Source: Acidobacteriaceae bacterium KBS 83 (GTDB lineage Bacteria > Acidobacteriota > Terriglobia > Terriglobales > Acidobacteriaceae). From it: a DNA stretch of 64,000 bases. How positions within the stretch are numbered: the stretch's first letter is position 1; each line of letters opens with the position of its first letter. The notes beneath the pieces were generated by a model. The model saw nothing but the letters and a program-made list of their open reading frames with translations. It made no database searches and was not told where the DNA came from. Where the stretch lies: positions 666,836 through 730,835 of the forward strand of contig KB906735.1 of assembly GCA_000381585.1 (NCBI GenBank). Reading direction: 5' to 3'. A program made the translations under genes and the position numbers. Positions 1-64,000 of this stretch are shown one piece after another.

Positions 1-747
1 TTCACCGATCTCCCGGGATATCCGGGAACAACGACTGTCATTGGCGATGTCGTCATCGACCTCGATCAGGATTTCAATCCAGTCTGGCTCTGGAACGAGT
101 TCGATCATCTCGATGTGAACCGCCATCCTATGAACTTCCCTGACTGGACGCACAGCAATGCCCTCGCCTACTCGCCGGATGATGGCAATTTCCTGATCTC
201 GATCCGCCATCAGCACTGGATCGTCAAAGTCGACTATCGGAATGGCGCCGGCACGGGAAATGTCCTGTGGAGACTCGGCAACGGTGGCGACTTTATATTA
301 CAAAATGGCACCAATCCTGACGATTGGTTCTACGCCCAGCACGATGTGAATTTTGTCAGCTCCAATACCACCGGCAGCTTTCAGCTGGCAATCATGGACA
401 ACGGCAATAACCGCGCCTTCTCTTCCGGCCTCACCTGCGGCGCGGCCAACGCCCCCGCCTGTTTCACCACCATTCCCGTTTTGCAGGTCGATGAGAATGC
501 GAAGACGGCATCATTCCTTTTCCATCAGAAACTGCCAGGAGAACTTTACAGCTTCTTTGCCGGAGACACGCGCGTTCAGCCCAACACGAATGTCGAATAC
601 GATCTCGCAGGCGTGGGCTCTACGTCGTATGTCTTCGAAGTGACTCCAACTGCAGCGCCGCAGACAGTCTGGGAAATGCACCTCGCGAACTCGAATACGT
701 ATCGGGCTTATCGAATGCCCAGCCTTTATCCCGGCGTCCAATGGTGA
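1..747 (+). CDS. Arylsulfotransferase (ASST)-like protein, C-terminal part
   Basis: The frame is open from the first base of the window, so the N-terminus lies outside; the visible part is about 248 residues. Its repeated short beta-strand pattern with Trp/Gly-rich turns, the segment around HSNALAYSPDDG, and LWRLGNGGDF followed by QHDVNF are typical of ASST-family beta-propellers. These transfer sulfate between aryl groups without PAPS, or belong to related secreted propeller proteins. The His in QHD may be part of the active site, judging from the family only. The catalytic assignment is an inference because the N-terminal half is missing. No partner gene follows in the same direction within 300 bases. 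Confidence 0.7.
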   Translation, partial: FTDLPGYPGTTTVIGDVVIDLDQDFNPVWLWNEFDHLDVNRHPMNFPDWTHSNALAYSPDDGNFLISIRHQHWIVKVDYRNGAGTGNVLWRLGNGGDFILQNGTNPDDWFYAQHDVNFVSSNTTGSFQLAIMDNGNNRAFSSGLTCGAANAPACFTTIPVLQVDENAKTASFLFHQKLPGELYSFFAGDTRVQPNTNVEYDLAGVGSTSYVFEVTPTAAPQTVWEMHLANSNTYRAYRMPSLYPGVQW

Positions 748-1085
748 TCGGCAGACCCCGATTCAACGATCCTCCATCGTGCTCGAACCGTTGCATATCT
801 CGGAAAGTTACAGCACAGTTACAAATGATGATTCTCTCGGCCACGCAGCCAGTCTTTCGCATATTCGGCAGATGTCGCATGACTCCGAGATAATTCTTGC
901 ATCGCGCAAATCTTCCGGCTTAACGTGTAGCCTGCATGTCGGAATGGGGTAGATCGCTACGCAATCAGCCGGCGTGCCATTGAATCAAGTGGCTTCGGCA
1001 GACGTCTCCAGCACAGACGGCACGGGCCCAAAGCTTCCAAAACACAGAGTGCGATAGCGACCTTCCCGGAGCTTTGGGAGGATTT
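748..1085. other. Intergenic region, no gene seen
   Basis: No convincing reading frame with family resemblance on either strand. It probably carries the promoter of the downstream lipoprotein gene, but I see no clear -35/-10 pair. Confidence 0.4.
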
Positions 1086-3080
1086 GTGAAAACAAACTGT
1101 CTTGGTCTGGTATCGAGTTTCTTGCTATCAGGTTTGCTTCTGGCCTGCAGCGGCGGGGGAAGCACTCCCCCTGTCAATCCCCTTAGCGTCACGACGACAT
1201 CTCTGGCCTCCGGGCAAACTTCGACCGCGTATAGCGCCACTCTCTCTGCCACCGGCGGAGTGGCGCCTTATAGCTGGACGGTCAAGTCCGGCACCCTTCC
1301 CGCGGGCCTGTCCCTAAGTACCGCCGGGGTCATCGCGGGAACTCCCACCGCCGCCGGAGCAGCAAATGTGACCGTCCAAGTCTCCGATAGTGAAACAATG
1401 CCACAAACCGCCGTCTCTGGAAGTCTCACCCTCGCAATCAGCGGCGGCACCCTGAAGATCACCTCGACCACGGCTGACCCCGGCACCGTCGGGACGGCCT
1501 ATAACTTCCAATTGACGGCGTCCGGCGGCGTACCTCCTTACACCTGGGCGGTGGCCTCGGGTTCCATGCTTCCCGCAGGCCTGGGATTGAACTCAGCCGG
1601 CGTTGTCTCCGGAACACCAACTGCATCCGGAACTTTCAACCCGAGTATCGCGGTAACGGACGAAACCACCTCCAACACAATATCGGAGCCGGTCTCCTTC
1701 ACCATCAATCCTTCGGGAAATCCGTTGCCGGATGGAAACTACGCCTTCCAGTTCAACGGAAACGCTGCCGGCGGCAATCCTGTGGGAATCAACGGAGTCT
1801 TCGAGGTGTCCAAGGGGGCGGTTGCCATTGGCTTCTACAACGAAAATCAGTTGAATCAGCCCCCTGAGGCACAGCAAAGCATCACCAAAGGTTCAGCTTC
1901 CATCGCGCCCAATGGCTTGGGACAGCTCGAACTGACCCTCCAGAGCGGCAATGTCACATTCGCACTGGCAGCTCCCGCCTCCGCCCTGACGCCGGGGTCC
2001 GACAGTAACATTCGCATCATCGAGTTCGATGACACCACGGGAACCGGTATGCGCGGCTCTGGCGTCTTAAGGGCCGCAAACTTCAACGGCTCGCTTTCCG
2101 CCATCAAAGGAGGCTACGCCTTTGCATTCAGCGGCTGGGACATGCATTCTCAACCCGCAGCGGTGGCCGGATCCTTCCAGGCAGACGGTCTTGGCAATAT
2201 CACCAGCGGGATCGCTGACATGAACGACAACGGAACCCTTTCGAGCTATACCGCGGTCACTGGAACCTACACCACCGATCCGGTGGGCGGCGGCGTGATC
2301 ACGCTGAAGCTCGCAGCCGGACTCACCGTCACCTACAACTACTACCAGGTCACTCCAACTGAGTTGCTGGCGACGTCCGGAGATCTCTCCTCCGCCACCA
2401 TTCCGCTGGTAAGCGGCTCGGCGCTCCAACAAACCGGTCCCTTCAGCAATGCCTCCTTCACTGGAGCAAACGTGCTTGAGTTGAATGGCAATGCCCTCCA
2501 GACCGCGTTCTATATCCCGGATATCACGTTAGGATTGCTGGCGAGCGACGGAAACGGAAACCTGGCCGCAGCCTATGACGAGTACAAAGGCTCGCTGGTC
2601 GCGCCGCAAACCTACACCGCAACCTATACGGTCGATCCCGCAACAGGTCGCACCCCGATTACAGCAAGCGGCACCACGGCCATCCTCTATCTAGTCACTA
2701 ATACAAAGGCATTTGTTCTCGGAGCGGATGCATCCACCAGTTCCGGCCTGCTCGAGGCGCAGTCGGGCTTGCCCTTTACCAACGCATCGCTCAAAGGAAA
2801 CTATCTGGGTGGCACGATTCCCTGGCCCGCTCTCAACGTGGTCAGCCTCGTCGCGGCCGACGGAGCGGGCAACGCACAATTCACCAACAACAGCAGCGGG
2901 TCAAAGGGCCTTCTGTCGGACCAGAAGATCTCCGGCACCTACTCCGTGGACGCCCTCGGCCGGGCCGTCTTTACCCTCTCCGGCGATGCAACTCCAAGGA
3001 TTTTCTACGTCGTGTCACCCACCAAAATAGTGCTTCTTTCGGGCGACGGAGGAGGATATCTCAGCAGCTTCGAACAATAG
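1086..3080 (+). CDS. Putative-Ig (He_PIG) domain lipoprotein
   Basis: I chose the GTG at 1086 because a GGGAGG Shine-Dalgarno sits at 1076-1081, four bases upstream; a TTG at 1074 is in frame but overlaps that site. The 664-residue product starts with a Lys, a hydrophobic stretch and LLLACSGGG, a good lipobox with Cys about residue 21, so an exported lipid-anchored protein is expected. Residues about 35-215 hold two consecutive putative-Ig repeats, each with PYSW/PYTW, LPAGL and a GTPTA turn. The rest, about 220-664, is a repeated beta-rich region with motifs of the type GNYAF, GGYAF and DGNGN, common in acidobacterial surface lipoproteins. Function unknown; a surface or adhesion role is an inference. 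A strong hairpin follows 36 bases after the stop. Confidence 0.85.
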   Translation: MKTNCLGLVSSFLLSGLLLACSGGGSTPPVNPLSVTTTSLASGQTSTAYSATLSATGGVAPYSWTVKSGTLPAGLSLSTAGVIAGTPTAAGAANVTVQVSDSETMPQTAVSGSLTLAISGGTLKITSTTADPGTVGTAYNFQLTASGGVPPYTWAVASGSMLPAGLGLNSAGVVSGTPTASGTFNPSIAVTDETTSNTISEPVSFTINPSGNPLPDGNYAFQFNGNAAGGNPVGINGVFEVSKGAVAIGFYNENQLNQPPEAQQSITKGSASIAPNGLGQLELTLQSGNVTFALAAPASALTPGSDSNIRIIEFDDTTGTGMRGSGVLRAANFNGSLSAIKGGYAFAFSGWDMHSQPAAVAGSFQADGLGNITSGIADMNDNGTLSSYTAVTGTYTTDPVGGGVITLKLAAGLTVTYNYYQVTPTELLATSGDLSSATIPLVSGSALQQTGPFSNASFTGANVLELNGNALQTAFYIPDITLGLLASDGNGNLAAAYDEYKGSLVAPQTYTATYTVDPATGRTPITASGTTAILYLVTNTKAFVLGADASTSSGLLEAQSGLPFTNASLKGNYLGGTIPWPALNVVSLVAADGAGNAQFTNNSSGSKGLLSDQKISGTYSVDALGRAVFTLSGDATPRIFYVVSPTKIVLLSGDGGGYLSSFEQ

Positions 3081-3116
3081 GGTCAGTCTCGACCCACAAC
3101 GCAGAAAACCTGAAGC

Positions 3117-3155
3117 AAAAGGAGGGGCGCGGCAATCCCCCGCGCCTCCCCTTTT
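3117..3155. terminator. Bidirectional intrinsic terminator between convergent genes
   Basis: A near-perfect 16-bp stem: AAAAGGAGGGGCGCGG on the left pairs with CCGCGCCTCCCCTTTT on the right across a short loop, with one A/C mismatch and one G-T wobble. The A4 on one side and T4 on the other give a U-tract on both strands. It lies between the lipoprotein gene ending at 3080 and the minus-strand phosphatase ending at 3179, as expected for a shared terminator. Confidence 0.85.
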
Positions 3156-3178
3156 CAAGCTGAGTGTACTTTGACGGC

Positions 3179-4330
3179 TTACAGTACCTTCACCATCACC
3201 ACCGTCAAATCATCCGCCTGCTCTGTCGTGCCTGCATAAGCGGACACTGCATCGGCAATCTCCCCTACAGCAACGCCCGCCGCTTCTCCCTCCGTGCTAA
3301 GAACCACGTGCCTCAATCGGTCCATCGAAAACTCTTCGCCGTGCTCGTTCTCCTGCTCGGTCACGCCATCTGTGAACAGCGTCAGGATGTCGCCGCGCTC
3401 TAGTGGAACGACGGTATTCGAGAACTCCGCTCCAGGCAGAATTCCGACGATCGGACCTGCTTGCTCCAGCCACTGCGAAGCTCCCGTCCTCGTACGCACC
3501 AGTAACGGCGGATTGTGGCCGCCGCTCGCGTACTCAAGCGTCTTGCTGCCTGCATGCAGACGCGCATAGAAAATTGTGACGAATGTCCCCCCGGTCGTAA
3601 TCTGCTTCAACGATTCGTCAAGGTCCTTCACGATCGCGGCCGGTCCGCTCAACTCTCGCGCGCGAGTGCGCAGCGCCAGTGCAAGCGACGGCATCAGCAG
3701 AGAGGCTGCTGCGCCCTTCCCGGATACATCCGCGATCACCACATCCACCACATCTTCGGAGATCTGGAAGAAGTCGTAATAATCCCCGCCCAGCAGCCGC
3801 GCAGGATGCATCACCGCCGCTAACTCAAAACCGGTCAGCGTCGGTGGCGTCGGCAGCACCCGCCTCTGCACCTGCGCCGCCAGAACAAGATCGCGCTCAT
3901 AGGCATCGCGCTGCCTCCGCACCTCGTCCGCCAGGCGATCGCGCTGTCTCGCGATGAGCGTCACCAGAAATCCCACCACCAGGAATCCGGCCACGCCGAT
4001 CACATTGTGCGCAACACGCAGATGCAGCGACTCCGCCGCCGGTCCGAAAATATCTGTCAAGACCGTGCTCACCACAGCCAGAACAACCGTGATTGGCAAC
4101 GGATTGATCAGCCCGCTCAGCGCGATAGGTAGCACGTACAGATAGCCGAGCGAAACATTGGCGATGACCCTCCAGTCGGTGTAAGCGACGGCCATCACCG
4201 CCAGCACGACCACCGCATTGAGCAATCCAATGGTCCGATGCTCCTCCCATTGCCGCTCCCGGGCGTCATTCCGCCTGCTTTTTCCCCACCCAGCCATTCT
4301 GGCAACGCTCCACCCAAAGGTCGGCCTCAA
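3179..4330 (-). CDS. Membrane-anchored PP2C-type (SpoIIE/RsbU) serine phosphatase
   Basis: 383 residues. Residues about 34-127 form four hydrophobic segments, 127-150 a charged helical linker, and 160-383 a SpoIIE/PP2C catalytic domain. Metal-binding signatures are all present: GGDYYD (181-186), DVSGKG (201-206), a SGGHNPP strand, TDGVTE and a C-terminal ADDLT. The family dephosphorylates anti-sigma-factor antagonists or similar STAS proteins. No STAS or RsbW-like gene is next to it, so the target is unknown. The membrane region suggests it senses an envelope or small-molecule signal (inference). An internal Met at residue 12 is an alternative start. Transcribed alone, with its 3' end at the shared terminator. 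Confidence 0.9.
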   Translation of the reverse strand: MRPTFGWSVARMAGWGKSRRNDARERQWEEHRTIGLLNAVVVLAVMAVAYTDWRVIANVSLGYLYVLPIALSGLINPLPITVVLAVVSTVLTDIFGPAAESLHLRVAHNVIGVAGFLVVGFLVTLIARQRDRLADEVRRQRDAYERDLVLAAQVQRRVLPTPPTLTGFELAAVMHPARLLGGDYYDFFQISEDVVDVVIADVSGKGAAASLLMPSLALALRTRARELSGPAAIVKDLDESLKQITTGGTFVTIFYARLHAGSKTLEYASGGHNPPLLVRTRTGASQWLEQAGPIVGILPGAEFSNTVVPLERGDILTLFTDGVTEQENEHGEEFSMDRLRHVVLSTEGEAAGVAVGEIADAVSAYAGTTEQADDLTVVMVKVL

Positions 4331-4568
4331 CTGTCTCGAGGCGTAGCTATACTAATCCCCCGCACCGCGAAGACAGCTAGCTGAATCCACTCGTTCTGCA
4401 AAAGCTAGAGATGGTAGAGCGGCGGGCCGCCTCCATGTATTGCTTCAGCCTTGCCCGAGGGCGCCGTTCAGTCGCGTGCCGCGGTTCCTAGGCGGATTAA
4501 GCGCTGGCCATCCGCACAACAGTCCTTGCGCGACTATTCAAGGCCGCCATCAGCTCGTGGGATGTTCT

Positions 4569-6026
4569 TTACACTGTCTCGAGAAATTTGAAAATGTCGC
4601 TGACTTTACCCAGGGGAAATGGCTCGCGGTTAACGACGATCTCGACTAAGGTCGTTGTGAAAGGATAGAAAAGCGACGCGTCTCCGATGCCATTGATGTT
4701 GATAATGACAGGCCCGGCTACCGCCGTCATGGTCTTTCCGGCGTCGTCACTCCCGTAGCCTTGATACGCCATCAGCGCCGTGCCAGTGGACGCCGTAACG
4801 CGGATTTGCAGCGGATATTTTTGCTCGGAGATACCTTCTGGTAACCGGACGTGAAAGCAGCGAAAGCTTCGATCCGTTTGATAGGCGTGTACATCTGTGT
4901 ACATCTCCTCAAAGGGAGCCCAGTTGCCCCTGTCGTCTTTGTGCAGTACATCGATGAGATAGTCCGTAACCGGATCACCACGCTCATCTCGCGCATGCAC
5001 AACGAACTGTTGCCATCCTTCCATTGGCTGTTCGCCGTTGTGAAATAAATGCCCAAAGAAGTCCTTGATGTCGCCCTGAATCCCCGCCGCGTCTTTGCCA
5101 GGATTCACCAGCATTTCCTTCTTCGCTTCCGAGCCGCTGGCCACTGCACGCTTGAGCCAATTTTCATACGCATTCTCGTCTGCCACCTGGAGAAAGTCCA
5201 GGATAAGTCCCATCATCGTGTCGTCTGGATTGCTTACCAGCGTCGCGTGGTTCCTGCCGGCTACCGGGATCATCGGGATGTCGACGCGACCTGACCAGGG
5301 ACTGATGGACACTCGGGACGCGGGCTTTCCATTCTCGCCAATCGGAGTACGAGTCAGATCGATTGTGATCTTGCGGGTGTTCAGGCCGCAGCCGGACCAG
5401 CGAACCGTTCCGTCGGTTCCGGGATCGTTGGCGACGCTCGAAATTCCCGTGTACGGCGTATTGCCTATAAACACGCAGACGTATGGCGTATCGGGTCCTT
5501 TGTCGTAATACGGTTGACGGCCCAGAAGATCAAGATGCGCGAGGTCCCACGTGAACCGACTTCCAAGTTCGAGCCCGTCAAGTACTTCATCGCCCGCGTT
5601 CAGAAAATCCGGACCGGGCTCCTTGTTGCCCTTCACCATTGCGCCTATCCACGTCCGGCCCTTGTGCGCTTGCGGAGAACCCCAGGTAGCGGGTGCCAGC
5701 CCTACTAGGTGTTTCAAACGTTTGGCTCTTTCGTTGTCACCGACCGCCGCGCCATAGTTGGTCAACCACGCTCGAATGACAAGCATGCCGGTGGAGTGAA
5801 CGATAGCGGCGAACTCCTGGCCAGCATTCAGGCGGGGGTTGTTTCGTAGTGCTCGATCGAACCCCTCCGCAATGTCCTTAATCGAAATTTCATTGTTGAG
5901 AGAAACGTAGTTGCCAACGTTTATATCGATCGGCTCTACATGACGCTTCTTCAGACGGTCGCAAAGCTCCGTGAAATCAAGACCAGTAGCCGAATAGCCA
6001 TGGATCAGAACAATTGGGCGCGTCAT
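4569..6026 (-). CDS. Alpha/beta hydrolase, lipase/PGAP1-like, with C-terminal beta-rich domain
   Basis: I chose the ATG at 6026 because GAGG lies seven bases upstream and the fold begins at once with TRPIVLIHGYS; the frame continues 43 codons further upstream without a better site. 485 residues. The oxyanion-loop HGYS is at 9-12. The nucleophile is probably Ser78 in VHSTG, where the first Gly of the usual GxSxG is replaced by Val. A region around VGLAPATWGSP resembles lipases and PGAP1-type esterases. Residues about 360-485 are a beta-rich tail of unknown role. No signal peptide, so cytoplasmic. Substrate unknown. Confidence 0.75.
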   Translation of the reverse strand: MTRPIVLIHGYSATGLDFTELCDRLKKRHVEPIDINVGNYVSLNNEISIKDIAEGFDRALRNNPRLNAGQEFAAIVHSTGMLVIRAWLTNYGAAVGDNERAKRLKHLVGLAPATWGSPQAHKGRTWIGAMVKGNKEPGPDFLNAGDEVLDGLELGSRFTWDLAHLDLLGRQPYYDKGPDTPYVCVFIGNTPYTGISSVANDPGTDGTVRWSGCGLNTRKITIDLTRTPIGENGKPASRVSISPWSGRVDIPMIPVAGRNHATLVSNPDDTMMGLILDFLQVADENAYENWLKRAVASGSEAKKEMLVNPGKDAAGIQGDIKDFFGHLFHNGEQPMEGWQQFVVHARDERGDPVTDYLIDVLHKDDRGNWAPFEEMYTDVHAYQTDRSFRCFHVRLPEGISEQKYPLQIRVTASTGTALMAYQGYGSDDAGKTMTAVAGPVIININGIGDASLFYPFTTTLVEIVVNREPFPLGKVSDIFKFLETV

Positions 6027-6391
6027 CAGTGCACCTCGCAGGGAAGCAACTCTACCACGCGTTCCGCCCGCGTGGGGCTGGCAATTACCGCAAGGGATTG
6101 CCCAAGATATGTGATCCGGTGCTGGTAGAACACCCTTTAAGTCAGCCCGTCGCACTAATCACTAACGGACCAGCCATCACGGCATCAATCATTCGTTGAC
6201 CACGGTGCAGTGGCGCATCTTCTAAGTTCCTTCATCGGGGTGTAACCTTTGAAAGTCGCGTTCTGCAGGGTCCGTGGCTGATTTCTACTGGTGTTTTTCG
6301 CTGAAGTGTCACCCCAGCGCACACTTCAATCGAAGAATCTTTGGCTATTTGAAGTTGCGATGACGGACGCCCGGACACGAAGGATTGCGTA
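6027..6391. other. Divergent intergenic region
   Basis: It separates the minus-strand hydrolase from the plus-strand histidine kinase, so both promoters should be here. The only structure I see is the inverted repeat at 6302-6328. Confidence 0.4.
6302..6328. promoter_or_regulatory. 8-bp inverted repeat upstream of the histidine kinase
   Basis: TGAAGTGT and ACACTTCA form perfect 8-bp arms separated by 11 bases, ending 64 bases before the kinase start. It could be an operator for a dimeric regulator or a leader hairpin. The role is an inference. Confidence 0.35.
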
Positions 6392-7888
6392 ATGAAGCCC
6401 GCAGATGAACAGCTCCGAGCGATTATTGAAACGATTCCAGCGCTGGTTTGGTCAGCCGGTCCGGATGGCTCCGCTGAATTCTTCAATCGCCGCTGGCTGG
6501 ACTATACAGGTCTTTCTTATGATGAGGCGCGCGATTGGGGCTGGGCTAAGGTGATTCATCCGGAGGACCTCAGCAGGCTTGTTGGGTACTACAGATCGAT
6601 GCTTGCATCTGGAGATCCGAGTGAGATTGAAGCGAGGCTTCGACGTTTCGACGGGGAATATCGCTGGTTTCTGTTCCGAGCAGGTCCTTTGTGCGACACG
6701 GCCGGCAAAGCAGTCAAATGGTACGGGACGAATATCGATATAGATGACCGCAAACGCGCGGAAGAATCTGCGCAAAGGAGCGAGCTTAGCTTCCGCCGGA
6801 TCGTCGAGACAATTCCCGCTTTGGTGTGGTGTGCATCGCCCGATGGTGAACTTACGTATGTGAACCAGCGAATCCTCGACTATACCGGTGCATCCCTTGG
6901 CGACCTGGCGAGAGCCGGCTGGGTTAGCTTTCTTCATCCCGACGATGTCCAGCAAACGGTGACCATGTGGATGAGGGCAGTTGACTCCGGCAATCCGCAC
7001 GACGTTCAATACAGGCTGCGGAAGCATGATGGCACCTACCGGTGGTTCCATGTCCTCGGCCAGGCAATGGTGGATGCTGCGGGCCGCGTCTCCCAGTGGT
7101 ACGGTCTGTTGATTGATATCGACGATCGAAAGCATATTGAAGAAGCATTACGCCGTACCGAGGCTCGACTATCCAGAGCAACTCAGATTGCCACAGTCGG
7201 CGAACTCGCCGCTTCGATCGCGCACGAAATCAATCAGCCGCTGGGAGCTGTCGTCACTAACGCGTATGCATGTTTACGCTGGCTTTCGAGCGGATCAACG
7301 AATCTCGACAAAGCTCGCGAAGCCGCGGAAAGGATCGTTCGTGATGGAAAGGAGACTGGTGAAGTGGTGGGCCGGATTCGAGCGCTGTTCAAGCGTACGC
7401 CAGTTCAGCATGTGATGCTCGATCTGAACGGTCTCATCGTCGAGGTCGTCCGCCTCCTTGGAGCGGAGTCATCAAAACGTCGCGTAGCGATGGAGACCGA
7501 GCTACAACGAAATCTGCAATCCGTCCTCGGCGATCGTGTCCAAATTCAACAGCTCGTTCTGAACTTGCTGATGAACGGACTCGATGCGATGGACTCCGTT
7601 ACAGATCGCACCAAAAGAATCGTGATCCGCTCTCAACAAAATAACGCAACTACGGCTCTCGTCGAAATTGAGGACAGCGGCACCGGTCTTGCCGACTGCG
7701 AGAAGATTTTCGAACCCTTCTTCACCACCAAAGAGCACGGGATGGGCATGGGCTTAACGATCTGTCGCTCCATTGCGGAAGGACACAACGGAAAGTTGTG
7801 GGCAACTCCGAACAAGACATTTGGGACAACATTCCGTTTTACACTCCCACTGCATACGAACGAACTGACAGGACTTCAGCGATCATGA
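6392..7888 (+). CDS. PAS-PAS sensor histidine kinase (FixL/NtrB-type)
   Basis: 498 residues, starting at an ATG with AAGGA about ten bases upstream. Two tandem PAS domains (about 5-125 and 130-250) share the opening ETIPALVW, so they arose by duplication. A HisKA domain follows with His278 in AHEINQP as the predicted phospho-acceptor. Then come an N-box (LNLLMNGLDAMD), a G1 box (EDSGTGL) and an F/G2 region (FEPFFTTK, GMGMGL). No membrane segments, so it senses a cytoplasmic signal. I see no haem-binding PAS signature I would trust. The stop overlaps the start of the next regulator (ATGA), so the pair is translationally coupled and is very likely a cognate two-component system. Confidence 0.93.
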   Translation: MKPADEQLRAIIETIPALVWSAGPDGSAEFFNRRWLDYTGLSYDEARDWGWAKVIHPEDLSRLVGYYRSMLASGDPSEIEARLRRFDGEYRWFLFRAGPLCDTAGKAVKWYGTNIDIDDRKRAEESAQRSELSFRRIVETIPALVWCASPDGELTYVNQRILDYTGASLGDLARAGWVSFLHPDDVQQTVTMWMRAVDSGNPHDVQYRLRKHDGTYRWFHVLGQAMVDAAGRVSQWYGLLIDIDDRKHIEEALRRTEARLSRATQIATVGELAASIAHEINQPLGAVVTNAYACLRWLSSGSTNLDKAREAAERIVRDGKETGEVVGRIRALFKRTPVQHVMLDLNGLIVEVVRLLGAESSKRRVAMETELQRNLQSVLGDRVQIQQLVLNLLMNGLDAMDSVTDRTKRIVIRSQQNNATTALVEIEDSGTGLADCEKIFEPFFTTKEHGMGMGLTICRSIAEGHNGKLWATPNKTFGTTFRFTLPLHTNELTGLQRS

Positions 7889-8514
7889 ATCTGGACGATC
7901 CTATTATCCTCGTCGTCGACGACGACTATCGGATGCAGGAAGCATTATCTAGCCTCGTTGAAGCGATGGGATTTCGCGTGGCCACATTTGGATCCGCTTC
8001 GGAATTTCTGAACACGGAGGCGCCCGATTCTCCCGCATGCCTGATCTTGGACCTGGAACTTCCCGACATCGATGGGCTCGAACTACAACAGGAGCTTGCC
8101 GATCGGGGCTCACCTCCTGTGATCTTTGTAACCGGTCATGGCGATATTCCGTCCTCAGTTCGAGCCATGAAGGCTGGCGCGGTCGAATTCCTGTCGAAGC
8201 CTTTCGGCGAGCAGGAATTACAAAGCGCTATCGAAACAGCAGTTGCGATGGATCGTTTTGCGCGGCAGAAGAGATCCGAACTCACAGAGCTACAGAGCCG
8301 CTATAGCCTTCTCACGCCTCGAGAACAAGAGGTACTGCCATTTGTGGTTGAAGGATTCCTTAACAAGCAAACGGCCGCGGACCTGGGTACAAGCGAAGTC
8401 ACGATACGTGTGCATCGTGGCCAGATCATGCGAAAGATGGGCGCAGGATCGCTAGCCGAGCTCGTAAGAATGGCAGATAAACTGGGCGTAACGCCTCGTA
8501 CCCCCGGCGGCTAA
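7885..8514 (+). CDS. FixJ/NarL-family response regulator
   Basis: The ATG at 7885 overlaps the kinase stop as ATGA; the frame extends upstream only inside the kinase gene. 209 residues. The receiver domain is about 1-120, with the acidic cluster VVDDD, phospho-acceptor Asp56 in LDLELPD, Thr in VTGHGD and Lys in LSKPF. The LuxR-type helix-turn-helix is about 140-200 and starts with LTPREQEV, the FixJ hallmark. It is expected to activate transcription when phosphorylated by the coupled PAS kinase. Target genes are not evident; the neighbouring receiver and sigma-54 activator are candidates (inference). Confidence 0.93.
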   Translation: MNLDDPIILVVDDDYRMQEALSSLVEAMGFRVATFGSASEFLNTEAPDSPACLILDLELPDIDGLELQQELADRGSPPVIFVTGHGDIPSSVRAMKAGAVEFLSKPFGEQELQSAIETAVAMDRFARQKRSELTELQSRYSLLTPREQEVLPFVVEGFLNKQTAADLGTSEVTIRVHRGQIMRKMGAGSLAELVRMADKLGVTPRTPGG

Positions 8515-8526
8515 ACATCCGTTTAG
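8510..8526 (+). terminator. Perfect 7-bp hairpin across the regulator stop codon
   Basis: GCTAAAC and GTTTAGC pair with a four-base loop. The TAA stop lies inside the left arm. No T-run follows, so it may be an attenuator or mRNA-end stabiliser rather than a classical terminator. Confidence 0.4.
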
Positions 8527-8621
8527 CAATTCCGTGCTAGATCGTCGCTTGAACTCCCGAAAATAGCAGACAAGCTGAGCGGTAACTTCATATTCGCCCT
8601 CAATGACTAAACCTAGAGATA

Positions 8622-9077
8622 ATGGAAAACCTTCATTTGCCCGCATATGATTACGCGGTGTTCCAGGAATTTGTCGTGCTGGACCACTCAACAGTGCACG
8701 TAATCGTTGGAATAGACGACGATGTTCGTATCCGCGAGTCTCTTGAGAGTCTCGTCGAATCGGCTGGATTTGCATCGTTTGTATTCCCGTCAGCCGAGGA
8801 GTTTATGCGTTCCGGGATGCTTGCAAAAGCCAGTTGCCTAATCACAGACATTCGGATGCCCGGAATGGACGGGATTGAATTACAGCTCCGCGTAAGGTTA
8901 GACCGTCCGGAATTGCCTCTCATTTTCATCTCTGGTCACTACGATGACGACATCCGCCGCAGAGCCCTCGCGGGTGGCGCCTTTGCTTTGATTGATAAGC
9001 CCTTTGACCCGGGCGATTTGTTGGCTTCCATTCATCGAGCCACGAGTGAATTCCAACAAGGTCGACCAGTTGATTAG
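8622..9077 (+). CDS. Stand-alone receiver-domain protein
   Basis: 151 residues, receiver only: acidic residues in GIDDD near residue 31, phospho-acceptor Asp76 in ITDIRMPGMDG, Ser in ISGHYDDD and Lys in IDKPF. No output domain follows the receiver, and the frame ends after a short tail. The N-terminal 23 residues are atypical, so the true start may be the GTG inside the STVHVIVG region; no Shine-Dalgarno decides. It probably acts as a phosphate relay or sink for the kinase upstream, or controls the sigma-54 activator downstream. This is inferred from position. Confidence 0.85.
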   Translation: MENLHLPAYDYAVFQEFVVLDHSTVHVIVGIDDDVRIRESLESLVESAGFASFVFPSAEEFMRSGMLAKASCLITDIRMPGMDGIELQLRVRLDRPELPLIFISGHYDDDIRRRALAGGAFALIDKPFDPGDLLASIHRATSEFQQGRPVD

Positions 9078-9282
9078 GGAGACGATTCCTGAATCGATCT
9101 GGTTTTGCAAATGTCACGGCCATGCGAGGCAACAATGGACATGTTTGGTTCACTAACGGTTGAGGGTTGCCGTGGTGTCGGTTCGGGCTGTAAGGCTAAG
9201 CCCACCGCGGGACGCAGTCTGACTGCTTGTTATGAAAAACCACCCGCACCTCAAGTTAACTTCGCCCGGAAGAAGGCACGCC

Positions 9283-11364
9283 ATGGGAAGCGAAACGGTA
9301 CTTAATATTCTCAAGTTGATTCATGCCGGATCACCTTTATCAGAAGTGCTGGCCATCATCGCCCGATTGGTTGAATCCCAAGGCACCGACACGCTGTGCA
9401 CCATCTGGCTTCCCGACGACGACGGGAAACAACTCCTCTGCGCAGCGGCACCCAGTCTTCCTGGATTCAGCGCTCATGTTGGGCCCATGATTGTCGGCCC
9501 GACGGGTGCATCATGCGGGACAGCTGTTTATCGGAGGGAGCCGGTGTATGTGACAGACATCTTGAGCGAACCCATCTGGGATGACTATCGTGACCGGGTT
9601 TTGGGCTATGGTATTCGGTCGGTTTGGTCGCGCCCCTTGTTCACAAGCGATGGGAAAGTGCTGGGTACGTTCGCCATCCTTTATCGCGACGCGCGTAGTC
9701 CCGTTGCCGACGACCTCGAGTTGATCGAAAATGCCAGCCACATCGCAGGGATCGCGATTGAGCGTCACATGAGTGAACAAAAGCTACGGCAGGAACGCGA
9801 TCGGCTCCGCCTGCTTCTAGAAATCACGAACAGCATGACATCAAAGCTAGATCTCGGCCAATTGCTCGAGGCGCTGTCTACAAATCTGCTTAGCGTAACG
9901 CGATGTAACTTTTGCGCCTTGCTCTTGCCTCACGCTGATGGTCGCCAATTGCGCGTGACCATTTTGTACAACCCGGAAGGCCGGGGTGCTATCTCTGACG
10001 GCACGCTTGTTCCGATTAAAGGCTCGACATGCGGTAAAGCGTTTTTGTCCGGCAAGAATCAACTTATCCATAGACTCGAAGACCTCGGGCAGGACCCTGA
10101 AAGCTTCGGGAGCAGCGAAGGTCGACTCTTTTTCGAGCGGGTAGTGTCGGAGGGATTGAAGTCCGGGTGCGAACTGCCGTTAGTCGGTCGAAAGGGCGCG
10201 ATCGGAGTTTTGGGTGCATTCAGCCGCTCGGAAAGGGCCTTCACCGATGACGAGTTCGCCTTTCTGGAACAGGTCGCCCGCCAGGTAGCCATGGCTGTCG
10301 AGAACGCGCTGGATTACGAAAAGGCGATAAGGGATCGAGACAAAGAGACGAAACAAAGACGTTATCTCGAAGAAGAGATTCGGGCGGAGTTTGGCGAGAT
10401 CGTCGGAGACAGCCCCGCGTTAAAGACCGCCTTGGAGCTAGTGTCCGTAGTGGCACCGACAAATTCGAGTGTGCTGATCATGGGCGAGACGGGAACCGGC
10501 AAGGAACTCATTGCGCGTGCTATTCACAATCTGAGCGGTCGCCGGGAACGTGCCTTTGTCAAATTGAACTGCGCCGCGATTCCGCTTGGACTCCTGGAGA
10601 GCGAGCTGTTCGGACATGAAAAGGGAGCCTTCACGGGAGCAATTGCCCAGAAGACTGGGCGCTTTGAACTCGCGAACAAGGGCACTCTTTTTCTTGATGA
10701 AGTCGGCGATATTCCTCTGGAACTCCAGGCGAAATTGCTCCGAGTCCTGCAGGAGCAGGAATTCGAGCGACTCGGCAGCAACTACACGCATAAAGTTGAC
10801 GTTCGCCTGATCGCAGCCACGCATCGTGATCTGGCTGCCATGGTCAAGCTGGGGACGTTTCGCGAGGACCTCTATTATCGGCTTAAGGTATTTCCGATCC
10901 GCGTTCCCGCATTACGGCAGCGCACCGAGGACATTCCGGAGCTGGTTCGGCATTTCATGCAACTCTATGCGCGAAGAATGAACAAACGGATCGACGAGAT
11001 CCCGTCGGAAACGATGGATGCATTAGTCCGATACCGCTGGCCTGGAAACGTTCGCGAATTACAGAACTTTATCGAACGGGCTGTCATTCTTTCCCCACAC
11101 ACTGTGTTACGCGCCCCAATTTCGGAATTGGAACCTTTCAGCGTTCATCGGGGACTCAATGTGCCTATAACGGGCCTCGAGGAGTTAGAACGAGATCATA
11201 TCCTCCGTGCGCTCGAGGCAAGCAATTGGGTAGTCGGCGGCCGGAATGGCGCGGCAGAACGACTAGGCATGAAGAGAACCTCATTGGTTTACAAGATGCG
11301 GAAGTTTCGGATAGACCGTCCTGCGTCCGTGCTGCAGAAAGACCCCGAGAGACAGGCACACTAG
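9283..11364 (+). CDS. Sigma-54-dependent activator, GAF-GAF-AAA+-Fis HTH
   Basis: I prefer the ATG at 9283, with GAAGG about seven bases upstream, over the in-frame ATG at 9232, which lacks a ribosome site. 693 residues. Two GAF domains (about 10-155 and 170-345) would bind a small ligand. A short linker leads to an AAA+ domain (about 370-600) with Walker A GETGTGKE near 400, the sigma-54-contacting GAFTGA near 448, Walker B LFLDEVGD and the arginine-finger region. A Fis-type helix-turn-helix (about 645-685) ends the protein. This architecture matches FhlA/NifA-type enhancer-binding proteins. Two sigma-54 promoters with matching upstream elements lie downstream (11553 and 14700), so I infer it drives egtB and the hydrolase/monooxygenase operon. 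Confidence 0.93.
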   Translation: MGSETVLNILKLIHAGSPLSEVLAIIARLVESQGTDTLCTIWLPDDDGKQLLCAAAPSLPGFSAHVGPMIVGPTGASCGTAVYRREPVYVTDILSEPIWDDYRDRVLGYGIRSVWSRPLFTSDGKVLGTFAILYRDARSPVADDLELIENASHIAGIAIERHMSEQKLRQERDRLRLLLEITNSMTSKLDLGQLLEALSTNLLSVTRCNFCALLLPHADGRQLRVTILYNPEGRGAISDGTLVPIKGSTCGKAFLSGKNQLIHRLEDLGQDPESFGSSEGRLFFERVVSEGLKSGCELPLVGRKGAIGVLGAFSRSERAFTDDEFAFLEQVARQVAMAVENALDYEKAIRDRDKETKQRRYLEEEIRAEFGEIVGDSPALKTALELVSVVAPTNSSVLIMGETGTGKELIARAIHNLSGRRERAFVKLNCAAIPLGLLESELFGHEKGAFTGAIAQKTGRFELANKGTLFLDEVGDIPLELQAKLLRVLQEQEFERLGSNYTHKVDVRLIAATHRDLAAMVKLGTFREDLYYRLKVFPIRVPALRQRTEDIPELVRHFMQLYARRMNKRIDEIPSETMDALVRYRWPGNVRELQNFIERAVILSPHTVLRAPISELEPFSVHRGLNVPITGLEELERDHILRALEASNWVVGGRNGAAERLGMKRTSLVYKMRKFRIDRPASVLQKDPERQAH

Positions 11365-11417
11365 GATAGTATCTCTTTCCCTACGCCCTGCGCTCGTGAC
11401 AATTGCCGCGACGAGAA

Positions 11418-11469
11418 CCCGTCAGTGACGGATATCAGTCACAAATCTGTCAGTTAACGATCCGATGCA
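11418..11469. promoter_or_regulatory. Predicted enhancer (UAS) for the sigma-54 activator, copy 1
   Basis: This 52-base element aligns with 14618-14668 at about 40 of 52 positions by eye, starting at CCCGTCAGTG and ending at CCGATGCA. Inside is a near-palindrome TGACGGAT/ATCAGTCA at 11426-11441, plus TGTCAGT at 11449. It sits 84 bases upstream of a -24/-12 promoter. The conserved pair outside coding sequence, next to an activator gene, supports an enhancer role. Confidence 0.65.
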
Positions 11470-11552
11470 GGCGCACCTGCCTCAGACGTACCACATGGGC
11501 ACGAAATGACTTATCGCGGCGAATCGTGCCATCCGGGGCAATCACGTTGCTC

Positions 11553-11568
11553 TGGCAAGTTGCTTGCT
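11553..11568 (+). promoter_or_regulatory. Sigma-54 (-24/-12) promoter of egtB
   Basis: TGGCAAG, four bases, then TTGCT. The invariant GG (11554-11555) and GC (11566-11567) are separated by exactly ten bases, as the family requires. Predicted transcription start about 11579, leaving a leader of about 90 bases before the ATG at 11668. Confidence 0.8.
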
Positions 11569-11667
11569 CTAAGCGTGCTTGGACTCGGCGAGTACTGTCG
11601 CGTTTCGGACGGCGACTAGGTCGGCTACCACAAGGCTGGTATCGGCGACCACGAGTGAAACGGCACC

Positions 11668-12930
11668 ATGTCTACCCTTGACTCGAAATATAGAGTCGTG
11701 CGCTCATTGACGCGGTCTCTGGCGGAAAGTTTGTCCGCCGAAGACCAGATGATCCAGTCATGTCCAGAGGCTAGCCCGGTCAAGTGGCATCAGGCGCATA
11801 CCACGTGGTTCTTCGAAACCTTTGTGTTGCGACCTTTTCTCCCGGACTACAGACCCTTTCGTGAGGAGTTCCACCGTCTCTTCAACAGTTATTACATCTC
11901 GCGAGGCGAGGAGATTCCCGACAAGAAGTTTCGGGCATCATTTTCTCGTCCATCACTCGATGAGGTTGTGGCTTTCCGCGCTCACGTTGACCAGGAAATG
12001 GAAAGATTGTTTGCGCACTCGGTGGATGGAGAGATATCGCGACGGATCATCCTCGGTATGAATCACGAGCAGCAACACCATGAACTGATTCTGACCGACA
12101 TTAAGCATGCCTTCTTCTCGAATCCTCTGCGGCCGTCATATTGTGTTGCTGCCCTGCCCAAAGAAAGCACACATTCGGCGCCCAAGCTTCGATGGCTCCA
12201 CTTTGAGGGTGGGTTGACCGAGATTGGCTATTCGCCGCACGCAGAGGACCGTCTCGGCTTTTGCTTCGACCATGAAACCCCGCGTCATCGTGTTTACCTG
12301 GAACCGTTCCAGATGGCAAACCGCAATGTTACATGCCGTGAATATTTGGAGTTTATGTCGGATGACGGTTATACACGCCCCGGGCTCTGGCTGTCTGATG
12401 GCTGGGAGATTGTGAAGCTTGCAGGATGGGAAGCGCCTCTCTATTGGGAACGTGATTCCGCCGACGAGACGGGCTGGCGCGTTTTCACGCTGCGGGGTTG
12501 GCATGGACTCTCAGAGCTACTTGATACTGCCGTGTGCCACATAAGTTTCTTCGAGGCTGACGCCCTCGCGCGCTGGCGCAGCTGTCGACTCCCGACAGAG
12601 ACGGAATGGGAATCCGTGGCGAGCGGGGTGCGCCGGGAGGGAAACCTGCTAGATACCGCCAGGTTACATCCAGCAACGGCGAGCGGTCCGGGTATCCAGC
12701 AACTGTTTGGGGACTGTTGGGAATGGACAGGCAGCCCCTACACGGGCTATCCGGGATACAAACCTCTTCCTGGTGCGTTGGGTGAATACAACAGCAAATT
12801 TATGTCTGGTCAAATGATTTCGCGGGGAGGGTCATGTGTCACGCCTGCTGATCATGTACGCGCAACCTACCGTAATTGTCTTCAACCGGCGATGCGTTGG
12901 CAGTTCACCGGAATCCGTTTGGCGGTATGA
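11668..12930 (+). CDS. egtB: Ergothioneine biosynthesis protein EgtB (iron-dependent sulfoxide synthase)
   Basis: 420 residues. The N-terminal DinB-like domain (about 10-150) carries the iron-binding histidines: His44 in the WHQAHTTWF segment and His133/His137 in NHEQQHHE, matching the HxxxH spacing of characterised EgtB. The C-terminal FGE/sulfatase-modifying domain (about 180-420) contains RLPTETEWE, GDCWEWT, RGGSC and the terminal GIRLAV. The enzyme joins cysteine or gamma-glutamylcysteine to trimethyl-histidine in ergothioneine synthesis. No intact egtD is present next to it; a deleted gene follows (12927-13140). It has its own sigma-54 promoter, and its stop overlaps that remnant as ATGA. 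Confidence 0.88.
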   Translation: MSTLDSKYRVVRSLTRSLAESLSAEDQMIQSCPEASPVKWHQAHTTWFFETFVLRPFLPDYRPFREEFHRLFNSYYISRGEEIPDKKFRASFSRPSLDEVVAFRAHVDQEMERLFAHSVDGEISRRIILGMNHEQQHHELILTDIKHAFFSNPLRPSYCVAALPKESTHSAPKLRWLHFEGGLTEIGYSPHAEDRLGFCFDHETPRHRVYLEPFQMANRNVTCREYLEFMSDDGYTRPGLWLSDGWEIVKLAGWEAPLYWERDSADETGWRVFTLRGWHGLSELLDTAVCHISFFEADALARWRSCRLPTETEWESVASGVRREGNLLDTARLHPATASGPGIQQLFGDCWEWTGSPYTGYPGYKPLPGALGEYNSKFMSGQMISRGGSCVTPADHVRATYRNCLQPAMRWQFTGIRLAV

Positions 12931-13140
12931 ACGGTCACTGGTTTCTATGATCACCCTCTCTGAGACATTCCAGTCAGAGCGCATGCCACACTTGATATGC
13001 CGCGACGAAACCATCTGCACGGTGAGGCATGGGCTGCGACCGCCCGACCGCTTCTCCGAGACTCAGGTTTTGAAATCGAGAAGGCATGGAAGGATAAGCG
13101 TGATTGGTACGCTGTTGCTCTCGCGCGCCCGCATGCATGA
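12927..13140 (+). pseudogene. Internally deleted gene remnant coupled to egtB and the dehalogenase, possibly methyltransferase-like
   Basis: A start overlaps the egtB stop (ATGA at 12927) and reads MNGHWF before the frame is lost. From 12964 to 13140 another frame is open and ends in LLRDSGFEIEKAWKDK and WYAVALARP, a pattern like the final strands of SAM methyltransferases. It terminates by ATGA overlap with the dehalogenase start at 13137. The overlaps at both ends suggest one original gene between egtB and the dehalogenase that lost its middle. EgtD is an attractive identity from context, but the remaining residues are too few to claim it. Confidence 0.55.
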
Positions 13141-13829
13141 GTTCCAGGAGTGTGCCTTCGATCATCGTCTTCGATGTCAATGAAACGCTTATCGATATCG
13201 AGTCGATTGCACCATTATTTGAGAAGGTATTTGGTGATCAGAAAGTTCTTCGCGAATGGTTCAATCAGCTGATCCTGTATTCCAACGTGATCGCTCTGGC
13301 CGGCTACTACGAGACGCTTGTCAAACTATGCCAGGCTGTCCTTGAGATGTCGGGTTCCATTCACCAGGTCCCTCTAGAACCCACAGACCTTGAAGAGTTG
13401 AGAACAAATATGCTATCGATGCCGGCTCACGAGGATGTGCCTGAGGGGCTGTGCCTGCTTAGCGAAGCAGGCTTTCGTCTGATGACGCTGACGAACTCCC
13501 CACCCGACAAGGATGGTAGCCCTTTGGAACGTGTCGGGCTTGCTTACTTTTTCGAACGCCAGTTCAGCGTCGATAGCATTCGCAGGTTCAAGCCCGCTCC
13601 GGAGGCATACCATCTCGTAACCGAACTCCTGAACGTCGCGCCATCGGCGATCTGTCTTGTTGCTGCGCACACATGGGACACACTCGGCGCGCAGAGTGTC
13701 GGTTTCTCAGCAGGACTTGTGACCAGGACCGGAAATGCTCTGCTGCCAATCGATGGGCTTCCCCAACCTCAGGTTGTAGCGACAGACCTTGTGAGGCTGG
13801 CGAGGCAGATGATTGCTTTGTGGCGCTGA
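13137..13829 (+). CDS. HAD-superfamily haloacid dehalogenase type II
   Basis: 230 residues from an ATG that overlaps the preceding remnant's stop. All type II motifs are visible: nucleophile Asp13 in VFDVNETL, the TNS triad in LTLTNSPP, Lys in RRFKPAPEAY and the acidic loop in VAAHTWDTLGA. L-2-haloacid dehalogenases hydrolyse 2-haloalkanoates with inversion, but many relatives act on other substrates. Its place between the egtB unit and an operon with Asp-nucleophile hydrolases suggests a shared catabolic or detoxifying role (inference). Expected to be co-transcribed with egtB from the 11553 promoter. Confidence 0.85.
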   Translation: MSSRSVPSIIVFDVNETLIDIESIAPLFEKVFGDQKVLREWFNQLILYSNVIALAGYYETLVKLCQAVLEMSGSIHQVPLEPTDLEELRTNMLSMPAHEDVPEGLCLLSEAGFRLMTLTNSPPDKDGSPLERVGLAYFFERQFSVDSIRRFKPAPEAYHLVTELLNVAPSAICLVAAHTWDTLGAQSVGFSAGLVTRTGNALLPIDGLPQPQVVATDLVRLARQMIALWR

Positions 13830-13885
13830 TCGCGGTCTGCCTTCGTCAAGCATGCAGCCAATCTGCCGTACCAAATTTCAGGAGT

Positions 13886-14339
13886 ATGTCGCTGTATGTT
13901 CAATCGGATGAAATCTTTCCATTGCGCCTTATCTTCGGATTCGGCTTCATGGGACACGGTTATGCCAAGCTCCTCAAGGGACCCGTGGCGTTCGCTCCAT
14001 CCTTCGCGCTTTTGGAATGCCTGCCCGCACTTGATGGCGTGGCTGACCATCCTGACCGAACTCCTGGCGGCCTCTCTGTGTTGCTCGGCGCACTTGTCCC
14101 GCTGATCAGTGTGCCGATGGCAGGTGTCCTGCTGGTGGCCATGTTCAGTGTGCACTGGCGGTACGGGTTAGTTCGATCAAGCTGGTAGCGTAACGCCGGC
14201 AGGAGCCAAATTTGGATCACCCGGATACGAATGTGATTTGCTTCATCTGGCGTGTTTAGTTGCGCTGATGCTTTTGGGTTCGGGACCGCTTTCAATCGAT
14301 GAGGTGCTTGCGCGGAAACCTCGACCCTCCTCTGATTAG
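13886..14339 (+). pseudogene. DoxX-family membrane protein, frameshifted
   Basis: Pieces in different frames line up in order with one DoxX protein: RLIFGFGFMGHGYAKLLKGP, then PHLMAWLTILTEL in another frame, then GGLSVLLGALVPLISVPM with FSVHWRYG back in the first. The typical C-terminal part FGSPGYE...LLHLACLVAL...GSGPLSID follows in a third stretch, ending at TAG 14337-14339. At least three frame changes are needed, so the gene is probably dead. DoxX proteins are small four-helix membrane proteins linked to redox and thiol stress, which fits the neighbouring egtB. Confidence 0.8.
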
Positions 14340-14617
14340 CTTCGAATCCGACTCTCGCAACGCCCGATCGTTCCAGCCCTCCTCGAGTGACAGAGCAAAT
14401 GGTTTCTCGGTAGCGAAGACGCAAGCTCTCGAATGCTCCGAACCTGCAAAGCAGCCGAGGAGGTTTCCGCCTGACATGGTGCCCGCGGAACTGATGTCAG
14501 ACTCCGGCTTTCGCGCAGATCCCGGGCGCCGAATTGAACAACCCTCTCACGAGCTTCGTCAGTGCGAATGATCAGGTTCCGGGCCACCGCGTGCCGCGAC
14601 GGAGTCCGCGACCAAAT

Positions 14618-14668
14618 CCCGTCAGTGTTGGACATTCGTCGCACATTTGTCAGTGAGCGGCCGATGCA
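14618..14668. promoter_or_regulatory. Predicted enhancer (UAS) for the sigma-54 activator, copy 2
   Basis: The partner of 11418-11469, with the same CCCGTCAGTG start, TTTGTCAGT core and CCGATGCA end. It lies 32 bases upstream of the second -24/-12 promoter. The central palindrome is weaker than in copy 1. Confidence 0.65.
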
Positions 14669-14699
14669 TTTACTCCTCTTGCGAATCGATCTTGCAGAC

Positions 14700-14715
14700 T
14701 GGCAAGAAGTTAGCT
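14700..14715 (+). promoter_or_regulatory. Sigma-54 (-24/-12) promoter of the hydrolase/monooxygenase operon
   Basis: TGGCAAG, four bases, then TAGCT. GG (14701-14702) and GC (14713-14714) are ten bases apart. The -12 element has TAGC in place of TTGC. Predicted start of transcription about 14726, which argues for translation from the ATG at 14831 rather than the frame start at 14732. Confidence 0.75.
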
Positions 14716-14830
14716 CTATAGCCGAGATCAAGTGAGAGGCTCTGTGTTTGGTATTGCATTTGCAAGTAAACACATGGCGTGCGTTGCCCGTCGCAGGATG
14801 AGGCATCACGAGCAGGAGTGTGAAGTTGTC

Positions 14831-15760
14831 ATGAGTTCCGCTGTAGCGGCGCAGCAACGGCAGGATGTATCAATCCGCGATACTGTCGTTCAATATCGCA
14901 CCGTCGACGTTGACACAGTCAGGATTTTTTATCGCGAGGCCGGAGCGGAAGACTCGCCCGCCCTCCTCCTCTTGCATGGATTCTCGACCGCGAGCCACAT
15001 GTTCCGAGATCTGATCCCGCGGCTCGCCGACCGCTTCCGGCTCGTGGCACCCGACTTGCCTGGCTTCGGGCAATCGGACATGCCCTCCCGAGATAGTTTT
15101 CAATATACCTTCCACAACCTTGCTCAGGTCATCGATCGATTCACTGAGGTAGTAGGTTTGTCGCGATACGCGCTGTACATCTTTGACTATGGTGCGCCAG
15201 TCGGGCTGTGGATCGCCTTGAAGCACCCCGAACGCGTGACGGCGATCATTTCACAAAGTGGCAACGCCTACGAGGAAGGCCTGAGCGCAGGGTGGAACTC
15301 CCTTAGAGAGTATTGGCAAGAGCCCACAGAACAGGCTAGGGATGAGCTTTGCAGCGCATTCACGCTTGAGACGACCCTCTATCAATATGTGCAAGGCGTG
15401 AACGATGCCTCTCTGGTCTCGCCCGACGGTCCTGCTCTCGACAATTTCTACCTTGCGCGTCCAGGTGCTCACGAGGTGCAAGTCGACCTCTTCCTCGACT
15501 ATGCGAGCAACGTGGCTCTTTACCCCAATTTCCAGAACTATTTCCGCAGGCACAAACCACCTCTGCTTGCCATCTGGGGGCGCAATGATCCCTATTTCTT
15601 ACCGGCGGGAGCGCAGGCGTTCAAGCGAGATATCCCAGACGCTCAGGTGCACCTCCCTGATACTGGCCATTTTGCGTTAGAAACCCACGGCGCAGAAATC
15701 GCAACGCCAATTGCCTTGTTCGAACCACTTCGCCAATTGCTGGAAGGAGCCTTGTGGTGA
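14831..15760 (+). CDS. Alpha/beta hydrolase with Asp nucleophile (haloalkane dehalogenase/epoxide hydrolase type)
   Basis: 309 residues from the ATG at 14831, which has AGGAG 12 bases upstream; upstream in-frame Mets would leave almost no mRNA leader from the mapped promoter. HGFSTAS gives the oxyanion region. The nucleophile elbow is IFDYGAP with Asp119 in the position of Ser in lipases, as in haloalkane dehalogenases and epoxide hydrolases. An acid lies in the GRNDP loop and the catalytic His280 in DTGHFALETH. No signal peptide. First gene of an operon running to at least 20315. A close paralogue is at 17840. Confidence 0.85.
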   Translation: MSSAVAAQQRQDVSIRDTVVQYRTVDVDTVRIFYREAGAEDSPALLLLHGFSTASHMFRDLIPRLADRFRLVAPDLPGFGQSDMPSRDSFQYTFHNLAQVIDRFTEVVGLSRYALYIFDYGAPVGLWIALKHPERVTAIISQSGNAYEEGLSAGWNSLREYWQEPTEQARDELCSAFTLETTLYQYVQGVNDASLVSPDGPALDNFYLARPGAHEVQVDLFLDYASNVALYPNFQNYFRRHKPPLLAIWGRNDPYFLPAGAQAFKRDIPDAQVHLPDTGHFALETHGAEIATPIALFEPLRQLLEGALW

Positions 15761-15827
15761 TTCTCCGGCAACCACCAAAAGAGCGCGGTTGCTGCGTGTG
15801 CGCATTCCGCGTAGGAGCTTAGCTTCT

Positions 15828-17216
15828 ATGAACCATCCCATGATCCTCAGTGCATTCTTTTTCAACCCACAGGGTGATCATCGTATGTCTTGGCGTCACC
15901 CACGAGCACCCGGCCAGGAGATTTTCGGCTTGGAGTACTATCGCCAGTTGGCCATCGTCGCGGAGAACGCGGTCATTGATATCATCTTCGTCGCGGATCA
16001 TGTGGCCATCTGGGACAGCTTTCAAAGCACCGTCGCTCATTACGCGAACGCACGACTGGAGCCCATCACACTTCTTTCCGCGCTCGCCGCTGTCACAAAA
16101 CACATTGGTTTGATTGGAACAGCCTCAAGTTCTTACAGTGAGCCCTACAATCTCGCCCGCGCATTCGCATCGCTCGACTATCTCAGCAACGGGCGAGCTG
16201 GCTGGAACGTAGTGACCTCCGCGATGGACGAGGAGGCGCTCAATTTCGGCAAAGATGGCAACACCGAACACGCAATTCGATATGAGCGTGCGGCAGAGTT
16301 CCTGGCTACGGCCAAAGCCCTTTGGGACAGTTGGGCAGATGACGCGATCTTGATGGATAAAGCGTCCGGGTACTTTGCCGATCCCGCGGGCGTCCATCGT
16401 ATTAATCATACGGGCAAGCACTTCAAGGTCCGTGGCCCGTTGAATGTTCCGCGTCCAATTCAAGGGCATCCTGTCATTGTGCAGGCGGGCTCTTCGGAAG
16501 ATGGCAAGAATCTGGCCGCAGCCCACGCAGACCTTCACTTTTCCCTTGTCCGCAGCATCGAAGAGGGCAAGCAATACCGGCAGGATTTGAATGAACGATT
16601 GGAAAGGGCCGGTCGCAATCCTGAGAGCTTCAAGATTCTTCCTGGAATCGTCCCAATCGTGGCAGAGTCTGCATCCGCAGCTCGTGAAAAGCAGGCGCAG
16701 CTTGAAGCGCTGATGCCGGTGCAAATCGGAGTCGATCTCCTCTCGAGCTGGTGCGGCGTCGATCTGTCGAAGTTTTCTCTCGATGATCCACTTCCGTCAC
16801 TTCCTTCGGAGGACACCTTCGACGGGCAGCGGACGAACCTGGCCAGGGTTAGAGCATTTGCCGAGCAGGGTCTGACGATCAGACAAACTGCGCAGAGAAT
16901 CTCTAGAGCTGGTACGGCTCCTCTAATGCTGGGAACTGCCGGGGAGATTGCGGATCAACTCGAAGCGTGGTTCACCGCCGGCGCCGCGGATGGCTTCAAC
17001 CTGATGTTCCAACTCTTGCCGGAGGACTGGACTAACTTTGTGAGCCTGGTTGTTCCCGAGTTGCAGAGGCGTGGTCTTGCCCGCAAAGGGTACGGAGCGG
17101 GAACCCTGCGGGAAATGCTCCGTCTACCTCGCCCCGAGAATCAATTCGCGATGAGCAAAGCACCCGAAGGCGAATGGCGAGAAAAGGTCAACGAACCTGT
17201 CTCGATCGCCAATTGA
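15828..17216 (+). CDS. LLM-class flavin-dependent monooxygenase, NtaA/SnaA/DszA family
   Basis: 462 residues from the ATG at 15828, with GGAG ten bases upstream. N-terminal ILSAFFFNPQGDH, the SYSEPYNLAR segment, SNGRAGWNVVTS and the KHFKVRGPLNVPRPIQG region are typical of NtaA/SnaA/DszA oxygenases. These use FMNH2 supplied by a separate reductase to oxidise nitrilotriacetate, sulfur heterocycles or alkyl sulfur compounds. The next gene is such a reductase, as expected for a two-component system, but it is frameshifted here. Substrate not predictable; the flanking hydrolases suggest an ester- or halogen-bearing xenobiotic (inference). Confidence 0.9.
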   Translation: MNHPMILSAFFFNPQGDHRMSWRHPRAPGQEIFGLEYYRQLAIVAENAVIDIIFVADHVAIWDSFQSTVAHYANARLEPITLLSALAAVTKHIGLIGTASSSYSEPYNLARAFASLDYLSNGRAGWNVVTSAMDEEALNFGKDGNTEHAIRYERAAEFLATAKALWDSWADDAILMDKASGYFADPAGVHRINHTGKHFKVRGPLNVPRPIQGHPVIVQAGSSEDGKNLAAAHADLHFSLVRSIEEGKQYRQDLNERLERAGRNPESFKILPGIVPIVAESASAAREKQAQLEALMPVQIGVDLLSSWCGVDLSKFSLDDPLPSLPSEDTFDGQRTNLARVRAFAEQGLTIRQTAQRISRAGTAPLMLGTAGEIADQLEAWFTAGAADGFNLMFQLLPEDWTNFVSLVVPELQRRGLARKGYGAGTLREMLRLPRPENQFAMSKAPEGEWREKVNEPVSIAN

Positions 17217-17827
17217 GTGGATCGACAGAACGGCTCTGTTGACATGCGGAAAGGTGTGGCTGTTATGCCAGGCAGCTCAGATGTGTTTGCGATGCTTCCC
17301 GACGTTCCAATCAATCCGGAAGCTACCGTCGACTCGTTTCGCCAGGCGATGCGAGCACTGGCCGGAGGTGTCGCGATTGTGACTGTCGGGCAGTGGCCGG
17401 AGCGGACCGGATGCACGGCAACCTCCGTGGAATCGCTTTCTGTTGAGCCGCCTCGTCTACTGCTAAGCATCAATGAGAGTTCGTCCTCCGGGAAGCAGCT
17501 GCAGAAGCACCCCTGCTTCGGAGTAAACATCCTTCGCGCAACCATCGCAGTCTCGCCGATCAGTTTGCGGGTCGCGGCGGACTGCAAGGCGAGGATCGAT
17601 ATCGCGGGGGCAGATGGACCACCCTGACGAGCGACGGCGCCGCGATTCTCGAAGATGCGCTTGCCGGCGCTGATTGCGTCGTCGAGGAAGTCCTATCGCG
17701 CCACGGTCATGCAATCGTCATCGGCCGGGTAAGAGCGATTCTGCTTCACGCTGACGGGCAGCCGCTGCTGTATTGGCAGGGTGCCTATCGGCAAATTGTC
17801 CACACGCAACCAGAACAGCAGGCTTGA
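17217..17827 (+). pseudogene. Flavin reductase (FMN-binding split-barrel), single frameshift
   Basis: The GTG at 17217 follows the monooxygenase stop directly; Mets at 17244 and 17265 are alternatives. The first frame reads through FRQAMRALAGGVAIVTVG, SVEPPRLLLSIN and FGVNILRA, typical of HpaC-like reductases. About 17537-17545 the frame must change by one missing base. The next frame then reads SLADQFAGRGG, RWTTL, AIVIGRVRAI and LLYWQGAYR to the TGA at 17825. One lost base explains the break, so either the reductase is dead or the sequence has an error. It is the expected FMNH2 supplier for the LLM monooxygenase. Confidence 0.82.
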
Positions 17828-17839
17828 GGAGGAGATGTT

Positions 17840-18832
17840 ATGAGTGGGGTCCTGTCAGAACAATCAGCCCGCAACACGGAAACTGGGTCGAAGCAACGGA
17901 AAACACCAGCCGGGACGGGAGCATCGCAGTCCGTTGTACCTGTGACGTCCGTGCATAGAATAAAGGCGGACGGCGTCCGGATATTCTACCGGTCAGCCGG
18001 AGATGCGGCAGCGCCAGTGCTCCTCCTGCTGCACGGGTTTCCAACCTCATCTTTCATGTTCCGTGATCTCATTCCACGGCTCGCCGATCAGTATCGCGTG
18101 ATCGCGCCCGACCTGCCTGGATTCGGATTCACAGAAGTTCCGGAAGTACGGAAGTATGCGTATTCATTCGACTCATTGGCGAATACCATCGAAGCCTTCA
18201 CAGATGCGCTCGACCTCAATCGGTATGCCATCTATGTGTTCGACTATGGAGCCCCAACAGGCTTTCGTCTGGCAATGCGGCATCCAGAACGAGTGACAGC
18301 TATCATTTCGCAGAACGGCAATGCCTACGAAGAGGGGCTCGGCGACGCGTGGGGACCAATCAGGAAATATTGGTCACAACCTTCAGCAGAAAATAGAGAA
18401 GTGATCCGGCAGAACATCCTGACTCTCGAGGGAACTCGCTGGCAGTACACGCACGGCGTGGCGAGTCCAGATAGCGTCGCGCCTGAGTCCTACACACTGG
18501 ATGCAGCATTATTAGAGCGCCCCTGGAACAAGGAGATTCAGCTCGATTTGTTTCTGGATTACGCTTCGAACATAAAGCTCTATCCGAAGTTTCAGGAGTA
18601 CTTCCGTCAATCCAAACCGCCTTTACTGGCGATCTGGGGCAGGAACGACCCGTTCTTCATCCCCGCTGGCGCCGGAGCCTATCGAAAAGATCTCCCGAAC
18701 GCACAAGTCCAGTTTCTGGATACGGGGCACTTTGCCATTGAAACGCATGGCGTGGAAATCGCTGCCGCCATGAAAGCGTTCCTCGGGGCGAACGGCGTCC
18801 CCGGCCGTCCGGAGAAGGTCGCATCACGATGA
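17840..18832 (+). CDS. Alpha/beta hydrolase with Asp nucleophile, paralogue of the operon's first gene
   Basis: 330 residues; an excellent GAGGAGGAG ribosome site precedes the ATG. The first 35 residues are a polar extension. HGFPTSS, VFDYGAP with nucleophile Asp135, GRNDP and DTGHFAIETHG match the hydrolase at 14831 almost motif for motif, including the cap-domain phrase NAYEEGL and LDLFLDYASN. The pair therefore comes from a duplication and probably acts on related substrates. Predicted dehalogenase or epoxide hydrolase chemistry through an alkyl-enzyme ester. The stop overlaps the next start (ATGA). Confidence 0.85.
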   Translation: MSGVLSEQSARNTETGSKQRKTPAGTGASQSVVPVTSVHRIKADGVRIFYRSAGDAAAPVLLLLHGFPTSSFMFRDLIPRLADQYRVIAPDLPGFGFTEVPEVRKYAYSFDSLANTIEAFTDALDLNRYAIYVFDYGAPTGFRLAMRHPERVTAIISQNGNAYEEGLGDAWGPIRKYWSQPSAENREVIRQNILTLEGTRWQYTHGVASPDSVAPESYTLDAALLERPWNKEIQLDLFLDYASNIKLYPKFQEYFRQSKPPLLAIWGRNDPFFIPAGAGAYRKDLPNAQVQFLDTGHFAIETHGVEIAAAMKAFLGANGVPGRPEKVASR

Positions 18833-19530
18833 GTCCTTCTCCTCAAGCGGGTACGGTGGTGCTGGTTCATGGTGCATGGGCAGACGGATCATGTTGGAGC
18901 AATGTGATTCTGCCCTTACGACACCAGGGGCTGAACGTCACCTCGGCACCTATTCCGCTTACGTCGCTCACCGATGACGCCGCTGCTCTTCGACGAGTGA
19001 TCGAAAGGACGGATGGCCCGGTCATCCTGGCAGGGCACGCATATGCAGGTGCTGTGATCGCTGCGGCCCAGGACGATCGGGTGAAGTCGCTGGTCTACGT
19101 GGCAGCGTTAGCCCCTGACGAGGGTGAAACAGTTACAGATGTTTTTTATCGCACTGCCCCGCATACAGAAGCCCCCAAGCTCGTACCGGACGCGTATGGA
19201 TTTATCTGGATGCCGGAGGAGGGCTTTGGTCACGCGGTGGCTCACAAAGCCTCTCCGGATCAGAAGGCCATAATGGCAGCGGTGCAGCGGCCAATCGCAG
19301 TCAATTGCATTCAAGAAAAAGCTCCCAGGCCCGCATGGAGAACCAAACCGTCGTGGTTTCTTATTGCGGAGGAAGACCACATGATTAACCCGGAGACCCA
19401 GCGCTTCATGGCTGATCGGATGGGGGCAACCATCCGGTCACACGCTGTAGACCATACGCCCATGTACACCGCGCCGAATCTGGTGATCGACGTTGTTTTG
19501 GAAGCAGCTCGAGAAACAATTCGGAAATGA
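18829..19530 (+). CDS. Esterase-like alpha/beta hydrolase with Ala in place of the nucleophile Ser
   Basis: 233 residues, ATGA-coupled at both ends. The fold is that of EstC/pyrethroid-esterase-like proteins: VVLVHGAWADGSCW at the start, LVYVAALAPDEGE after the elbow and a late DHTPM region for the His. The nucleophile elbow usually reads GHSYGG; here it is GHAYAG, so Ala71 replaces Ser. I believe a subfamily shares this feature, so it may be functional but not a classical esterase. It could be a binding protein, a lyase-like enzyme or a cofactorless catalyst (inference). Next to a likewise modified SDR. Confidence 0.8.
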   Translation: MSPSPQAGTVVLVHGAWADGSCWSNVILPLRHQGLNVTSAPIPLTSLTDDAAALRRVIERTDGPVILAGHAYAGAVIAAAQDDRVKSLVYVAALAPDEGETVTDVFYRTAPHTEAPKLVPDAYGFIWMPEEGFGHAVAHKASPDQKAIMAAVQRPIAVNCIQEKAPRPAWRTKPSWFLIAEEDHMINPETQRFMADRMGATIRSHAVDHTPMYTAPNLVIDVVLEAARETIRK

Positions 19531-20315
19531 GCCGAGAGCCGGTGCAGACAACTTCTGTCGCTATCGTGACTGGGGCGAGCCAGGGAATCGGTCGCGCCAC
19601 CGCGTTGCGGTTAGCGCGCGATTTCTCCGCCGTTGTGCTGGCTGCGCGAAATAAGGATGACTTTCAGAAAACGGCCGCGGCCATCGACGCCGCGGGTGCT
19701 GAATCACTCATCTGTGCACTCGACCTGCGCGAACCTCGGTCCGCAGAAATCCTCGTTAACAGTACGCTCGATCGTTTTGGCAGAATTGACGCGCTGCTCA
19801 ACATCGCGGGAGCCGTGCCACAAATTGATTTGTTCGAGATGACCGATGCGCAGTGGGAGGACGGCATCGCGCTCAAGCTTCACGGCGCGCGTCGCTTGAC
19901 CGCGCAAGCCTGGAACGCGTTGAAGGCCTCGAACGGCTCCGTCGTTCTGATTTCAGGAACCGCTGCTCTCGATCCAAAACCCGCGTTCGCCGCGGTGGCT
20001 GCGATTAACGCCGCGATCATCACGCTCGCGAAGGCATTTGCAGAGCAGGGCATCAAGGACGGCGTGCAAGTGAACAGCGTCGTCCCGGGAGCAGTACTGA
20101 CGGGACGCAGACAAGCCTTCTTTGAAAAGTGGGCACCGGTCCACCACTTGACCGTGGAAGAGGCCCTGAAGAAGTTTCCGGAAGAAGCCGGCATCGCTCG
20201 TTTCGGAAAACCTGAAGAAATCGCCGACCTGATGGCGTACTTGGTGTCGCCCGCTGCAAAGTGGATGACAGGGACATCGGTGCGGATGGACGGCGGCGAA
20301 ATCAAGGGTATCTGA
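19527..20315 (+). CDS. Atypical short-chain dehydrogenase/reductase lacking catalytic Tyr and Lys
   Basis: 262 residues, coupled to the upstream gene by ATGA. The nucleotide-binding TGASQGIG near residue 14, NIAG and the C-terminal SVRMDGG region are all SDR-typical, and Ser in LISGTAAL is kept. At the YxxxK position the sequence is V157-A-A-I-N161, so both catalytic Tyr and Lys are absent at exactly the right spacing. NAD(P) binding looks intact, but classical dehydrogenase chemistry is not expected. A role together with the Ala-nucleophile protein upstream is plausible (inference). Confidence 0.85.
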   Translation: MSREPVQTTSVAIVTGASQGIGRATALRLARDFSAVVLAARNKDDFQKTAAAIDAAGAESLICALDLREPRSAEILVNSTLDRFGRIDALLNIAGAVPQIDLFEMTDAQWEDGIALKLHGARRLTAQAWNALKASNGSVVLISGTAALDPKPAFAAVAAINAAIITLAKAFAEQGIKDGVQVNSVVPGAVLTGRRQAFFEKWAPVHHLTVEEALKKFPEEAGIARFGKPEEIADLMAYLVSPAAKWMTGTSVRMDGGEIKGI

Positions 20316-20368
20316 TGCGCAGCGCTTCTGGTGCTATCTCAACAACCAGAAGATTCCCTGGAGGATGA

Positions 20369-21022
20369 ATGGCTCAGCGAAAGGCAACCGTAGAGCGGCT
20401 GGCGTTGTTTTCAGACGCAGTGTTTGCTGTAATTATCACAATCATGGTTCTGGACTTGAGGCCTCCGGAGCATCCCACATTCGCGGCCCTTTTGCCTTTG
20501 TGGCCGACCGCGCTGAGCTACGTGGTGAGCTACACGTTCATTGCAATTGTCTGGCTCAATCATCACCACCTCCTGCGCTTTACGGAATACCCGACTCCAC
20601 GTCTGATTTGGGTCAATTTTGCGCATCTATTTGCGGTGTCCTTGGTGCCTTTCACAACGGCATGGGTTGCAGTAACACGTCTGGCGGCAGTTCCCGTCTT
20701 CGTATATGCAGCAGTGTTTGTCCTGGTTGAATTGGCCTACTTTCAGTTCGAGCACCACGCCCTGACTCAGGCGGTAGTTGAGGAGATCTCGCATCGTACC
20801 CGTCGGCTCGCAAAAGTACGCTCGTTCATCGCCTTTGGACTCTTTCTGACCGCAATGTTCGTATCACTCAAGTTTCCACCCTGGGGTTTCGGGTTAGTGT
20901 GCTGCGCGGTACTTCTCTATCTCCGACCTGAGCCCCCGGGTAGTCGAGCAAGCGCCATAGCTAAGGTGATTTCGAGGTATGAGGTGCTGCCGCAGAATGA
21001 GGACTACGGCATCACCTCCTAG
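20369..21022 (+). CDS. TMEM175-family (DUF1211) potassium-channel-like membrane protein
   Basis: 217 residues; a CTGGAGG ribosome site precedes the ATG. Near the N-terminus LALFSDAVFAVIITIMVLDL is the pore-lining FSD motif of bacterial TMEM175 channels. About five or six hydrophobic segments follow, with a HHHLL loop and a polar C-terminal tail. Family members conduct K+ as tetramers. It lies 54 bases after the SDR and may belong to the same transcript, but its link to catabolism is unclear. Confidence 0.85.
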   Translation: MAQRKATVERLALFSDAVFAVIITIMVLDLRPPEHPTFAALLPLWPTALSYVVSYTFIAIVWLNHHHLLRFTEYPTPRLIWVNFAHLFAVSLVPFTTAWVAVTRLAAVPVFVYAAVFVLVELAYFQFEHHALTQAVVEEISHRTRRLAKVRSFIAFGLFLTAMFVSLKFPPWGFGLVCCAVLLYLRPEPPGSRASAIAKVISRYEVLPQNEDYGITS

Positions 21023-21069
21023 CAGCATGTGATCAGAGTCGCCGATGATACATCAAGGAAGGGCTCAGC

Positions 21070-22566
21070 ATGGGAAGGGAAAACTCTATGAATACTACGG
21101 ATGGCAATTCTTTAACAAAGTCCTCCGGCAGTCCAGTTGCGGAAGAATACGACATCGTCATCATCGGCAGCGGTGCCGGGGCGAAGCTCGCTGCCTGGAC
21201 CTTCGGTGCAGAGGGAAAGCGTGTTGCCGTTATCGAACGTAAATACATCGGTGGCGCCTGTCCGAATATCGCCTGCCTGCCCAGCAAGAACCTCATCCAC
21301 ACCGCTCAGGTCGCCTCCTATGTCTTGCGTAGCGAGGAGTTCGGCATCGCCCGCGATGGGTTCCGCGTCAACATGTCGGCAGTGCGTGACCGCAAGCGCC
21401 GGATGGTCTCCGGGCTGGTCGATATTCATGTGGAGGAGTTCCATAAGAGCGGAGCCGAACTCATCATGGGCTCCGCGCGTTTCGTTGAACCGAAGACCGT
21501 TGAGGTCACGCTGCCCGATGAAAGGCGCCGCCTCCTGCGCGGAAAGAACGTCATCGTCGGCACCGGCACCCACGCCGCGCTGGACCCAATTCCCGGCCTT
21601 GCCGATGCACAGCCGCTCACGCATATCGAGGCTCTCGAATTGGACGACGTGCCTGAACACCTCATTGTGATCGGTGGCGGTTATGTTGGACTGGAGTTCG
21701 CGCAGGCCATGCGCCGCTTCGGCAGCCGGGTTTCCGTCCTCGACCGCAACTCCCGACTACTGCACCGCGAAGACGAAGACGTAAGTGCAGCGTTGCGCGG
21801 CCTCTTCGAAGACGAAGGCATCGACGCCGCCCTCAACGCTCGCATCCATAAGATCTCCGGCAGGTCAGGGCAGTTGGTGAAGGTTGTGATCGAGCAACAT
21901 GGAACGGAAAGAGTGCTCGAAGGTTCGCATCTGCTGGTGGCTGCCGGCCGCGTTCCCAATACAGAAAGACTTGGCTTGGATTCCGCCGGCGTGGAGCTGA
22001 CGCCTCGTGGATATATCAAGGTCAATGAGCGGCTCGAGACCACCGCGACCGGCGTCTGGGCCGTTGGCGAAGTGGCGGGCAGTCCCCAGTTCACCCATAT
22101 CAGCGAAGACGATTTTCGCGCCGTGCACGACAACATCACCGGCGGCGATCACCTGACCACGGGCCGCCAGGTCCCGTTTTGCCTCTTCACAGACCCGGAG
22201 TTCGCGCGCGTAGGTCTCAGCGAGACAGAAGCACAGGCACAGGGCATCGCATACCGCCTGTTCAAAGCCCCGATGGCGGCGGTGTTGCGCGCGCGTGCGC
22301 TCATGGAGATACGCGGATTCATGAAAGCGCTGGTCGACGCGGGCAGCGATCGCATCCTGGGCTTCTCTGCATTGGGCGTCAGCGCCGGGGAAATCATGTC
22401 CGCCGTGCAGGTCGCGATGATCGCAGGCCTTCCCTATACCGCGCTGCGCGATGCCATCCTCGCGCACCCGACCATGACGGAAGGCCTCCACCCTCTCTTC
22501 TCTACGACGCCGTCTGTGGCCGTCACACCCGCTCAGAAACCAGCCGCTGCGCTTGAAACCGCCTGA
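21070..22566 (+). CDS. Mercuric-reductase-like pyridine nucleotide-disulfide oxidoreductase
   Basis: 498 residues; the second Met, at 21088, is equally possible. FAD-binding IIGSGAGAKLAA is at about 27-38. The redox-active disulfide CPNIAC is Cys64/Cys69, spaced as in lipoamide dehydrogenase. An NAD(P) site IGGGYVGLEFAQ follows, then a second FAD motif WAVGEVAGSPQF and the C-terminal HPTMTEGLH with the active-site His. The terminal CysCys pair and N-terminal HMA domain of true MerA are absent, so it is a MerA-like or thiol oxidoreductase, not a mercury reductase by sequence alone. A disulfide-handling enzyme fits the neighbouring egtB and DoxX relics. Confidence 0.88.
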   Translation: MGRENSMNTTDGNSLTKSSGSPVAEEYDIVIIGSGAGAKLAAWTFGAEGKRVAVIERKYIGGACPNIACLPSKNLIHTAQVASYVLRSEEFGIARDGFRVNMSAVRDRKRRMVSGLVDIHVEEFHKSGAELIMGSARFVEPKTVEVTLPDERRRLLRGKNVIVGTGTHAALDPIPGLADAQPLTHIEALELDDVPEHLIVIGGGYVGLEFAQAMRRFGSRVSVLDRNSRLLHREDEDVSAALRGLFEDEGIDAALNARIHKISGRSGQLVKVVIEQHGTERVLEGSHLLVAAGRVPNTERLGLDSAGVELTPRGYIKVNERLETTATGVWAVGEVAGSPQFTHISEDDFRAVHDNITGGDHLTTGRQVPFCLFTDPEFARVGLSETEAQAQGIAYRLFKAPMAAVLRARALMEIRGFMKALVDAGSDRILGFSALGVSAGEIMSAVQVAMIAGLPYTALRDAILAHPTMTEGLHPLFSTTPSVAVTPAQKPAAALETA

Positions 22567-22571
22567 CCCAT

Positions 22572-23035
22572 TGTTCTTCGGATATCAGAAGTGGTTCGGC
22601 TACGAAGTCCAGGGCCTCGTTCCCTTCTTCACCCACGGTCCGCTCATCTTCTTGATGTACCCCGTCTTCGGCATGAAGGGCTCTACCTATTTCCTCGGAG
22701 TTTCGGAGTGGCTTTTGGAGCACTGATCTTCGCTGGGTTCTGGAACAAGAAGCTGGGCGTACTGGGCGCCACTCGGCTCGGTCGCTACCTTCATCGCCAC
22801 CGTCACGATCATCCCGTTTAGGCCCGACGGCTGGGCCCCATCCGCCGGGGGATTTCCCACCATGCCCGGCAACGTCGCCTTTCTCATGAAGGATGTCGTT
22901 CTACTCGCCGTCTCGTTCTATCTGCTAAGGCAAGACGCCATCAGAGCGAGATACGCAGGCAGTCCCAAGGAACCAGCAGTAGAAACGGATCAGGCCGCTC
23001 GAAAGGATCGTTATTCGGCTGCTCCCGTCATCTAG
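22572..23035 (+). pseudogene. DUF417/YkgB-type membrane protein, N-truncated and frameshifted twice
   Basis: Directly after the oxidoreductase gene the first frame reads LFFGYQKWFGYEVQG, FTHGPLIFLM and GVSEWL. After the run CTTTTGG one missing T shifts it to FGALIFAGFWNKKLGVLGA. A second shift gives SVATFIATVTIIPF, GGFPTMPGN and FLMKDVVLL to TAG 23033-23035. In order, the three pieces make a DUF417 protein lacking about 30 N-terminal residues. Members are four-helix membrane proteins induced by reactive chlorine or redox stress. Confidence 0.72.
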
Positions 23036-23315
23036 AGATCAGAACACGCCGCGGGGGCCCTATCTGGTCACTGAGCTTGATCCATCCGGTTTACTTCGCC
23101 GCGCCCTGTTTGGGAATGCTGGCGGCTGCATCCACGTACGTCCGAAGTGAGGGACGGCAGAACGTTTATTGCGCCAAGATATTCCATGACCTGCACCCCG
23201 CTTGGGCGTTTCGTTGTAACTTTGATCATCTTTATCGCGAGCCTGAACGTGTCCGGAACGATGCAAGGGCTGCTGGCGCCAAAATTGAAGGCAATCAGCA
23301 GTGCATGGAGAGCGC

Positions 23316-25079
23316 ATGTCGAGACTCCTATCAGTAAATGTCGGCCTTCCGCAAGATTTCGAATGGCAGGGCAAGTTGGTCCGTACCGCAATTTGGAAGC
23401 AGTCCGTACCTCACCGTGTCGTTGCTCGCCGACTGAATCTGGAAGGCGATGGCCAGGGGGATCTCCAGGGCCATGGTGGCGAACAGCGTGCCGTGATGGT
23501 CTATCAGCTCGAAGCGTATCGGTATTGGGAGCGCGAGCTCGGCCGGAACGATTTAGAGTACGGACAGTTTGGAGAGAATTTCACCGTTGACGGTCTGGCG
23601 GATGATGAAGTCTGCATTGGAGATCGGTACAGAATTGGCAATGCGGTCTTCGAGGCGACCCAGCCACGCGTCACTTGCTATCGGGTCGGCATTCGAATGA
23701 GCAATCCTCAGATGCCTGCCCTGCTGGTATCGCATCGAAGGCCCGGGTTTTATTTCCGCGTGATCGAGGAGGGCGAAGTCGGCGCAGGGGACGAAATTCA
23801 GAAGATCGCCGATGGGCCTGGAAGAATCACGGTCGCTGAAATCGATTCTCTGTTATACCTTCCGAACCACGATCCCAGCCGTGTCGCGATTGCAGCACGA
23901 ATTCCTGCACTGAGTCCGGGATGGAAAGGATCCCTGGAGGAGTTACTCAAAGCAGATGAAAGGGGAGTTCACAACGGAAACGCAGGGCTCACATCGTCAA
24001 TTTCATCTCCACCTGCATGGAACGGCTTTCGGACGCTGAAAGTAGGGGCAGTTCATCGCGAGACAAGTGAAGTAACGTCAATCGTGCTGGAATCTGTGGA
24101 TGGGTCGCCTCTCCCGAGTGCTCTGCCCGGTCAATATCTAGTGCTGCGCCTTTCTCCCGATAAGAACTCACCGGCCATCGTGCGCAGTTATTCCATTTCA
24201 GGCGCTTCTAGCTCCGGAACCTATCGCATCAGCGTAAAGCGAGGTACAGGTGCAGGCAGCAGATATCTTGTTGAATCAACGCGGACCGGCGACGTATTCG
24301 AGACCAGCGCTCCACGGGGCGACTTTGTGTTGCAATCCGGTTCGCACCCGGTCGTTCTGTTGAGCGCAGGAATTGGCATCACTCCCGTTCTTTCTATGCT
24401 CTACGCCCTTGCATCTGACGCCCCCAAATCTTCTCGAGAGGTGTGGTGGATTCACGGCGCGCGTAGTGCGAAGGAGCAGGCCTTTTCAAACGAAGCCCGG
24501 GAGCTCCTTGACGCGATTCCCGGAAGTCATTCGGCGATCGCGTATAGCAAGCCAGGTCCCGGAGGTACGTTCGGCAGAGACTTTGACATCCACGGACATC
24601 TTGATGTCACAAGCCTGCAAAAACTTAGTCTCCCCATCGAGGCGGATTTCTATTTGTGCGGACCGGCGGGATTTCTCGTAGAAATGAATCGCGATCTGAT
24701 TTCTTTAGGTGTTCCGCCAGACGCGATACATCAGGAAGTGTTCGGACCTCTGAGCAGTATTGAGCCGGGGGTCGCAAGGGCAGAGACAAAGATTCCGCAT
24801 CCCCCACTTAGCGCCCCTGGGGACGGACCGATCGTATCCTTCACTCGAAGTGGCCTCGATGTGCCATGGGATAACAAATTCAAAAGCCTGCTGGATTTCG
24901 CCGAGGCATGTGACGTTCCGGTGAGATGGTCTTGTAGAACCGGTGTCTGCCATATGTGCGAGTGCGGACTTCTGGATGGCCATCTTCGCTACCGGCCACA
25001 ACCCCTCGATCAGCCCGCAGCGGGCAATGCTCTGATCTGCTGCTCCACACCCGAATCGCGAGTTGAACTTGACCTATGA
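23316..25079 (+). CDS. MOSC domain fused to ferredoxin-NADP reductase and 2Fe-2S ferredoxin domains
   Basis: 587 residues from the ATG at 23316, with GGAG six bases upstream. Residues about 1-165 are a MOSC domain with GEQRAVMVY, GQFGENFTVDG and the conserved Cys in PRVTCYR. About 230-480 is a phthalate-dioxygenase-reductase-type module: FMN/FAD-binding RSYSISG, NAD-binding LLSAGIGITPVLSML and YLCGPAGF. The last 80 residues are a plant-type 2Fe-2S domain with Cys in SCRTGVCHMCECG and ICC. MOSC domains bind molybdenum cofactor, so the protein probably reduces an N-hydroxylated or sulfur substrate with NAD(P)H electrons in one chain. Confidence 0.9.
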   Translation: MSRLLSVNVGLPQDFEWQGKLVRTAIWKQSVPHRVVARRLNLEGDGQGDLQGHGGEQRAVMVYQLEAYRYWERELGRNDLEYGQFGENFTVDGLADDEVCIGDRYRIGNAVFEATQPRVTCYRVGIRMSNPQMPALLVSHRRPGFYFRVIEEGEVGAGDEIQKIADGPGRITVAEIDSLLYLPNHDPSRVAIAARIPALSPGWKGSLEELLKADERGVHNGNAGLTSSISSPPAWNGFRTLKVGAVHRETSEVTSIVLESVDGSPLPSALPGQYLVLRLSPDKNSPAIVRSYSISGASSSGTYRISVKRGTGAGSRYLVESTRTGDVFETSAPRGDFVLQSGSHPVVLLSAGIGITPVLSMLYALASDAPKSSREVWWIHGARSAKEQAFSNEARELLDAIPGSHSAIAYSKPGPGGTFGRDFDIHGHLDVTSLQKLSLPIEADFYLCGPAGFLVEMNRDLISLGVPPDAIHQEVFGPLSSIEPGVARAETKIPHPPLSAPGDGPIVSFTRSGLDVPWDNKFKSLLDFAEACDVPVRWSCRTGVCHMCECGLLDGHLRYRPQPLDQPAAGNALICCSTPESRVELDL

Positions 25080-25212
25080 TTGCGCAGCCGAATCGGTGGT
25101 AGTTGCCCCTTCATAATTCTCGGCTTACGCTTTCGGCTATCTTTGTCGTACCTGGGTGCGTCTTTCGACGGACGGGATATTGCGCCACGCGCAACAGCGG
25201 AGAGGAATTGCA

Positions 25213-26136
25213 ATGAGCTTCAGCTTGGTAAAGTCGACGGCAGTCATGGCTCTCCTCGCAATTCCTAGCACCGTGATATGGGCGTATGTCGTCGGTGGAG
25301 TCGTTATTGCCATCGGGCTGGTCGTAATTTTTCTCCGCGGCGATTGGCCAAAGGCGCGAGGACTCGACAAGCTGATTTTGTTCGGGCCTCTTTTCTACGC
25401 AGCACCCATTGCGGCCTTCGGCACCGAACATTTCACGCTGACGGAGGCCGTCGCGTCAATCGTACCGGCGTGGATTCCGTGGCATCAGTTTTGGGTCTAC
25501 TTCGTCGGCGCTTGCTTCATAGCAGCCGCGCTGAGCCTGGTTACGAAGATTCAGGCATGCCTCTCGGCGAGTTTGCTCGCTTTGACCTTTTTCCTTTTCG
25601 TAGCCCTGATGGATGCTCCGGCATGGGCGCAAAACCCACGAGACCGAATTGTGCTGGTGCTGATGCTGCGGGAATTATCCTTCAGCGGCGGACCTCTGGC
25701 GCTGGTGGCCAGCCTCACCGGGCAGTCGCGCGAGCACGTCACGCACGTGCTTGCCACGATTGCGCGATACTTCGTTGCAATTCCCGTGCTGTTTTTCAGC
25801 TTCGAACAATTCCTGCACGGCAATCATGTTCCCGGCATTCCGCTGGAACGAGTGACTCCCGCGTGGCTCTACGGACACTCCATTTGGACCTACTTGGCAG
25901 CCGTAGTCTATGCAGTCGCGGGCACCTTGTTGCTTGTTGGCAAGCAAACTCGCGCGGCAGCAACCTCGCTAGGATTGACCGTGCTGTTCGTGGAGCTGGC
26001 TGTCTACGTGCCTATCGGCGTAGTGGAACGCGCCAGCCTCGACAATGGCCTTAACTATGTCGCCGATACATTGATGTTTTGCGGTGCTGTTCTCCTGCTC
26101 GCGGGCGCCATGCCGCGGTCTCGTCGGTTCACATAG
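25213..26136 (+). CDS. Polytopic membrane protein of unknown function
   Basis: 307 residues from the ATG at 25213, with GAGAGGA seven bases upstream; the frame extends 19 codons further but without a ribosome site. About eight hydrophobic segments, with the conserved-looking loops GTEHF, PAWIPWHQFWVY and FLHGNHVPGIPLERVTPAW. The double appearance of P-x-W-I/L-x-x-H-x-x-W suggests an internal duplication of a DoxX-like four-helix unit (inference). Related proteins are common in Acidobacteriota, but I know of no assigned function. Confidence 0.75.
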   Translation: MSFSLVKSTAVMALLAIPSTVIWAYVVGGVVIAIGLVVIFLRGDWPKARGLDKLILFGPLFYAAPIAAFGTEHFTLTEAVASIVPAWIPWHQFWVYFVGACFIAAALSLVTKIQACLSASLLALTFFLFVALMDAPAWAQNPRDRIVLVLMLRELSFSGGPLALVASLTGQSREHVTHVLATIARYFVAIPVLFFSFEQFLHGNHVPGIPLERVTPAWLYGHSIWTYLAAVVYAVAGTLLLVGKQTRAAATSLGLTVLFVELAVYVPIGVVERASLDNGLNYVADTLMFCGAVLLLAGAMPRSRRFT

Positions 26137-26438
26137 ACGGATGTAGGCCGGAGTCGCGCTCTCTTGTGACGGACAGCGCCACCCTACTCGCGATCTCCTC
26201 TGACGGAAAGACGGCGCGAGCAATAGGCTGCGGACATTACCTGTTGCCGATAGCAGATTGTGGAGGAAGCTTCGCCCGATCAAACATCTCTGGAGCGCCG
26301 CGTCAGATTAGTTCCGATGTCTCAGCTCCGGATCGCTCACCGGATGTCAGACTGCTCGCGGTGATTCGTCGCACAGGCGGCCGCTTCCGTCTGAAATACC
26401 ACCTCGGCACGCTACTGAAGGCGCATGGTTTGGCAGTT
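26137..26438. other. Convergent intergenic region, no gene seen
   Basis: Open frames here are shadows of the flanking genes. No clear hairpin terminator was seen between the two convergent genes. Confidence 0.35.
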
Positions 26439-27515
26439 CTAGAGAATGGCTGTCTGACCCTTTGCCGTGACCTCATCCAGGAAACGCCGGATGGAGCGTG
26501 CGGAGTCCTCGATCATGGCGTTCTCAAGAGGCGATATCGACAGGATCTCAATGGACCGCTGAATCCAGCCTCTGCGGTCGAGCTCAATGGGGATTCCAAA
26601 AGCTCCATGGATACCGAAGCATTCGCCCTCGAGCATCACCTGTCCGTGGATGCGACGGTGGTCATCGACGAGTGCTGCGGCAATGATGTGCAGGGTTGCA
26701 TTTGCGGTCGCATTTGGCGTGGAACGCATGCAGTGCGTGGTGATAAATGGCTCGATAAAAATGCGCGCATCGGGAAGAGCCTGACGAGTGGCTTCATAGG
26801 CCTCTGCGATCTTCTCCTTCTCCAGCAGCGCAACAACGGATCTCTGGAGAAATGCCACGCGTTCTCGCAGGTCGATCTGTTCGCTCGTCTTTCGTAGGGT
26901 TTCCAAGGCCGCATCTGCCTCTTTCTGCGGCGTTGTCAGTTCCACGCTACTCCAGATCGGCACCATGCCGAGCCCATGTTCACCCAACACAGTGGCCCGC
27001 ACCTGATGACGGCTCACCCCGAGATCCTTCGCAATCGCCCTGGCGAATCGCAACGAATCCTGTTGGGCGCCCATGCCGACGACGCGTTTACGATCCAGCT
27101 TCTCACAGAGAATCTGCACCGCAAGCTCGACGGGATTGCTGACGACGATGAACAGGGAATCTGGTACGAGGGCCGCGCATTGCTCGGCGATCTCGCAAAA
27201 GAGATCGAGGTTCATTGCGCCCATATCCCGGCGATTGGTGCACTGTGGTGAGATGCCAACACCCGAAGCAATCACCACGATGTCCGCATCGAGATCCGCA
27301 ATCTGTGGCACAACCTCGACTTCCACACGGCTGTCATCGAAGGCGTCGAGTAGATCGATGCGCGTGGCGAGCAGTCGAGCGTCGCTTTTGGGGTTGCCAT
27401 GTCCCACGAGCTGAATCCGGTCTTGCGGCTCCAGCAAACCGCTGCGGAGCAGATGTGCTCCCAGAGCAGTACCGACAGAGCCGGAAGCGCCGAGAATTGC
27501 AATGGAAATCGCCAT
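26439..27515 (-). CDS. Lactate/malate dehydrogenase family protein
   Basis: 358 residues, long for a malate dehydrogenase (about 310-330). N-terminal Rossmann motif AILGASGSVGTALG, then IVVIASGVG, VSNPVEL (Asn for substrate) and the active-site GEHG with His. The usual pair of substrate arginines is less clear: CTNRRDMGAMN is present in the mobile loop. The C-terminal 60 residues around GIPIELDRRGW match the family's last domain. It would interconvert a 2-hydroxy acid and 2-oxo acid with NAD. The long form and odd loop leave the substrate open. An AGGA site lies just upstream of the start. Confidence 0.85.
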   Translation of the reverse strand: MAISIAILGASGSVGTALGAHLLRSGLLEPQDRIQLVGHGNPKSDARLLATRIDLLDAFDDSRVEVEVVPQIADLDADIVVIASGVGISPQCTNRRDMGAMNLDLFCEIAEQCAALVPDSLFIVVSNPVELAVQILCEKLDRKRVVGMGAQQDSLRFARAIAKDLGVSRHQVRATVLGEHGLGMVPIWSSVELTTPQKEADAALETLRKTSEQIDLRERVAFLQRSVVALLEKEKIAEAYEATRQALPDARIFIEPFITTHCMRSTPNATANATLHIIAAALVDDHRRIHGQVMLEGECFGIHGAFGIPIELDRRGWIQRSIEILSISPLENAMIEDSARSIRRFLDEVTAKGQTAIL

Positions 27516-27921
27516 ATCCGTCCTATAGGGTAGCGTAACGTCTTTGCTAGTTTAGTTATTTGAATTAGTGCTCCGGTGATTCAACGCGATGCGGCGCAAC
27601 TACGCTATCGATTTTGCTGCCCGACACACCGAAGGTGTACTCGACCTCATCAACACCAATTCTTGTCTTCTGCTCGACGAGAAGCAGCCGACCAAATCCT
27701 TTTGGTAGCGACCTTGGTTTTTTAGGCGCATTTCGGGTCCGCTGAGAATATTAAAGACAGGATGGGGTCCAGGGTCGACTCGCCGCACCTCCTACGCTTC
27801 TTTACGTAATCCACCAATACTGATTGCTAAATCGTCGTCCGGCAGCATAGACTCCGGGGTGCCCTGATCGATCCCCCTGCGGCCATTCGCTCCTGTTGCA
27901 GTAGTTATAGGAGGACTCCCA
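27516..27921. other. Divergent intergenic region
   Basis: It holds the promoters for the minus-strand dehydrogenase and the plus-strand propeller gene. Only short unconvincing frames are present, and no RNA gene was recognised. Confidence 0.35.
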
Positions 27922-29118
27922 TTGACCCACCCAGTCGCCCTCACCCTTGCGCTTGCCGCCACCTTGTTGGCAGCAGCCGCCGGAGCCCAGTCCCTCCCGA
28001 CCCAGTCGGCCGCCGCCACACCCACCAACGTCGCTCGTGTTTACGTTCAGACTGCAAAAGGGGTGAATGTTTACACCACCTCGTCAACCGGCAAGCTGAC
28101 CCTGGTGTCGGGCTCGCCGTTCAAGAACACCGTAGGCTTGATGATCGGTGCCCCCGGGGGTCACTTCATCACGCTGGGCACCACCTATCTTCGCTCTTAC
28201 GCGATCAAGTCCACCGGCGGGATCGGGGCGCAGGTGGCGCAGATCAACACGGCGCTCTACCCAGGTGCGGCGGATTGCGGCACTACCACTACCAATGGGG
28301 GCACGATCGACCGCACTGGCACCGAGGCTTACATCCGATTGGATGGGTCAGACACCTGTCACAGCTTGCAGACCTTTAATATCAATGCGACCACTGGCGC
28401 ATTCACGTTTGGCGGGTTCGCGTATGGCGGCGGCCTCGGGTCCCAACCCCCAACCTTCGAGGGCCCCCTTGTCGTTGCCGGGAATAACGGCCACGCCTAT
28501 ACCTTCACGCAGTATTACTGTGAACAAAACTTCAGCGCCTTTTATCGCGACAGATTTGGGGCGATGAACACAGCCACCCCCACCATCACGTTCCCGCCGC
28601 CCAACGGAGGCGAGTATTTCCCCAGCGCGATGGCCTCCGACAACCAGAACGTGCGCACGAGCCATATGGCGGTAGCCATTCATGAGGACTTCTTGGACTG
28701 CGGCAACAACCCTTCGCCACTCGCCCTTGCCGCTTACACCGTCGACTACAACGGCAACCTCATCTACAACGGCGCTATGCTCAAACTTGCGATCAACGCG
28801 GAGTCGATGGCGATCAACCCCCAGGGCAATCTCCTGGCGGTGAGCGCGGCCACTTCAAATCCCTTTTCTACGAAAGACGGGCCGGGTCTACAGGTCTTCC
28901 ACTTCAACGGAGCCAAGCCCATCACCGGGTACTCCAATATCCTTACCAAGGACCCCATCAGCAGCGTCGCCTGGGACAAGAGCAATCACCTCTACGCCAC
29001 CAGCCGTGCCACTAACAAGCTGTACGTCTTCACCATCACGCCGACCTCTATCAAGCCGGTTGCTGGGTCACCCTTCACCCTCAGTGGCCCCAGCACCCTT
29101 GTGGTTCGACCGTTATAG
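27922..29118 (+). CDS. Secreted seven-bladed beta-propeller (lactonase/YncE-like) protein
   Basis: Starts with TTG at 27922, chosen because TAGGAGGA lies just upstream and the first 22 residues are a clean signal peptide ending AAGAQS. 398 residues. Repeated blades with phrases such as ARVYVQTAKGVNVYTTSSTGKL, NGTIDRTGTEAYIR, MAINPQGNLLAVSA and NKLYVFTITPTSIKPV fit the lactonase/YncE propeller pattern. The last blade ends VAGSPFTLSGPSTL, common in acidobacterial propellers. Probably periplasmic or exported; catalytic activity is not evident. Monocistronic. Confidence 0.8.
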   Translation: MTHPVALTLALAATLLAAAAGAQSLPTQSAAATPTNVARVYVQTAKGVNVYTTSSTGKLTLVSGSPFKNTVGLMIGAPGGHFITLGTTYLRSYAIKSTGGIGAQVAQINTALYPGAADCGTTTTNGGTIDRTGTEAYIRLDGSDTCHSLQTFNINATTGAFTFGGFAYGGGLGSQPPTFEGPLVVAGNNGHAYTFTQYYCEQNFSAFYRDRFGAMNTATPTITFPPPNGGEYFPSAMASDNQNVRTSHMAVAIHEDFLDCGNNPSPLALAAYTVDYNGNLIYNGAMLKLAINAESMAINPQGNLLAVSAATSNPFSTKDGPGLQVFHFNGAKPITGYSNILTKDPISSVAWDKSNHLYATSRATNKLYVFTITPTSIKPVAGSPFTLSGPSTLVVRPL

Positions 29119-29460
29119 CCAAGCGATGGCGAGAGCGGAGATGCCATCCCCATCGCCCAGCACTTCCAGACGCATCGCCGTGGCCGAACCATTTCCGTTT
29201 GCATAGCCCATGCCTTCCCCCGACTTGTGCCGAGAACGCGATTTGGCAACAACCGGGAGAGCGGAGGGCCAACTTATGGATAGTTAGCCGCCTTTGACCA
29301 GCCATCAGTCGGGGATGTAAGGACGTATGGTTGACCGGTATTGATCTCGTCAGGATGGTATTTCGACTTATACTTCTTAACCCGTGATGCGAATTCGCAG
29401 TGGCAGGAAGTTTTCACGCAGGCAACTGCTACACTTCACCGCGAACTTGCGGGCCAGCAG

Positions 29461-32222
29461 CTACCAGGTGATTTTCGCCCCCCAACTGAATGTGACGGGA
29501 TCCACCGGAGCCTACGACCGGATTGGAGGCCTCAATGTCCGGGGTGTACCTGGCTTGCGCCACCGTGGAATAGCCTGGCAGTGCTACTCCTGCAGAGGGG
29601 GAGTCTTCGTAAAACCAGTTATAAAGATCTCCGCTTGTCCCGGCAAAGTTCGGGTGATTGAGGACATTGAAAAATTCGCCGCGGAGTTCCATCTTCCTAC
29701 GCTCCCGCAGCGTAAAGGTTTTAATCACAGAAAAATCAAGATTGACGAAGTCCGGTCCACGAACAACGTTGGCGCCCCATGGTGCCGAATTGGCCAGGCT
29801 CGGGTGGCGTGATGACCCACCCCGGTCCGGCGTAGCAGCCAAAATTGTAGAGCTGCTCGTAAGACGCATACTGCTCGCAGGCCGCGTTTATCGTACCGGG
29901 GTAATCGGAGTTGAACTCATACCACGGCAGCCCCTTGCTCCGCGACCAGTGAATATTCTTCGGATTGCCGTGAAGGTTCCAGCGGTCGTAATATTCCCCC
30001 GTCCCACTGATGTCATCGCCATCGTCAAAGAAGTTTATGGGCGCGCCACTTCGCGCGGTGAAGATGGAATTGAATCGCCACCTGGAGAGGAGCTGGGCGT
30101 ATCCAGGCTTGCTTCTTGGCTCATAGGTGGCGGCGAAGGTGAAGCGATTGCGCACATCGAAGTCCGAATCGCCGCGCTCTGCAGCGATATCGTAACTATT
30201 CTGGACGCTCGCGCTGCGGCTCGAGCTGCCGTTGTCGATCGAATGTGCCCACGTTTAACCGGCTACGAAGAACAACCCGTTGCTGCTCTGCTGTTTTAGT
30301 GTCACCTGCAGGCTGTGATATATCAAGAAATCGTAATTCTCCAACATATCGATGTAATTAAGGTAGGGAAATTTCGTTATGTATGGACGTCCGGAGAATT
30401 CGTCGCCTTCCGTGTCGTTGTTATAGACATTTTGATTGATATCGCGAACGCTGTAGAGCCTATTGCCCTTATTCCCCACATAGGCCGCCGTAAGTGCCGC
30501 GTTTCTCCATTGGGATTGTTCCATGTTGGCGTTCCAGTTGTAGACGTAGGGAACGGAGAGATGATTTGTAACGCCAAGGATCGGGCAGGGTTGGTCGTAG
30601 GAGCAACTGAGCGCGTTCGGGTCCAGATTTCCAAAGACAGGGCCGCCGGACTGCCAGCCTCGCGTCACGGTATCTCCGCTCAATTCGAGAAAGCTGGCCT
30701 TGATCGTGCCGCCGCCCGGTGTTACCCCAGCAGCGCCGGTCGGGACGACTCCGAGTCCTTCTGCTTCCGCACCATTCTGACCGATGAAGACCGAGAGATG
30801 GGGAACTTCGTAGATGACACCGCCTCCGGCGCGGAAGACCGTTTTCCCGGAACCAGTGGGATCATAGGTGAAGGAGAGCCGCGGAGATAGATTGTTCCAA
30901 TCGGTGTTATAAGGCTGATCAATTTGCTTTCCTACCTGGGCAAGACCAAGGGCAGGATCAAAATTGCCGAGGAGGTTGTGCTCTTCCTTGATGGGAAGGT
31001 CACGTCGTAGCGAAGTCCATAGCTGACGATCAGATTCTTCGTCGTCCGCCAGTTGTCCTGGAAAAAGAGGCCGAAACTCTTCTGCGATACAAGTCGGCGG
31101 CTGTCTCAGATCCAGGCATATCCGCGCAGGGCATTGCCGGCGACAAAATCTTCCGTGCTGCTGAACTGAGCCTCACCCGGACCATAGTCATCGCGGGTGT
31201 AGTCGCTACTGCCGGTACGAAATTCTCCACCAAAACGAAGACTGTGGGTTCCAGATAGGTAGGACGCATTGTCGCTAATGATCCAGGTCTGATTGGGAGT
31301 TGTGAGTAGCGGGAAATCGAGGTTACCGCCAAGTACATGGCTGGTATAGCCCGAGATCCGAATCTCTGGCATACCGAAATCGAGAGGATTGGTCACCCCG
31401 GTGTTGATGCCATAGGTGGGCCGGATTGACGGTTTGGTCCCCCTGAAAGAGCTCCTGGGATAGGCAGTTATAACCAACATGCAGTTGATTGGTGAGCTTA
31501 TCGTTCGCGACAAAGAGCCAGGAGCCGCGTCTTGGCGGTGGTTAGCCAATAGGGCTGCGTGTAAACGAGATCTTCCTCAATCTGATTACTGTCGCCGGCG
31601 AAGTAGGTTGCATTAAAGCTATTTCGATCCGTGACGTGATAATCCACTTTCAGGATGCCATTGTCTTCGCGGTTTTGATTGTTGTAGTCAGTAAAAATCA
31701 GCGCGTCAGCGGATTTCCGACCGCGTCGCGAACTCCCTCGTAGTTCGCAAAGATAAACAACTTCTCTTTCACGATGGGGGCGGCGGCCGAAGCGCCAAAT
31801 TGATGCAGCCCGAGCGCGGAAAGCGGTTGGCCTATCGGGTTGAAATAGTTGCGGGCATCGAGCGCGTTGTTGCGGTGAAAGTAGTAAGCCGAACCATGAA
31901 ATTGATTGGTTCCAGACTTGATACCGAGATTGATGATGGCGCCCGGCTTTGCACCGTAGTCCGCTTCCGGACTGGATTGCACATTGAATTCCTGTATAGC
32001 GTCGATAGGAAGATGTGTGGCAGGAGTTCCGGAAACGCCGGGCTCGTTCAGAACAGTTTCGCCATAGAAGGCATCGTTGTCGTCAATGCCGTCGACCAGG
32101 AAATTGTTGTCCGTAGCGCGGTTGCCGTTGGCGGTGATGGTAAGGAGTCCGCCTCCGGGAGTGCGCTGTATGCTGGGTTGAAGTGTGACCAGGTTCTGGA
32201 AGTCGCGCCCCTGCAGCGGCAT
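29461..32222 (-). pseudogene. Oar-like TonB-dependent receptor, N-truncated with several frameshifts
   Basis: Read on the minus strand from 32222 downward. The plug segment has MPLQGRDFQNLVTLQP, FLVDGIDDND and TNQFHGSAYYFHRN. Barrel fragments follow in at least five different frames, with landmarks SLRFGGEFRTGSSDY, PRLSFTYDPTGSGKTVFRAG, NWNANMEQSQW, FDVRNRFTFAATYE and LRGEFFNVLNHPNF. The end lies at 29461. The last shift is at a run of six Gs. The N-terminal carboxypeptidase-like domain and signal peptide are missing. The homology stops beside a GAATTC at 32226, where the S9 peptidase relic starts in the other direction. Confidence 0.85.
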
Positions 32223-32225
32223 TTC

Positions 32226-34273
32226 GAATTCACAGTTGTACGGCCTCGATATCTCGCAGCTCTCCTGCTCGCAAACACTTGCAATGGCGCGGTCACCGGC
32301 GCAGAAGACTCCTCTGACGTTCGATGAAGCCTTTGATTATGTCCAGATTCAGTCGGTGAAGATATCGCCCGATGGGAGTGCGGTTCTGATCGGCACGCGG
32401 CGTCCCAACTGGGATGTGGAACGCTTTGAACGCACGCTTTGGCTCTACCGAAACCACGGACTGCGGCAACTGACCTCCTCTGGTCGCGATCACAGCGCTG
32501 AATGGTCACCCGATGGACGGTGGATTGCATTTCTGTCGGATAGACCGGCTGTCGGAAGCAAGAGGGATTCCGATGGAACTGAAATTTACCTGATCTCTGC
32601 TACCGGCGGCGAAGCATTTGAAGCAACCTACGAAGCAAACACGGTCGACGCCATGACGTGGGCTCCCGATTCGCAAAGTCTCTATTTTGCGGTGAAGCCG
32701 CCTCTCGATGAGGCTCAAGGGGGGAGCACAAAAAGCAATGGCATGACGTGGAGATTTTTCGTGAAGATGACAGGGGAGACGTCATACGTAGGCTTCCACT
32801 CGCGGCAGCGATTGCAACGAGTCAGCAGACCGCGCCGCCCAAAAGAGACGAGACGCCGGGCGCAGTGCGCATCGCGCGAAGTTCCGAGTCTGTAGATGAT
32901 ATGGCGGTCTCTCCCGACGGGATGCAGATTGCTTTTGCGACCGGCTCGCTTTCTGGACGCATGGAATCCATCGCCGAGAATGAACTCTGGCTCGTCAACA
33001 CCCGGACTGGCGATCTGCGTCAACTGACGCATAACGAAGCGAACGAGCGAGATGTGGTTTGGTCCAGCGATGGCAAGCGAATCTTGTTCAGCGTCCACGG
33101 GGATCGGCCGAAGGCAAATATGAGGACGTGCAAGGCCGAATCTATTCGATCGATCCGGCAACAGCGAAGATCGAGAGGCTGGGAGCTGCTTTCAGGGGAT
33201 CGCTGGATGAGCCGATTCTGCTGCATGATGGCGTCCTCGTCACCACCGGCACAGTAGGTACCGAAGTTCAGATCTATACCGAAGGCAAGGACAAAGAATT
33301 TGCGAAATCAGCTGGGAAGGCCGGCACATATGCAATGCTGAGTGCCGCAACCCAGTCTCCACGAGTGACATTCGTTTATTCCGCCCAACAGAAGCCCGCT
33401 GAGGTGTATGTGGCGGAGGATGCTCAGGATCTGCGCGAAGCTCAACCCATTACCAGCTTCAACAAACTGTTTACCGAACGAGACCTACCGCAGGGCCGGC
33501 CGTATCAATGGAAGGCCGACGATGGAACCACTGTAGAAGGCTGGCTCATATATCCGCCGGGACAATTCAACGCAACGCACCTGCCGATGCTGGCCCTGGT
33601 TCATGGCGGTCCTGCGAGCGCGGATGGCAATCACTTTCGATCCGACTGGTATGACTGGGCGGTGATCGCCGCGTGCCATAGATGGCTTGTCTTTCGGCCA
33701 AATTATCGAGGCTCCGTTGGGTATGGCGATACGTTCATGCGACAGATTTCGCCTCACCTGGTGTCTCGTCCGGGGAGGGATATTCTGGAAGGCGTCGATG
33801 CGCTGGTGCGGGATGGCATCGCCGATTCCAGCCAATTGACGATTGGTGGTTATAGCTATGGCGGCTATATGACGAACTGGCTGATCACGCAAACGAGCCG
33901 CTTCAAGGCTGCAGTTACGGGCGCAGGTGTCGTGGAACATGCGGCAAACTGGGGCAATGATGATCTGACATTTGACGATGCTTGGTATCTCGGCGGCGCC
34001 CCGTGGGCAGAAGAAAAGAACTATAACGACGAAGCGGCTGTGTGACAGATGAACAAAGTAATCACTCCGACACAGATGGTGGTTGGCGGAGACGATGTCC
34101 GCGTCGCGAAGTTGGAGAGCTATTTGATGGAGCGTGAGCTCTACACCCTGGGTGTCCCCAACAGGTTGCTGATATTCGCCGGCGAGGGACACCTGCTCGG
34201 AACGAATCCCTGGCATGGAAAGATCAAAGTACGTGAAGAGCTGAAGTGGCTGGACCAGTACGATCCCCGCTAA
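32226..34273 (+). pseudogene. S9 family prolyl-oligopeptidase-like peptidase, broken
   Basis: Frame one (from about 32275) reads LTFDEAFDYVQIQSVKISPDG and further beta-propeller blades. Near 32720-32745, beside G6 and A5 runs, it changes to a frame with EIFREDDRGDVI. A second change near 33100 leads to the catalytic half: LALVHGGPASADGNH, GGYSYGGYMTNWL with the nucleophile Ser, and GVVEHAANWG. TGA at 34043-34045 interrupts EAAV-QMNK, and the same frame continues with VVGGDDVRV and GEGHLL (His) to 34273. The signal peptide region is lost at the junction. Secreted oligopeptide-degrading enzyme originally; probably inactive now. Confidence 0.85.
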
Positions 34274-34310
34274 GGCGCCGCGAAATCCAAGAATGCAATA
34301 AGAGAGGGCT

Positions 34311-36248
34311 ATGAGCAGAGTACGTTCCGTTGTAAATGTTTCCGTTTTGTTGGGCATGTCAGTGATATGCGGATTTGCGCAGCAGCAGAAATTCCCTGCT
34401 GACGATTTGAACCCGAACTTCAAACCGCCGGTCCAACAGACCGACTTCGACAAGCGTGTCGTCATGGTCCCGATGCGGGACGGGACCAAGCTATACACAG
34501 TGATCGTGGCGCCGAAGGGCGCGCACGATGCCCCTATTCTGCTGACTCGCACTCCTTACAACGCAGCCGGACGCGCGGAGCGCTCCACCAGCGGGCGCAT
34601 GATCGAGGCGCTCCCGCTGAGCGACGAGGTGTTCGTGAAAGCAGGCTACATTCGGGTGTATCAGGATGTGCGAGGCAAGTACGGCTCCGAGGGCGCGTAT
34701 CTCATGACGCCGCCGCCGGCCGGATCCGAATATAACCCGACCGGAGCGGACGACACCACCGATGGGTACGACACGATCGAATGGTTGGTGAAGAATGTGC
34801 CGGAATCGAATGGGCGAGTCGGCATGATCGGATCGAGCTATGAGGGTTTCACCGTGGTGATGGCACTGTTGCACCCGCACCCCGCGCTGAAGGTCGCGGC
34901 GCCGGAGAGCCCAATGGTAGACGGCTGGATGGGCGACGACTGGTTCCACTACGGCGCCTTCCGGCAACCCGACATCGATTATGTGTTGGGCCAGACCTCT
35001 AATCGGGGGAAGGGCGTACGTAGTCCGCGGGAAGGCCGGGATGATTACACGAACTTCCTCGAGGCAGGCTCTGCAGATGCTTTAGCCAAGTCCGAGGGCA
35101 TGGAGCAGTTGCCATTCTGGCGCGTCATCGTCGAACACCCGACGTATGACGGATTCTGGCAGAGCCAGGCCTTGGACAAGTTGATTGTGCAGGAGCCATT
35201 GACGGTGCCCACGATGTGGGAACAGGGACTGTGGGACCAGGAGGATATGTGGGGCGCCATCCATAGCTATCGGGCCTTGAAGGCGAAGGGCACTCCAGAT
35301 TCGATGAACCACCTCGTGATGGGACCGTGGTTCCATAGCCAGGTGAATCGCGAAGGACGCGCACTGGGGCCGCTTGTCTGGGCAACCGATACCACGGCGC
35401 AGTGGCGTCAGGGTGTGTTGCTGCCCTTCTTTAATCAATATCTCAAGCCAGGCTCGCCAAATGCTGATGCCCCACCCGTTTTGATCTACAACCCGGGTGA
35501 AGATCGGTGGGAGCGGCCTTCTGTATTCCCGGAGAGTTGCGAAAAGGGATGCCCGGTGGAATCCAGGCCGTTGTACCTGCGGGCCGATGGGAAGTTGTCT
35601 TTCGAAGCTCCTGCGCCGGGCAATGGACCCAAGTTCGACGAGTACGTTTCCGATCCTGCGAAGCCAGTGCCCTATCGGCCGCGGCCTGTGGTGGCGTCCG
35701 ACAGTGCGGGTTGGAGATCATGGCTGGTCACGGATCAGCGCTTTGTAGATGGACGGCCCGATGTGCTGACCTATGAAACGGAGTCGCTGAAGACGGCGAT
35801 GAAGCTGTCGGGCGAGCCAACGGTGCACCTTGTGGCTTCGACAAGCGGAACGGATTCGGACTGGGTGGTAAAGCTGATCGACGTGCTGCCGGACCGGACA
35901 GCGCCTCCAGTGGACATGAGCGGCTATGAGTTGCCCCTTGCGACGGATATCTTCCGCGGACGCTATCGAACGAGCTTCGAGCATCCGGAAGCGATCAAGT
36001 CGAACGAGCCGCTGTCTTATGCATTCGGGCTACCGATGGTAAATCACACATTCCTTCCCGGGCACAGAATCATGGTACAGGTGCAATCCACACTGTTTCC
36101 GCTGTACGACCGCAATCCGCAGAAGTACGTTACAAACATCTTCGAAGCGAAGCCGCAAGACTATGAAAAGGCAACCCAGCGAGTGTGGCATGCGCCGGGC
36201 GAAGCGAGCTTCATCAGCCTACCCGTGGTGCCAGCGACGAATCCGTAA
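34311..36248 (+). CDS. CocE/NonD family (S15) hydrolase, secreted
   Basis: 645 residues starting at an ATG with AGAGGG upstream. A signal peptide covers about 1-24, ending GFAQQQ. Residues about 45-370 form the alpha/beta hydrolase domain: TRTPYN, QDVRGKYGSEG and nucleophile Ser176 in IGSSYEGF. A late GPWFHSQ carries the His. About 400-645 is the jelly-roll domain typical of X-Pro dipeptidyl-peptidase and alpha-amino-acid ester hydrolase relatives, with NHTFLPGHRIMVQV. It hydrolyses an acyl or peptide bond in the periplasm. It lies 38 bases after the broken S9 peptidase and probably shared its promoter. Confidence 0.9.
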   Translation: MSRVRSVVNVSVLLGMSVICGFAQQQKFPADDLNPNFKPPVQQTDFDKRVVMVPMRDGTKLYTVIVAPKGAHDAPILLTRTPYNAAGRAERSTSGRMIEALPLSDEVFVKAGYIRVYQDVRGKYGSEGAYLMTPPPAGSEYNPTGADDTTDGYDTIEWLVKNVPESNGRVGMIGSSYEGFTVVMALLHPHPALKVAAPESPMVDGWMGDDWFHYGAFRQPDIDYVLGQTSNRGKGVRSPREGRDDYTNFLEAGSADALAKSEGMEQLPFWRVIVEHPTYDGFWQSQALDKLIVQEPLTVPTMWEQGLWDQEDMWGAIHSYRALKAKGTPDSMNHLVMGPWFHSQVNREGRALGPLVWATDTTAQWRQGVLLPFFNQYLKPGSPNADAPPVLIYNPGEDRWERPSVFPESCEKGCPVESRPLYLRADGKLSFEAPAPGNGPKFDEYVSDPAKPVPYRPRPVVASDSAGWRSWLVTDQRFVDGRPDVLTYETESLKTAMKLSGEPTVHLVASTSGTDSDWVVKLIDVLPDRTAPPVDMSGYELPLATDIFRGRYRTSFEHPEAIKSNEPLSYAFGLPMVNHTFLPGHRIMVQVQSTLFPLYDRNPQKYVTNIFEAKPQDYEKATQRVWHAPGEASFISLPVVPATNP

Positions 36249-36760
36249 TGGACTTAAGCAGGTGCGTGGCGGCGTGTAGCTTTAATGGATTGCATGCCGC
36301 TTCCGCCTGGCCCAACCGATGCCCGAAATTTCAAGGAGGCCTGGTCATCATCAGGCCCTGAGCCACTCTTTCTCGGGCGCGGTAATGTGAATGTAAAGAG
36401 TTGGAATTGTGGTCTCGCTATTGGCATCCATCGCCAAGCTAGAGCGCGAAAAAAATCGTGAGGTCAGTAGCAGAGCTGCACCATCTCGGTAAGATGAATG
36501 GCGCGCAGCGGCGCTGGCTTCTTCGTGGGGAACAGTCTTTCCGCTTTTGATGCGCAGGCCTGCATCCCATTTCGCAGCATCGATCTCGGCAACTGTTACG
36601 TCTCGGCCTCGATCGAACCTTTTCCGACCATTTTTCTGCTAAGAAAATCTTCTACTTCCTCTGACATCTCTAGCGGTATATCATCCGTCACGCAACTGGG
36701 CCTTTATCAATTTCCGCGCAATCTGCTTCGATCCTGCATGGGTCGCGCAAGTGAGGGATA
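36249..36760. other. Intergenic region, no gene seen
   Basis: Unconvincing frames only. The last bases carry the leader of the next gene. Confidence 0.35.
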
Positions 36761-38836
36761 ATGTCTGCTAAAAAAGTCGCGCTCGCCGCTCGCAAAAAGA
36801 AGACCTCACGAAGAATCGTGGCCAAGCAGCCAGCCGCTATCGGGGCCGCGCCGAAGAAGCCATTAGTCCAAGCGTCTGAGCGACAGCGTTTGAAGCCAGG
36901 CCGCAATAAACGCATCACAAAAGTCGTCCCCGACAGCGTCGACCTCCGCGACCGTCCCTACACTCCGGCAGTCCAGATTGTCCCCGCGACTGAGCTTTAT
37001 CCGAACGTCACCATTCCTGTACTTGACCAGGAGCAGACCAACGCCTGCACCGGATTCGCCCTCGCCAGCGTCATCTTCCATCTGCAGCACAACGCCAAGC
37101 GCAGGGACCGAGTCGATGGCTACGCTGTCTCCCCATACATGCTCTACTCCATGGCACGCCGTTACGACGAGTTCCCTGGCCAGCCCGGAATCGACAGCGG
37201 CTCAAGTCTTCGCGGTGCTATGAAGGGTTGGTACAAACACGGCGTCTGCGGCGCCAGGCTTTGGAATGGCCTGGACATGCCCTCCGCGACCGATCCCGAA
37301 AGCGACTGGTGGCAGGACGCGGTCAAACGCCCGCTCGGCGCCTACTACCGCGTCGACCACCGCTCCGTGACCGACATGCAGATTGCTCTCAACGAGATCG
37401 GCATCCTCTACGCCAGCGCCGCCTGTCACGCCGGCTGGCAGCCCGAGGACGAAAAATATCCAACCGAGGCAGCCGCCGATTACTGGGTAATTCCCCACCA
37501 AAAGGCCACCCCCGACGATGGCGGCCACGCCTTCGTCATCGTCGGTTACACCTCCAAAGGCTTCATCATTCAAAACTCCTGGACGGAAGCCTGGGCCTCA
37601 AAAGGCTTGGCCATCCTCTCCTATCAGGACTGGATTCAGAACGCCATGGACTGCTGGGTCGCTCAGATCGGCGTCGCCACCGAACTTCACGAGGAGATTG
37701 CCGCCGCCCCATCCCTCCGTCTCTCCCCCGAAGGCAAGGTCCGCCTCGCCGCGGATGATACCCTCCGCAACCGCGAGGTGGACCCTTTCATCATCGACAT
37801 GGAGAACAACGGAATTCTCAGCAACACCGGCGACTTTCGGACGCAGCCCGACGACGTCGCCTCTCTTGTCACCACACAGCTCGGCATCGCCCGCAAAGCA
37901 TGGGGACTCAAGGACTCCGACCCCGTCGACATCGCCATCTACGCCCATGGGGGCCTCACCTCCGAGGATGACGCCGCAAAGACCGCAGCCTGCTGGACCA
38001 AAGCGCTCTATGACCACCAGATCTTCCCCATCTTTCTCATGTGGGAGACAGACCTGTGGTCCACCCTCAAAGACAAGGTCGAAGACCTTACGCAGCCCGT
38101 GTCCCGCACCACTGGGGGTCCGCTCGATGCGCTCGAGACGTGGAAGAACCAGCGCATCGAGCGTCTCCTCGTGGTCCCCGGCACCACCGTCTGGGGCGAG
38201 ATGAAGAAGAACGCAAACCTCATCTCCGTCGAGAAGCAGAATCTCCCCAAAGGATCTGACGGCAAACCCGACTTGAGATTTCAAAGCGGCGCTGTCCTTC
38301 TCTACCAGGATGCGCTTACCTCCGAGTTCTTTAAGTCGCCCTACAAATTCCGCCTCCACCTGATTGGCCACTCTGCCGGAGCAATCGTCCACAGCTACAT
38401 CATCGACCGCCTCAAAGACTGGGAATTCGAAACCGTCAACTTCATGGCTCCCGCCGTACGGGTCGACCTCTTCAAAGACACCGTCCTTCCGGCCATCGGC
38501 ACCCGCATCAAACGCTACAACCAGTTCCACCTCATCGACGACATCGAACAAAAAGATCCCACCTGCAAAATCCTCCTCACCTACTCCCGCTCGCTCCTCT
38601 ACCTGGTCTCACAATCCTTCGAAGAGGGAGTCGCCACCCCCATCCTCGGCATGCAGAAATACTTCGACAAACTCATCCCGCCCGCCAGCAACATCAACGT
38701 CTTCACCGCCCCCGGAGCAGACTCACAAAGCGTCACCCACGGCGGATTCGACGACGACTGCGTCACTACCAACAAGATCGTTTCTCTCATTAAGAACGCC
38801 CCTGTAACCCCATTCAGCTGCAATCTATCCTCGTAG
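36761..38836 (+). CDS. Papain-like (C1) protease fused to a serine alpha/beta hydrolase
   Basis: 691 residues. A basic, Ala/Lys-rich N-terminus of about 45 residues precedes a C1 peptidase domain (about 55-310). It has Gln-x-x-x-x-Cys96 in QTNACTGFA, a long insert, His256 in GGHAFVIVGY and Asn272 in IIQNSWTEAW, so the papain catalytic residues are complete. After a linker, about 375-690 is a second enzyme: IAIYAHGGL, then LIGHSAGAIVHSY with Ser538 in GHSAG, and a C-terminal His-containing GGFDDDC. Both active sites look intact. No signal peptide; the basic start may bind nucleic acid or be cleaved off. Possibly a self-processing effector-like hydrolase (inference). Confidence 0.82.
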   Translation: MSAKKVALAARKKKTSRRIVAKQPAAIGAAPKKPLVQASERQRLKPGRNKRITKVVPDSVDLRDRPYTPAVQIVPATELYPNVTIPVLDQEQTNACTGFALASVIFHLQHNAKRRDRVDGYAVSPYMLYSMARRYDEFPGQPGIDSGSSLRGAMKGWYKHGVCGARLWNGLDMPSATDPESDWWQDAVKRPLGAYYRVDHRSVTDMQIALNEIGILYASAACHAGWQPEDEKYPTEAAADYWVIPHQKATPDDGGHAFVIVGYTSKGFIIQNSWTEAWASKGLAILSYQDWIQNAMDCWVAQIGVATELHEEIAAAPSLRLSPEGKVRLAADDTLRNREVDPFIIDMENNGILSNTGDFRTQPDDVASLVTTQLGIARKAWGLKDSDPVDIAIYAHGGLTSEDDAAKTAACWTKALYDHQIFPIFLMWETDLWSTLKDKVEDLTQPVSRTTGGPLDALETWKNQRIERLLVVPGTTVWGEMKKNANLISVEKQNLPKGSDGKPDLRFQSGAVLLYQDALTSEFFKSPYKFRLHLIGHSAGAIVHSYIIDRLKDWEFETVNFMAPAVRVDLFKDTVLPAIGTRIKRYNQFHLIDDIEQKDPTCKILLTYSRSLLYLVSQSFEEGVATPILGMQKYFDKLIPPASNINVFTAPGADSQSVTHGGFDDDCVTTNKIVSLIKNAPVTPFSCNLSS

Positions 38837-39034
38837 CGATCGACCTCTATTGGCTGGCATCCGGCTTCACATTGCTTATCTTTTCTAGATAGTTCTGATT
38901 TCCGTCATTTCTCGGTTTATGCAATAGTCTAATCACTCCTCGTAGCGTTCTCGGCAATTTGGAGTTGAGTCGTCGTTGATATGTCCAACCCCTCAGCGGT
39001 TGAGAAATGTTGCCAATTAGAGATAGTTCGATGA

Positions 39035-39298
39035 GCTGCGCTCGGCTGCCTGAACACAGTTTGCGTTCCCTGCGGGAAGGTCACACTGGCACGCCCATGC
39101 AAGGTGCCGGGTGACATCGATCCGAAAGAGCACGATCCCGTGATCCGGTGCCAGCACTGCGAAGACACGTGGCAGTACCTCGACAAAGATTGCTTCCTCG
39201 CTCCCCTCTCTGCGGCGGGATCATCTGATAAGGCTGGTGGGACGGTTGCTGTGGTTGCCGGTCTGATCGCAGCCGTCAAGCTGGCACGCGTGGAATAG
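39035..39298 (+). pseudogene. Small zinc-ribbon-like frame without a normal start
   Basis: Open from after a TGA at 39032 to TAG 39296-39298. It contains CVPCGK, KVPGDIDPKEHDPVIRCQHC and YLDKDCF, which resembles short zinc-ribbon proteins with two CxxC knuckles. No ATG, GTG or TTG lies before the first CxxC; the ATG at 39104 would delete it. It may be a remnant, or start at a CTG. Confidence 0.4.
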
Positions 39299-39406
39299 AT
39301 CGAGCTGCAAAAACCGGAGTCCGCGGGTACGCTCTGCGATCTCCGGCTCGATTACACTTGCGCGCATGGTCGTGGAAGCGAGCAAAGGGAAGGCGTGAAG
39401 GGCGAC

Positions 39407-39547
39407 ATGTCAAAGTGCCACGTGACGGTCTCGACGAAGCATGGTCCACCACTGACGGAGTGTGTCGAGACCTCCGTACCCGGCCTCGCACTGAACATGG
39501 ACAAGTTTGATGTCCTGGCTCGTTTTCCCTTACGGCCAGCAAACTAA
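39407..39547 (+). CDS. Short open frame of 46 codons, unknown
   Basis: The ATG at 39407 has GAAGGG five bases upstream, and the TAA overlaps the next start as TAATG. The product is a small polar protein with no family I recognise. The ribosome site and stop-start overlap are its only support. Confidence 0.3.
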   Translation: MSKCHVTVSTKHGPPLTECVETSVPGLALNMDKFDVLARFPLRPAN

Positions 39548-39640
39548 TGTGTGGCCGCTATGTTCGTCGCTCTGACAAGTAACGCATCACGGAGTACTTC
39601 GCAGTTCACGGTCCATGCATTCCAGACTTCGGGCCGACAT
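39547..39640 (+). pseudogene. N-terminal relic of a YedK/HMCES (SRAP) protein
   Basis: Begins MCGRYVRRSDK, the hallmark N-terminus with catalytic Cys2 that covalently traps abasic sites. A TAA follows at the position of a Gln, and the frame resumes RITEYFAVHG and IPDFGP before homology ends. Over 150 residues of the family are absent. Confidence 0.65.
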
Positions 39641-39995
39641 CGCCTTCCACTCGGGCACAGACGTAGTCGCGCAGAGTCTTACGCAATGCATAGCCGGTTG
39701 CGCTGAGGCTCCACCGGAGGATTGATAAAGCTACCCATCGACCGATGCAGGACAGCGCATGCACCTAGCCGCTACTGTTCATCCGTGCAGCCCGCCGAGT
39801 GATTTCTTCCCCTGAACGTGGGTGGACCCTGCTACTGGTATTCGCCGGCAGAATTATCTAAATTCCACGGAGCCTTTGAGATGCGGCACGTTCTCTGGCG
39901 CACATGTCACGGTGATCCACCTCAACAAGGTGTCACGCGAACCGCAGGCGTCACTCTGTTTGCAGTGCCAAGTCTTCTGGGAGACTCGAAACAAT
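39641..39995. other. Intergenic region upstream of the TonB receptor
   Basis: No gene recognised; presumably the receptor's leader and promoter. Confidence 0.35.
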
Positions 39996-42900
39996 ATGAA
40001 CTTCGTTCGCAATGTGCTGGCATTTGTAATGCTTGCTTGCCTCAGTTTGTCTGCTCAGCAGATCACCGGAAACGTTCGCGGAACAGTTACAGACCCAAGC
40101 GGCGCTGTCATTCAGGGCTCCGCGGTTACAGCGCGGCAGGCGGAAACGGGCCTGTCGCGCAGCACGACCACCGATCGCGACGGTAACTACGTTCTTCTGG
40201 AACTCCCGGTCGGACATTACCGCCTGCAGGCCGCAGCAAAAGGTTTCCAGGAATATGTGCAGGATGGCATCACGCTGAACGTGAACGAGACGGCTTCGGT
40301 CTCCCCACATCTCGCGGTCGGATCGGAGAAGGAGCAAGTGCTGGTGAGCTCCGATGCCGAGCTGATTGAGCCAACCGTCACCAGCATGGGCAAGGTAGTG
40401 CAACAGCGCGAGTTGGAGGATCTGCCGCTGAACGGACGCAACTTCTCGCAACTTGGCTTGTTACAGCCTGGCGTCGTTCCCTTGACGCCTGGGATAGCCG
40501 AAGCGGGCGGATCGCTGCGCAACGGACAGGCATATGCAGTCAATGGCCAGCGACCTGAATCAAACAACTTCCTCATCGACGGCGCGAACAACTTCAACGG
40601 CGTCGACGGCGGATTCGTCCTCAAGCCGCCGGTGGATGCGATCAGCGAGTTCCGCATCATCACGCACAGCGCGAATGCGGAGTTCGGAAGTGCGTTAGGA
40701 TCGACGACAAATATCATCACGCGGTCGGGCACGAACCACGTTCACGGAACGTTGTGGGAGTTCCTGCGCAACGACGCAGTCGATGCCAACAATTACTTCT
40801 ACTCCGGGCCGTCGAAGGAGCCGCTGAAGCAAAACCAGTTTGGCGCCACTATCGGCGGCCCGATCAAAAAAGATAAAACCTTCATTTTCGGTTTCTATGA
40901 AGGCTTCCGCAATCGCCAGGGCGAGACTGGACTTACCCCAGTGCCGTCGCTGAAGCAGCGTACCGGAGACTTCTCCGAACTCTGCCCGGAGGGCTTCACG
41001 GACGGCTTCTGCAACAACCCTGCGAACCAGCTTTTCAACGTCTTCGCCAATGCACCGTACCCGAATAACCAGGTGCCGCAGGCTCAGTTCAACTCGGTTT
41101 CGAAAAATTTGCTGAGCTTCTTTCCGCTTCCAAACGCGGGCACCAATCTGTTCTCCACGACCCAGATTTTGACCAATAATACCGATCAGTTCGGCATCAA
41201 GGTGGATCACTACCTCAATCCGCATGACATGCTGAACTTCAATTACATGTTCAACCAGCTCTCCCAGGTCGATCCGCTATCGCCGGGGGGGGCCAGCGTG
41301 CCGGGCTTCCCCATAGGCGAAGACCAGCGCGCGCAGATCTTTGTCGCTCAAGAGACGCACACCTTTTCGCCGACCCTCATCGGTGTGGCGCGATTCTCGT
41401 TTCTCCGCAACAAGTTCCTCTACGGCGAGCACGAGAACCATCAGCCGCCCTCAAGCCTTGGATTCCAATACGAACCGAGTCTCGATGTCGCCACTGGACC
41501 GCCGTTCATCCAAGTGAATGGCTATTCCACGGTTGGTGATCCGATCACCGGCCCACGCAACACCTACGAAAACGTCTTCGATTACTCCGGATCGCTGAGC
41601 TGGGTGCGGGGCAGGCACACGCTGAAATTCGGCGGCGGATATCAGCATCAGCAGATCAACGTGCTGCAAGGGATTGCGACCAACGGCTTCTTCGTATTCG
41701 TGCCATTCCCGGTAACGGACGCGTTCGCCAGCTTCCTCACCGGGCAGCCGATCGTCTTCCTGCAAGGTATCGGCGATTTCTCGCGTGGCATTCGCGGCAA
41801 CAATGCGAATTTGTACGTGCAGGATACGTATAAGGTCACGCCGGGACTCACAATCAATGCCGGACTGCGTTACGACTTGCCCATACCGTACACCGAAATT
41901 CATAACCGGGTATCGTTGTTTGACCCGGGGAAGAAGTCCCAGGTCCTTCCGGACGCGCCGGCGGGACTGTTGTATCCGGGCGATCCCGGTGTGCCCGCAG
42001 GCCTGATCCCCACCGATAAGAAGGCATTTGCGCCGCGTCTTGGCATCGCGTGGGACCCGATCGGTAATGGCAAGTCACTGATAACTGCGGCATACGGTAT
42101 CTTCTATGAGCCTTATTACACCGGACAGGGTGGTCCCTTGCAGGCGCCGATCAGTGCACCTCCGTACCTGGGAACCCCGCAGGTGAGCCTGCCGAACTTC
42201 GCGGATCCGTTCAATGGCAATCCACCGGCCGTAGGGACATTCTCCAAGCCACTCACGAATCTGACTCTGTCGCCGACGTTGACGCTCCCTTACACGCAGG
42301 ATTGGGACTTGAGCCTGCAGCAGTCGTTAGGATCCGATTGGCTGTTCGAGATCGGATACGTCGGCACCAAGGGCACGCACCTGCCGCGCTTTATTGAAGC
42401 GAACCCAGCTGTATTCGTTCCCGGAACCGTGAACGGCCAGCCGATTTCGAATTCCAGCAACGCCGATCAACGGCGGCTCTATTCCGGCTGCACGCTCGCC
42501 GATCCGCCGAGCAGTTGCCAGTTTTCATCGACCGGCGAGATCGCGGGTATCGCCAACTCGTCGTACAACGCGTTGGAAACGTCCATGCGCAAACGGTTCA
42601 GCCACGGTCTGTCATTCCTCGTGTCGTACACGTGGTCGAAGGCGATCGACGATGTGTCGTCGTTCAACATAACCGGATCGGCGGCGAAGCCAGTCGCAGG
42701 CGAAAACGATCTCGCCCAAGACCCGTTCAATCTCGCAGCAGAGCGGGGGCTCTCGCTGTTCGACGCGCGCAACCGATTCGTTGGGAGCTATGAATGGGCG
42801 CTTCCGTTCTGGAACCATGCGCAGAACTGGTACCAATGGGGGCTCGGCGGGTGGCAGTTGAATGGCATCGCCACGCTGATGAGCGGCACGCCGTTCACCG

Positions 42901-43313
42901 TCTTCGACTCCAACGACGTTGCGGCGCAAGGCACTGCGCCGGAGATCACCGGATTCTCCGCGCAGCGACCCGATCTCGTCGGCAATCCCAATAGCGGGCC
43001 GCGTGCGGTCAGCGCCTGGCTCAACAGTAGCGCTTTCCACCGACTCGATCCCACAGCCAACGCGGGGCAGTTTGGCACGGAACGCCGCAACGTGAATACC
43101 GGCCCGGCTTATGCGGACTTGGACTTCGGTGCCCTTAAGAACTTCAAAGTGACAGAATCGACGCAGTTCCAGTTCCGCGCGGAGCTCTTTAACATCCTGA
43201 ACCGCGCAAACTTCCGCTTGCCCGACAGCGACATTAGTTCGCCGACATTCAACCATATCCTTTCGGCGGAGGCTCCGCGCCAGGTACAGTTTGCGTTGAA
43301 GTTCATGTATTAG
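39996..43313 (+). CDS. Oar-like TonB-dependent outer-membrane receptor, intact
   Basis: 1105 residues from the ATG at 39996, chosen because the frame's upstream 58 codons lack a signal peptide while MNFVRNVLAFVMLACLSLSAQQ is one. Residues about 25-110 are a carboxypeptidase-regulatory-like domain (GTVTDPSGAVIQG, GNYVLLELPVGHY). A plug follows with LPLNGRNFSQL and FLIDGANNFNG. About 290-1105 is a large beta-barrel with LRYDLPIPYTE, FRAELFNILNRANF and the final strand RQVQFALKFMY. This architecture is a hallmark of Acidobacteriota and is thought to import large or unusual substrates. No substrate-linked neighbour other than the MFS gene. Confidence 0.93.
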   Translation: MNFVRNVLAFVMLACLSLSAQQITGNVRGTVTDPSGAVIQGSAVTARQAETGLSRSTTTDRDGNYVLLELPVGHYRLQAAAKGFQEYVQDGITLNVNETASVSPHLAVGSEKEQVLVSSDAELIEPTVTSMGKVVQQRELEDLPLNGRNFSQLGLLQPGVVPLTPGIAEAGGSLRNGQAYAVNGQRPESNNFLIDGANNFNGVDGGFVLKPPVDAISEFRIITHSANAEFGSALGSTTNIITRSGTNHVHGTLWEFLRNDAVDANNYFYSGPSKEPLKQNQFGATIGGPIKKDKTFIFGFYEGFRNRQGETGLTPVPSLKQRTGDFSELCPEGFTDGFCNNPANQLFNVFANAPYPNNQVPQAQFNSVSKNLLSFFPLPNAGTNLFSTTQILTNNTDQFGIKVDHYLNPHDMLNFNYMFNQLSQVDPLSPGGASVPGFPIGEDQRAQIFVAQETHTFSPTLIGVARFSFLRNKFLYGEHENHQPPSSLGFQYEPSLDVATGPPFIQVNGYSTVGDPITGPRNTYENVFDYSGSLSWVRGRHTLKFGGGYQHQQINVLQGIATNGFFVFVPFPVTDAFASFLTGQPIVFLQGIGDFSRGIRGNNANLYVQDTYKVTPGLTINAGLRYDLPIPYTEIHNRVSLFDPGKKSQVLPDAPAGLLYPGDPGVPAGLIPTDKKAFAPRLGIAWDPIGNGKSLITAAYGIFYEPYYTGQGGPLQAPISAPPYLGTPQVSLPNFADPFNGNPPAVGTFSKPLTNLTLSPTLTLPYTQDWDLSLQQSLGSDWLFEIGYVGTKGTHLPRFIEANPAVFVPGTVNGQPISNSSNADQRRLYSGCTLADPPSSCQFSSTGEIAGIANSSYNALETSMRKRFSHGLSFLVSYTWSKAIDDVSSFNITGSAAKPVAGENDLAQDPFNLAAERGLSLFDARNRFVGSYEWALPFWNHAQNWYQWGLGGWQLNGIATLMSGTPFTVFDSNDVAAQGTAPEITGFSAQRPDLVGNPNSGPRAVSAWLNSSAFHRLDPTANAGQFGTERRNVNTGPAYADLDFGALKNFKVTESTQFQFRAELFNILNRANFRLPDSDISSPTFNHILSAEAPRQVQFALKFMY

Positions 43314-43508
43314 CAGGTACGAACGAACAGAGCCGGAAAGTCAGCAAACGGGCGCTGTAGTGGAATAGATGATCCGCTGTGGGACACGTCTCAGACCACT
43401 AAGACCGCCGCGCTAGCGAGTTGCATCTGCATCGCCGAGTGTGCCTGGCCGCGCCCGTTAGGGCGGTCAAAGCAGTGCTCACTCCGATGGCTCGAAGATC
43501 GGTAAACA

Positions 43509-44786
43509 ATGAGAACGAATCACCATCATGTAGACGAAGAGAGCTCGATTCAATATCCCGGCTGGGGTGTACTTGCCGCCGCATTTACCGGCGTCATGGT
43601 GAGCTTTGCTCCGATCGTTCCCTACACGTTCAGCTTGTTCCTCGATCCGTTGCATGCCGCCTTTGGTTGGAAGCGGGAAGCGATGGGTGGAGCGTTTGCG
43701 TTGGCAGCCATTACGGTCGCACTTGTCTCGCCCCTCATCGGCCTTTTGCTCGATCGCTTCCCCCCGCGCGGCATCATCCTCCCCGGGATTCTGGTTTTCG
43801 CCGTCGGGCTTGCGACACTCAGCCGATTGACGCCACATATCGTTCAGTTCTATGCCACGTTTTTTGTAATCGGGCTGGTTGCAAACGCCACCGCACAATT
43901 CGCGTACACTCGCACGGTCCTTACCTGGTTCACAAGCCACCGAGGATTTGCGCTCGCCTTGCTCCTCACCGGAAGCGGTGTTGGCTCCATTCTGATCCCA
44001 CCACTCACCGAATGGATGATCCAGCATCACGGCTGGCGCAGCGCCTTTCTATTATTGGGCGGCATCGCGATCCTCGGCTTTCCGCTCACCGCGATTCTGG
44101 TGCGCAATCGCCCCGAGGCGGCGATCGTTCGCGCTGAACACCGGGCGGACACGGGCCTGACAGTCGCGGCCGCGTTGCGGACTACTGCATTCTGGATTCT
44201 TGCTTTTATTACCATCCTCTCCGCGTTCAGTGAAAATGGCCTGGTGACCAACCTTGCTTCCATCCTCACCCAACATGGGGTACTTGCTGCCAGCGCGGCG
44301 CTTGCTTTGTCGGTTCGCGGAGGGGCGAGTATCATTGGCCGGCTCGGTGTCGGCTTCGCAATCGATCGCGTCTCTCCAGAACGCATTCAGTCCCTTGTCC
44401 TCGCCTTGGCAGCCGCGGGAACACTCATTCTTGCTTTTGCCGGCAGCGCATGGGCAGCTCTGTTGGGAGCGGCCGTCCTTGGCGTGGGGCTGGGCAGCGA
44501 AGCAGATGTGGGACCATACCTGCTTGCGCGCTATTTCGGCCGCCGGCATTTCTCAGCGCTATATGGTCTTACCTGGACCGCTTATGCCATCGGTGGCGCA
44601 ACTGGGCCGCTGTGGATTGGGCATTTGTATGATCGTGCTGGCGCTTATCTGCCGCGATTCATCGTCTATCTTGCCTTAGTGGCATTTGGAGCGGTGATGC
44701 TCAGCTTCTTCTTGCAATCCGACCAAAAGAGCATTACGACTGAGCGGGAAATGACCGCAAACGCGGGCGTCCCGCTCGAAGGCTAG
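43509..44786 (+). CDS. MFS transporter, monocarboxylate/OFA-like
   Basis: 425 residues with about 12 hydrophobic segments. Starts MRTNHHHVDEE, then GWGVLAAAFTGVMVSFA, as in bacterial members of the monocarboxylate/oxalate-formate group. The loop between helices 2 and 3 reads GLLLDRFPPRG, the family A-motif, and LGSEADVGPYLLARYFGRRHF lies in the second half. Likely imports an organic anion by proton symport; substrate unknown. Transcribed in the same direction as the TonB receptor 195 bases upstream. Confidence 0.88.
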   Translation: MRTNHHHVDEESSIQYPGWGVLAAAFTGVMVSFAPIVPYTFSLFLDPLHAAFGWKREAMGGAFALAAITVALVSPLIGLLLDRFPPRGIILPGILVFAVGLATLSRLTPHIVQFYATFFVIGLVANATAQFAYTRTVLTWFTSHRGFALALLLTGSGVGSILIPPLTEWMIQHHGWRSAFLLLGGIAILGFPLTAILVRNRPEAAIVRAEHRADTGLTVAAALRTTAFWILAFITILSAFSENGLVTNLASILTQHGVLAASAALALSVRGGASIIGRLGVGFAIDRVSPERIQSLVLALAAAGTLILAFAGSAWAALLGAAVLGVGLGSEADVGPYLLARYFGRRHFSALYGLTWTAYAIGGATGPLWIGHLYDRAGAYLPRFIVYLALVAFGAVMLSFFLQSDQKSITTEREMTANAGVPLEG

Positions 44787-44819
44787 CAACTGGAAGCCGA
44801 TCATCCGGATTCTCGGGTT

Positions 44820-45030
44820 TCAACGAAAACCAGCATCGAAGCCCTTAATCTCTTAAATCACACGAACGTGCAGAACATCGACCAGGTCTACGTCGCCCCC
44901 ATTTTCTCGGTCCCATACCTCGTCAATATGGCGACAAAATCGGAAGTCCCGTAAACCTACTTTGCGACGCCAAACTTCACCGGTACAGCCAGGCAGCTGC
45001 AGGCGCCTCTGCGCATGTGCCTTAGGAAGA
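44820..45030 (+). pseudogene. C-terminal fragment of another TonB-dependent receptor
   Basis: In one frame it reads SIEALNLLNHTNVQNIDQVY, then a break, then TYFATPNFTGTARQLQAPLR. That is the usual last 70 residues of an Oar-like barrel (NLFNHTN... GTARQLQ). A TAA lies between the pieces, and GSPVN appears in another frame, so at least two indels occurred. The rest of the receptor is missing. Confidence 0.7.
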
Positions 45031-45124
45031 AGAACCAGATGGCGCGTACCGGGACACCAAGGGGGCTATCGAATCCATCGAAAGGTTGACTTGAGGTGTC
45101 GGGAAGAGTGTTACACAGTCTGTG

Positions 45125-45219
45125 TGGCGGAAGTGCGTGTGAGTCGAACACACCGTCACCCGTGAAGAGCGACCGCCGGTTTTGAAGACCGGGAGGATCA
45201 CCGGAGCCTAAGCACTTCC
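45125..45219 (-). tRNA. selC: tRNA-Sec, anticodon TCA
   Basis: 95 bases with encoded CCA, the same length as E. coli tRNA-Sec. On the minus strand it begins GGAAGTGC and ends GCACTTCC-G-CCA, an 8-bp acceptor stem unique to selenocysteine tRNA. The D-arm contains CTCCGGTGA as in E. coli. The anticodon arm is CCGGT-CTTCAAA-ACCGG with TCA at the centre. A long variable arm follows, then the T-arm GTGTG-TTCGACT-CACAC. It is transcribed away from selD, 72 bases from its start. SelA, SelB and SelD are all encoded next to it. Confidence 0.95.
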
Positions 45220-45291
45220 GAAGTAAGCGTCTGAACATCCGTGGTTGAAGACCACATCATCGCATCGAACTGACAGAATGAGAACGCCCTT

Positions 45292-46350
45292 ATGAATGCA
45301 CCACTCATCAGGTTAACGCAACAGGTAAAGGCGGGAGGATGTGCCAGCAAGCTGGCGCCCGGTTCACTCGCGGCTGTGCTTTCTCGGTTGCCTTCGCAGA
45401 GCGATCCCAACCTATTGGTCGGCTTCGACACTTCGGATGATGCGGGCGTTTACAGACTCGACGCCGATTCTGCACTCGTGCAGACTGTCGATTTCTTCAC
45501 ACCGCTCGTAGACGATCCGTTCACATTTGGCCGGATCGCGGCCACCAATGCACTCAGTGATGTGTACGCAATGGGTGGCCGCCCGCTCACCGCGCTCTCG
45601 CTGGTTTGCTTCCCCCAGGACGGCGATCTGGACATCCTCGAGCAGATAATGCGAGGCGGCCTCTCGAAGATGTCTGAGGCTGGTTGCGTCGTCGTCGGAG
45701 GACACAGCGTCCGTGACGGGGAGATCAAGTTTGGTTATGCTGTCACCGGCTTGATTCATCCAGATCGTGTGCTCACCAATGCCGGCGCGGCAGTAGGCGA
45801 CGTACTCGTGCTGACGAAAGCGCTTGGGACTGGCGTGATCACGACGGCTCTGAAACAAGGCAAAGCCGATTCCGATTGGGTAGAAGTAGCAGTGCGGTCG
45901 ATGACGACTCTGAATCGAGAAGCATCGGAGATCGCAGCACATACGGTCGGAGTACATGCCATGACCGACATCACTGGTTTCGGCTTGATGGGGCACAGCC
46001 GCGAGCTGGCCCTGGCCAGCGGAGTCTCGCTCGAGATCGAAGTGGAGCGCATTCCGCGGATCGATGGCGCGCTGGACGCGATTCGGATGGGTGCCATCCC
46101 CGCTGGCTTACTGGCGAATCGCGATTTTGCGGAGTGCGTTACCTGCGATGCGGCGGGTGCGTCTATCTCGGATGCTATGCGTGCTCTGCTGTACGATCCC
46201 CAGACAGCTGGAGGGCTCCTGATCTCCGTCGCCGCCGTGGCTGCCGATGAACTACTAGCGTCCCTCAAGGCCGGCGGGATCTATGCCTGTAGGGTCGGCT
46301 GCGTCGTTGGCCGACGGGCTGCGGGCGAACACCTGATTCTTTTACGCTAG
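45292..46350 (+). CDS. selD: Selenide, water dikinase
   Basis: 352 residues. It makes monoselenophosphate, the selenium donor, from selenide and ATP. The N-terminal catalytic pair is Cys17 and Lys20 in GGCASK; the Sec seen at this place in some SelD proteins is Cys here. Further landmarks are VGFDTSDDAGVYRL, TPLVDDPFTFGRIAATNALSDVYAMGG, VVGGHSV and the C-terminal DPQTAGGLL. First gene of the selD-selA-selB run; selA follows after 17 bases. Complete and of normal length. Confidence 0.96.
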   Translation: MNAPLIRLTQQVKAGGCASKLAPGSLAAVLSRLPSQSDPNLLVGFDTSDDAGVYRLDADSALVQTVDFFTPLVDDPFTFGRIAATNALSDVYAMGGRPLTALSLVCFPQDGDLDILEQIMRGGLSKMSEAGCVVVGGHSVRDGEIKFGYAVTGLIHPDRVLTNAGAAVGDVLVLTKALGTGVITTALKQGKADSDWVEVAVRSMTTLNREASEIAAHTVGVHAMTDITGFGLMGHSRELALASGVSLEIEVERIPRIDGALDAIRMGAIPAGLLANRDFAECVTCDAAGASISDAMRALLYDPQTAGGLLISVAAVAADELLASLKAGGIYACRVGCVVGRRAAGEHLILLR

Positions 46351-46367
46351 GGGATAGAGACTCTTGC

Positions 46368-47846
46368 ATGCTGAAGGATGAGCCCAACGAGAACGGTACC
46401 GGACAGGAAAATCTGTACAGACATGTCCCGTCCCTGAACAATTTGCTGCTCGGTCCTAACTTCCAAGGGTTGCTTGGTACTCACGAGCGCAGTGTTGTGG
46501 TGCAGGCGACACGGGACGAGCTGATTGCTGTGAAGCAGCAGATCACGTCCGGTCAGTTGTCACAGCACAACCTGGCGACATACCTGGACGTCTTGCCGGA
46601 TCGAGTGTCGGAACGCCTTCAGAGCCGACTTCGCTACTCACTGCGGCGCGTCATCAACGCCACAGGTGTACTCCTGCACACCAACCTCGGACGAGCCCCA
46701 CTAAGCACATCGGCCATCGACCATATCGCCGACGTCGCAGCCGGATACTCCAACCTGGAACTGGATCTCGAGACTGGCGAGCGTAGCCACCGAGACGTTC
46801 ATGCGGAGTCCCTCGTGCTCGACCTTCTGAAGATGAGGACAGGCTTGGCTGGCGAAGAGGAACAGCCAAGAGCAGTAGTGGTGGTAAATAACTGTGCTGC
46901 TGCAACCTTCCTGGCTCTCGATGCGATTGCCAGGGACCGCGCGACGATCGTCTCTCGTGGGGAACTCGTCGAGATCGGGGGCGGCTTTCGCATTCCAGAG
47001 ATCCTGGCTAAATCAGGAGCGCAGTTGCGTGAGGTAGGTACCACAAATCGGACGCGAACTGCTGACTACGAGTCGGCGATCTCTCCAGCAACCGGTTTGA
47101 TCCTCCGTGTTCACCAGTCCAACTTCAGCATGGAGGGCTTCACCGAACGACCTTTGCTTGCCGACCTGGTATCCCTTGGCAGGCGTGCGTGCGTCCCGGT
47201 TTTCGAGGACCAGGGCACTGGACTTCTGACATCGCTGGCACCGCAGAGCTTTCCGGCGGAAGAAACATTGCTCGAAAGCTATCGGCAGGGAGTGGATCTC
47301 ATTGCGGCAAGTGGCGATAAGCTGCTCGGCGGCCCGCAATGCGGTCTCCTCATCGGCAGAACAGATCTGATCGAGCGCATTCGCGCGAACCCGCTGTTGC
47401 GAGCCTTCCGCGTGGACAAACTTACTTATGCCGCACTGGAGGCCACGCTGATCGGATATCTCTCGAACGAGGAGCGGTCGATCCCTATCCTTCGGATGTT
47501 GAACATCCCCGCCGGTGAGATTCTGGAGCGAAGTGAACGGCTTGCTGACCGCGTCCGTTCTCCCGAGCTTTCTGCAGAAGTGGTCTCGGCGGTCAGCGTT
47601 ATCGGCGGCGGCACGACGCCGCGGGCGAAGCTCCAAAGCTATGCAGTGGCGTTGCGACATGGCACATCTCATTGCCAAGATCTGTTGCGCAGTCTGCGCC
47701 ACCTTCAGGTGCCAGTGGTCGGCCGCATCTGCGACGATCGAGTCTGGCTTGATTTGCGCACCGTGGAGCCAGAACTCGACGAAACACTCGCTGCTCTCCT
47801 CGCGGAACTGGGAGGGGGCAGCGCTAGCTCGAAGCAGCAGGCCTAA
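46368..47846 (+). CDS. selA: L-seryl-tRNA(Sec) selenium transferase
   Basis: 492 residues, a little longer than E. coli SelA (463). It converts seryl-tRNA-Sec to selenocysteyl-tRNA using selenophosphate and PLP, as a decamer. Visible motifs: NATGVLLHTNLGRAPLS, YSNLELDLETGERSHR, VVNNCAAATFL, EVGTTNRTR and SGDKLLGGPQ with the PLP lysine Lys318. The stop overlaps the selB start (TAATG), so translation is coupled. Confidence 0.96.
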   Translation: MLKDEPNENGTGQENLYRHVPSLNNLLLGPNFQGLLGTHERSVVVQATRDELIAVKQQITSGQLSQHNLATYLDVLPDRVSERLQSRLRYSLRRVINATGVLLHTNLGRAPLSTSAIDHIADVAAGYSNLELDLETGERSHRDVHAESLVLDLLKMRTGLAGEEEQPRAVVVVNNCAAATFLALDAIARDRATIVSRGELVEIGGGFRIPEILAKSGAQLREVGTTNRTRTADYESAISPATGLILRVHQSNFSMEGFTERPLLADLVSLGRRACVPVFEDQGTGLLTSLAPQSFPAEETLLESYRQGVDLIAASGDKLLGGPQCGLLIGRTDLIERIRANPLLRAFRVDKLTYAALEATLIGYLSNEERSIPILRMLNIPAGEILERSERLADRVRSPELSAEVVSAVSVIGGGTTPRAKLQSYAVALRHGTSHCQDLLRSLRHLQVPVVGRICDDRVWLDLRTVEPELDETLAALLAELGGGSASSKQQA

Positions 47847-49765
47847 TGGACTCCTCGGCAGAAAGGCCTCACCGCAACTCCATCGTGGTCGGCACTGCCG
47901 GTCATATCGACCACGGAAAGACTGCACTCGTCCGCGCTCTTACCGGAGTGGATACCGATCGCCTGCCGGAGGAGAAGCGAAGAGGCATAACCATCGACCT
48001 TGGCTTCGCTTCGCTCCAAGCGAAGTTGACGGACGGCCAGCCGATGACCATCAGCTTCGTCGATGTGCCAGGGCATGCGCTCTTTATTCGCAACATGTTG
48101 GCGGGTACTGGGTGCATCGATGCCGTGATGCTCGTCATTGCGGCGGACGAGGGTGTGAAGCCGCAAACCCAAGAACATCTCGACATCTGTCGCCTGCTCG
48201 GCGTACAGCGCGGTCTCACTGTGGTCACCAAGGCAGATGCCGTCAGCCCTGATCGATTGGAACAGGTCTGTCATGAAATCGAGTCGTTCCTAGGCGACAG
48301 CTTCCTATCCCAAGCAAAATTGGTGGTGGTGAGTGCATATGCCAGCACCGGCATCGACGAATTGCGCGATGCGCTTCTGGATCTTGCGAACGCCGCTCCT
48401 GCTCCCGCGAGGGGAAAGCTACTAAGATTCCCTCCCGACCGGGCCTTTGTCGTCAAAGGATCGGGTACGGTTGTGACGGGCACGCTCATCGCCGGTGAGA
48501 TCACGGCAGGGCAGACGCTTTCGCTCGAACCAGGAGACAGGGCAGTACGAGTGCGGGAAATACAGACCCACAACCGGCGCCTCCAGCAGGGGGACGCTGG
48601 GTCGCGCGTCGCACTGAACCTTGCAGGCATCGATGCGACGGAGGTGTATCGCGGCCAGACCCTGGTCCTGCCTGGCTCTATTAGTGCCACCGAAACCATC
48701 GATGCGGAGATCACAATCCTCCCAGGCTGTAGCGGACTGAAGCATCGTACAAGCGTTCACGTACATGCGTTCACCGCAGACATACTTGGGACGATCTTCC
48801 TGTACGGCTACGACGCAGCGGAGCCAGGCCCGGCTCGCATCGTGCGCATCCGTCTCCAGAAGCCAATGGTATTGGTATCGGACGACCGTTTCGTGCTTCG
48901 CCAACCCTCGCCCGCGATGACGATTGGCGGCGGTCGTGTCCTGGATGCGCATCCCTTGCCTAAACTGCGCAGGGCAGAGGCGCTCCAATGGTTGATCAAA
49001 TTCAAGGATGCGCCTCTGGAGGAAAAACTCTACGCGCGTATCGCACGTCGCGACGTCGATGGACTGACACTCCAACAACTGAGTCGGGAAACTGGATTGA
49101 CCTTCGAAGCGCTGGAAACGCCCCTTCATCCTCTCATCCAGTCACGGCGTGTACTTCGCCTGTCCGCAGGAGTGCTGTTGGTATCCACCGCGCAGCAGGC
49201 TGCACGCGAGACTGTAGATGCTCTCCTTCAGGCTAAAGGAAAAGATCTGGCAACCAAGGGATGGAAACGCTCAGAGCTAAGAAGCCGGACCCGTCTAAGC
49301 CCAGAAGTCTTCGATTCGGTCATGAAAGAGCTCTCTGGCGAGAATCGGGTCAAGATCAGCGGTGAACTCGTCTTCTCGCAGAACCCCCACTCGTCACCTG
49401 AGAATGCAGATCGAAAGCGGCTCTCTACGATCGACTCAATCTATGAAGTGGCTGGGCTCGCCGCCCCCTTGTCGACCGAGGTGGCAGACCGTCTATCCCT
49501 CACGCACGCCGAAATGCGGCAACTGGTGACGATTCTGCAGCGAGAGAGAGTTCTGATCAGGATGGGCAGTGACACGCTTTACGTGCATCGCAGCGCGATT
49601 GAGCGGCTTCGGATTGAGTTGCAAGAGATGCGCGGGCAATCCCTGGATGTGGCCCGATTCAAGGAACTCACCGGCCTATCCAGAAAATATGCCATTCCGC
49701 TACTCGAATACTTTGAACGGGAGCGAGTTCTCCGCAGGCTTGGGGACCAGCGCCTGATTCTCTGA
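47846..49765 (+). CDS. selB: Selenocysteine-specific elongation factor
   Basis: 639 residues, similar to E. coli SelB (614). GTPase domain with AGHIDHGKTALV, VDVPGHALF and TKAD. Domains II and III follow (FVVKGSGTVVTGTL). The C-terminal half has several winged helices that bind the SECIS hairpin. It delivers Sec-tRNA to UGA codons marked by a SECIS element. The two next genes carry such UGAs. A short gap of about 96 bases separates it from the first of them, so one transcript is likely. Confidence 0.95.
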   Translation: MDSSAERPHRNSIVVGTAGHIDHGKTALVRALTGVDTDRLPEEKRRGITIDLGFASLQAKLTDGQPMTISFVDVPGHALFIRNMLAGTGCIDAVMLVIAADEGVKPQTQEHLDICRLLGVQRGLTVVTKADAVSPDRLEQVCHEIESFLGDSFLSQAKLVVVSAYASTGIDELRDALLDLANAAPAPARGKLLRFPPDRAFVVKGSGTVVTGTLIAGEITAGQTLSLEPGDRAVRVREIQTHNRRLQQGDAGSRVALNLAGIDATEVYRGQTLVLPGSISATETIDAEITILPGCSGLKHRTSVHVHAFTADILGTIFLYGYDAAEPGPARIVRIRLQKPMVLVSDDRFVLRQPSPAMTIGGGRVLDAHPLPKLRRAEALQWLIKFKDAPLEEKLYARIARRDVDGLTLQQLSRETGLTFEALETPLHPLIQSRRVLRLSAGVLLVSTAQQAARETVDALLQAKGKDLATKGWKRSELRSRTRLSPEVFDSVMKELSGENRVKISGELVFSQNPHSSPENADRKRLSTIDSIYEVAGLAAPLSTEVADRLSLTHAEMRQLVTILQRERVLIRMGSDTLYVHRSAIERLRIELQEMRGQSLDVARFKELTGLSRKYAIPLLEYFERERVLRRLGDQRLIL

Positions 49766-49861
49766 GTGACACCTGGCTAGCCGCTCCAGGTCAGCCTTTC
49801 GATGGAGGGCGATCGGCACATCTTGTGCTACCTTGCTCCCGACGAGAAACATTTTAAATTC

Positions 49862-50443
49862 ATGTCTGAGCCCACGAAAAAGATCGACCTGATAGAAGAC
49901 GCCGATGCTTCCGGTGAGGTGGCAAAGGTCTATGACGAGTGGCGGGCAAAGTCAGGCCGCGAGAAGGTGCCGGGCATCCTGAAGTGCTTCAGCCATCGGC
50001 CCGATTTTCTGCACGAGGTCATACGTTTTAGTGACACTGTCCACTTTTCGGAAGGGCACCTGGATCGGCGAACGAAGGAAGCAATCGCAAGCTGGGTATC
50101 GTGGCTGAATCGCTGTCCGTATTGACTGGACTCGCATGCCTACTTCCTGCGTGTTCAGGGAGCCGACGAGAAAACAGTTCAGGCAATCGCTGAGGGAAAT
50201 CTCGATGAAGCCGGTCTCAGCGCTGCGGGGCGTGCGTTACTGGAGTATGTAAAGAAAGTGACCGAGGCGGCTTACCGCACCACTCCAGAGGACGTAGAGG
50301 GATTGCGAACGCATGGGTGGACTGAGCCGCAGATTGCGGAGGCCGTATACATCACGGCAATGTTCGCATTCTTTAATCGCGTCGCGGACGCATTCGGCAT
50401 CGCGCCTCAGGGCTATCTAGAATTAAATGCGGTGACCAAATGA
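49862..50443 (+). CDS. AhpD/carboxymuconolactone-decarboxylase-like selenoprotein (CPYU), TGA read as Sec
   Basis: 193 residues if TGA 50123-50125 is read as selenocysteine. The same frame is open on both sides, and both halves together form one AhpD-like protein. Before it comes RTKEAIASWVSWLNRCPY; after it LDSHAYFLRVQG, VTEAAYRTTPEDVE and FNRVADAFGIAP. The family's redox pair CxxC with a His four residues later is here Cys85-Pro-Tyr-Sec88...His92. A SECIS-like hairpin starts at the base after the TGA, and selA, selB, selC and selD are adjacent. The start at 49862 is favoured by the family N-terminus; an in-frame Met at 49802 exists. Expected role: thiol-peroxide reduction or peroxiredoxin recycling. 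Confidence 0.88.
50126..50158 (+). promoter_or_regulatory. SECIS-like hairpin of the AhpD-like selenoprotein
   Basis: CTGGAC-T-CGC pairs with GCG-T-GTTCAG: nine pairs (one G-T) around one T-T mismatch, plus a possible A-T closing pair. The 11-base loop begins T-G, which satisfies the rule of a G in the first two loop bases. The loop starts about 12 bases after the TGA, slightly closer than usual. Confidence 0.6.
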
Positions 50444-50453
50444 ACGCAGAGAG

Positions 50454-51185
50454 ATGCCGATGAAGGCACGTATCAAGCGTTGGTGGAGCAGAGGGCTCCT
50501 CGTGCTTGGCTTGCTATGGCTTTGTTTTGTCGGGTACATCGGCTGGGCCATGCGACAGCCGCCCGAGGTGTTTGGGCATGTGATGTCTCGGATGCCGATG
50601 CCTGCTTACTTTCTCTTTCCGTTCGAAACGATGTGGACACGCGCGCGGAAAGGAACGCTGCGCGTGGGGGATACTGCACCGGGCCTGACTGTGCAGACGC
50701 TCGATACTCAGCAGACGCAGGTCCTGTCCGCGCTTTGGAGGGACAGGCCGGTCGTCCTCGTCTTTGGCAGCTACACTTGACCACCCTTCCGGCGGGAGGT
50801 TCCCGCCCTGAACAAGCTTTCGGAGCAGTACAAGGGAAAGGTCGATTTCTACGCGGTCTACATTCTTGAGGCCCATCCGACGGATGTCTGGCAGATGCAG
50901 AGCAACGTCCGGGATAAGGTGCTATTTCGCAGCCCGCGCGACATGGACGAGCGCGTGTCTGTAGCGGGCGCCTGTGTACGACGGCTGAAAATCCAGTTCC
51001 CCGCGCTTGTAGATGGCCTAGATGATCGAGTAGAGGCGGCGTACACTGGCTGGCCTGATCGCATGTATCTGATCGACCGCGGCGGGCGCATTACGTTCAA
51101 GAGCAAAGCTGGCCCGTTTGGCTTCCATCCCGAAGAACTCGCAGCGGCTCTGCAGAAGCTTACTTCTACAACCTCACAGCACTAA
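50454..51185 (+). CDS. Iodothyronine-deiodinase-like selenoprotein, membrane anchored, TGA read as Sec
   Basis: 243 residues if TGA 50778-50780 is Sec109. An N-terminal transmembrane helix lies at about 11-32, then a thioredoxin-like domain. The active site reads FGSYT-Sec-PPF, against FGSCT-Sec-PPF/PSF in vertebrate deiodinases. After the TGA the same frame gives PALNKL, VDFYAVYILEAHPTDVW, the deiodinase signature with EAH, and ends with YLIDRGGRITFKSKAGP. Without recoding, both halves would be meaningless fragments. A perfect SECIS-type hairpin follows the TGA. Ten bases separate it from the AhpD-like gene. Likely a periplasmic-facing or cytoplasmic-facing redox or reductive dehalogenation enzyme; substrate unknown. 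A second start Met is six bases downstream. Confidence 0.88.
50788..50812 (+). promoter_or_regulatory. SECIS hairpin of the deiodinase-like selenoprotein
   Basis: GGCGGG (50791-50796) and CCCGCC (50802-50807) form a perfect 6-bp stem with the pentaloop AGGTT, close to the E. coli fdhF loop AGGTCT. An outer TTC/GAA helix extends it across a small internal loop. The loop begins 17 bases after the TGA, inside the 16-37 base window for bacterial SECIS. Confidence 0.88.
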
Positions 51186-51408
51186 TCCACTTTGCAATGG
51201 AGTGGAGCGAGAATCGGTCGCCAGTGCGTGTGGCGACTACCAAGACGTTTGGGACTATGTTGCTGCAAATTCCCGTCGGATGCATGTGATGCAGCTTACC
51301 GAGCACCGTGTGAATGACCTGAGCGGTTATCAAGTCAGGACACCACGGATGGCCTATGGCCGACCGCTTCATGTGCCTTGCTCTACGGCGCTTTCAATCA
51401 AATTCGAC

Positions 51409-51771
51409 AATGACAGGAAAGCCGAATGCACTCGTCTGGGGATCCAACGCGCTATCAATCTTGGCCTATTCCCTTTCAAAGCCCCGCTCGGGAGCGGCGC
51501 AAACCTCTGCCGGAGCCGGAACGGGGCACCCCTGATTCAGAAGGCGTTCGAGCTATACGTCAGCGGAGCAGAAACCGAGACGGCCGCCTTGAGGACGGTG
51601 ACGCGTCTAGGCCTCAAAACTTTAGCTGGACGCAAGCCGACACCGCAGACCTTTGAAAAACCGCTAAGGAGTCCAATCTGTGCAGGCTGGATCGTTGTTC
51701 CTTCGTGGAATTCGCACATAAAAGGGGGTTTGCTACGGCGAGGCACCGAGGCGCGAGCAATGGCCATTTGG
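51409..51771 (+). pseudogene. Serine-recombinase relic (recombinase domain)
   Basis: Reads RLGIQRAINLGLFPFKAPLG, then a break region, then APLIQKAFELYVSG, VTRLGLKTLAGRKPTPQTFEK and SPICAGWIVVP. This is the central recombinase domain of large serine recombinases. The N-terminal catalytic domain with its Ser is absent and the C-terminus is cut. It lies about 220 bases after the last selenoprotein gene. Confidence 0.75.
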
Positions 51772-51818
51772 CCGGGATTGAGCGCGCTCCCTGTTGGCTA
51801 TGATTGGAATGCCTGCGT

Positions 51819-52833
51819 ATGAAACCAAATGTTCTGAATCCGTCTGACCTCCAGCCAATAGCTCAAGACAAAGAAGCCTTCTCTGAGATCCTGCGGTTGA
51901 TTGTTGCCCACGCCAAATAGCCTTCCATGCCGTTAACACCGAGTTGATTAACCTCTATTGGGAAGTTGGCTCAATCATCAGCCGCGGAATGGGGTGACGG
52001 TGTGGTGGATCGACTGGCAGAGTTCATAGCCAGAACACAGCCCGGCATGCACGGCTTTACGTGTCCTAACTTGTTTAGAATTAGGCAATTCTACGAGGCA
52101 TACCAGGATCACGAAAAGTCTCACCGCTGGTGAGACAACTGCCTTGGACTCACAACCTAATCATTTTGGGACAGAGCAAGCTACCGGAGGAGCGCGAGTT
52201 TTATCTGCGTTTGGCGGTTCAAGAAAAGTGGAGCAAGCGGGAGTTGGAACGTCAGGTGAAGGGCGGCGCTATTTGAGCGGGCGATACTGAGCCCAGCAAA
52301 AGTCTCACCAGCGGTGAGACAAATGCAGCCCGAGGCTTTCAATGTCTTCAAAGACGCTTCCATGTTGGAATTCCTGGACCTGCCGGAAGGACACGCGGAG
52401 GCTGATCTACGCCGCGCCCTGTTGCTCAAGCTCAGGGACTTTCTGATCGAATTGGGGCGTGACTTCTGCTTCGTCCGCTCCGAGTATCCCTTGCAGGTCG
52501 GTGGCCGGGACTTCGCACTCGACTTGCTGTTCTTCCACCGCGGATTAAATAGCCTGGTGGCGTTGGAACTCAAGGTTCGGCCGCTTCGAGCCGGAGTACC
52601 TCGGGAAACTCGCGTTCTATTTAGAAGCCCTGGATCGTGACGTGCGGAAACCTCATGAACGTCCGTCGATTGGCGTATTGCTCTGTGCTAGCAAAGACGA
52701 CGAGGTCGTGGAATATTCGCTGAGCCGTACCTTGTCTCCAGCACTCATCGCTGAGTACCAGACCCAGTTGCCCGATAAAAAATTACTTCAGGCCAAGCTC
52801 CATGAGTTCTACCTTCAGAACGCACCCGAATAA
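51819..52833 (+). pseudogene. DUF1016/YhcG-family PDDEXK nuclease, frameshifted
   Basis: Fragments in changing frames match one protein in order. They are MKPNVLNPSDLQPIA, VNTELINLYWEVGSIISR, WGDGVVDRLAEFIARTQPG, LPWTHNLIILGQSKLPEERE, QPEAFNVFKDASMLEFLDLP and RRALLLKLRDFLIELGRDF, then the nuclease core FALDLLFFHRGLNSLVALELK, then FEPEYLGKLAFYLEALDRDV and KKLLQAKLHEF at the end. At least five frame changes. Members often act in phage defence or are carried on mobile elements. Confidence 0.82.
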
Positions 52834-52888
52834 CCGACGCCTGTAAGGACTGGTTTGGAGATCCATACCATTGCAAGGTGAGGCAGAC

Positions 52889-53644
52889 ATGAACAGTTCA
52901 ACCCCGAGACGGACCACTCTGATTACCGGCGCATCGCGCGGTCTAGGAGCCGCCATCGCTCTTGAGCAAGGAGCGCTAAGTTCGAATGTTGCCATCAACT
53001 ACTTCAATAGCAGCGATGCGGCTGAACAGCTCTGCCAGCGCATTCGGCAGAACGGCGGCTCTGCCCATACATTCAAGGCGGACGCGCGTAGCGAAACCGA
53101 GATCGTCCGTCTGGTCCGTGAGGTAGCGGATGTTTTCGGCAGGATCGACGTTCTTGTTGTCAATGCCACCGGTCCCCAACCATTCCTCTCCGTCGAGGAG
53201 CAAACCTGGAGTTCCTACCTCGATCAACTGGAGTTCTTCGTGAAGTCTCCTCTGTTGCTGCTGAAGCAGGTCCTGCCCGGGATGAAAGAGCGCGGCTTCG
53301 GCAGGATCATTAACATTGGCAGTGAAGTCTTCGACCTTGGAAATCCCCGCTTTGCAAACTACGTCGCAGCCAAGGGTGCTCATTTGGGGCTTACCCGTTC
53401 CTGGGCACGTGAGCTCGCACCCACCGGCATCACTGTCAACCTCGTAGCGCCCGGGTGGATTCCTACTGAGCGCCACGCAGACGTGACCCAGGAAGAACTG
53501 GATAGCTACACAGCAGGTGTTCCCATGAAACAAATGGGAAAGCCCGAGGATATTGCCAAGTTGGTTGCTTTCCTCGCAAGCGATGGTGCGAGCTTCATTA
53601 CCGGACAGAGCTTTTCAGTGAATGGCGGCAATACTTTGGCCTGA
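52889..53644 (+). CDS. Short-chain dehydrogenase/reductase (FabG-like)
   Basis: 251 residues from the ATG at 52889, with GAGG five bases upstream. NAD(P)-binding TGASRGLG is at about 13-20 and VVNATGP replaces the usual NNAG. The catalytic triad is present: Ser in INIGSEV and Tyr-x-x-x-Lys in NYVAAKG. The C-terminal part [20 protein letters not shown] and NGG is classical. A likely 3-oxoacyl or sugar/alcohol dehydrogenase; substrate unknown. Compare the SDR at 19527, which has lost the Tyr and Lys. Confidence 0.9.
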
Positions 53645-53782
53645 ACAGTCTCGCGTGCTTGAACTGCGAATCCGGCGGGGTTGTCATTTCCCGGCAGCCC
53701 GGATAGTCAGCAGAACGACCGATCGGCGGGTCATCACCTCGCTGAAAGTGGAACCGGCACGCGTAACCGGCGCGCTGCGAGC

Positions 53783-55073
53783 TTACAAATTCGATCGCTC
53801 GTCAACGATTTGCTCCTGATATTCCGCCGCTCCACTCCGGGGAAGATTCGCCAGTCTCAAACGCAGCACATGCGCTTGGTCGGACGGATTGCTGAGCAGA
53901 ATGCGTATCGTTCTCCCGTCAGCCGAAATACCGGCAAGCGTGCGGATCGGCGAATCGGCAGCCGTGTCCACTGCAAGACGCTTCGGACTCTTCAGCAACC
54001 CGTAAACGCCAGGAACGCATAATAAGGTTTCTGCGGTACGCCGGCCGCCGTAAACAGCCCCCACATCGCTGTGGTGCCCGTGTAGAAGGTGGCGATATCG
54101 ACCGGAGCGTCTTCCATTCCGATAAGCACCGCCGCATCGAACGCTGCGCCTACAGAGTTTTGCGTCGAGCCGAAGTATCTTCTGCGTCGCGGATGCGTCT
54201 TGAAACAGCGCATCCCAGTTCAAGGGGCCATAATTCCACTCATCGAGCACGCTTTGCGCGCCCGCATATCCGTATCGCATCAGCATCTCGTGGAATCGCT
54301 CGGCCCGCTTCGCAACATCGGCCGGATCTTGCGTGTAGATGTGCCAGGAGAGAAAGTCCAGCGGAAGCGCGCGCTGCCTTGCGTATGCAAGAAAGCCATC
54401 GAGAAACAACTCATGGCCGGCCAGCGCCGGTCCACCGACGCGAAGCGTCGGATCCACTCGTTTGAGCGCGCGTACCGTGACCTCATACAGACGGTAGTAC
54501 TGCTCCGGCGTGCCAGACCAGAAATCGGTGATATCCGGCTCGTTCCACACCTCCCAATATCGAATGTTGGCGTGGAGTCCGTTGTCCCATCCTCGTTGTA
54601 GTGCCGGACTATGTGCTCCACCACGGCAGCCCACTTCTCATAACCGGGCGGCGGCGCGTTATGCCGAGTAGCACTCTTGCCCTCGGCGCTGTGGCCAAGG
54701 CGAAAGATGATATGGATCCCGAGATCGCTGGTCGTCTTCACATAAAAATCGCTTGCTGTGAAGTTGTAGCTCTCCGTTCGCTCCGGATCGGCACTCCAGT
54801 CCGGAAACAGAAGTTCCATTCGAGAACGTCGCCATAGCTCCAGTTGACATCGTGCAGCCGCACGTTCTGGACGCCAAGCTCTCGGTAATAGCGCGTCAGA
54901 TCGACGACGCCGTGCTGGCAGAGCGGCCCGTTATCCACGTCGTTGAGTCGACGAATAGTGCCGACAACACGCGAGGCATCGACAGAAATACTTTGGGCGA
55001 AGGCAGTGCAGGCCAGAAGGGCGTATCCGGCAAAGATGGCTGACCAGCGAACTCCACTGCGACAGGACGTCAT
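53783..55073 (-). pseudogene. GH39-like secreted glycoside hydrolase, frameshifted
   Basis: Starts at 55073 (ATGA overlap with the deformylase stop). A signal peptide ends CTAFAQ, then the first frame gives GTIRRLNDVDNGP and DVNWSYGDVLEWNF. The frame changes near 54800 to LGIHIIFRLGHSAEG. Another change near 54620 leads to IRYWEVWNEPDITDFW, with the acid/base Glu in NEP, and VLDEWNYG with the nucleophile Glu. Near 54180-54000 two more shifts surround FYTGTTAMWGLF and YYAFLAF. Ends with a beta-rich tail RTIRILLSNPSDQAHVL. Originally a beta-xylosidase or related enzyme; not translatable as it stands. Confidence 0.82.
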
Positions 55074-55663
55074 GGCGCAGGGCGGCAGTGTTGACACTGC
55101 TCCGTAGTCGATTTGCACTTCCAGTGCCGACTGTAATTCTCAACGGAGGAGAAGCTGCGGCTCCACATGCGATCTATATATAAGGTCCCTTTCAGATGAT
55201 CGATCTCATGTTGCAGAATGCGCGCATACCATCCCTTCGCTTCGATCTCTATCGGTGCTCCGGACTCATTCAGGGCTCGCACTCTCACCTTGCGGGCGCG
55301 CGGCACCATCGCCATAAATCCAGGCAGGCTCAGGCAGCCCTCAAAAAAGCTTACCTCCGGCGGCGATAACAACTCGATTTCTGGATTGATCAGCACATGA
55401 AAAGGAACCGGGTGCCGTTCACGTTCCTTGAGCTCCACCGCCGTCAGATTCGCCTGGTATTCCGCTTTGTCCTCTAAAATCGCCAGTTGCAGCGGCTCCC
55501 CAATCTGCGGAGCGGCCAGCCCGACGCCCGGCGCATCGGCCAGCGTCTCCCGCATATGTTCGATTAGCTCGCGGATACGCTCGCTCTGGATCTCTTCCGG
55601 ACGAAGCGGCCGCGCCGCATCGCGCAGCACAGACTCACCCACAGTGGCTATTTTGATTCTCAT
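55070..55663 (-). CDS. def: Peptide deformylase
   Basis: 197 residues. All three metal motifs are present: GVGLAAPQIG (residues about 46-55), EGCLSLPG with the metal Cys and QHEIDHLKG with the two His and the catalytic Glu. It removes the formyl group from nascent proteins. The C-terminal 30 residues are longer than in E. coli. The stop overlaps the start of the broken GH39 gene by ATGA, an odd partner for a housekeeping enzyme. The usual neighbour fmt is not present here. Confidence 0.95.
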   Translation of the reverse strand: MRIKIATVGESVLRDAARPLRPEEIQSERIRELIEHMRETLADAPGVGLAAPQIGEPLQLAILEDKAEYQANLTAVELKERERHPVPFHVLINPEIELLSPPEVSFFEGCLSLPGFMAMVPRARKVRVRALNESGAPIEIEAKGWYARILQHEIDHLKGTLYIDRMWSRSFSSVENYSRHWKCKSTTEQCQHCRPAP

Positions 55664-55731
55664 CCGTCTGCCCCTTCAGTTCCGCGCAATACAGTACGCC
55701 GGCCACACTTTCGTTCGGGCCGCCGCCTTGT

Positions 55732-56139
55732 TTAGCCAATAAGGAACTCTCGATCCACAGGGATTTGCATCGAATTTGCGAGGCTATTCGTTTCCTCAGC
55801 CATGCCGACGACCGCCAAAAACTCAGCATACTGCTCGTCGGATAGGCCCTTGGCCCGCGCCGCGGCCGTGTGCGAGTGGACGCAGTAGCTGCAGCTGTTC
55901 ACTGTTGATACCGCGATATAGACCAGCTCCTTCGTGAGCGGATCGAGCACTCCGGATTCCATCATCACCTGTTTCACACTCGACCACGTCCGTTCGAGAA
56001 GCCGGGGCTGATTCGCGAGAGCACGCCAGAAATTGTTCACGAAATCTGACTTGCGAGTTGCGCGTATATCTTCGAACACGGTCTTTACAGCCGGGACAAT
56101 TGCAGCTTCCTCATCAGTCCAGAGTTTGATGGTCGCCAC
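55732..56139 (-). CDS. AhpD/carboxymuconolactone-decarboxylase-like protein with CxxC
   Basis: I chose the GTG at 56139 because GGAGG lies nine bases upstream; a TTG at 56160 would include that site in the coding part. 135 residues. Motif SCSYCVHSH gives the redox pair CxxC with His four residues after, and an upstream Glu in KELVYIAVS fits the proton-relay position of AhpD. Single-domain thiol peroxidase or recycling enzyme. It is the Cys counterpart of the selenoprotein at 49862. Confidence 0.88.
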   Translation of the reverse strand: MATIKLWTDEEAAIVPAVKTVFEDIRATRKSDFVNNFWRALANQPRLLERTWSSVKQVMMESGVLDPLTKELVYIAVSTVNSCSYCVHSHTAAARAKGLSDEQYAEFLAVVGMAEETNSLANSMQIPVDREFLIG

Positions 56140-56368
56140 TCGGTAGTACCTCCACTGCAATCATAAGGACCCTTCTTCCGTGCTTACCAGCTTTACGAAA
56201 TCCCGCCAAAGATCAAAATCAGATCGAGTCCCTGGCTCCGCGCACTGTCTGAAAAATCCGCTTCGAGAAATACAATGAGTGGGGATCGGCAAGCCGCCCC
56301 ACCCCGCAATATCTGACTTCTCAATTCCATATTTTCGCAAGACCAGCCCAAAGGAGCGCCAGGGCCGA

Positions 56369-57454
56369 ATGGCAGAAGTTTCAACAGTAGCGGTGCAGGC
56401 GCCAGAGGTGCGCCAGACAAAGCCTCATTTCGAGGTGTTGGATGGGCTGCGTGGTTTGGCCGCGGTGGGGGTGGTGACCTTCCACTTCATGGAAATGGTG
56501 ATCTGGAACTACAGCAAGCTGTGGATTGGGCATGGCTTCCTGGCTGTTGATTTTTTCTTTTGCCTCTCCGGCTTTGTGATGGGCTATGCCTATGACGATC
56601 GCCTCGAAAAAATGGGCCTGTGGACCTTCCTGAAGGCCCGTCTGATTCGCCTCCATCCTCTGGTAGTGCTCGGAACGGTGCTGGGACTGATCGCCTTGTA
56701 TGCCAATCCGTTTGGAGGCACACCGGGATACGGGCCGGGCAAAGTCGCGCTGATGTTTGCGGCGTCGCTGCTGCTCATTCCCTACGGAGTGATGAAAGAA
56801 CGCTCACAGAATCTGTTCAGCCTGAATGCCCCGGCGTGGTCACTGTTCTGGGAGTACGTAGCAAATGTGGTCTTTGGCATTGCGCTGTACCGGATAAAAC
56901 GCGGGCTGCTTGTGGTGCTGACGATCATTGCGGCAGTGCTGCTGTGCTGGGCCGGGTATCGTGCCGGGAACTTATCCGGCGGATGGAGTGCGCGGAATTT
57001 TTGGGATGGCGGTGCGCGTGTCGCCTTTTCGTTCATGGCGGGGCTGCTGGTCTACCGCATGGGCTGGCGGCTGCGTACTCGGCTTGGCTTTGGCGCGTTG
57101 AGCGTACTCCTGGTGCTTGCATTGGCTATGCCGTATGCGAAAGGCGGATGGATACGCGAAGCGGCAGTCATCATCGTGTATTTCCCATTGCTGATAGCGC
57201 TGGGCGCAGGGGCCAAAGTATCCCCGCGAGTCGAACGGTTGTGCCGGTTTTCAGGAGACCTGTCGTATCCGCTGTATATGACCCACTACTCAATAGTCTG
57301 GATTTGGGGAGACTTCGCCGAGAAACACCAACTAGCAACTCGAGGGATGGCGCCGGAAGTGCTCTGCGGAACCGTAATCATGGTCGCATTTGCATCTTTG
57401 GTGATGGTCGCGTACGACAAGCCAGTACGCGCGTATTTGCGAGCCAGATGGTGA
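56369..57454 (+). CDS. Acyltransferase family 3 (OafA-like) membrane protein
   Basis: 361 residues from the ATG at 56369, with AGGG upstream. About ten hydrophobic segments. Landmarks are FEVLDGLRGLAAVGVVTFHF with the catalytic His, FFFCLSGFVMGYAYD, RLIRLHPL and APAWSLFWEY, then LSYPLYMTHYSIVW near the end. The family transfers acetyl or other acyl groups to surface sugars. No glycosyltransferase neighbours show its substrate. Confidence 0.9.
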   Translation: MAEVSTVAVQAPEVRQTKPHFEVLDGLRGLAAVGVVTFHFMEMVIWNYSKLWIGHGFLAVDFFFCLSGFVMGYAYDDRLEKMGLWTFLKARLIRLHPLVVLGTVLGLIALYANPFGGTPGYGPGKVALMFAASLLLIPYGVMKERSQNLFSLNAPAWSLFWEYVANVVFGIALYRIKRGLLVVLTIIAAVLLCWAGYRAGNLSGGWSARNFWDGGARVAFSFMAGLLVYRMGWRLRTRLGFGALSVLLVLALAMPYAKGGWIREAAVIIVYFPLLIALGAGAKVSPRVERLCRFSGDLSYPLYMTHYSIVWIWGDFAEKHQLATRGMAPEVLCGTVIMVAFASLVMVAYDKPVRAYLRARW

Positions 57455-57689
57455 TGTAAGTCACTCGAGATTCGGAAAGATGCTTGGGATGTTCGGATCG
57501 CGCAGCGGCAAGCGGGCCGGAGATGCGGGACGCCGTGCAATCTCTGATCCACAACGCTCGCTTCCTTCTTCCTCCCACAACCCTGAAGAGCGCTACACTC
57601 TGTGCACAGATTCACCTCCTATGCGACACAGGTATCCGGCACTGTTCGGCTGCGCCGTCGAGAAAGTGGCAAAGGTGTGGGCCGCTCCT

Positions 57690-58121
57690 ATCTCCCAATC
57701 GGCTGCGTATCTACCTGCTGGTTTGGCAGATGAACTCCGGCAGTGGAAGGTAGAGTGCAAGGACCCCTCGCCTAACGCCTTCATCTTCCCGATGCCGACG
57801 GCGGCGCCATGGACACGGCGAACTACCAATACCGGGTTCTCTAGCCTCTGGCGGAGGAGCTTGGCATTCCCAGGCTGAACTTCTAGATTCTGCGCCGCAC
57901 CATGGCTACTCGAGCGCATGGGATCGGTCAAGGACATTCAGGCGCACCTGCGGCACGCCAAGGCCGACACCACGGCTAGCGAGTACATGCCGGAACTGCC
58001 CGAAAGCGTGCAGCAGATGGTGGGATCGGTTTATCACATGCTCGCGAAAGGAGACGAGAACAAGAAAGGTCGGAGCATCTGCTACCAAAAGCTACCAACG
58101 CTCGGGAAGAGCAGCTTGTAA
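57690..58121 (+). pseudogene. Tyrosine-recombinase (phage integrase) C-terminal relic
   Basis: Reads PAGLADELRQWKVEC, DPSPNAFIFP, then after frame changes ANYQYRV and EELGIPRLNF, then IQAHLRHAKADTT and EYMPELPESVQQMVGSVYHML. The second set holds the LRHA segment of the catalytic domain; the terminal Tyr is probably in EYM. At least two frame changes. It lies 14 bases from the 3' end of tRNA-Val, the typical place for an integrase at its attachment site. Confidence 0.78.
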
Positions 58122-58134
58122 GTTATTGATTTAA

Positions 58135-58209
58135 TGGTGGGCGCTACAGGATTCGAACCTATGACTTCCACCGTGTGAAGGTGGCACTCTACCGCTGAGT
58201 TAAGCGCCC
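58135..58209 (-). tRNA. tRNA-Val, anticodon CAC
   Basis: 75 bases with encoded CCA. On the minus strand: acceptor stem GGGCGCT/AGCGCCC, D-arm with CTCAGCGGTAGAG, anticodon arm CCACC-TTCACAC-GGTGG with CAC, and T-arm with GGTTCGAATCC. The 3' end faces the integrase relic. Confidence 0.95.
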
Positions 58210-58345
58210 TTAGGGGTGGGGATCCGCTCGTGGGTTCCCGTCAGATGGGTCTCACCCACTGTAACATCGGGGCGCCCTGCGGCCCAACCCCCGCCATGTC
58301 CCTCGCCGGCCTTACCCATACCATTCCGTGTGCGCTGCCCATTCT

Positions 58346-58373
58346 GGAACTCGGACATCTACAATGCGATAAC
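58346..58373 (+). promoter_or_regulatory. Possible ECF-type promoter of the sigma-factor operon
   Basis: GGAACT at 58346-58351 matches the common ECF -35 element; 16 bases later comes GATAAC. The -10 element is weak, but the spacing fits and autoregulation of such operons is common. Confidence 0.4.
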
Positions 58374-58491
58374 GTACGTTTCCTGTATATGCCCTAAAGA
58401 TCATCAGAAGGACATGTGGCCTGCATCGAAAAGAGGTCACGCTGAGAGCATCTCCGCTGTCTCGCAAAAACAGGAAATCGTCCAGCCTCGA

Positions 58492-59445
58492 ATGCCGTTC
58501 CGCCCCTCAGACCGCCCCTCCAACCACCCGGATCATCCTCACCGTCCCTCCCGGGACGCGGATCGCCCCTTCTCCACCGAGACCGGCGCCGACACCAGCG
58601 AGGCTGATGATCTGGAAGCTCAAGAAAATGAAGCACTTCCCGCGATAGAGTATGAGGCACCTACCGGCATAGCTGACGATCCTGCTTCCGGCCCCCATTT
58701 CGACGAGCAACTAGGCGTAGAAGAAGACGAGGAATCCGCGCAACGTTTTGCTGAAGAGAGTGTTAAGGAAGACATGGCTACCGTTGCGGTTCGTCCCCAA
58801 TCGCATGTCGGACCCCTTTCCGGCGAGGTTCGCGCCGGTGCCAATGCGGCAACGCTCACCCCCGGCGGCTGGAGTCAACTCTCCGATGCCGAGATCATGC
58901 TGCGGGTCGCTGCCGGGGACGAGGCAGGGTTCAGCCTGCTGGTCGAGAAGTACCGCCGTCAGATGGTGCACTACATGTATCGCATGGTTCACAACCAGGC
59001 CATTGCCGAGGAGATGGCACAGGAGGTGTTCCTCCGCGTCTATCGCGCCCGTGCCAGTTACCGCGCGGAAGCCAAGTTCAGCACCTGGCTCTACCGCATC
59101 GCCACGAACCTCGGCGTAAACCACGCGCGGGACACGCGCTACGAACGTGGGGCCCAGGCCGTCTATCTGGATCAGCCGGACCCGGAAACCGGCATCAGCC
59201 CGGATGTCGCTGATACCACGCCGACGGTAGAAGAACATATGTTACGGGACGCGCGGCTCGCCGCCATCCGCAAGCACGTCATGGCTCTGCCCGAACGGCA
59301 GCGCACGGCCGTCCTGATGCACAAATATCAGGACTTGGATTACAAACAGATAGGTGCCGTCCTGAAGCTCAGCGAATCGGCCACCAAGTCGCTTCTCTTC
59401 CGCGCCTATCAGACATTACGCGAGCGGCTTAAGGAGTTCGTCTGA
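58492..59445 (+). CDS. ECF (RpoE-like) RNA polymerase sigma factor with long acidic N-terminal extension
   Basis: 317 residues from the ATG at 58492; a Met at 58414 is in frame but its AGAAGGA is too close. The first about 125 residues are polar, rich in Asp, Glu and Pro, and probably disordered. The sigma domains follow: sigma2 with LLVEKYRRQMVHYMYRM and FLRVYRARASYR, AEAKFSTWLYRIATNL, then sigma4 with ALPERQRTAVLMHKYQ and IGAVLKLSESATKSLLFRA. The stop overlaps the anti-sigma start (TGATG). Usual ECF factors are about 190 residues, so the extension is unusual and may contact the anti-sigma factor. Confidence 0.9.
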   Translation: MPFRPSDRPSNHPDHPHRPSRDADRPFSTETGADTSEADDLEAQENEALPAIEYEAPTGIADDPASGPHFDEQLGVEEDEESAQRFAEESVKEDMATVAVRPQSHVGPLSGEVRAGANAATLTPGGWSQLSDAEIMLRVAAGDEAGFSLLVEKYRRQMVHYMYRMVHNQAIAEEMAQEVFLRVYRARASYRAEAKFSTWLYRIATNLGVNHARDTRYERGAQAVYLDQPDPETGISPDVADTTPTVEEHMLRDARLAAIRKHVMALPERQRTAVLMHKYQDLDYKQIGAVLKLSESATKSLLFRAYQTLRERLKEFV

Positions 59446-59996
59446 TGCTCAACTCCCGGCCAACGTCAGCATCAGCATCGGAGCAAGGAAGTAGCACCAT
59501 GGATTGCAAAGCGACCAAAGCGCAGTTAGCCGACCTGCTGCTCGATCCAGCAGCCGCCTCGCCTGCTGCCCGTGAGCATGTCGCTGCCTGCGCGGAGTGC
59601 GACAAGGAGCTGAAGGAGTTGCAGGCGACACTGCTGGCGATGGACGGCTGGGAAGCGCCGGAGCCGACGCCGTACTTTGATACGCGGCTCGCCGCGCGCC
59701 TGCGCGAGGAGAAGGCCCACCCGCCGGCCGGCCTGTGGGAACGCATGCGCGCGCGTCTCCTCTACGGATCGAGCCTCCAGTTTCGTCCCATGGCTGCCGG
59801 TGCGTTGGCGCTCTTGCTGATGCTGGGCGGCGGCACCGCCATCTGGATGCAGAATGGCACGCAGCCGCCCGTTCCACAGGAGTCTGCCACCGTCCATGAT
59901 CTGCAGTTACTCGATGGCAATGCACAGGTCTATCAGCAGTTGAATTCGCTCGATACGGATGCGGATGATAACTCCGGCAATCCATCGGCGAATTAG
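59445..59996 (+). CDS. Anti-sigma factor with zinc-binding motif
   Basis: 183 residues, coupled to the sigma gene by TGATG. An N-terminal zinc-type anti-sigma domain has MDCKATKAQLADLLLD and HVAACAECDKEL (His-x3-Cys-x2-Cys). One transmembrane helix, MAAGALALLLMLGGGTAIW, follows at about 120-138, with a short outer domain ending in acidic residues. It should hold the sigma factor at the membrane until a signal arrives. A second start Met at MDCK is possible. Confidence 0.88.
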   Translation: MLNSRPTSASASEQGSSTMDCKATKAQLADLLLDPAAASPAAREHVAACAECDKELKELQATLLAMDGWEAPEPTPYFDTRLAARLREEKAHPPAGLWERMRARLLYGSSLQFRPMAAGALALLLMLGGGTAIWMQNGTQPPVPQESATVHDLQLLDGNAQVYQQLNSLDTDADDNSGNPSAN

Positions 59997-60103
59997 ACTT
60001 CAGTGGACAAACACTCTGCGCGAAGTATCCTCAGCGCAAAGTATTGTGAAAGCGAGGCGTGGCTTCGCTCCGCAGTATGCCTTATTGAGAAAGATGAATC
60101 TCC

Positions 60104-60889
60104 ATGCCTCGGTCGATCGCAACACGACACAGTCTGACCCCTGAACGTATCCGGGCTGACCGCAGTCGTGTCTTCCGGGGACGTGTATTCAAGCGCCACG
60201 GAATCTTGGTATCTACTCTGTTGCTCGCCGCGCTGCCTCTGGTCTATGCGCAGCATGGCAGCAACCCTCATCCTTCATCGCCCCCGAAGGCGGCGCCTCA
60301 TTCCTCCGCTCCTCCGGCGCAGTCCCCGCGGCCCTCGTATCATGCGCCCGAGGCTGGAGGTGCGTACCGCGGAGCTCCGCCCGGCTATGCACCTCGCCCC
60401 GGCAGTGCTCCCTATCCCACTGTCCATGCTCCCCACGGCGTACCTCCCGCGAACACACCTGGCCCCCACCTCGGCAACTGGCTCCAGAGTCATCAGGGGG
60501 AATCCTTTACCGGTCAGGAAAAGGCGTTGCGCAACGAACCGGGTTTCAACCGCCTCCCTCAGCAACAGCAGCAGCATCTCATCGACCGTCTGCATCAACT
60601 CGATACGATGCCACCGCAACAGCGCCAGCGCACTCTCGGCCGCATCGAGAATATGGAGCGGCTCAGCCCGGATCGCCGTCAGGCTGTGCGCAGCTCCGCG
60701 CAGGAGTTGAGCAACATGGATCCCGAGCGCAAGCAGCAGGTGCGCGGCGCATTCCGCGTCCTGCGCGAGATGTCACCCGGCGAGCGCGAGCAGGTGCTCA
60801 ACTCGCCGGCCTATCGCTCCATGTATAGCGACCACGAGCGGCAGGTGCTAGGCAACCTGCTGTCCGTCGAGCCCTATACGCCTCACTAG
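60104..60889 (+). CDS. DUF3106-domain exported protein
   Basis: 261 residues. A basic N-terminus and a hydrophobic segment (ILVSTLLLAALPLVYAQ) suggest a signal peptide. About 55-120 is a low-complexity Pro/Ala/His region. About 120-250 is a repeated helical part with RLPQQQQQHLIDRL, PPQQRQRTLGRI, LSPDRRQAVR and MSPGEREQVL, the DUF3106 signature. It lies 107 bases after the anti-sigma gene and probably belongs to the same regulon. Proteins like it resemble periplasmic metal- or envelope-stress helpers such as CpxP only in general character. Confidence 0.85.
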   Translation: MPRSIATRHSLTPERIRADRSRVFRGRVFKRHGILVSTLLLAALPLVYAQHGSNPHPSSPPKAAPHSSAPPAQSPRPSYHAPEAGGAYRGAPPGYAPRPGSAPYPTVHAPHGVPPANTPGPHLGNWLQSHQGESFTGQEKALRNEPGFNRLPQQQQQHLIDRLHQLDTMPPQQRQRTLGRIENMERLSPDRRQAVRSSAQELSNMDPERKQQVRGAFRVLREMSPGEREQVLNSPAYRSMYSDHERQVLGNLLSVEPYTPH

Positions 60890-60918
60890 AAATCTCCGAC
60901 ACAACGAACCGGCATTGC

Positions 60919-61776
60919 TTAGGGTGTCTTCGGATACATCTGAGCAATCATCGTTTTGTGCTGGTCGGAAAGTTGCGTATTCAAGGGTGTGCCTTTACCG
61001 TCTTTGAACAGAGAGCCGTCGAACTGGTACAGCATGATCGAGTTCATGTCGAACTGGGTCGCGCTGATCCCATCCGGTGAATACTTCTGCAGAACGTTCG
61101 TGTCGATATCAGCCTTGCTCCAGTAGTTTGGTGGGCCGGAAAAGACGCATATACCGCGTCAGTATTCCAATCTAAATTTTCAGTTGGACTCTGGAACTCG
61201 TGGATACAACCTAGAGCATGCCCAAATTCGTGGACCACGACTCGTTCGTACTCTCGATCATCAGTATCGTCGCGTAACCACCCGAAATTCATCGTGGGCT
61301 GATAAGTAGGAAAATAACTGCTGACCAGGCAGTCGTTTCCAATCGCCGACCACGAGCCGGCATCTGCCTGGAACGATATACGTATCTCCGCATCGCCATC
61401 ATTGACAAATTCGATCTTGAGATTGGCATGGTCGAGCCAGATATCCGCTTTCTCTTTTACCTTCCCTTTCTGAAAATCATCGCCATCGAGGAACTTGCAA
61501 GTCAGGGTATGTCCGTCCTCCCATTTCTTCTGGTTGATAAGTGCCATCCTGTTGACTTGCACAGGATCGTTCGCACTTAAGTTAGGGAGAGGGCCAATTG
61601 CCGCGACGAGTTGTTTAAAGTTGGAGTTTGGCGGAAGGGCCCTTTGCAACAGCCGCCGCTTTGTTCTGCACTGCAGCAGCGTATTGCGCTAACGCAGTAT
61701 TGTGAGCGACCGCTCGTGCCGGTTGAAAACTGGCAGGGATGATCCGGTCGAAGCAGATGCGTGGTGCTTGTGCCAT
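60919..61776 (-). pseudogene. Astacin/metzincin-like zinc protease, frameshifted twice
   Basis: From the ATG at 61776 the first frame reads CFDRIIPASFQPARA and AQYAAAVQ. It shifts near 61635 into FKQLVAAIGPLPNL and NQKKWEDGHTL. The zinc site is HEFGHALGCIHE with three His, and MNFGWLRDD lies before it. A second shift at the TTTT run near 61145 gives SGPPNYWSKADIDTNVL and the Met-turn SIMLYQF, ending at TAA 60919-60921. Each shift is one base. Without them this would be a normal secreted-type metzincin. Confidence 0.8.
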
Positions 61777-62409
61777 AAAGGTGTGCCTTTCGGATCGACA
61801 ACGAAAACTGCGCTGTTCCGCAGCGCGGAGGTCTCAAAGGGAGACACCGAAGGTTCCTTGTAGCCCGAGACGGCTTCTACTTTTAAGGAGCCGAGGAAAG
61901 AAGGTCGCAGCTATAACTCGAGGATTTATGAAGGTCAAGAACTTGATAAATGGCCGGCATGAGGTTAACCGGCAGCTTCGGATCGACGCGCGAAGATCGG
62001 CCCGTGCAATTTCTTGCTAACACAGCGACCGACACTCGTTTACTCAGACAACAATTTCTTGTACTACCGCCCGTACCAGTAACCTCTCGAGATAACAATT
62101 TGTAATTAGGGCTTCTTTTTTACACAACCAAATCGGGTATCAATCAAACTAAACTGATCACGGTTATTTACACGAGGAGCACGTTCCCGTGCGGTAACCT
62201 CCGATGGTTAACACATAAGACGCTGTAGATATTTCCTGTAGTCATGATTGCAATTTTTGCTCTTGGTTCTTACTGGTAATACCCCCAACTGCCAGCCCCG
62301 TCTTCCGGCGGAAGAGCCTTCTTCGAGGACTCGTCACACGTGGAATGTCTCGGAGAGCCCCTCGCTCTCTTGGCATATGGCTGAAGTTTGCGCTGTCTTG
62401 GGGTGCCAG
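61777..62409. other. AT-richer intergenic region
   Basis: No gene recognised. It is visibly richer in A and T than the neighbourhood around 62030-62270 and probably holds the promoter of the repeat lipoprotein. Confidence 0.4.
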
Positions 62410-64000
62410 ATGCGTATTGGTAGTCGTTATGGTTACAAATTAGTATATTCACTCTTCATCTCACTCACCTCCGCGCTTCTGCTCACGAGCTTTGGCTGTG
62501 GGGGGACCTCATCCGGCAGCATGGGCGCTCCAGGGAAGACCCTGCTCGCAATCGCCGCATCTCCCGCTACCGCGGACCTCTCCGTGGGTGCTGCGAAGCA
62601 GTTCAGCGCGACTGCGACCTATAACGACGGCTCTACTCAGGACGTCACCGCATCAGCAGCCTGGACGGACACAAGCCCGGCAATAGCAAAGATCACCGCC
62701 TCCGGCATGGTAACCGCCCTCGCCGCAGGCTCGACCACGGTCACCGCCACCCTGGATGGCGTGAGCGGAAGCGCCGACCTCACCGTCTCCGCGGCTCCGA
62801 AGACACTGACCTCCATCGCAGTATCCCCGGCTACCGCCACCATCGCCATCGGAGCCACCCAGCAGTTCACTGCCACTGGCACATACAGCGATAGCTCCAC
62901 CGCAAACGTCACTACGTCCGCCACGTGGTCGTCCTCGAGCACAGCCACTGCAAAGATCGCTCCGTCCGGCCTTGCCTCTGCGCTGGCCGCAGGCTCCGCC
63001 ACCATCACGGCAACCCTCAGCGGTGTCTCCGGCAGCGCGACCGTCACCGTGCCCGTCGCGGTCGTTGCAAAGACCCTGACTTCCGTCGCTGTTTCACCGG
63101 CGAGCCCAAGCATCGCCATCGGGGCTATCCAGCAGTTCGTCGCGACCGCGACCTATAACGACAGCACCACGGCAAACGTAACTACATCAGCTACCTGGAC
63201 GTCCTCCAACCCCGCCGTCGCGAAGGTCACCCCTTCCGGCCTTGCCTCTGCGCTGGCCGCTGGCTCCGCCACCATCATGGCTACCATCGACGGTGTCTCC
63301 GGCAGTGCGTCGCTCTCCGTGCCGCCACCCGCGGTCACGAAGACTCTGACTTCCATCGTAGTAATCCCGGCTACCGCTACTTTCGCAGTCGGCGCTATCC
63401 AGCAGTTCATCGCCACCGCGACCTACAGCGACAGCACCACGGCAAACGTAACCACATTAGCTACCTGGACGTCTTCCAACCCCACTATCGCGAAGATCAC
63501 TCCTGGCGGCCTCGCCTCTGCGCTGGCGGCGGGCTCCGCCACTATCACGGCAACCCTCAGCGGAGTCTCCGGCAGTGCGTCCCTCACTGTACCTCCACCC
63601 GCGAAGACCCTCACCTCCATCGCCGTCACTCCCGCCACGGCAAGCATCGTGGCTAAAGCTACCCAGCCGTTCAGCGCCACCGCGTTCTACAGCGACCACA
63701 CCACCGCCGACGTCACCACGACAGCAACCTGGACCTCATCTAATCCCACAGTAGCAATGGTGGATGCCGCAGGCCTCGCTACGGGAGTAGCAGCCGGCAC
63801 GGCAACCGTAACCGCAACCCTCACCGGCGTCGCGGGCGGCGCCGCGCTTACCGTTACGCCCAGCCTCACCGCCGTCTCCGTCACGCCGACTCCAGTCAGC
63901 CTCATCGTCGGGGCCACTGAGCAGTTCACCGCCACCGCCACCTACAGCGATGGATCGACGCACAACGTCACCGCCACCGTGCAGTGGTCCGTCGCCAGCA
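62410..64000 (+). CDS. BIG2-type Ig-repeat lipoprotein, N-terminal part
   Basis: The frame is open to the end of the window, so the C-terminus is missing; 530 codons are visible. I chose the ATG at 62410; a Met at 62377 is in frame. After a short basic start, LVYSLFISLTSALLLTSFGCGG forms a signal peptide with a weak lipobox (SFG before Cys). From about residue 45 there are repeats of about 88 residues with KTLTSIAVSPATA, IGATQQFTATATYSD, ATWTSSNP and LAAGSATITATLSGVSGSA. These are bacterial Ig-like group 2 domains of surface adhesins. Five are complete and a sixth is cut by the window edge. Confidence 0.88.
   Translation, partial: MRIGSRYGYKLVYSLFISLTSALLLTSFGCGGTSSGSMGAPGKTLLAIAASPATADLSVGAAKQFSATATYNDGSTQDVTASAAWTDTSPAIAKITASGMVTALAAGSTTVTATLDGVSGSADLTVSAAPKTLTSIAVSPATATIAIGATQQFTATGTYSDSSTANVTTSATWSSSSTATAKIAPSGLASALAAGSATITATLSGVSGSATVTVPVAVVAKTLTSVAVSPASPSIAIGAIQQFVATATYNDSTTANVTTSATWTSSNPAVAKVTPSGLASALAAGSATIMATIDGVSGSASLSVPPPAVTKTLTSIVVIPATATFAVGAIQQFIATATYSDSTTANVTTLATWTSSNPTIAKITPGGLASALAAGSATITATLSGVSGSASLTVPPPAKTLTSIAVTPATASIVAKATQPFSATAFYSDHTTADVTTTATWTSSNPTVAMVDAAGLATGVAAGTATVTATLTGVAGGAALTVTPSLTAVSVTPTPVSLIVGATEQFTATATYSDGSTHNVTATVQWSVAS
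62535..64000 (+). repeat. Tandem BIG2-encoding repeats, six units of about 258-270 bp
   Basis: Units begin near 62535, 62800, 63069, 63339, 63604 and 63861, each opening with a form of KTLTSIAVSP. Units 2 to 4 are most alike at the DNA level, suggesting recent expansion. The start of the gene carries unit 1, which has diverged. Confidence 0.85.

Follow-up and report, generated by a model that had tools for sequence, protein, structure and literature searches.

A deiodinase-like selenoprotein gene beside the selenocysteine genes of an acidobacterium, with a conserved in-frame TGA, SECIS hairpin, active-site pocket and second cysteine

The window, that is, the whole stretch of 64 kb that was analysed, lies on contig C3 of a 6.25-Mb host genome (labelled G000). 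Between positions 45125 and 51185 it carries a selenocysteine (Sec) cassette in which a tRNA-Sec gene on the minus strand is followed, on the plus strand, by selD, selA, selB and two TGA-interrupted genes. The second of these encodes the deiodinase-like protein considered here, whose closest named relatives belong to the Acidobacteriaceae, e.g. Edaphobacter and Occallatibacter. The features are as follows.

45125-45219, minus strand: tRNA-Sec, anticodon TCA
45292-46350, plus strand: selD, selenophosphate synthetase, without an inner TGA (profile match)
46368-47846, plus strand: selA, Sec synthase (profile match)
47846-49765, plus strand: selB, Sec-specific elongation factor (profile match; sole SelB wing match in the genome)
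49862-50443, plus strand: CMD/AhpD-like selenoprotein gene, motif CPY-U (profile match; TGA conservation)
50123-50125, plus strand: in-frame TGA (Sec) of the CMD/AhpD-like gene (TGA in 17/17 matches)
50143-50162, plus strand: candidate SECIS hairpin of the CMD/AhpD-like gene, CTTCCTG-CGTGTT-CAGGGAG (same place in 17/17 matches)
50454-51185, plus strand: deiodinase-like selenoprotein gene, 243 aa, Sec at residue 109 (profile, homologues, model)
50496-50552, plus strand: codons of the predicted transmembrane segment, residues 15-33 (hydrophobicity; model)
50661-51161, plus strand: deiodinase/peroxiredoxin-like catalytic domain, about residues 70-236 (profile and fold matches)
50778-50780, plus strand: in-frame TGA read as Sec (U109), motif FGSYT-U-PPF (TGA in 53/54 readable loci, own included)
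50791-50807, plus strand: SECIS hairpin GGCGGG-AGGTT-CCCGCC (stem conservation, synonymous constraint)
50859-50876, plus strand: YILEAH codons (Tyr136, Glu139 and His141, equivalent to Dio2 Tyr157, Glu160 and His162; invariant in 119/119 distinct bacterial domains)
50973-50975, plus strand: Cys174 codon, proposed resolving cysteine, not in Dio2/Dio3 (49/49 near-full rows; 89/119 in the wider set)

The genes selA, selB and selD and the tRNA-Sec gene, which are expected together with a bacterial selenoprotein, all occur in the host genome. An earlier note on this DNA had placed the deiodinase-like gene two genes after selB, and this agrees with the map, in which selB ends at 49765 and a single gene (49862-50443) lies in between; that this intervening gene encodes a selenoprotein too went unmentioned there. 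Among the four families checked in the host genome (PF00837, PF00384, PF02627 and PF08534), an inner TGA was found only in the CMD/AhpD-like and deiodinase-like genes. Selenoprotein formate dehydrogenase was considered as the main Sec client and rejected, since none of the six PF00384 matches in the genome has an inner TGA; the Sec of formate dehydrogenase presumably sits within that domain.

The joined translation was searched against Pfam T4_deiodinase (PF00837), as the earlier note had proposed, and matches at 118.3 bits against a cut-off of 27 (E 4e-34). In a profile search of the PDB, Dio3 (2.8e-42) and Dio2 (1.1e-38) stand far ahead of the next best match (1.9e-9). An AlphaFold2 model from 68 sequences has a pLDDT of 96.3 and a pTM of 0.91, and when this predicted model is searched with Foldseek, mouse Dio2 and Dio3 rank first with target-normalised TM-scores of 0.83 and 0.82. 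The two mouse enzymes are the closest solved structures by sequence and by fold alike, and the deiodinase-like identity first read from the DNA letters is supported. The AhpC-TSA and Redoxin profiles of Pfam also match the protein. The NCBIfam model NF038285 (deiodinase family protein) scores 201 bits, under its cut-off of 250: residues 70-234 match model positions 177-341, whereas the 176 further N-terminal positions of the model are unmatched in the window protein. By the Pfam profile, by its FGSxTUPPF and YxxEAH motifs and by its predicted fold the protein belongs to the deiodinase superfamily (PF00837). The Foldseek matches of the model also include Bcp1, and a viral fold match was obtained with BFVD A0A3G4ZQR0 (Terrestrivirus giant virus, annotated iodothyronine deiodinase) at E 1.2e-3.

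The frame 50454-51185 is open straight through the TGA at 50778-50780, where a standard ORF scan splits the gene into two separate ORFs. Counted from ATG 50454 the TGA is residue 109, in the deiodinase active-site context FGSYT-U-PPF, and the YxxEAH signature follows in the same frame as YILEAH, both as the earlier note had described them. The true start may be ATG 50460, because the alignments of several close homologues begin only at residue 3. Of the 56 fetched loci and the window's own, three (L051, L052 and L056) are truncated and yield no codon for this site; TGA stands in 53 of the 54 that are readable and CGT in one (L053), whose frame is broken. Homologues with a true stop here, which the earlier note had named among the findings that would refute its reading, were not encountered among these loci, the frame being kept on both sides of the TGA. 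Cys forms of the protein exist, e.g. L125 and L073. Taken across homologues, this is strong comparative evidence that the protein uses Sec at its active site; in principle, UGA 50778 could also act as a partial stop.

Bacterial SECIS elements are hairpins lying just after the UGA, with a G within the first two bases of the loop. The hairpin pointed out earlier, with a GGCGGG/CCCGCC stem and an AGGTT loop ten bases after the TGA, is indeed there, its arms occupying 50791-50796 and 50802-50807, and with one further A-U pair the loop would shrink to GGU. Over 50 loci and codons 70-235, the hairpin codons 113-118 are the most synonymously constrained of 156 six-codon windows (mean identical-codon fraction 0.85, against 0.46 for the gene); codons 114 and 115 do not vary among the 50 loci, and at codon 116 GTT occurs 47 times and GCT 3 times. 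A stem of at least six pairs, with a G in loop bases 1-2 and the loop starting 18-25 bases past the first base of the TGA, is present in 96 of 114 TGA homologues from two phyla (91 of 109 after removal of five duplicates). By comparison, 50 synonymous shuffles of the 114 gave such stems in 11 homologues on average and 19 at most, and 4.5% of the in-frame windows elsewhere in these genes satisfy this definition; a laxer test (at least five pairs anywhere) separates less well, with 111/114 in the real sequences and, in shuffles, 67 on average and 80 at most. The arms vary among the 96, with 33 distinct inner arms and at least four pair types at each of the six pair positions; the loop has GGT in 58 and GGC in 12, a G being always present by construction of the test. 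Covariation counts for the near clade (62 rows, 33 of them distinct) are higher than in any of 500 shuffles, but an alignment slid by +1 scores higher on two measures, and the outer two pairs fail in 6 of the 33 rows each. Because of this slide result the SECIS is argued from the synonymous constraint, the count of stems against shuffles and the diversity of the arms; judged from these comparisons, the hairpin is a real SECIS element. Rfam gave no match at the hairpin even at a relaxed threshold, and the 64-nt stretch after the TGA, folded as a single sequence, has an ordinary energy (z -0.61); for both Sec genes, thermodynamic z-scores of individual hairpins proved uninformative.

Conservation of the active-site pocket was followed by mapping the Dio2 residues named in PMC11592359, which that paper gives as proposed for the proton relay and the substrate, onto 124 bacterial domains, 119 of them distinct. 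Among the distinct domains the position of Ser127 is kept in 116, that of Thr129 in 115, those of Tyr157, Glu160 and His162 in all 119, that of Trp167 in 102 and that of Arg226 in 106. The relay His182 position is occupied by Pro161 in the window protein, and by Pro in 105 and His in 8 of the 119; at the Phe224 position the window protein has Pro201, and Pro is found there in 114. The window protein also has a Lys-Ala pair at 218-219, and both a Pro at the Phe224 place and a Lys-Ala pair are described for Dio1 in PMC11592359.

The two helper cysteines of the animal enzymes are missing, the place of the proximal one being Tyr107 and the column of the distal one Phe182. Present instead is Cys174, found in all 49 near-full rows (8 of 57 were dropped as broken, N-bearing or truncated) and lacking in 30 of the 119 distinct domains, 2 of these being gaps in truncated rows. 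The earlier note was silent on the missing helper cysteines and relay histidine, and on the invariance of Cys174 in near relatives. Among the rows without Cys174, four have Cys107, which is the proximal Cys position of Dio1/Dio3, ten have Cys157 and three Cys175, and the others have no second Cys or have it elsewhere. The subfamilies with a second Cys at 107 or 157 are those of L058-L063, L067, L070, L095, L096, L107 and L122-L126, within which L125 (a Cys form) and L062 have neither cysteine; another homologue, L085, reads U-P-Y-C, a UxxC form. By analogy it looks as though the groups differ in where their resolving cysteine sits, which is also the case in peroxiredoxins. In atypical 2-Cys peroxiredoxins of the PrxQ/Tpx kind the resolving Cys lies in helix alpha3, and the peroxiredoxin motif is P-x3-T-x2-C. 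The host genome encodes a PrxQ-like protein of its own, to which we ascribe, as an assumption, an export signal and a resolving role of its Cys; an hhalign alignment puts Cys174 one residue off this presumed resolving Cys, at a probability of 88.6 and with the active sites misaligned. The motif itself is incomplete in the window protein, which has Leu102 instead of Pro and Ser106 (at -3) instead of Thr.

A transmembrane helix ahead of the domain, as had been suggested earlier, is borne out by the hydrophobic residues 15-33 and by a helix at residues 3-33 in the AlphaFold2 model. Five K/R residues lie among positions 4-13, ahead of the hydrophobic stretch, which suggests that the catalytic domain is outside the cytoplasm. 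A hydrophobic stretch, defined as a mean Kyte-Doolittle value above 1.6 over 19 residues, precedes the motif by at most 110 residues in 96 of 120 distinct homologues (99/121 in a separate count), their starts not being fixed, so that some stretches may precede the true start. Several planctomycete members have N-termini resembling export signals, and because of these and of the hydrophobic N-terminal stretches of the homologues an envelope location is likely for the deiodinase-like protein. Ahead of the domain of some planctomycete members further segments can be discerned by eye, PDZ-like in L090 and EF-hand-like in L093, L106, L117 and L118.

The neighbouring CMD/AhpD-like gene, which a standard ORF scan ends at 50125, matches TIGR01926 at 98 bits (cut-off 82), and no signal peptide is visible in its product by eye. 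Its TGA and hairpin fall at the same place in 17/17 matches, a count that includes the gene itself and one genome twice and, for the hairpin, comes without a shuffle control; the single-sequence fold of the hairpin stretch has a z-score of only -0.08. Descriptions of AhpD-like/CMD selenoproteins (CxxU) apply to this upstream neighbour, whose family differs from that of the deiodinase-like protein. Among the 56 fetched loci, many of them truncated, 15 have the deiodinase-like gene directly after a CMD selenoprotein gene. Clustering of the neighbours in the 56 loci and the window gave ten clusters of at least five loci. Three correspond to selD, selA and selB; fragments of the deiodinase-like and CMD genes, or their shadows on the opposite strand, account for four more; one holds proteins of ~1,170 aa (putative outer-membrane receptors), and the remaining two comprise five loci each. 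On this clustering, conserved functional neighbours beyond the Sec cassette were rejected, and a promoter and terminator scan gave nothing beyond shuffle level. Elsewhere in the window, 39822-43313 encodes a large TonB-receptor-like outer-membrane beta-barrel protein with a CarboxypepD_reg domain, and 55732-56160 (minus strand) holds a further CMD-family gene without TGA. At 52314-52640 there is a partial-domain match to YhcG_C (PDDEXK nuclease), which may be a decayed gene because related pieces, seen by eye, lie nearby in other frames.

PF00837 matches at E<=0.001 occur in 38 of 396 genomes of the phylum (30 over the cut-off), in 126 of 398 genomes of the family (117 over the cut-off) and in 102 of 294 genomes of the phylum of homologue L055, titled Planctomycetota (99 over the cut-off). 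Among the matches listed at or above 85 bits, all those of the host family have an inner TGA except that of genome G739, and so do those of the Planctomycetota except four (G487 twice, G616 and G657); for the host phylum, among the matches listed over the cut-off, an inner TGA is found at 26 of 37 places. The gene accompanies tRNA-Sec: with a call threshold of at least 60 bits, set by the author (58.6 in G147 thus counting as absent), tRNA-Sec is found in 24 of 25 genomes with a TGA-type gene against 7 of 25 without a family match (Fisher p 8e-7, uncorrected for shared ancestry), both sets being hand-picked, the former at >=95% completeness and the latter with nine of its 25 from one genus (g4). 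It is also found in 6 of 8 genomes with a Cys-type match. The one TGA-type genome without tRNA-Sec at that threshold is G778 (98% complete), and G739, whose Cys form L125 lies inside an otherwise TGA-type UPPF/Cys157 subfamily, has a best tRNA-Sec score of only 47 bits. Named carriers whose records are not labelled as MAGs are Edaphobacter lichenicola, Occallatibacter savannae and Acidicapsa dinghuensis, the last two with the full selD-selA-selB-CMD-deiodinase cassette. A phage or plasmid origin was considered and set aside, no relative being found in viral_contigs (single query) or in the plasmid collection. In a tree of 81 rows, midpoint-rooted, with only two animal rows and unsettled bootstrap values, Dio2 and Dio3 are nested within the larger main set (70 rows, 98/94), weakly beside three planctomycete rows (83/81).

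The earlier note's statement that deiodinase-like Sec proteins had appeared in bacterial surveys was accurate: Sec and Cys forms were reported from marine metagenomes by Zhang, Fomenko and Gladyshev in 2005 (PMC1088965), who suggested a redox role. The window protein is a further member of this bacterial family and not a new kind. As far as the accessible text of these sources goes, the GOS survey of 2008 (PMC2398784) tabulates the family without a motif, two reviews of 2022 and 2026 (PMC9312934 and PMC13188914) give it as UxxC, and deep-Sep (PMC12013277) counts three known selenoproteins in Occallatibacter riparius, among which this gene may already be included. With the marine proteins the window protein shares the Pfam family, Sec members and a bacterial SECIS, but it comes from soil-type Acidobacteriota; and in contrast to the UxxC of the reviews, compared here by description and not by sequence, it reads UPPF, like Dio2/Dio3. 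The fold (by model), the N-terminal membrane helix, Sec, UPPF and the pocket Ser, Thr, Tyr, Glu, His and Trp are common to it and vertebrate Dio1-3, whereas its SECIS is of the bacterial type and inside the coding region, Pro stands at the relay His182, Cys174 is found in place of the proximal and distal Cys, and thyroid hormones are not expected in bacteria. PrxQ/BCP-type peroxiredoxins resemble it in fold family and in a second Cys one residue away in the profile alignment, and differ from it in that it has the deiodinase insertion with YxxEAH, a Sec nucleophile and an incomplete motif. In literature with little coverage of subscription journals, no paper on deiodinase selenoproteins in Acidobacteria was found, and a search for deiodinase in Planctomycetes gave only a paper on Archaeplastida selenoproteins; the literature searched names no tested substrate of a bacterial family member.

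On this evidence the gene probably encodes a true PF00837 selenoprotein, helix-anchored and working through a Sec109-Cys174 cycle. UGA 50778 would be decoded as Sec by the products of the adjacent selA, selB, selD and tRNA-Sec genes, and the N-terminal helix would tether the peroxiredoxin-like domain to the membrane, most likely facing the periplasm. The selenolate of Sec109, set up by Ser106, Thr108, Tyr136, Glu139 and His141, might attack an electrophile, either a peroxide oxygen or an aromatic halogen, whereupon Cys174 would displace the product to form a Sec109-Cys174 selenenylsulfide, which an envelope thiol system could then reduce. The family, the predicted fold, the Sec codon, the SECIS hairpin and the conservation of the pocket and of Cys174 come directly from the computations, and the location, cycle, substrate class and reductant are deduced from them. 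Against this account as a whole stand the replacement of His182 by Pro161, the missing helper cysteines, the incomplete occurrence of Cys174 across the family, its offset by one residue from the presumed resolving Cys of the PrxQ-like protein in an alignment with misaligned active sites, the lack of a tRNA-Sec of at least 60 bits in G778 and the chance that the UGA acts as a partial stop. It is hardly credible, by comparison, that translation truly ends at TGA 50778 and that what follows is a gene remnant or another gene: the ordinary folding energy of the single sequence and the two ORFs of the standard scan would fit, whereas a TGA with a continuing homologous frame in nearly all readable loci, the constraint on the hairpin and one continuous domain with a mean pLDDT of 96 do not, and as far as sequence can decide, the comparative data rule it out.

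The chemistry is where the readings divide. That the protein serves in the envelope as a selenol peroxidase or thiol oxidoreductase, peroxiredoxin-like in character and merely retaining the deiodinase frame, has in our estimate a little less than an even chance. The peroxiredoxin-like fold, the AhpC-TSA and Redoxin matches and the alignment of Cys174 to within one residue of the presumed resolving Cys of the host's PrxQ-like protein argue for it, as does the AhpD-like neighbour, AhpD proteins being peroxidase reductants. The redox role proposed in 2005 (PMC1088965) points the same way, but the P-x3-T-x2-C motif is only half present, and a plain peroxidase is not obviously in need of the invariant YxxEAH of the deiodinases. 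The AhpD-like protein, moreover, would sit across the membrane from the catalytic domain, and a direct AhpD-to-Prx electron relay, though the pairing of the genes is suggestive, is not the preferred reading because the neighbour shows no export signal by eye. Rather unlikely is a role as a deiodinase-style reductive dehalogenase: within the envelope, Sec would attack the aryl halogen of a natural halophenol or of an iodo- or bromo-aromatic compound while a His/Glu/Tyr relay protonated the ring. The retention of the Dio relay and substrate residues in most of the 119 domains, and the Dio1-like Pro201 and Lys-Ala pair, are consistent with it; the Pro at relay His182 in 105 of them argues against it, no dehalogenation gene was recognised among the neighbours that were profile-scanned, no recurring neighbour outside the Sec cassette points to dehalogenation, and no halogenated substrate of a bacterial member appears in the literature searched. 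The window protein is most likely an exported, membrane-anchored Sec reductase that resolves through a Sec109-Cys174 bond.

It is conceivable, at rather long odds, that exported Sec dehalogenases for natural haloaromatics are widespread in Acidobacteriota and Planctomycetota, free of the corrinoid and of the strict anaerobiosis that mark classical reductive dehalogenases, and that animal deiodinases descended from within this bacterial Sec family, a descent proposed because Dio2 and Dio3 fall among bacterial rows in the limited tree. The function of bacterial deiodinase-like proteins would bear on the origin of the animal thyroid-hormone enzymes, on the reasons for which cells retain Sec synthesis and, possibly, on how halogens cycle naturally in soil.
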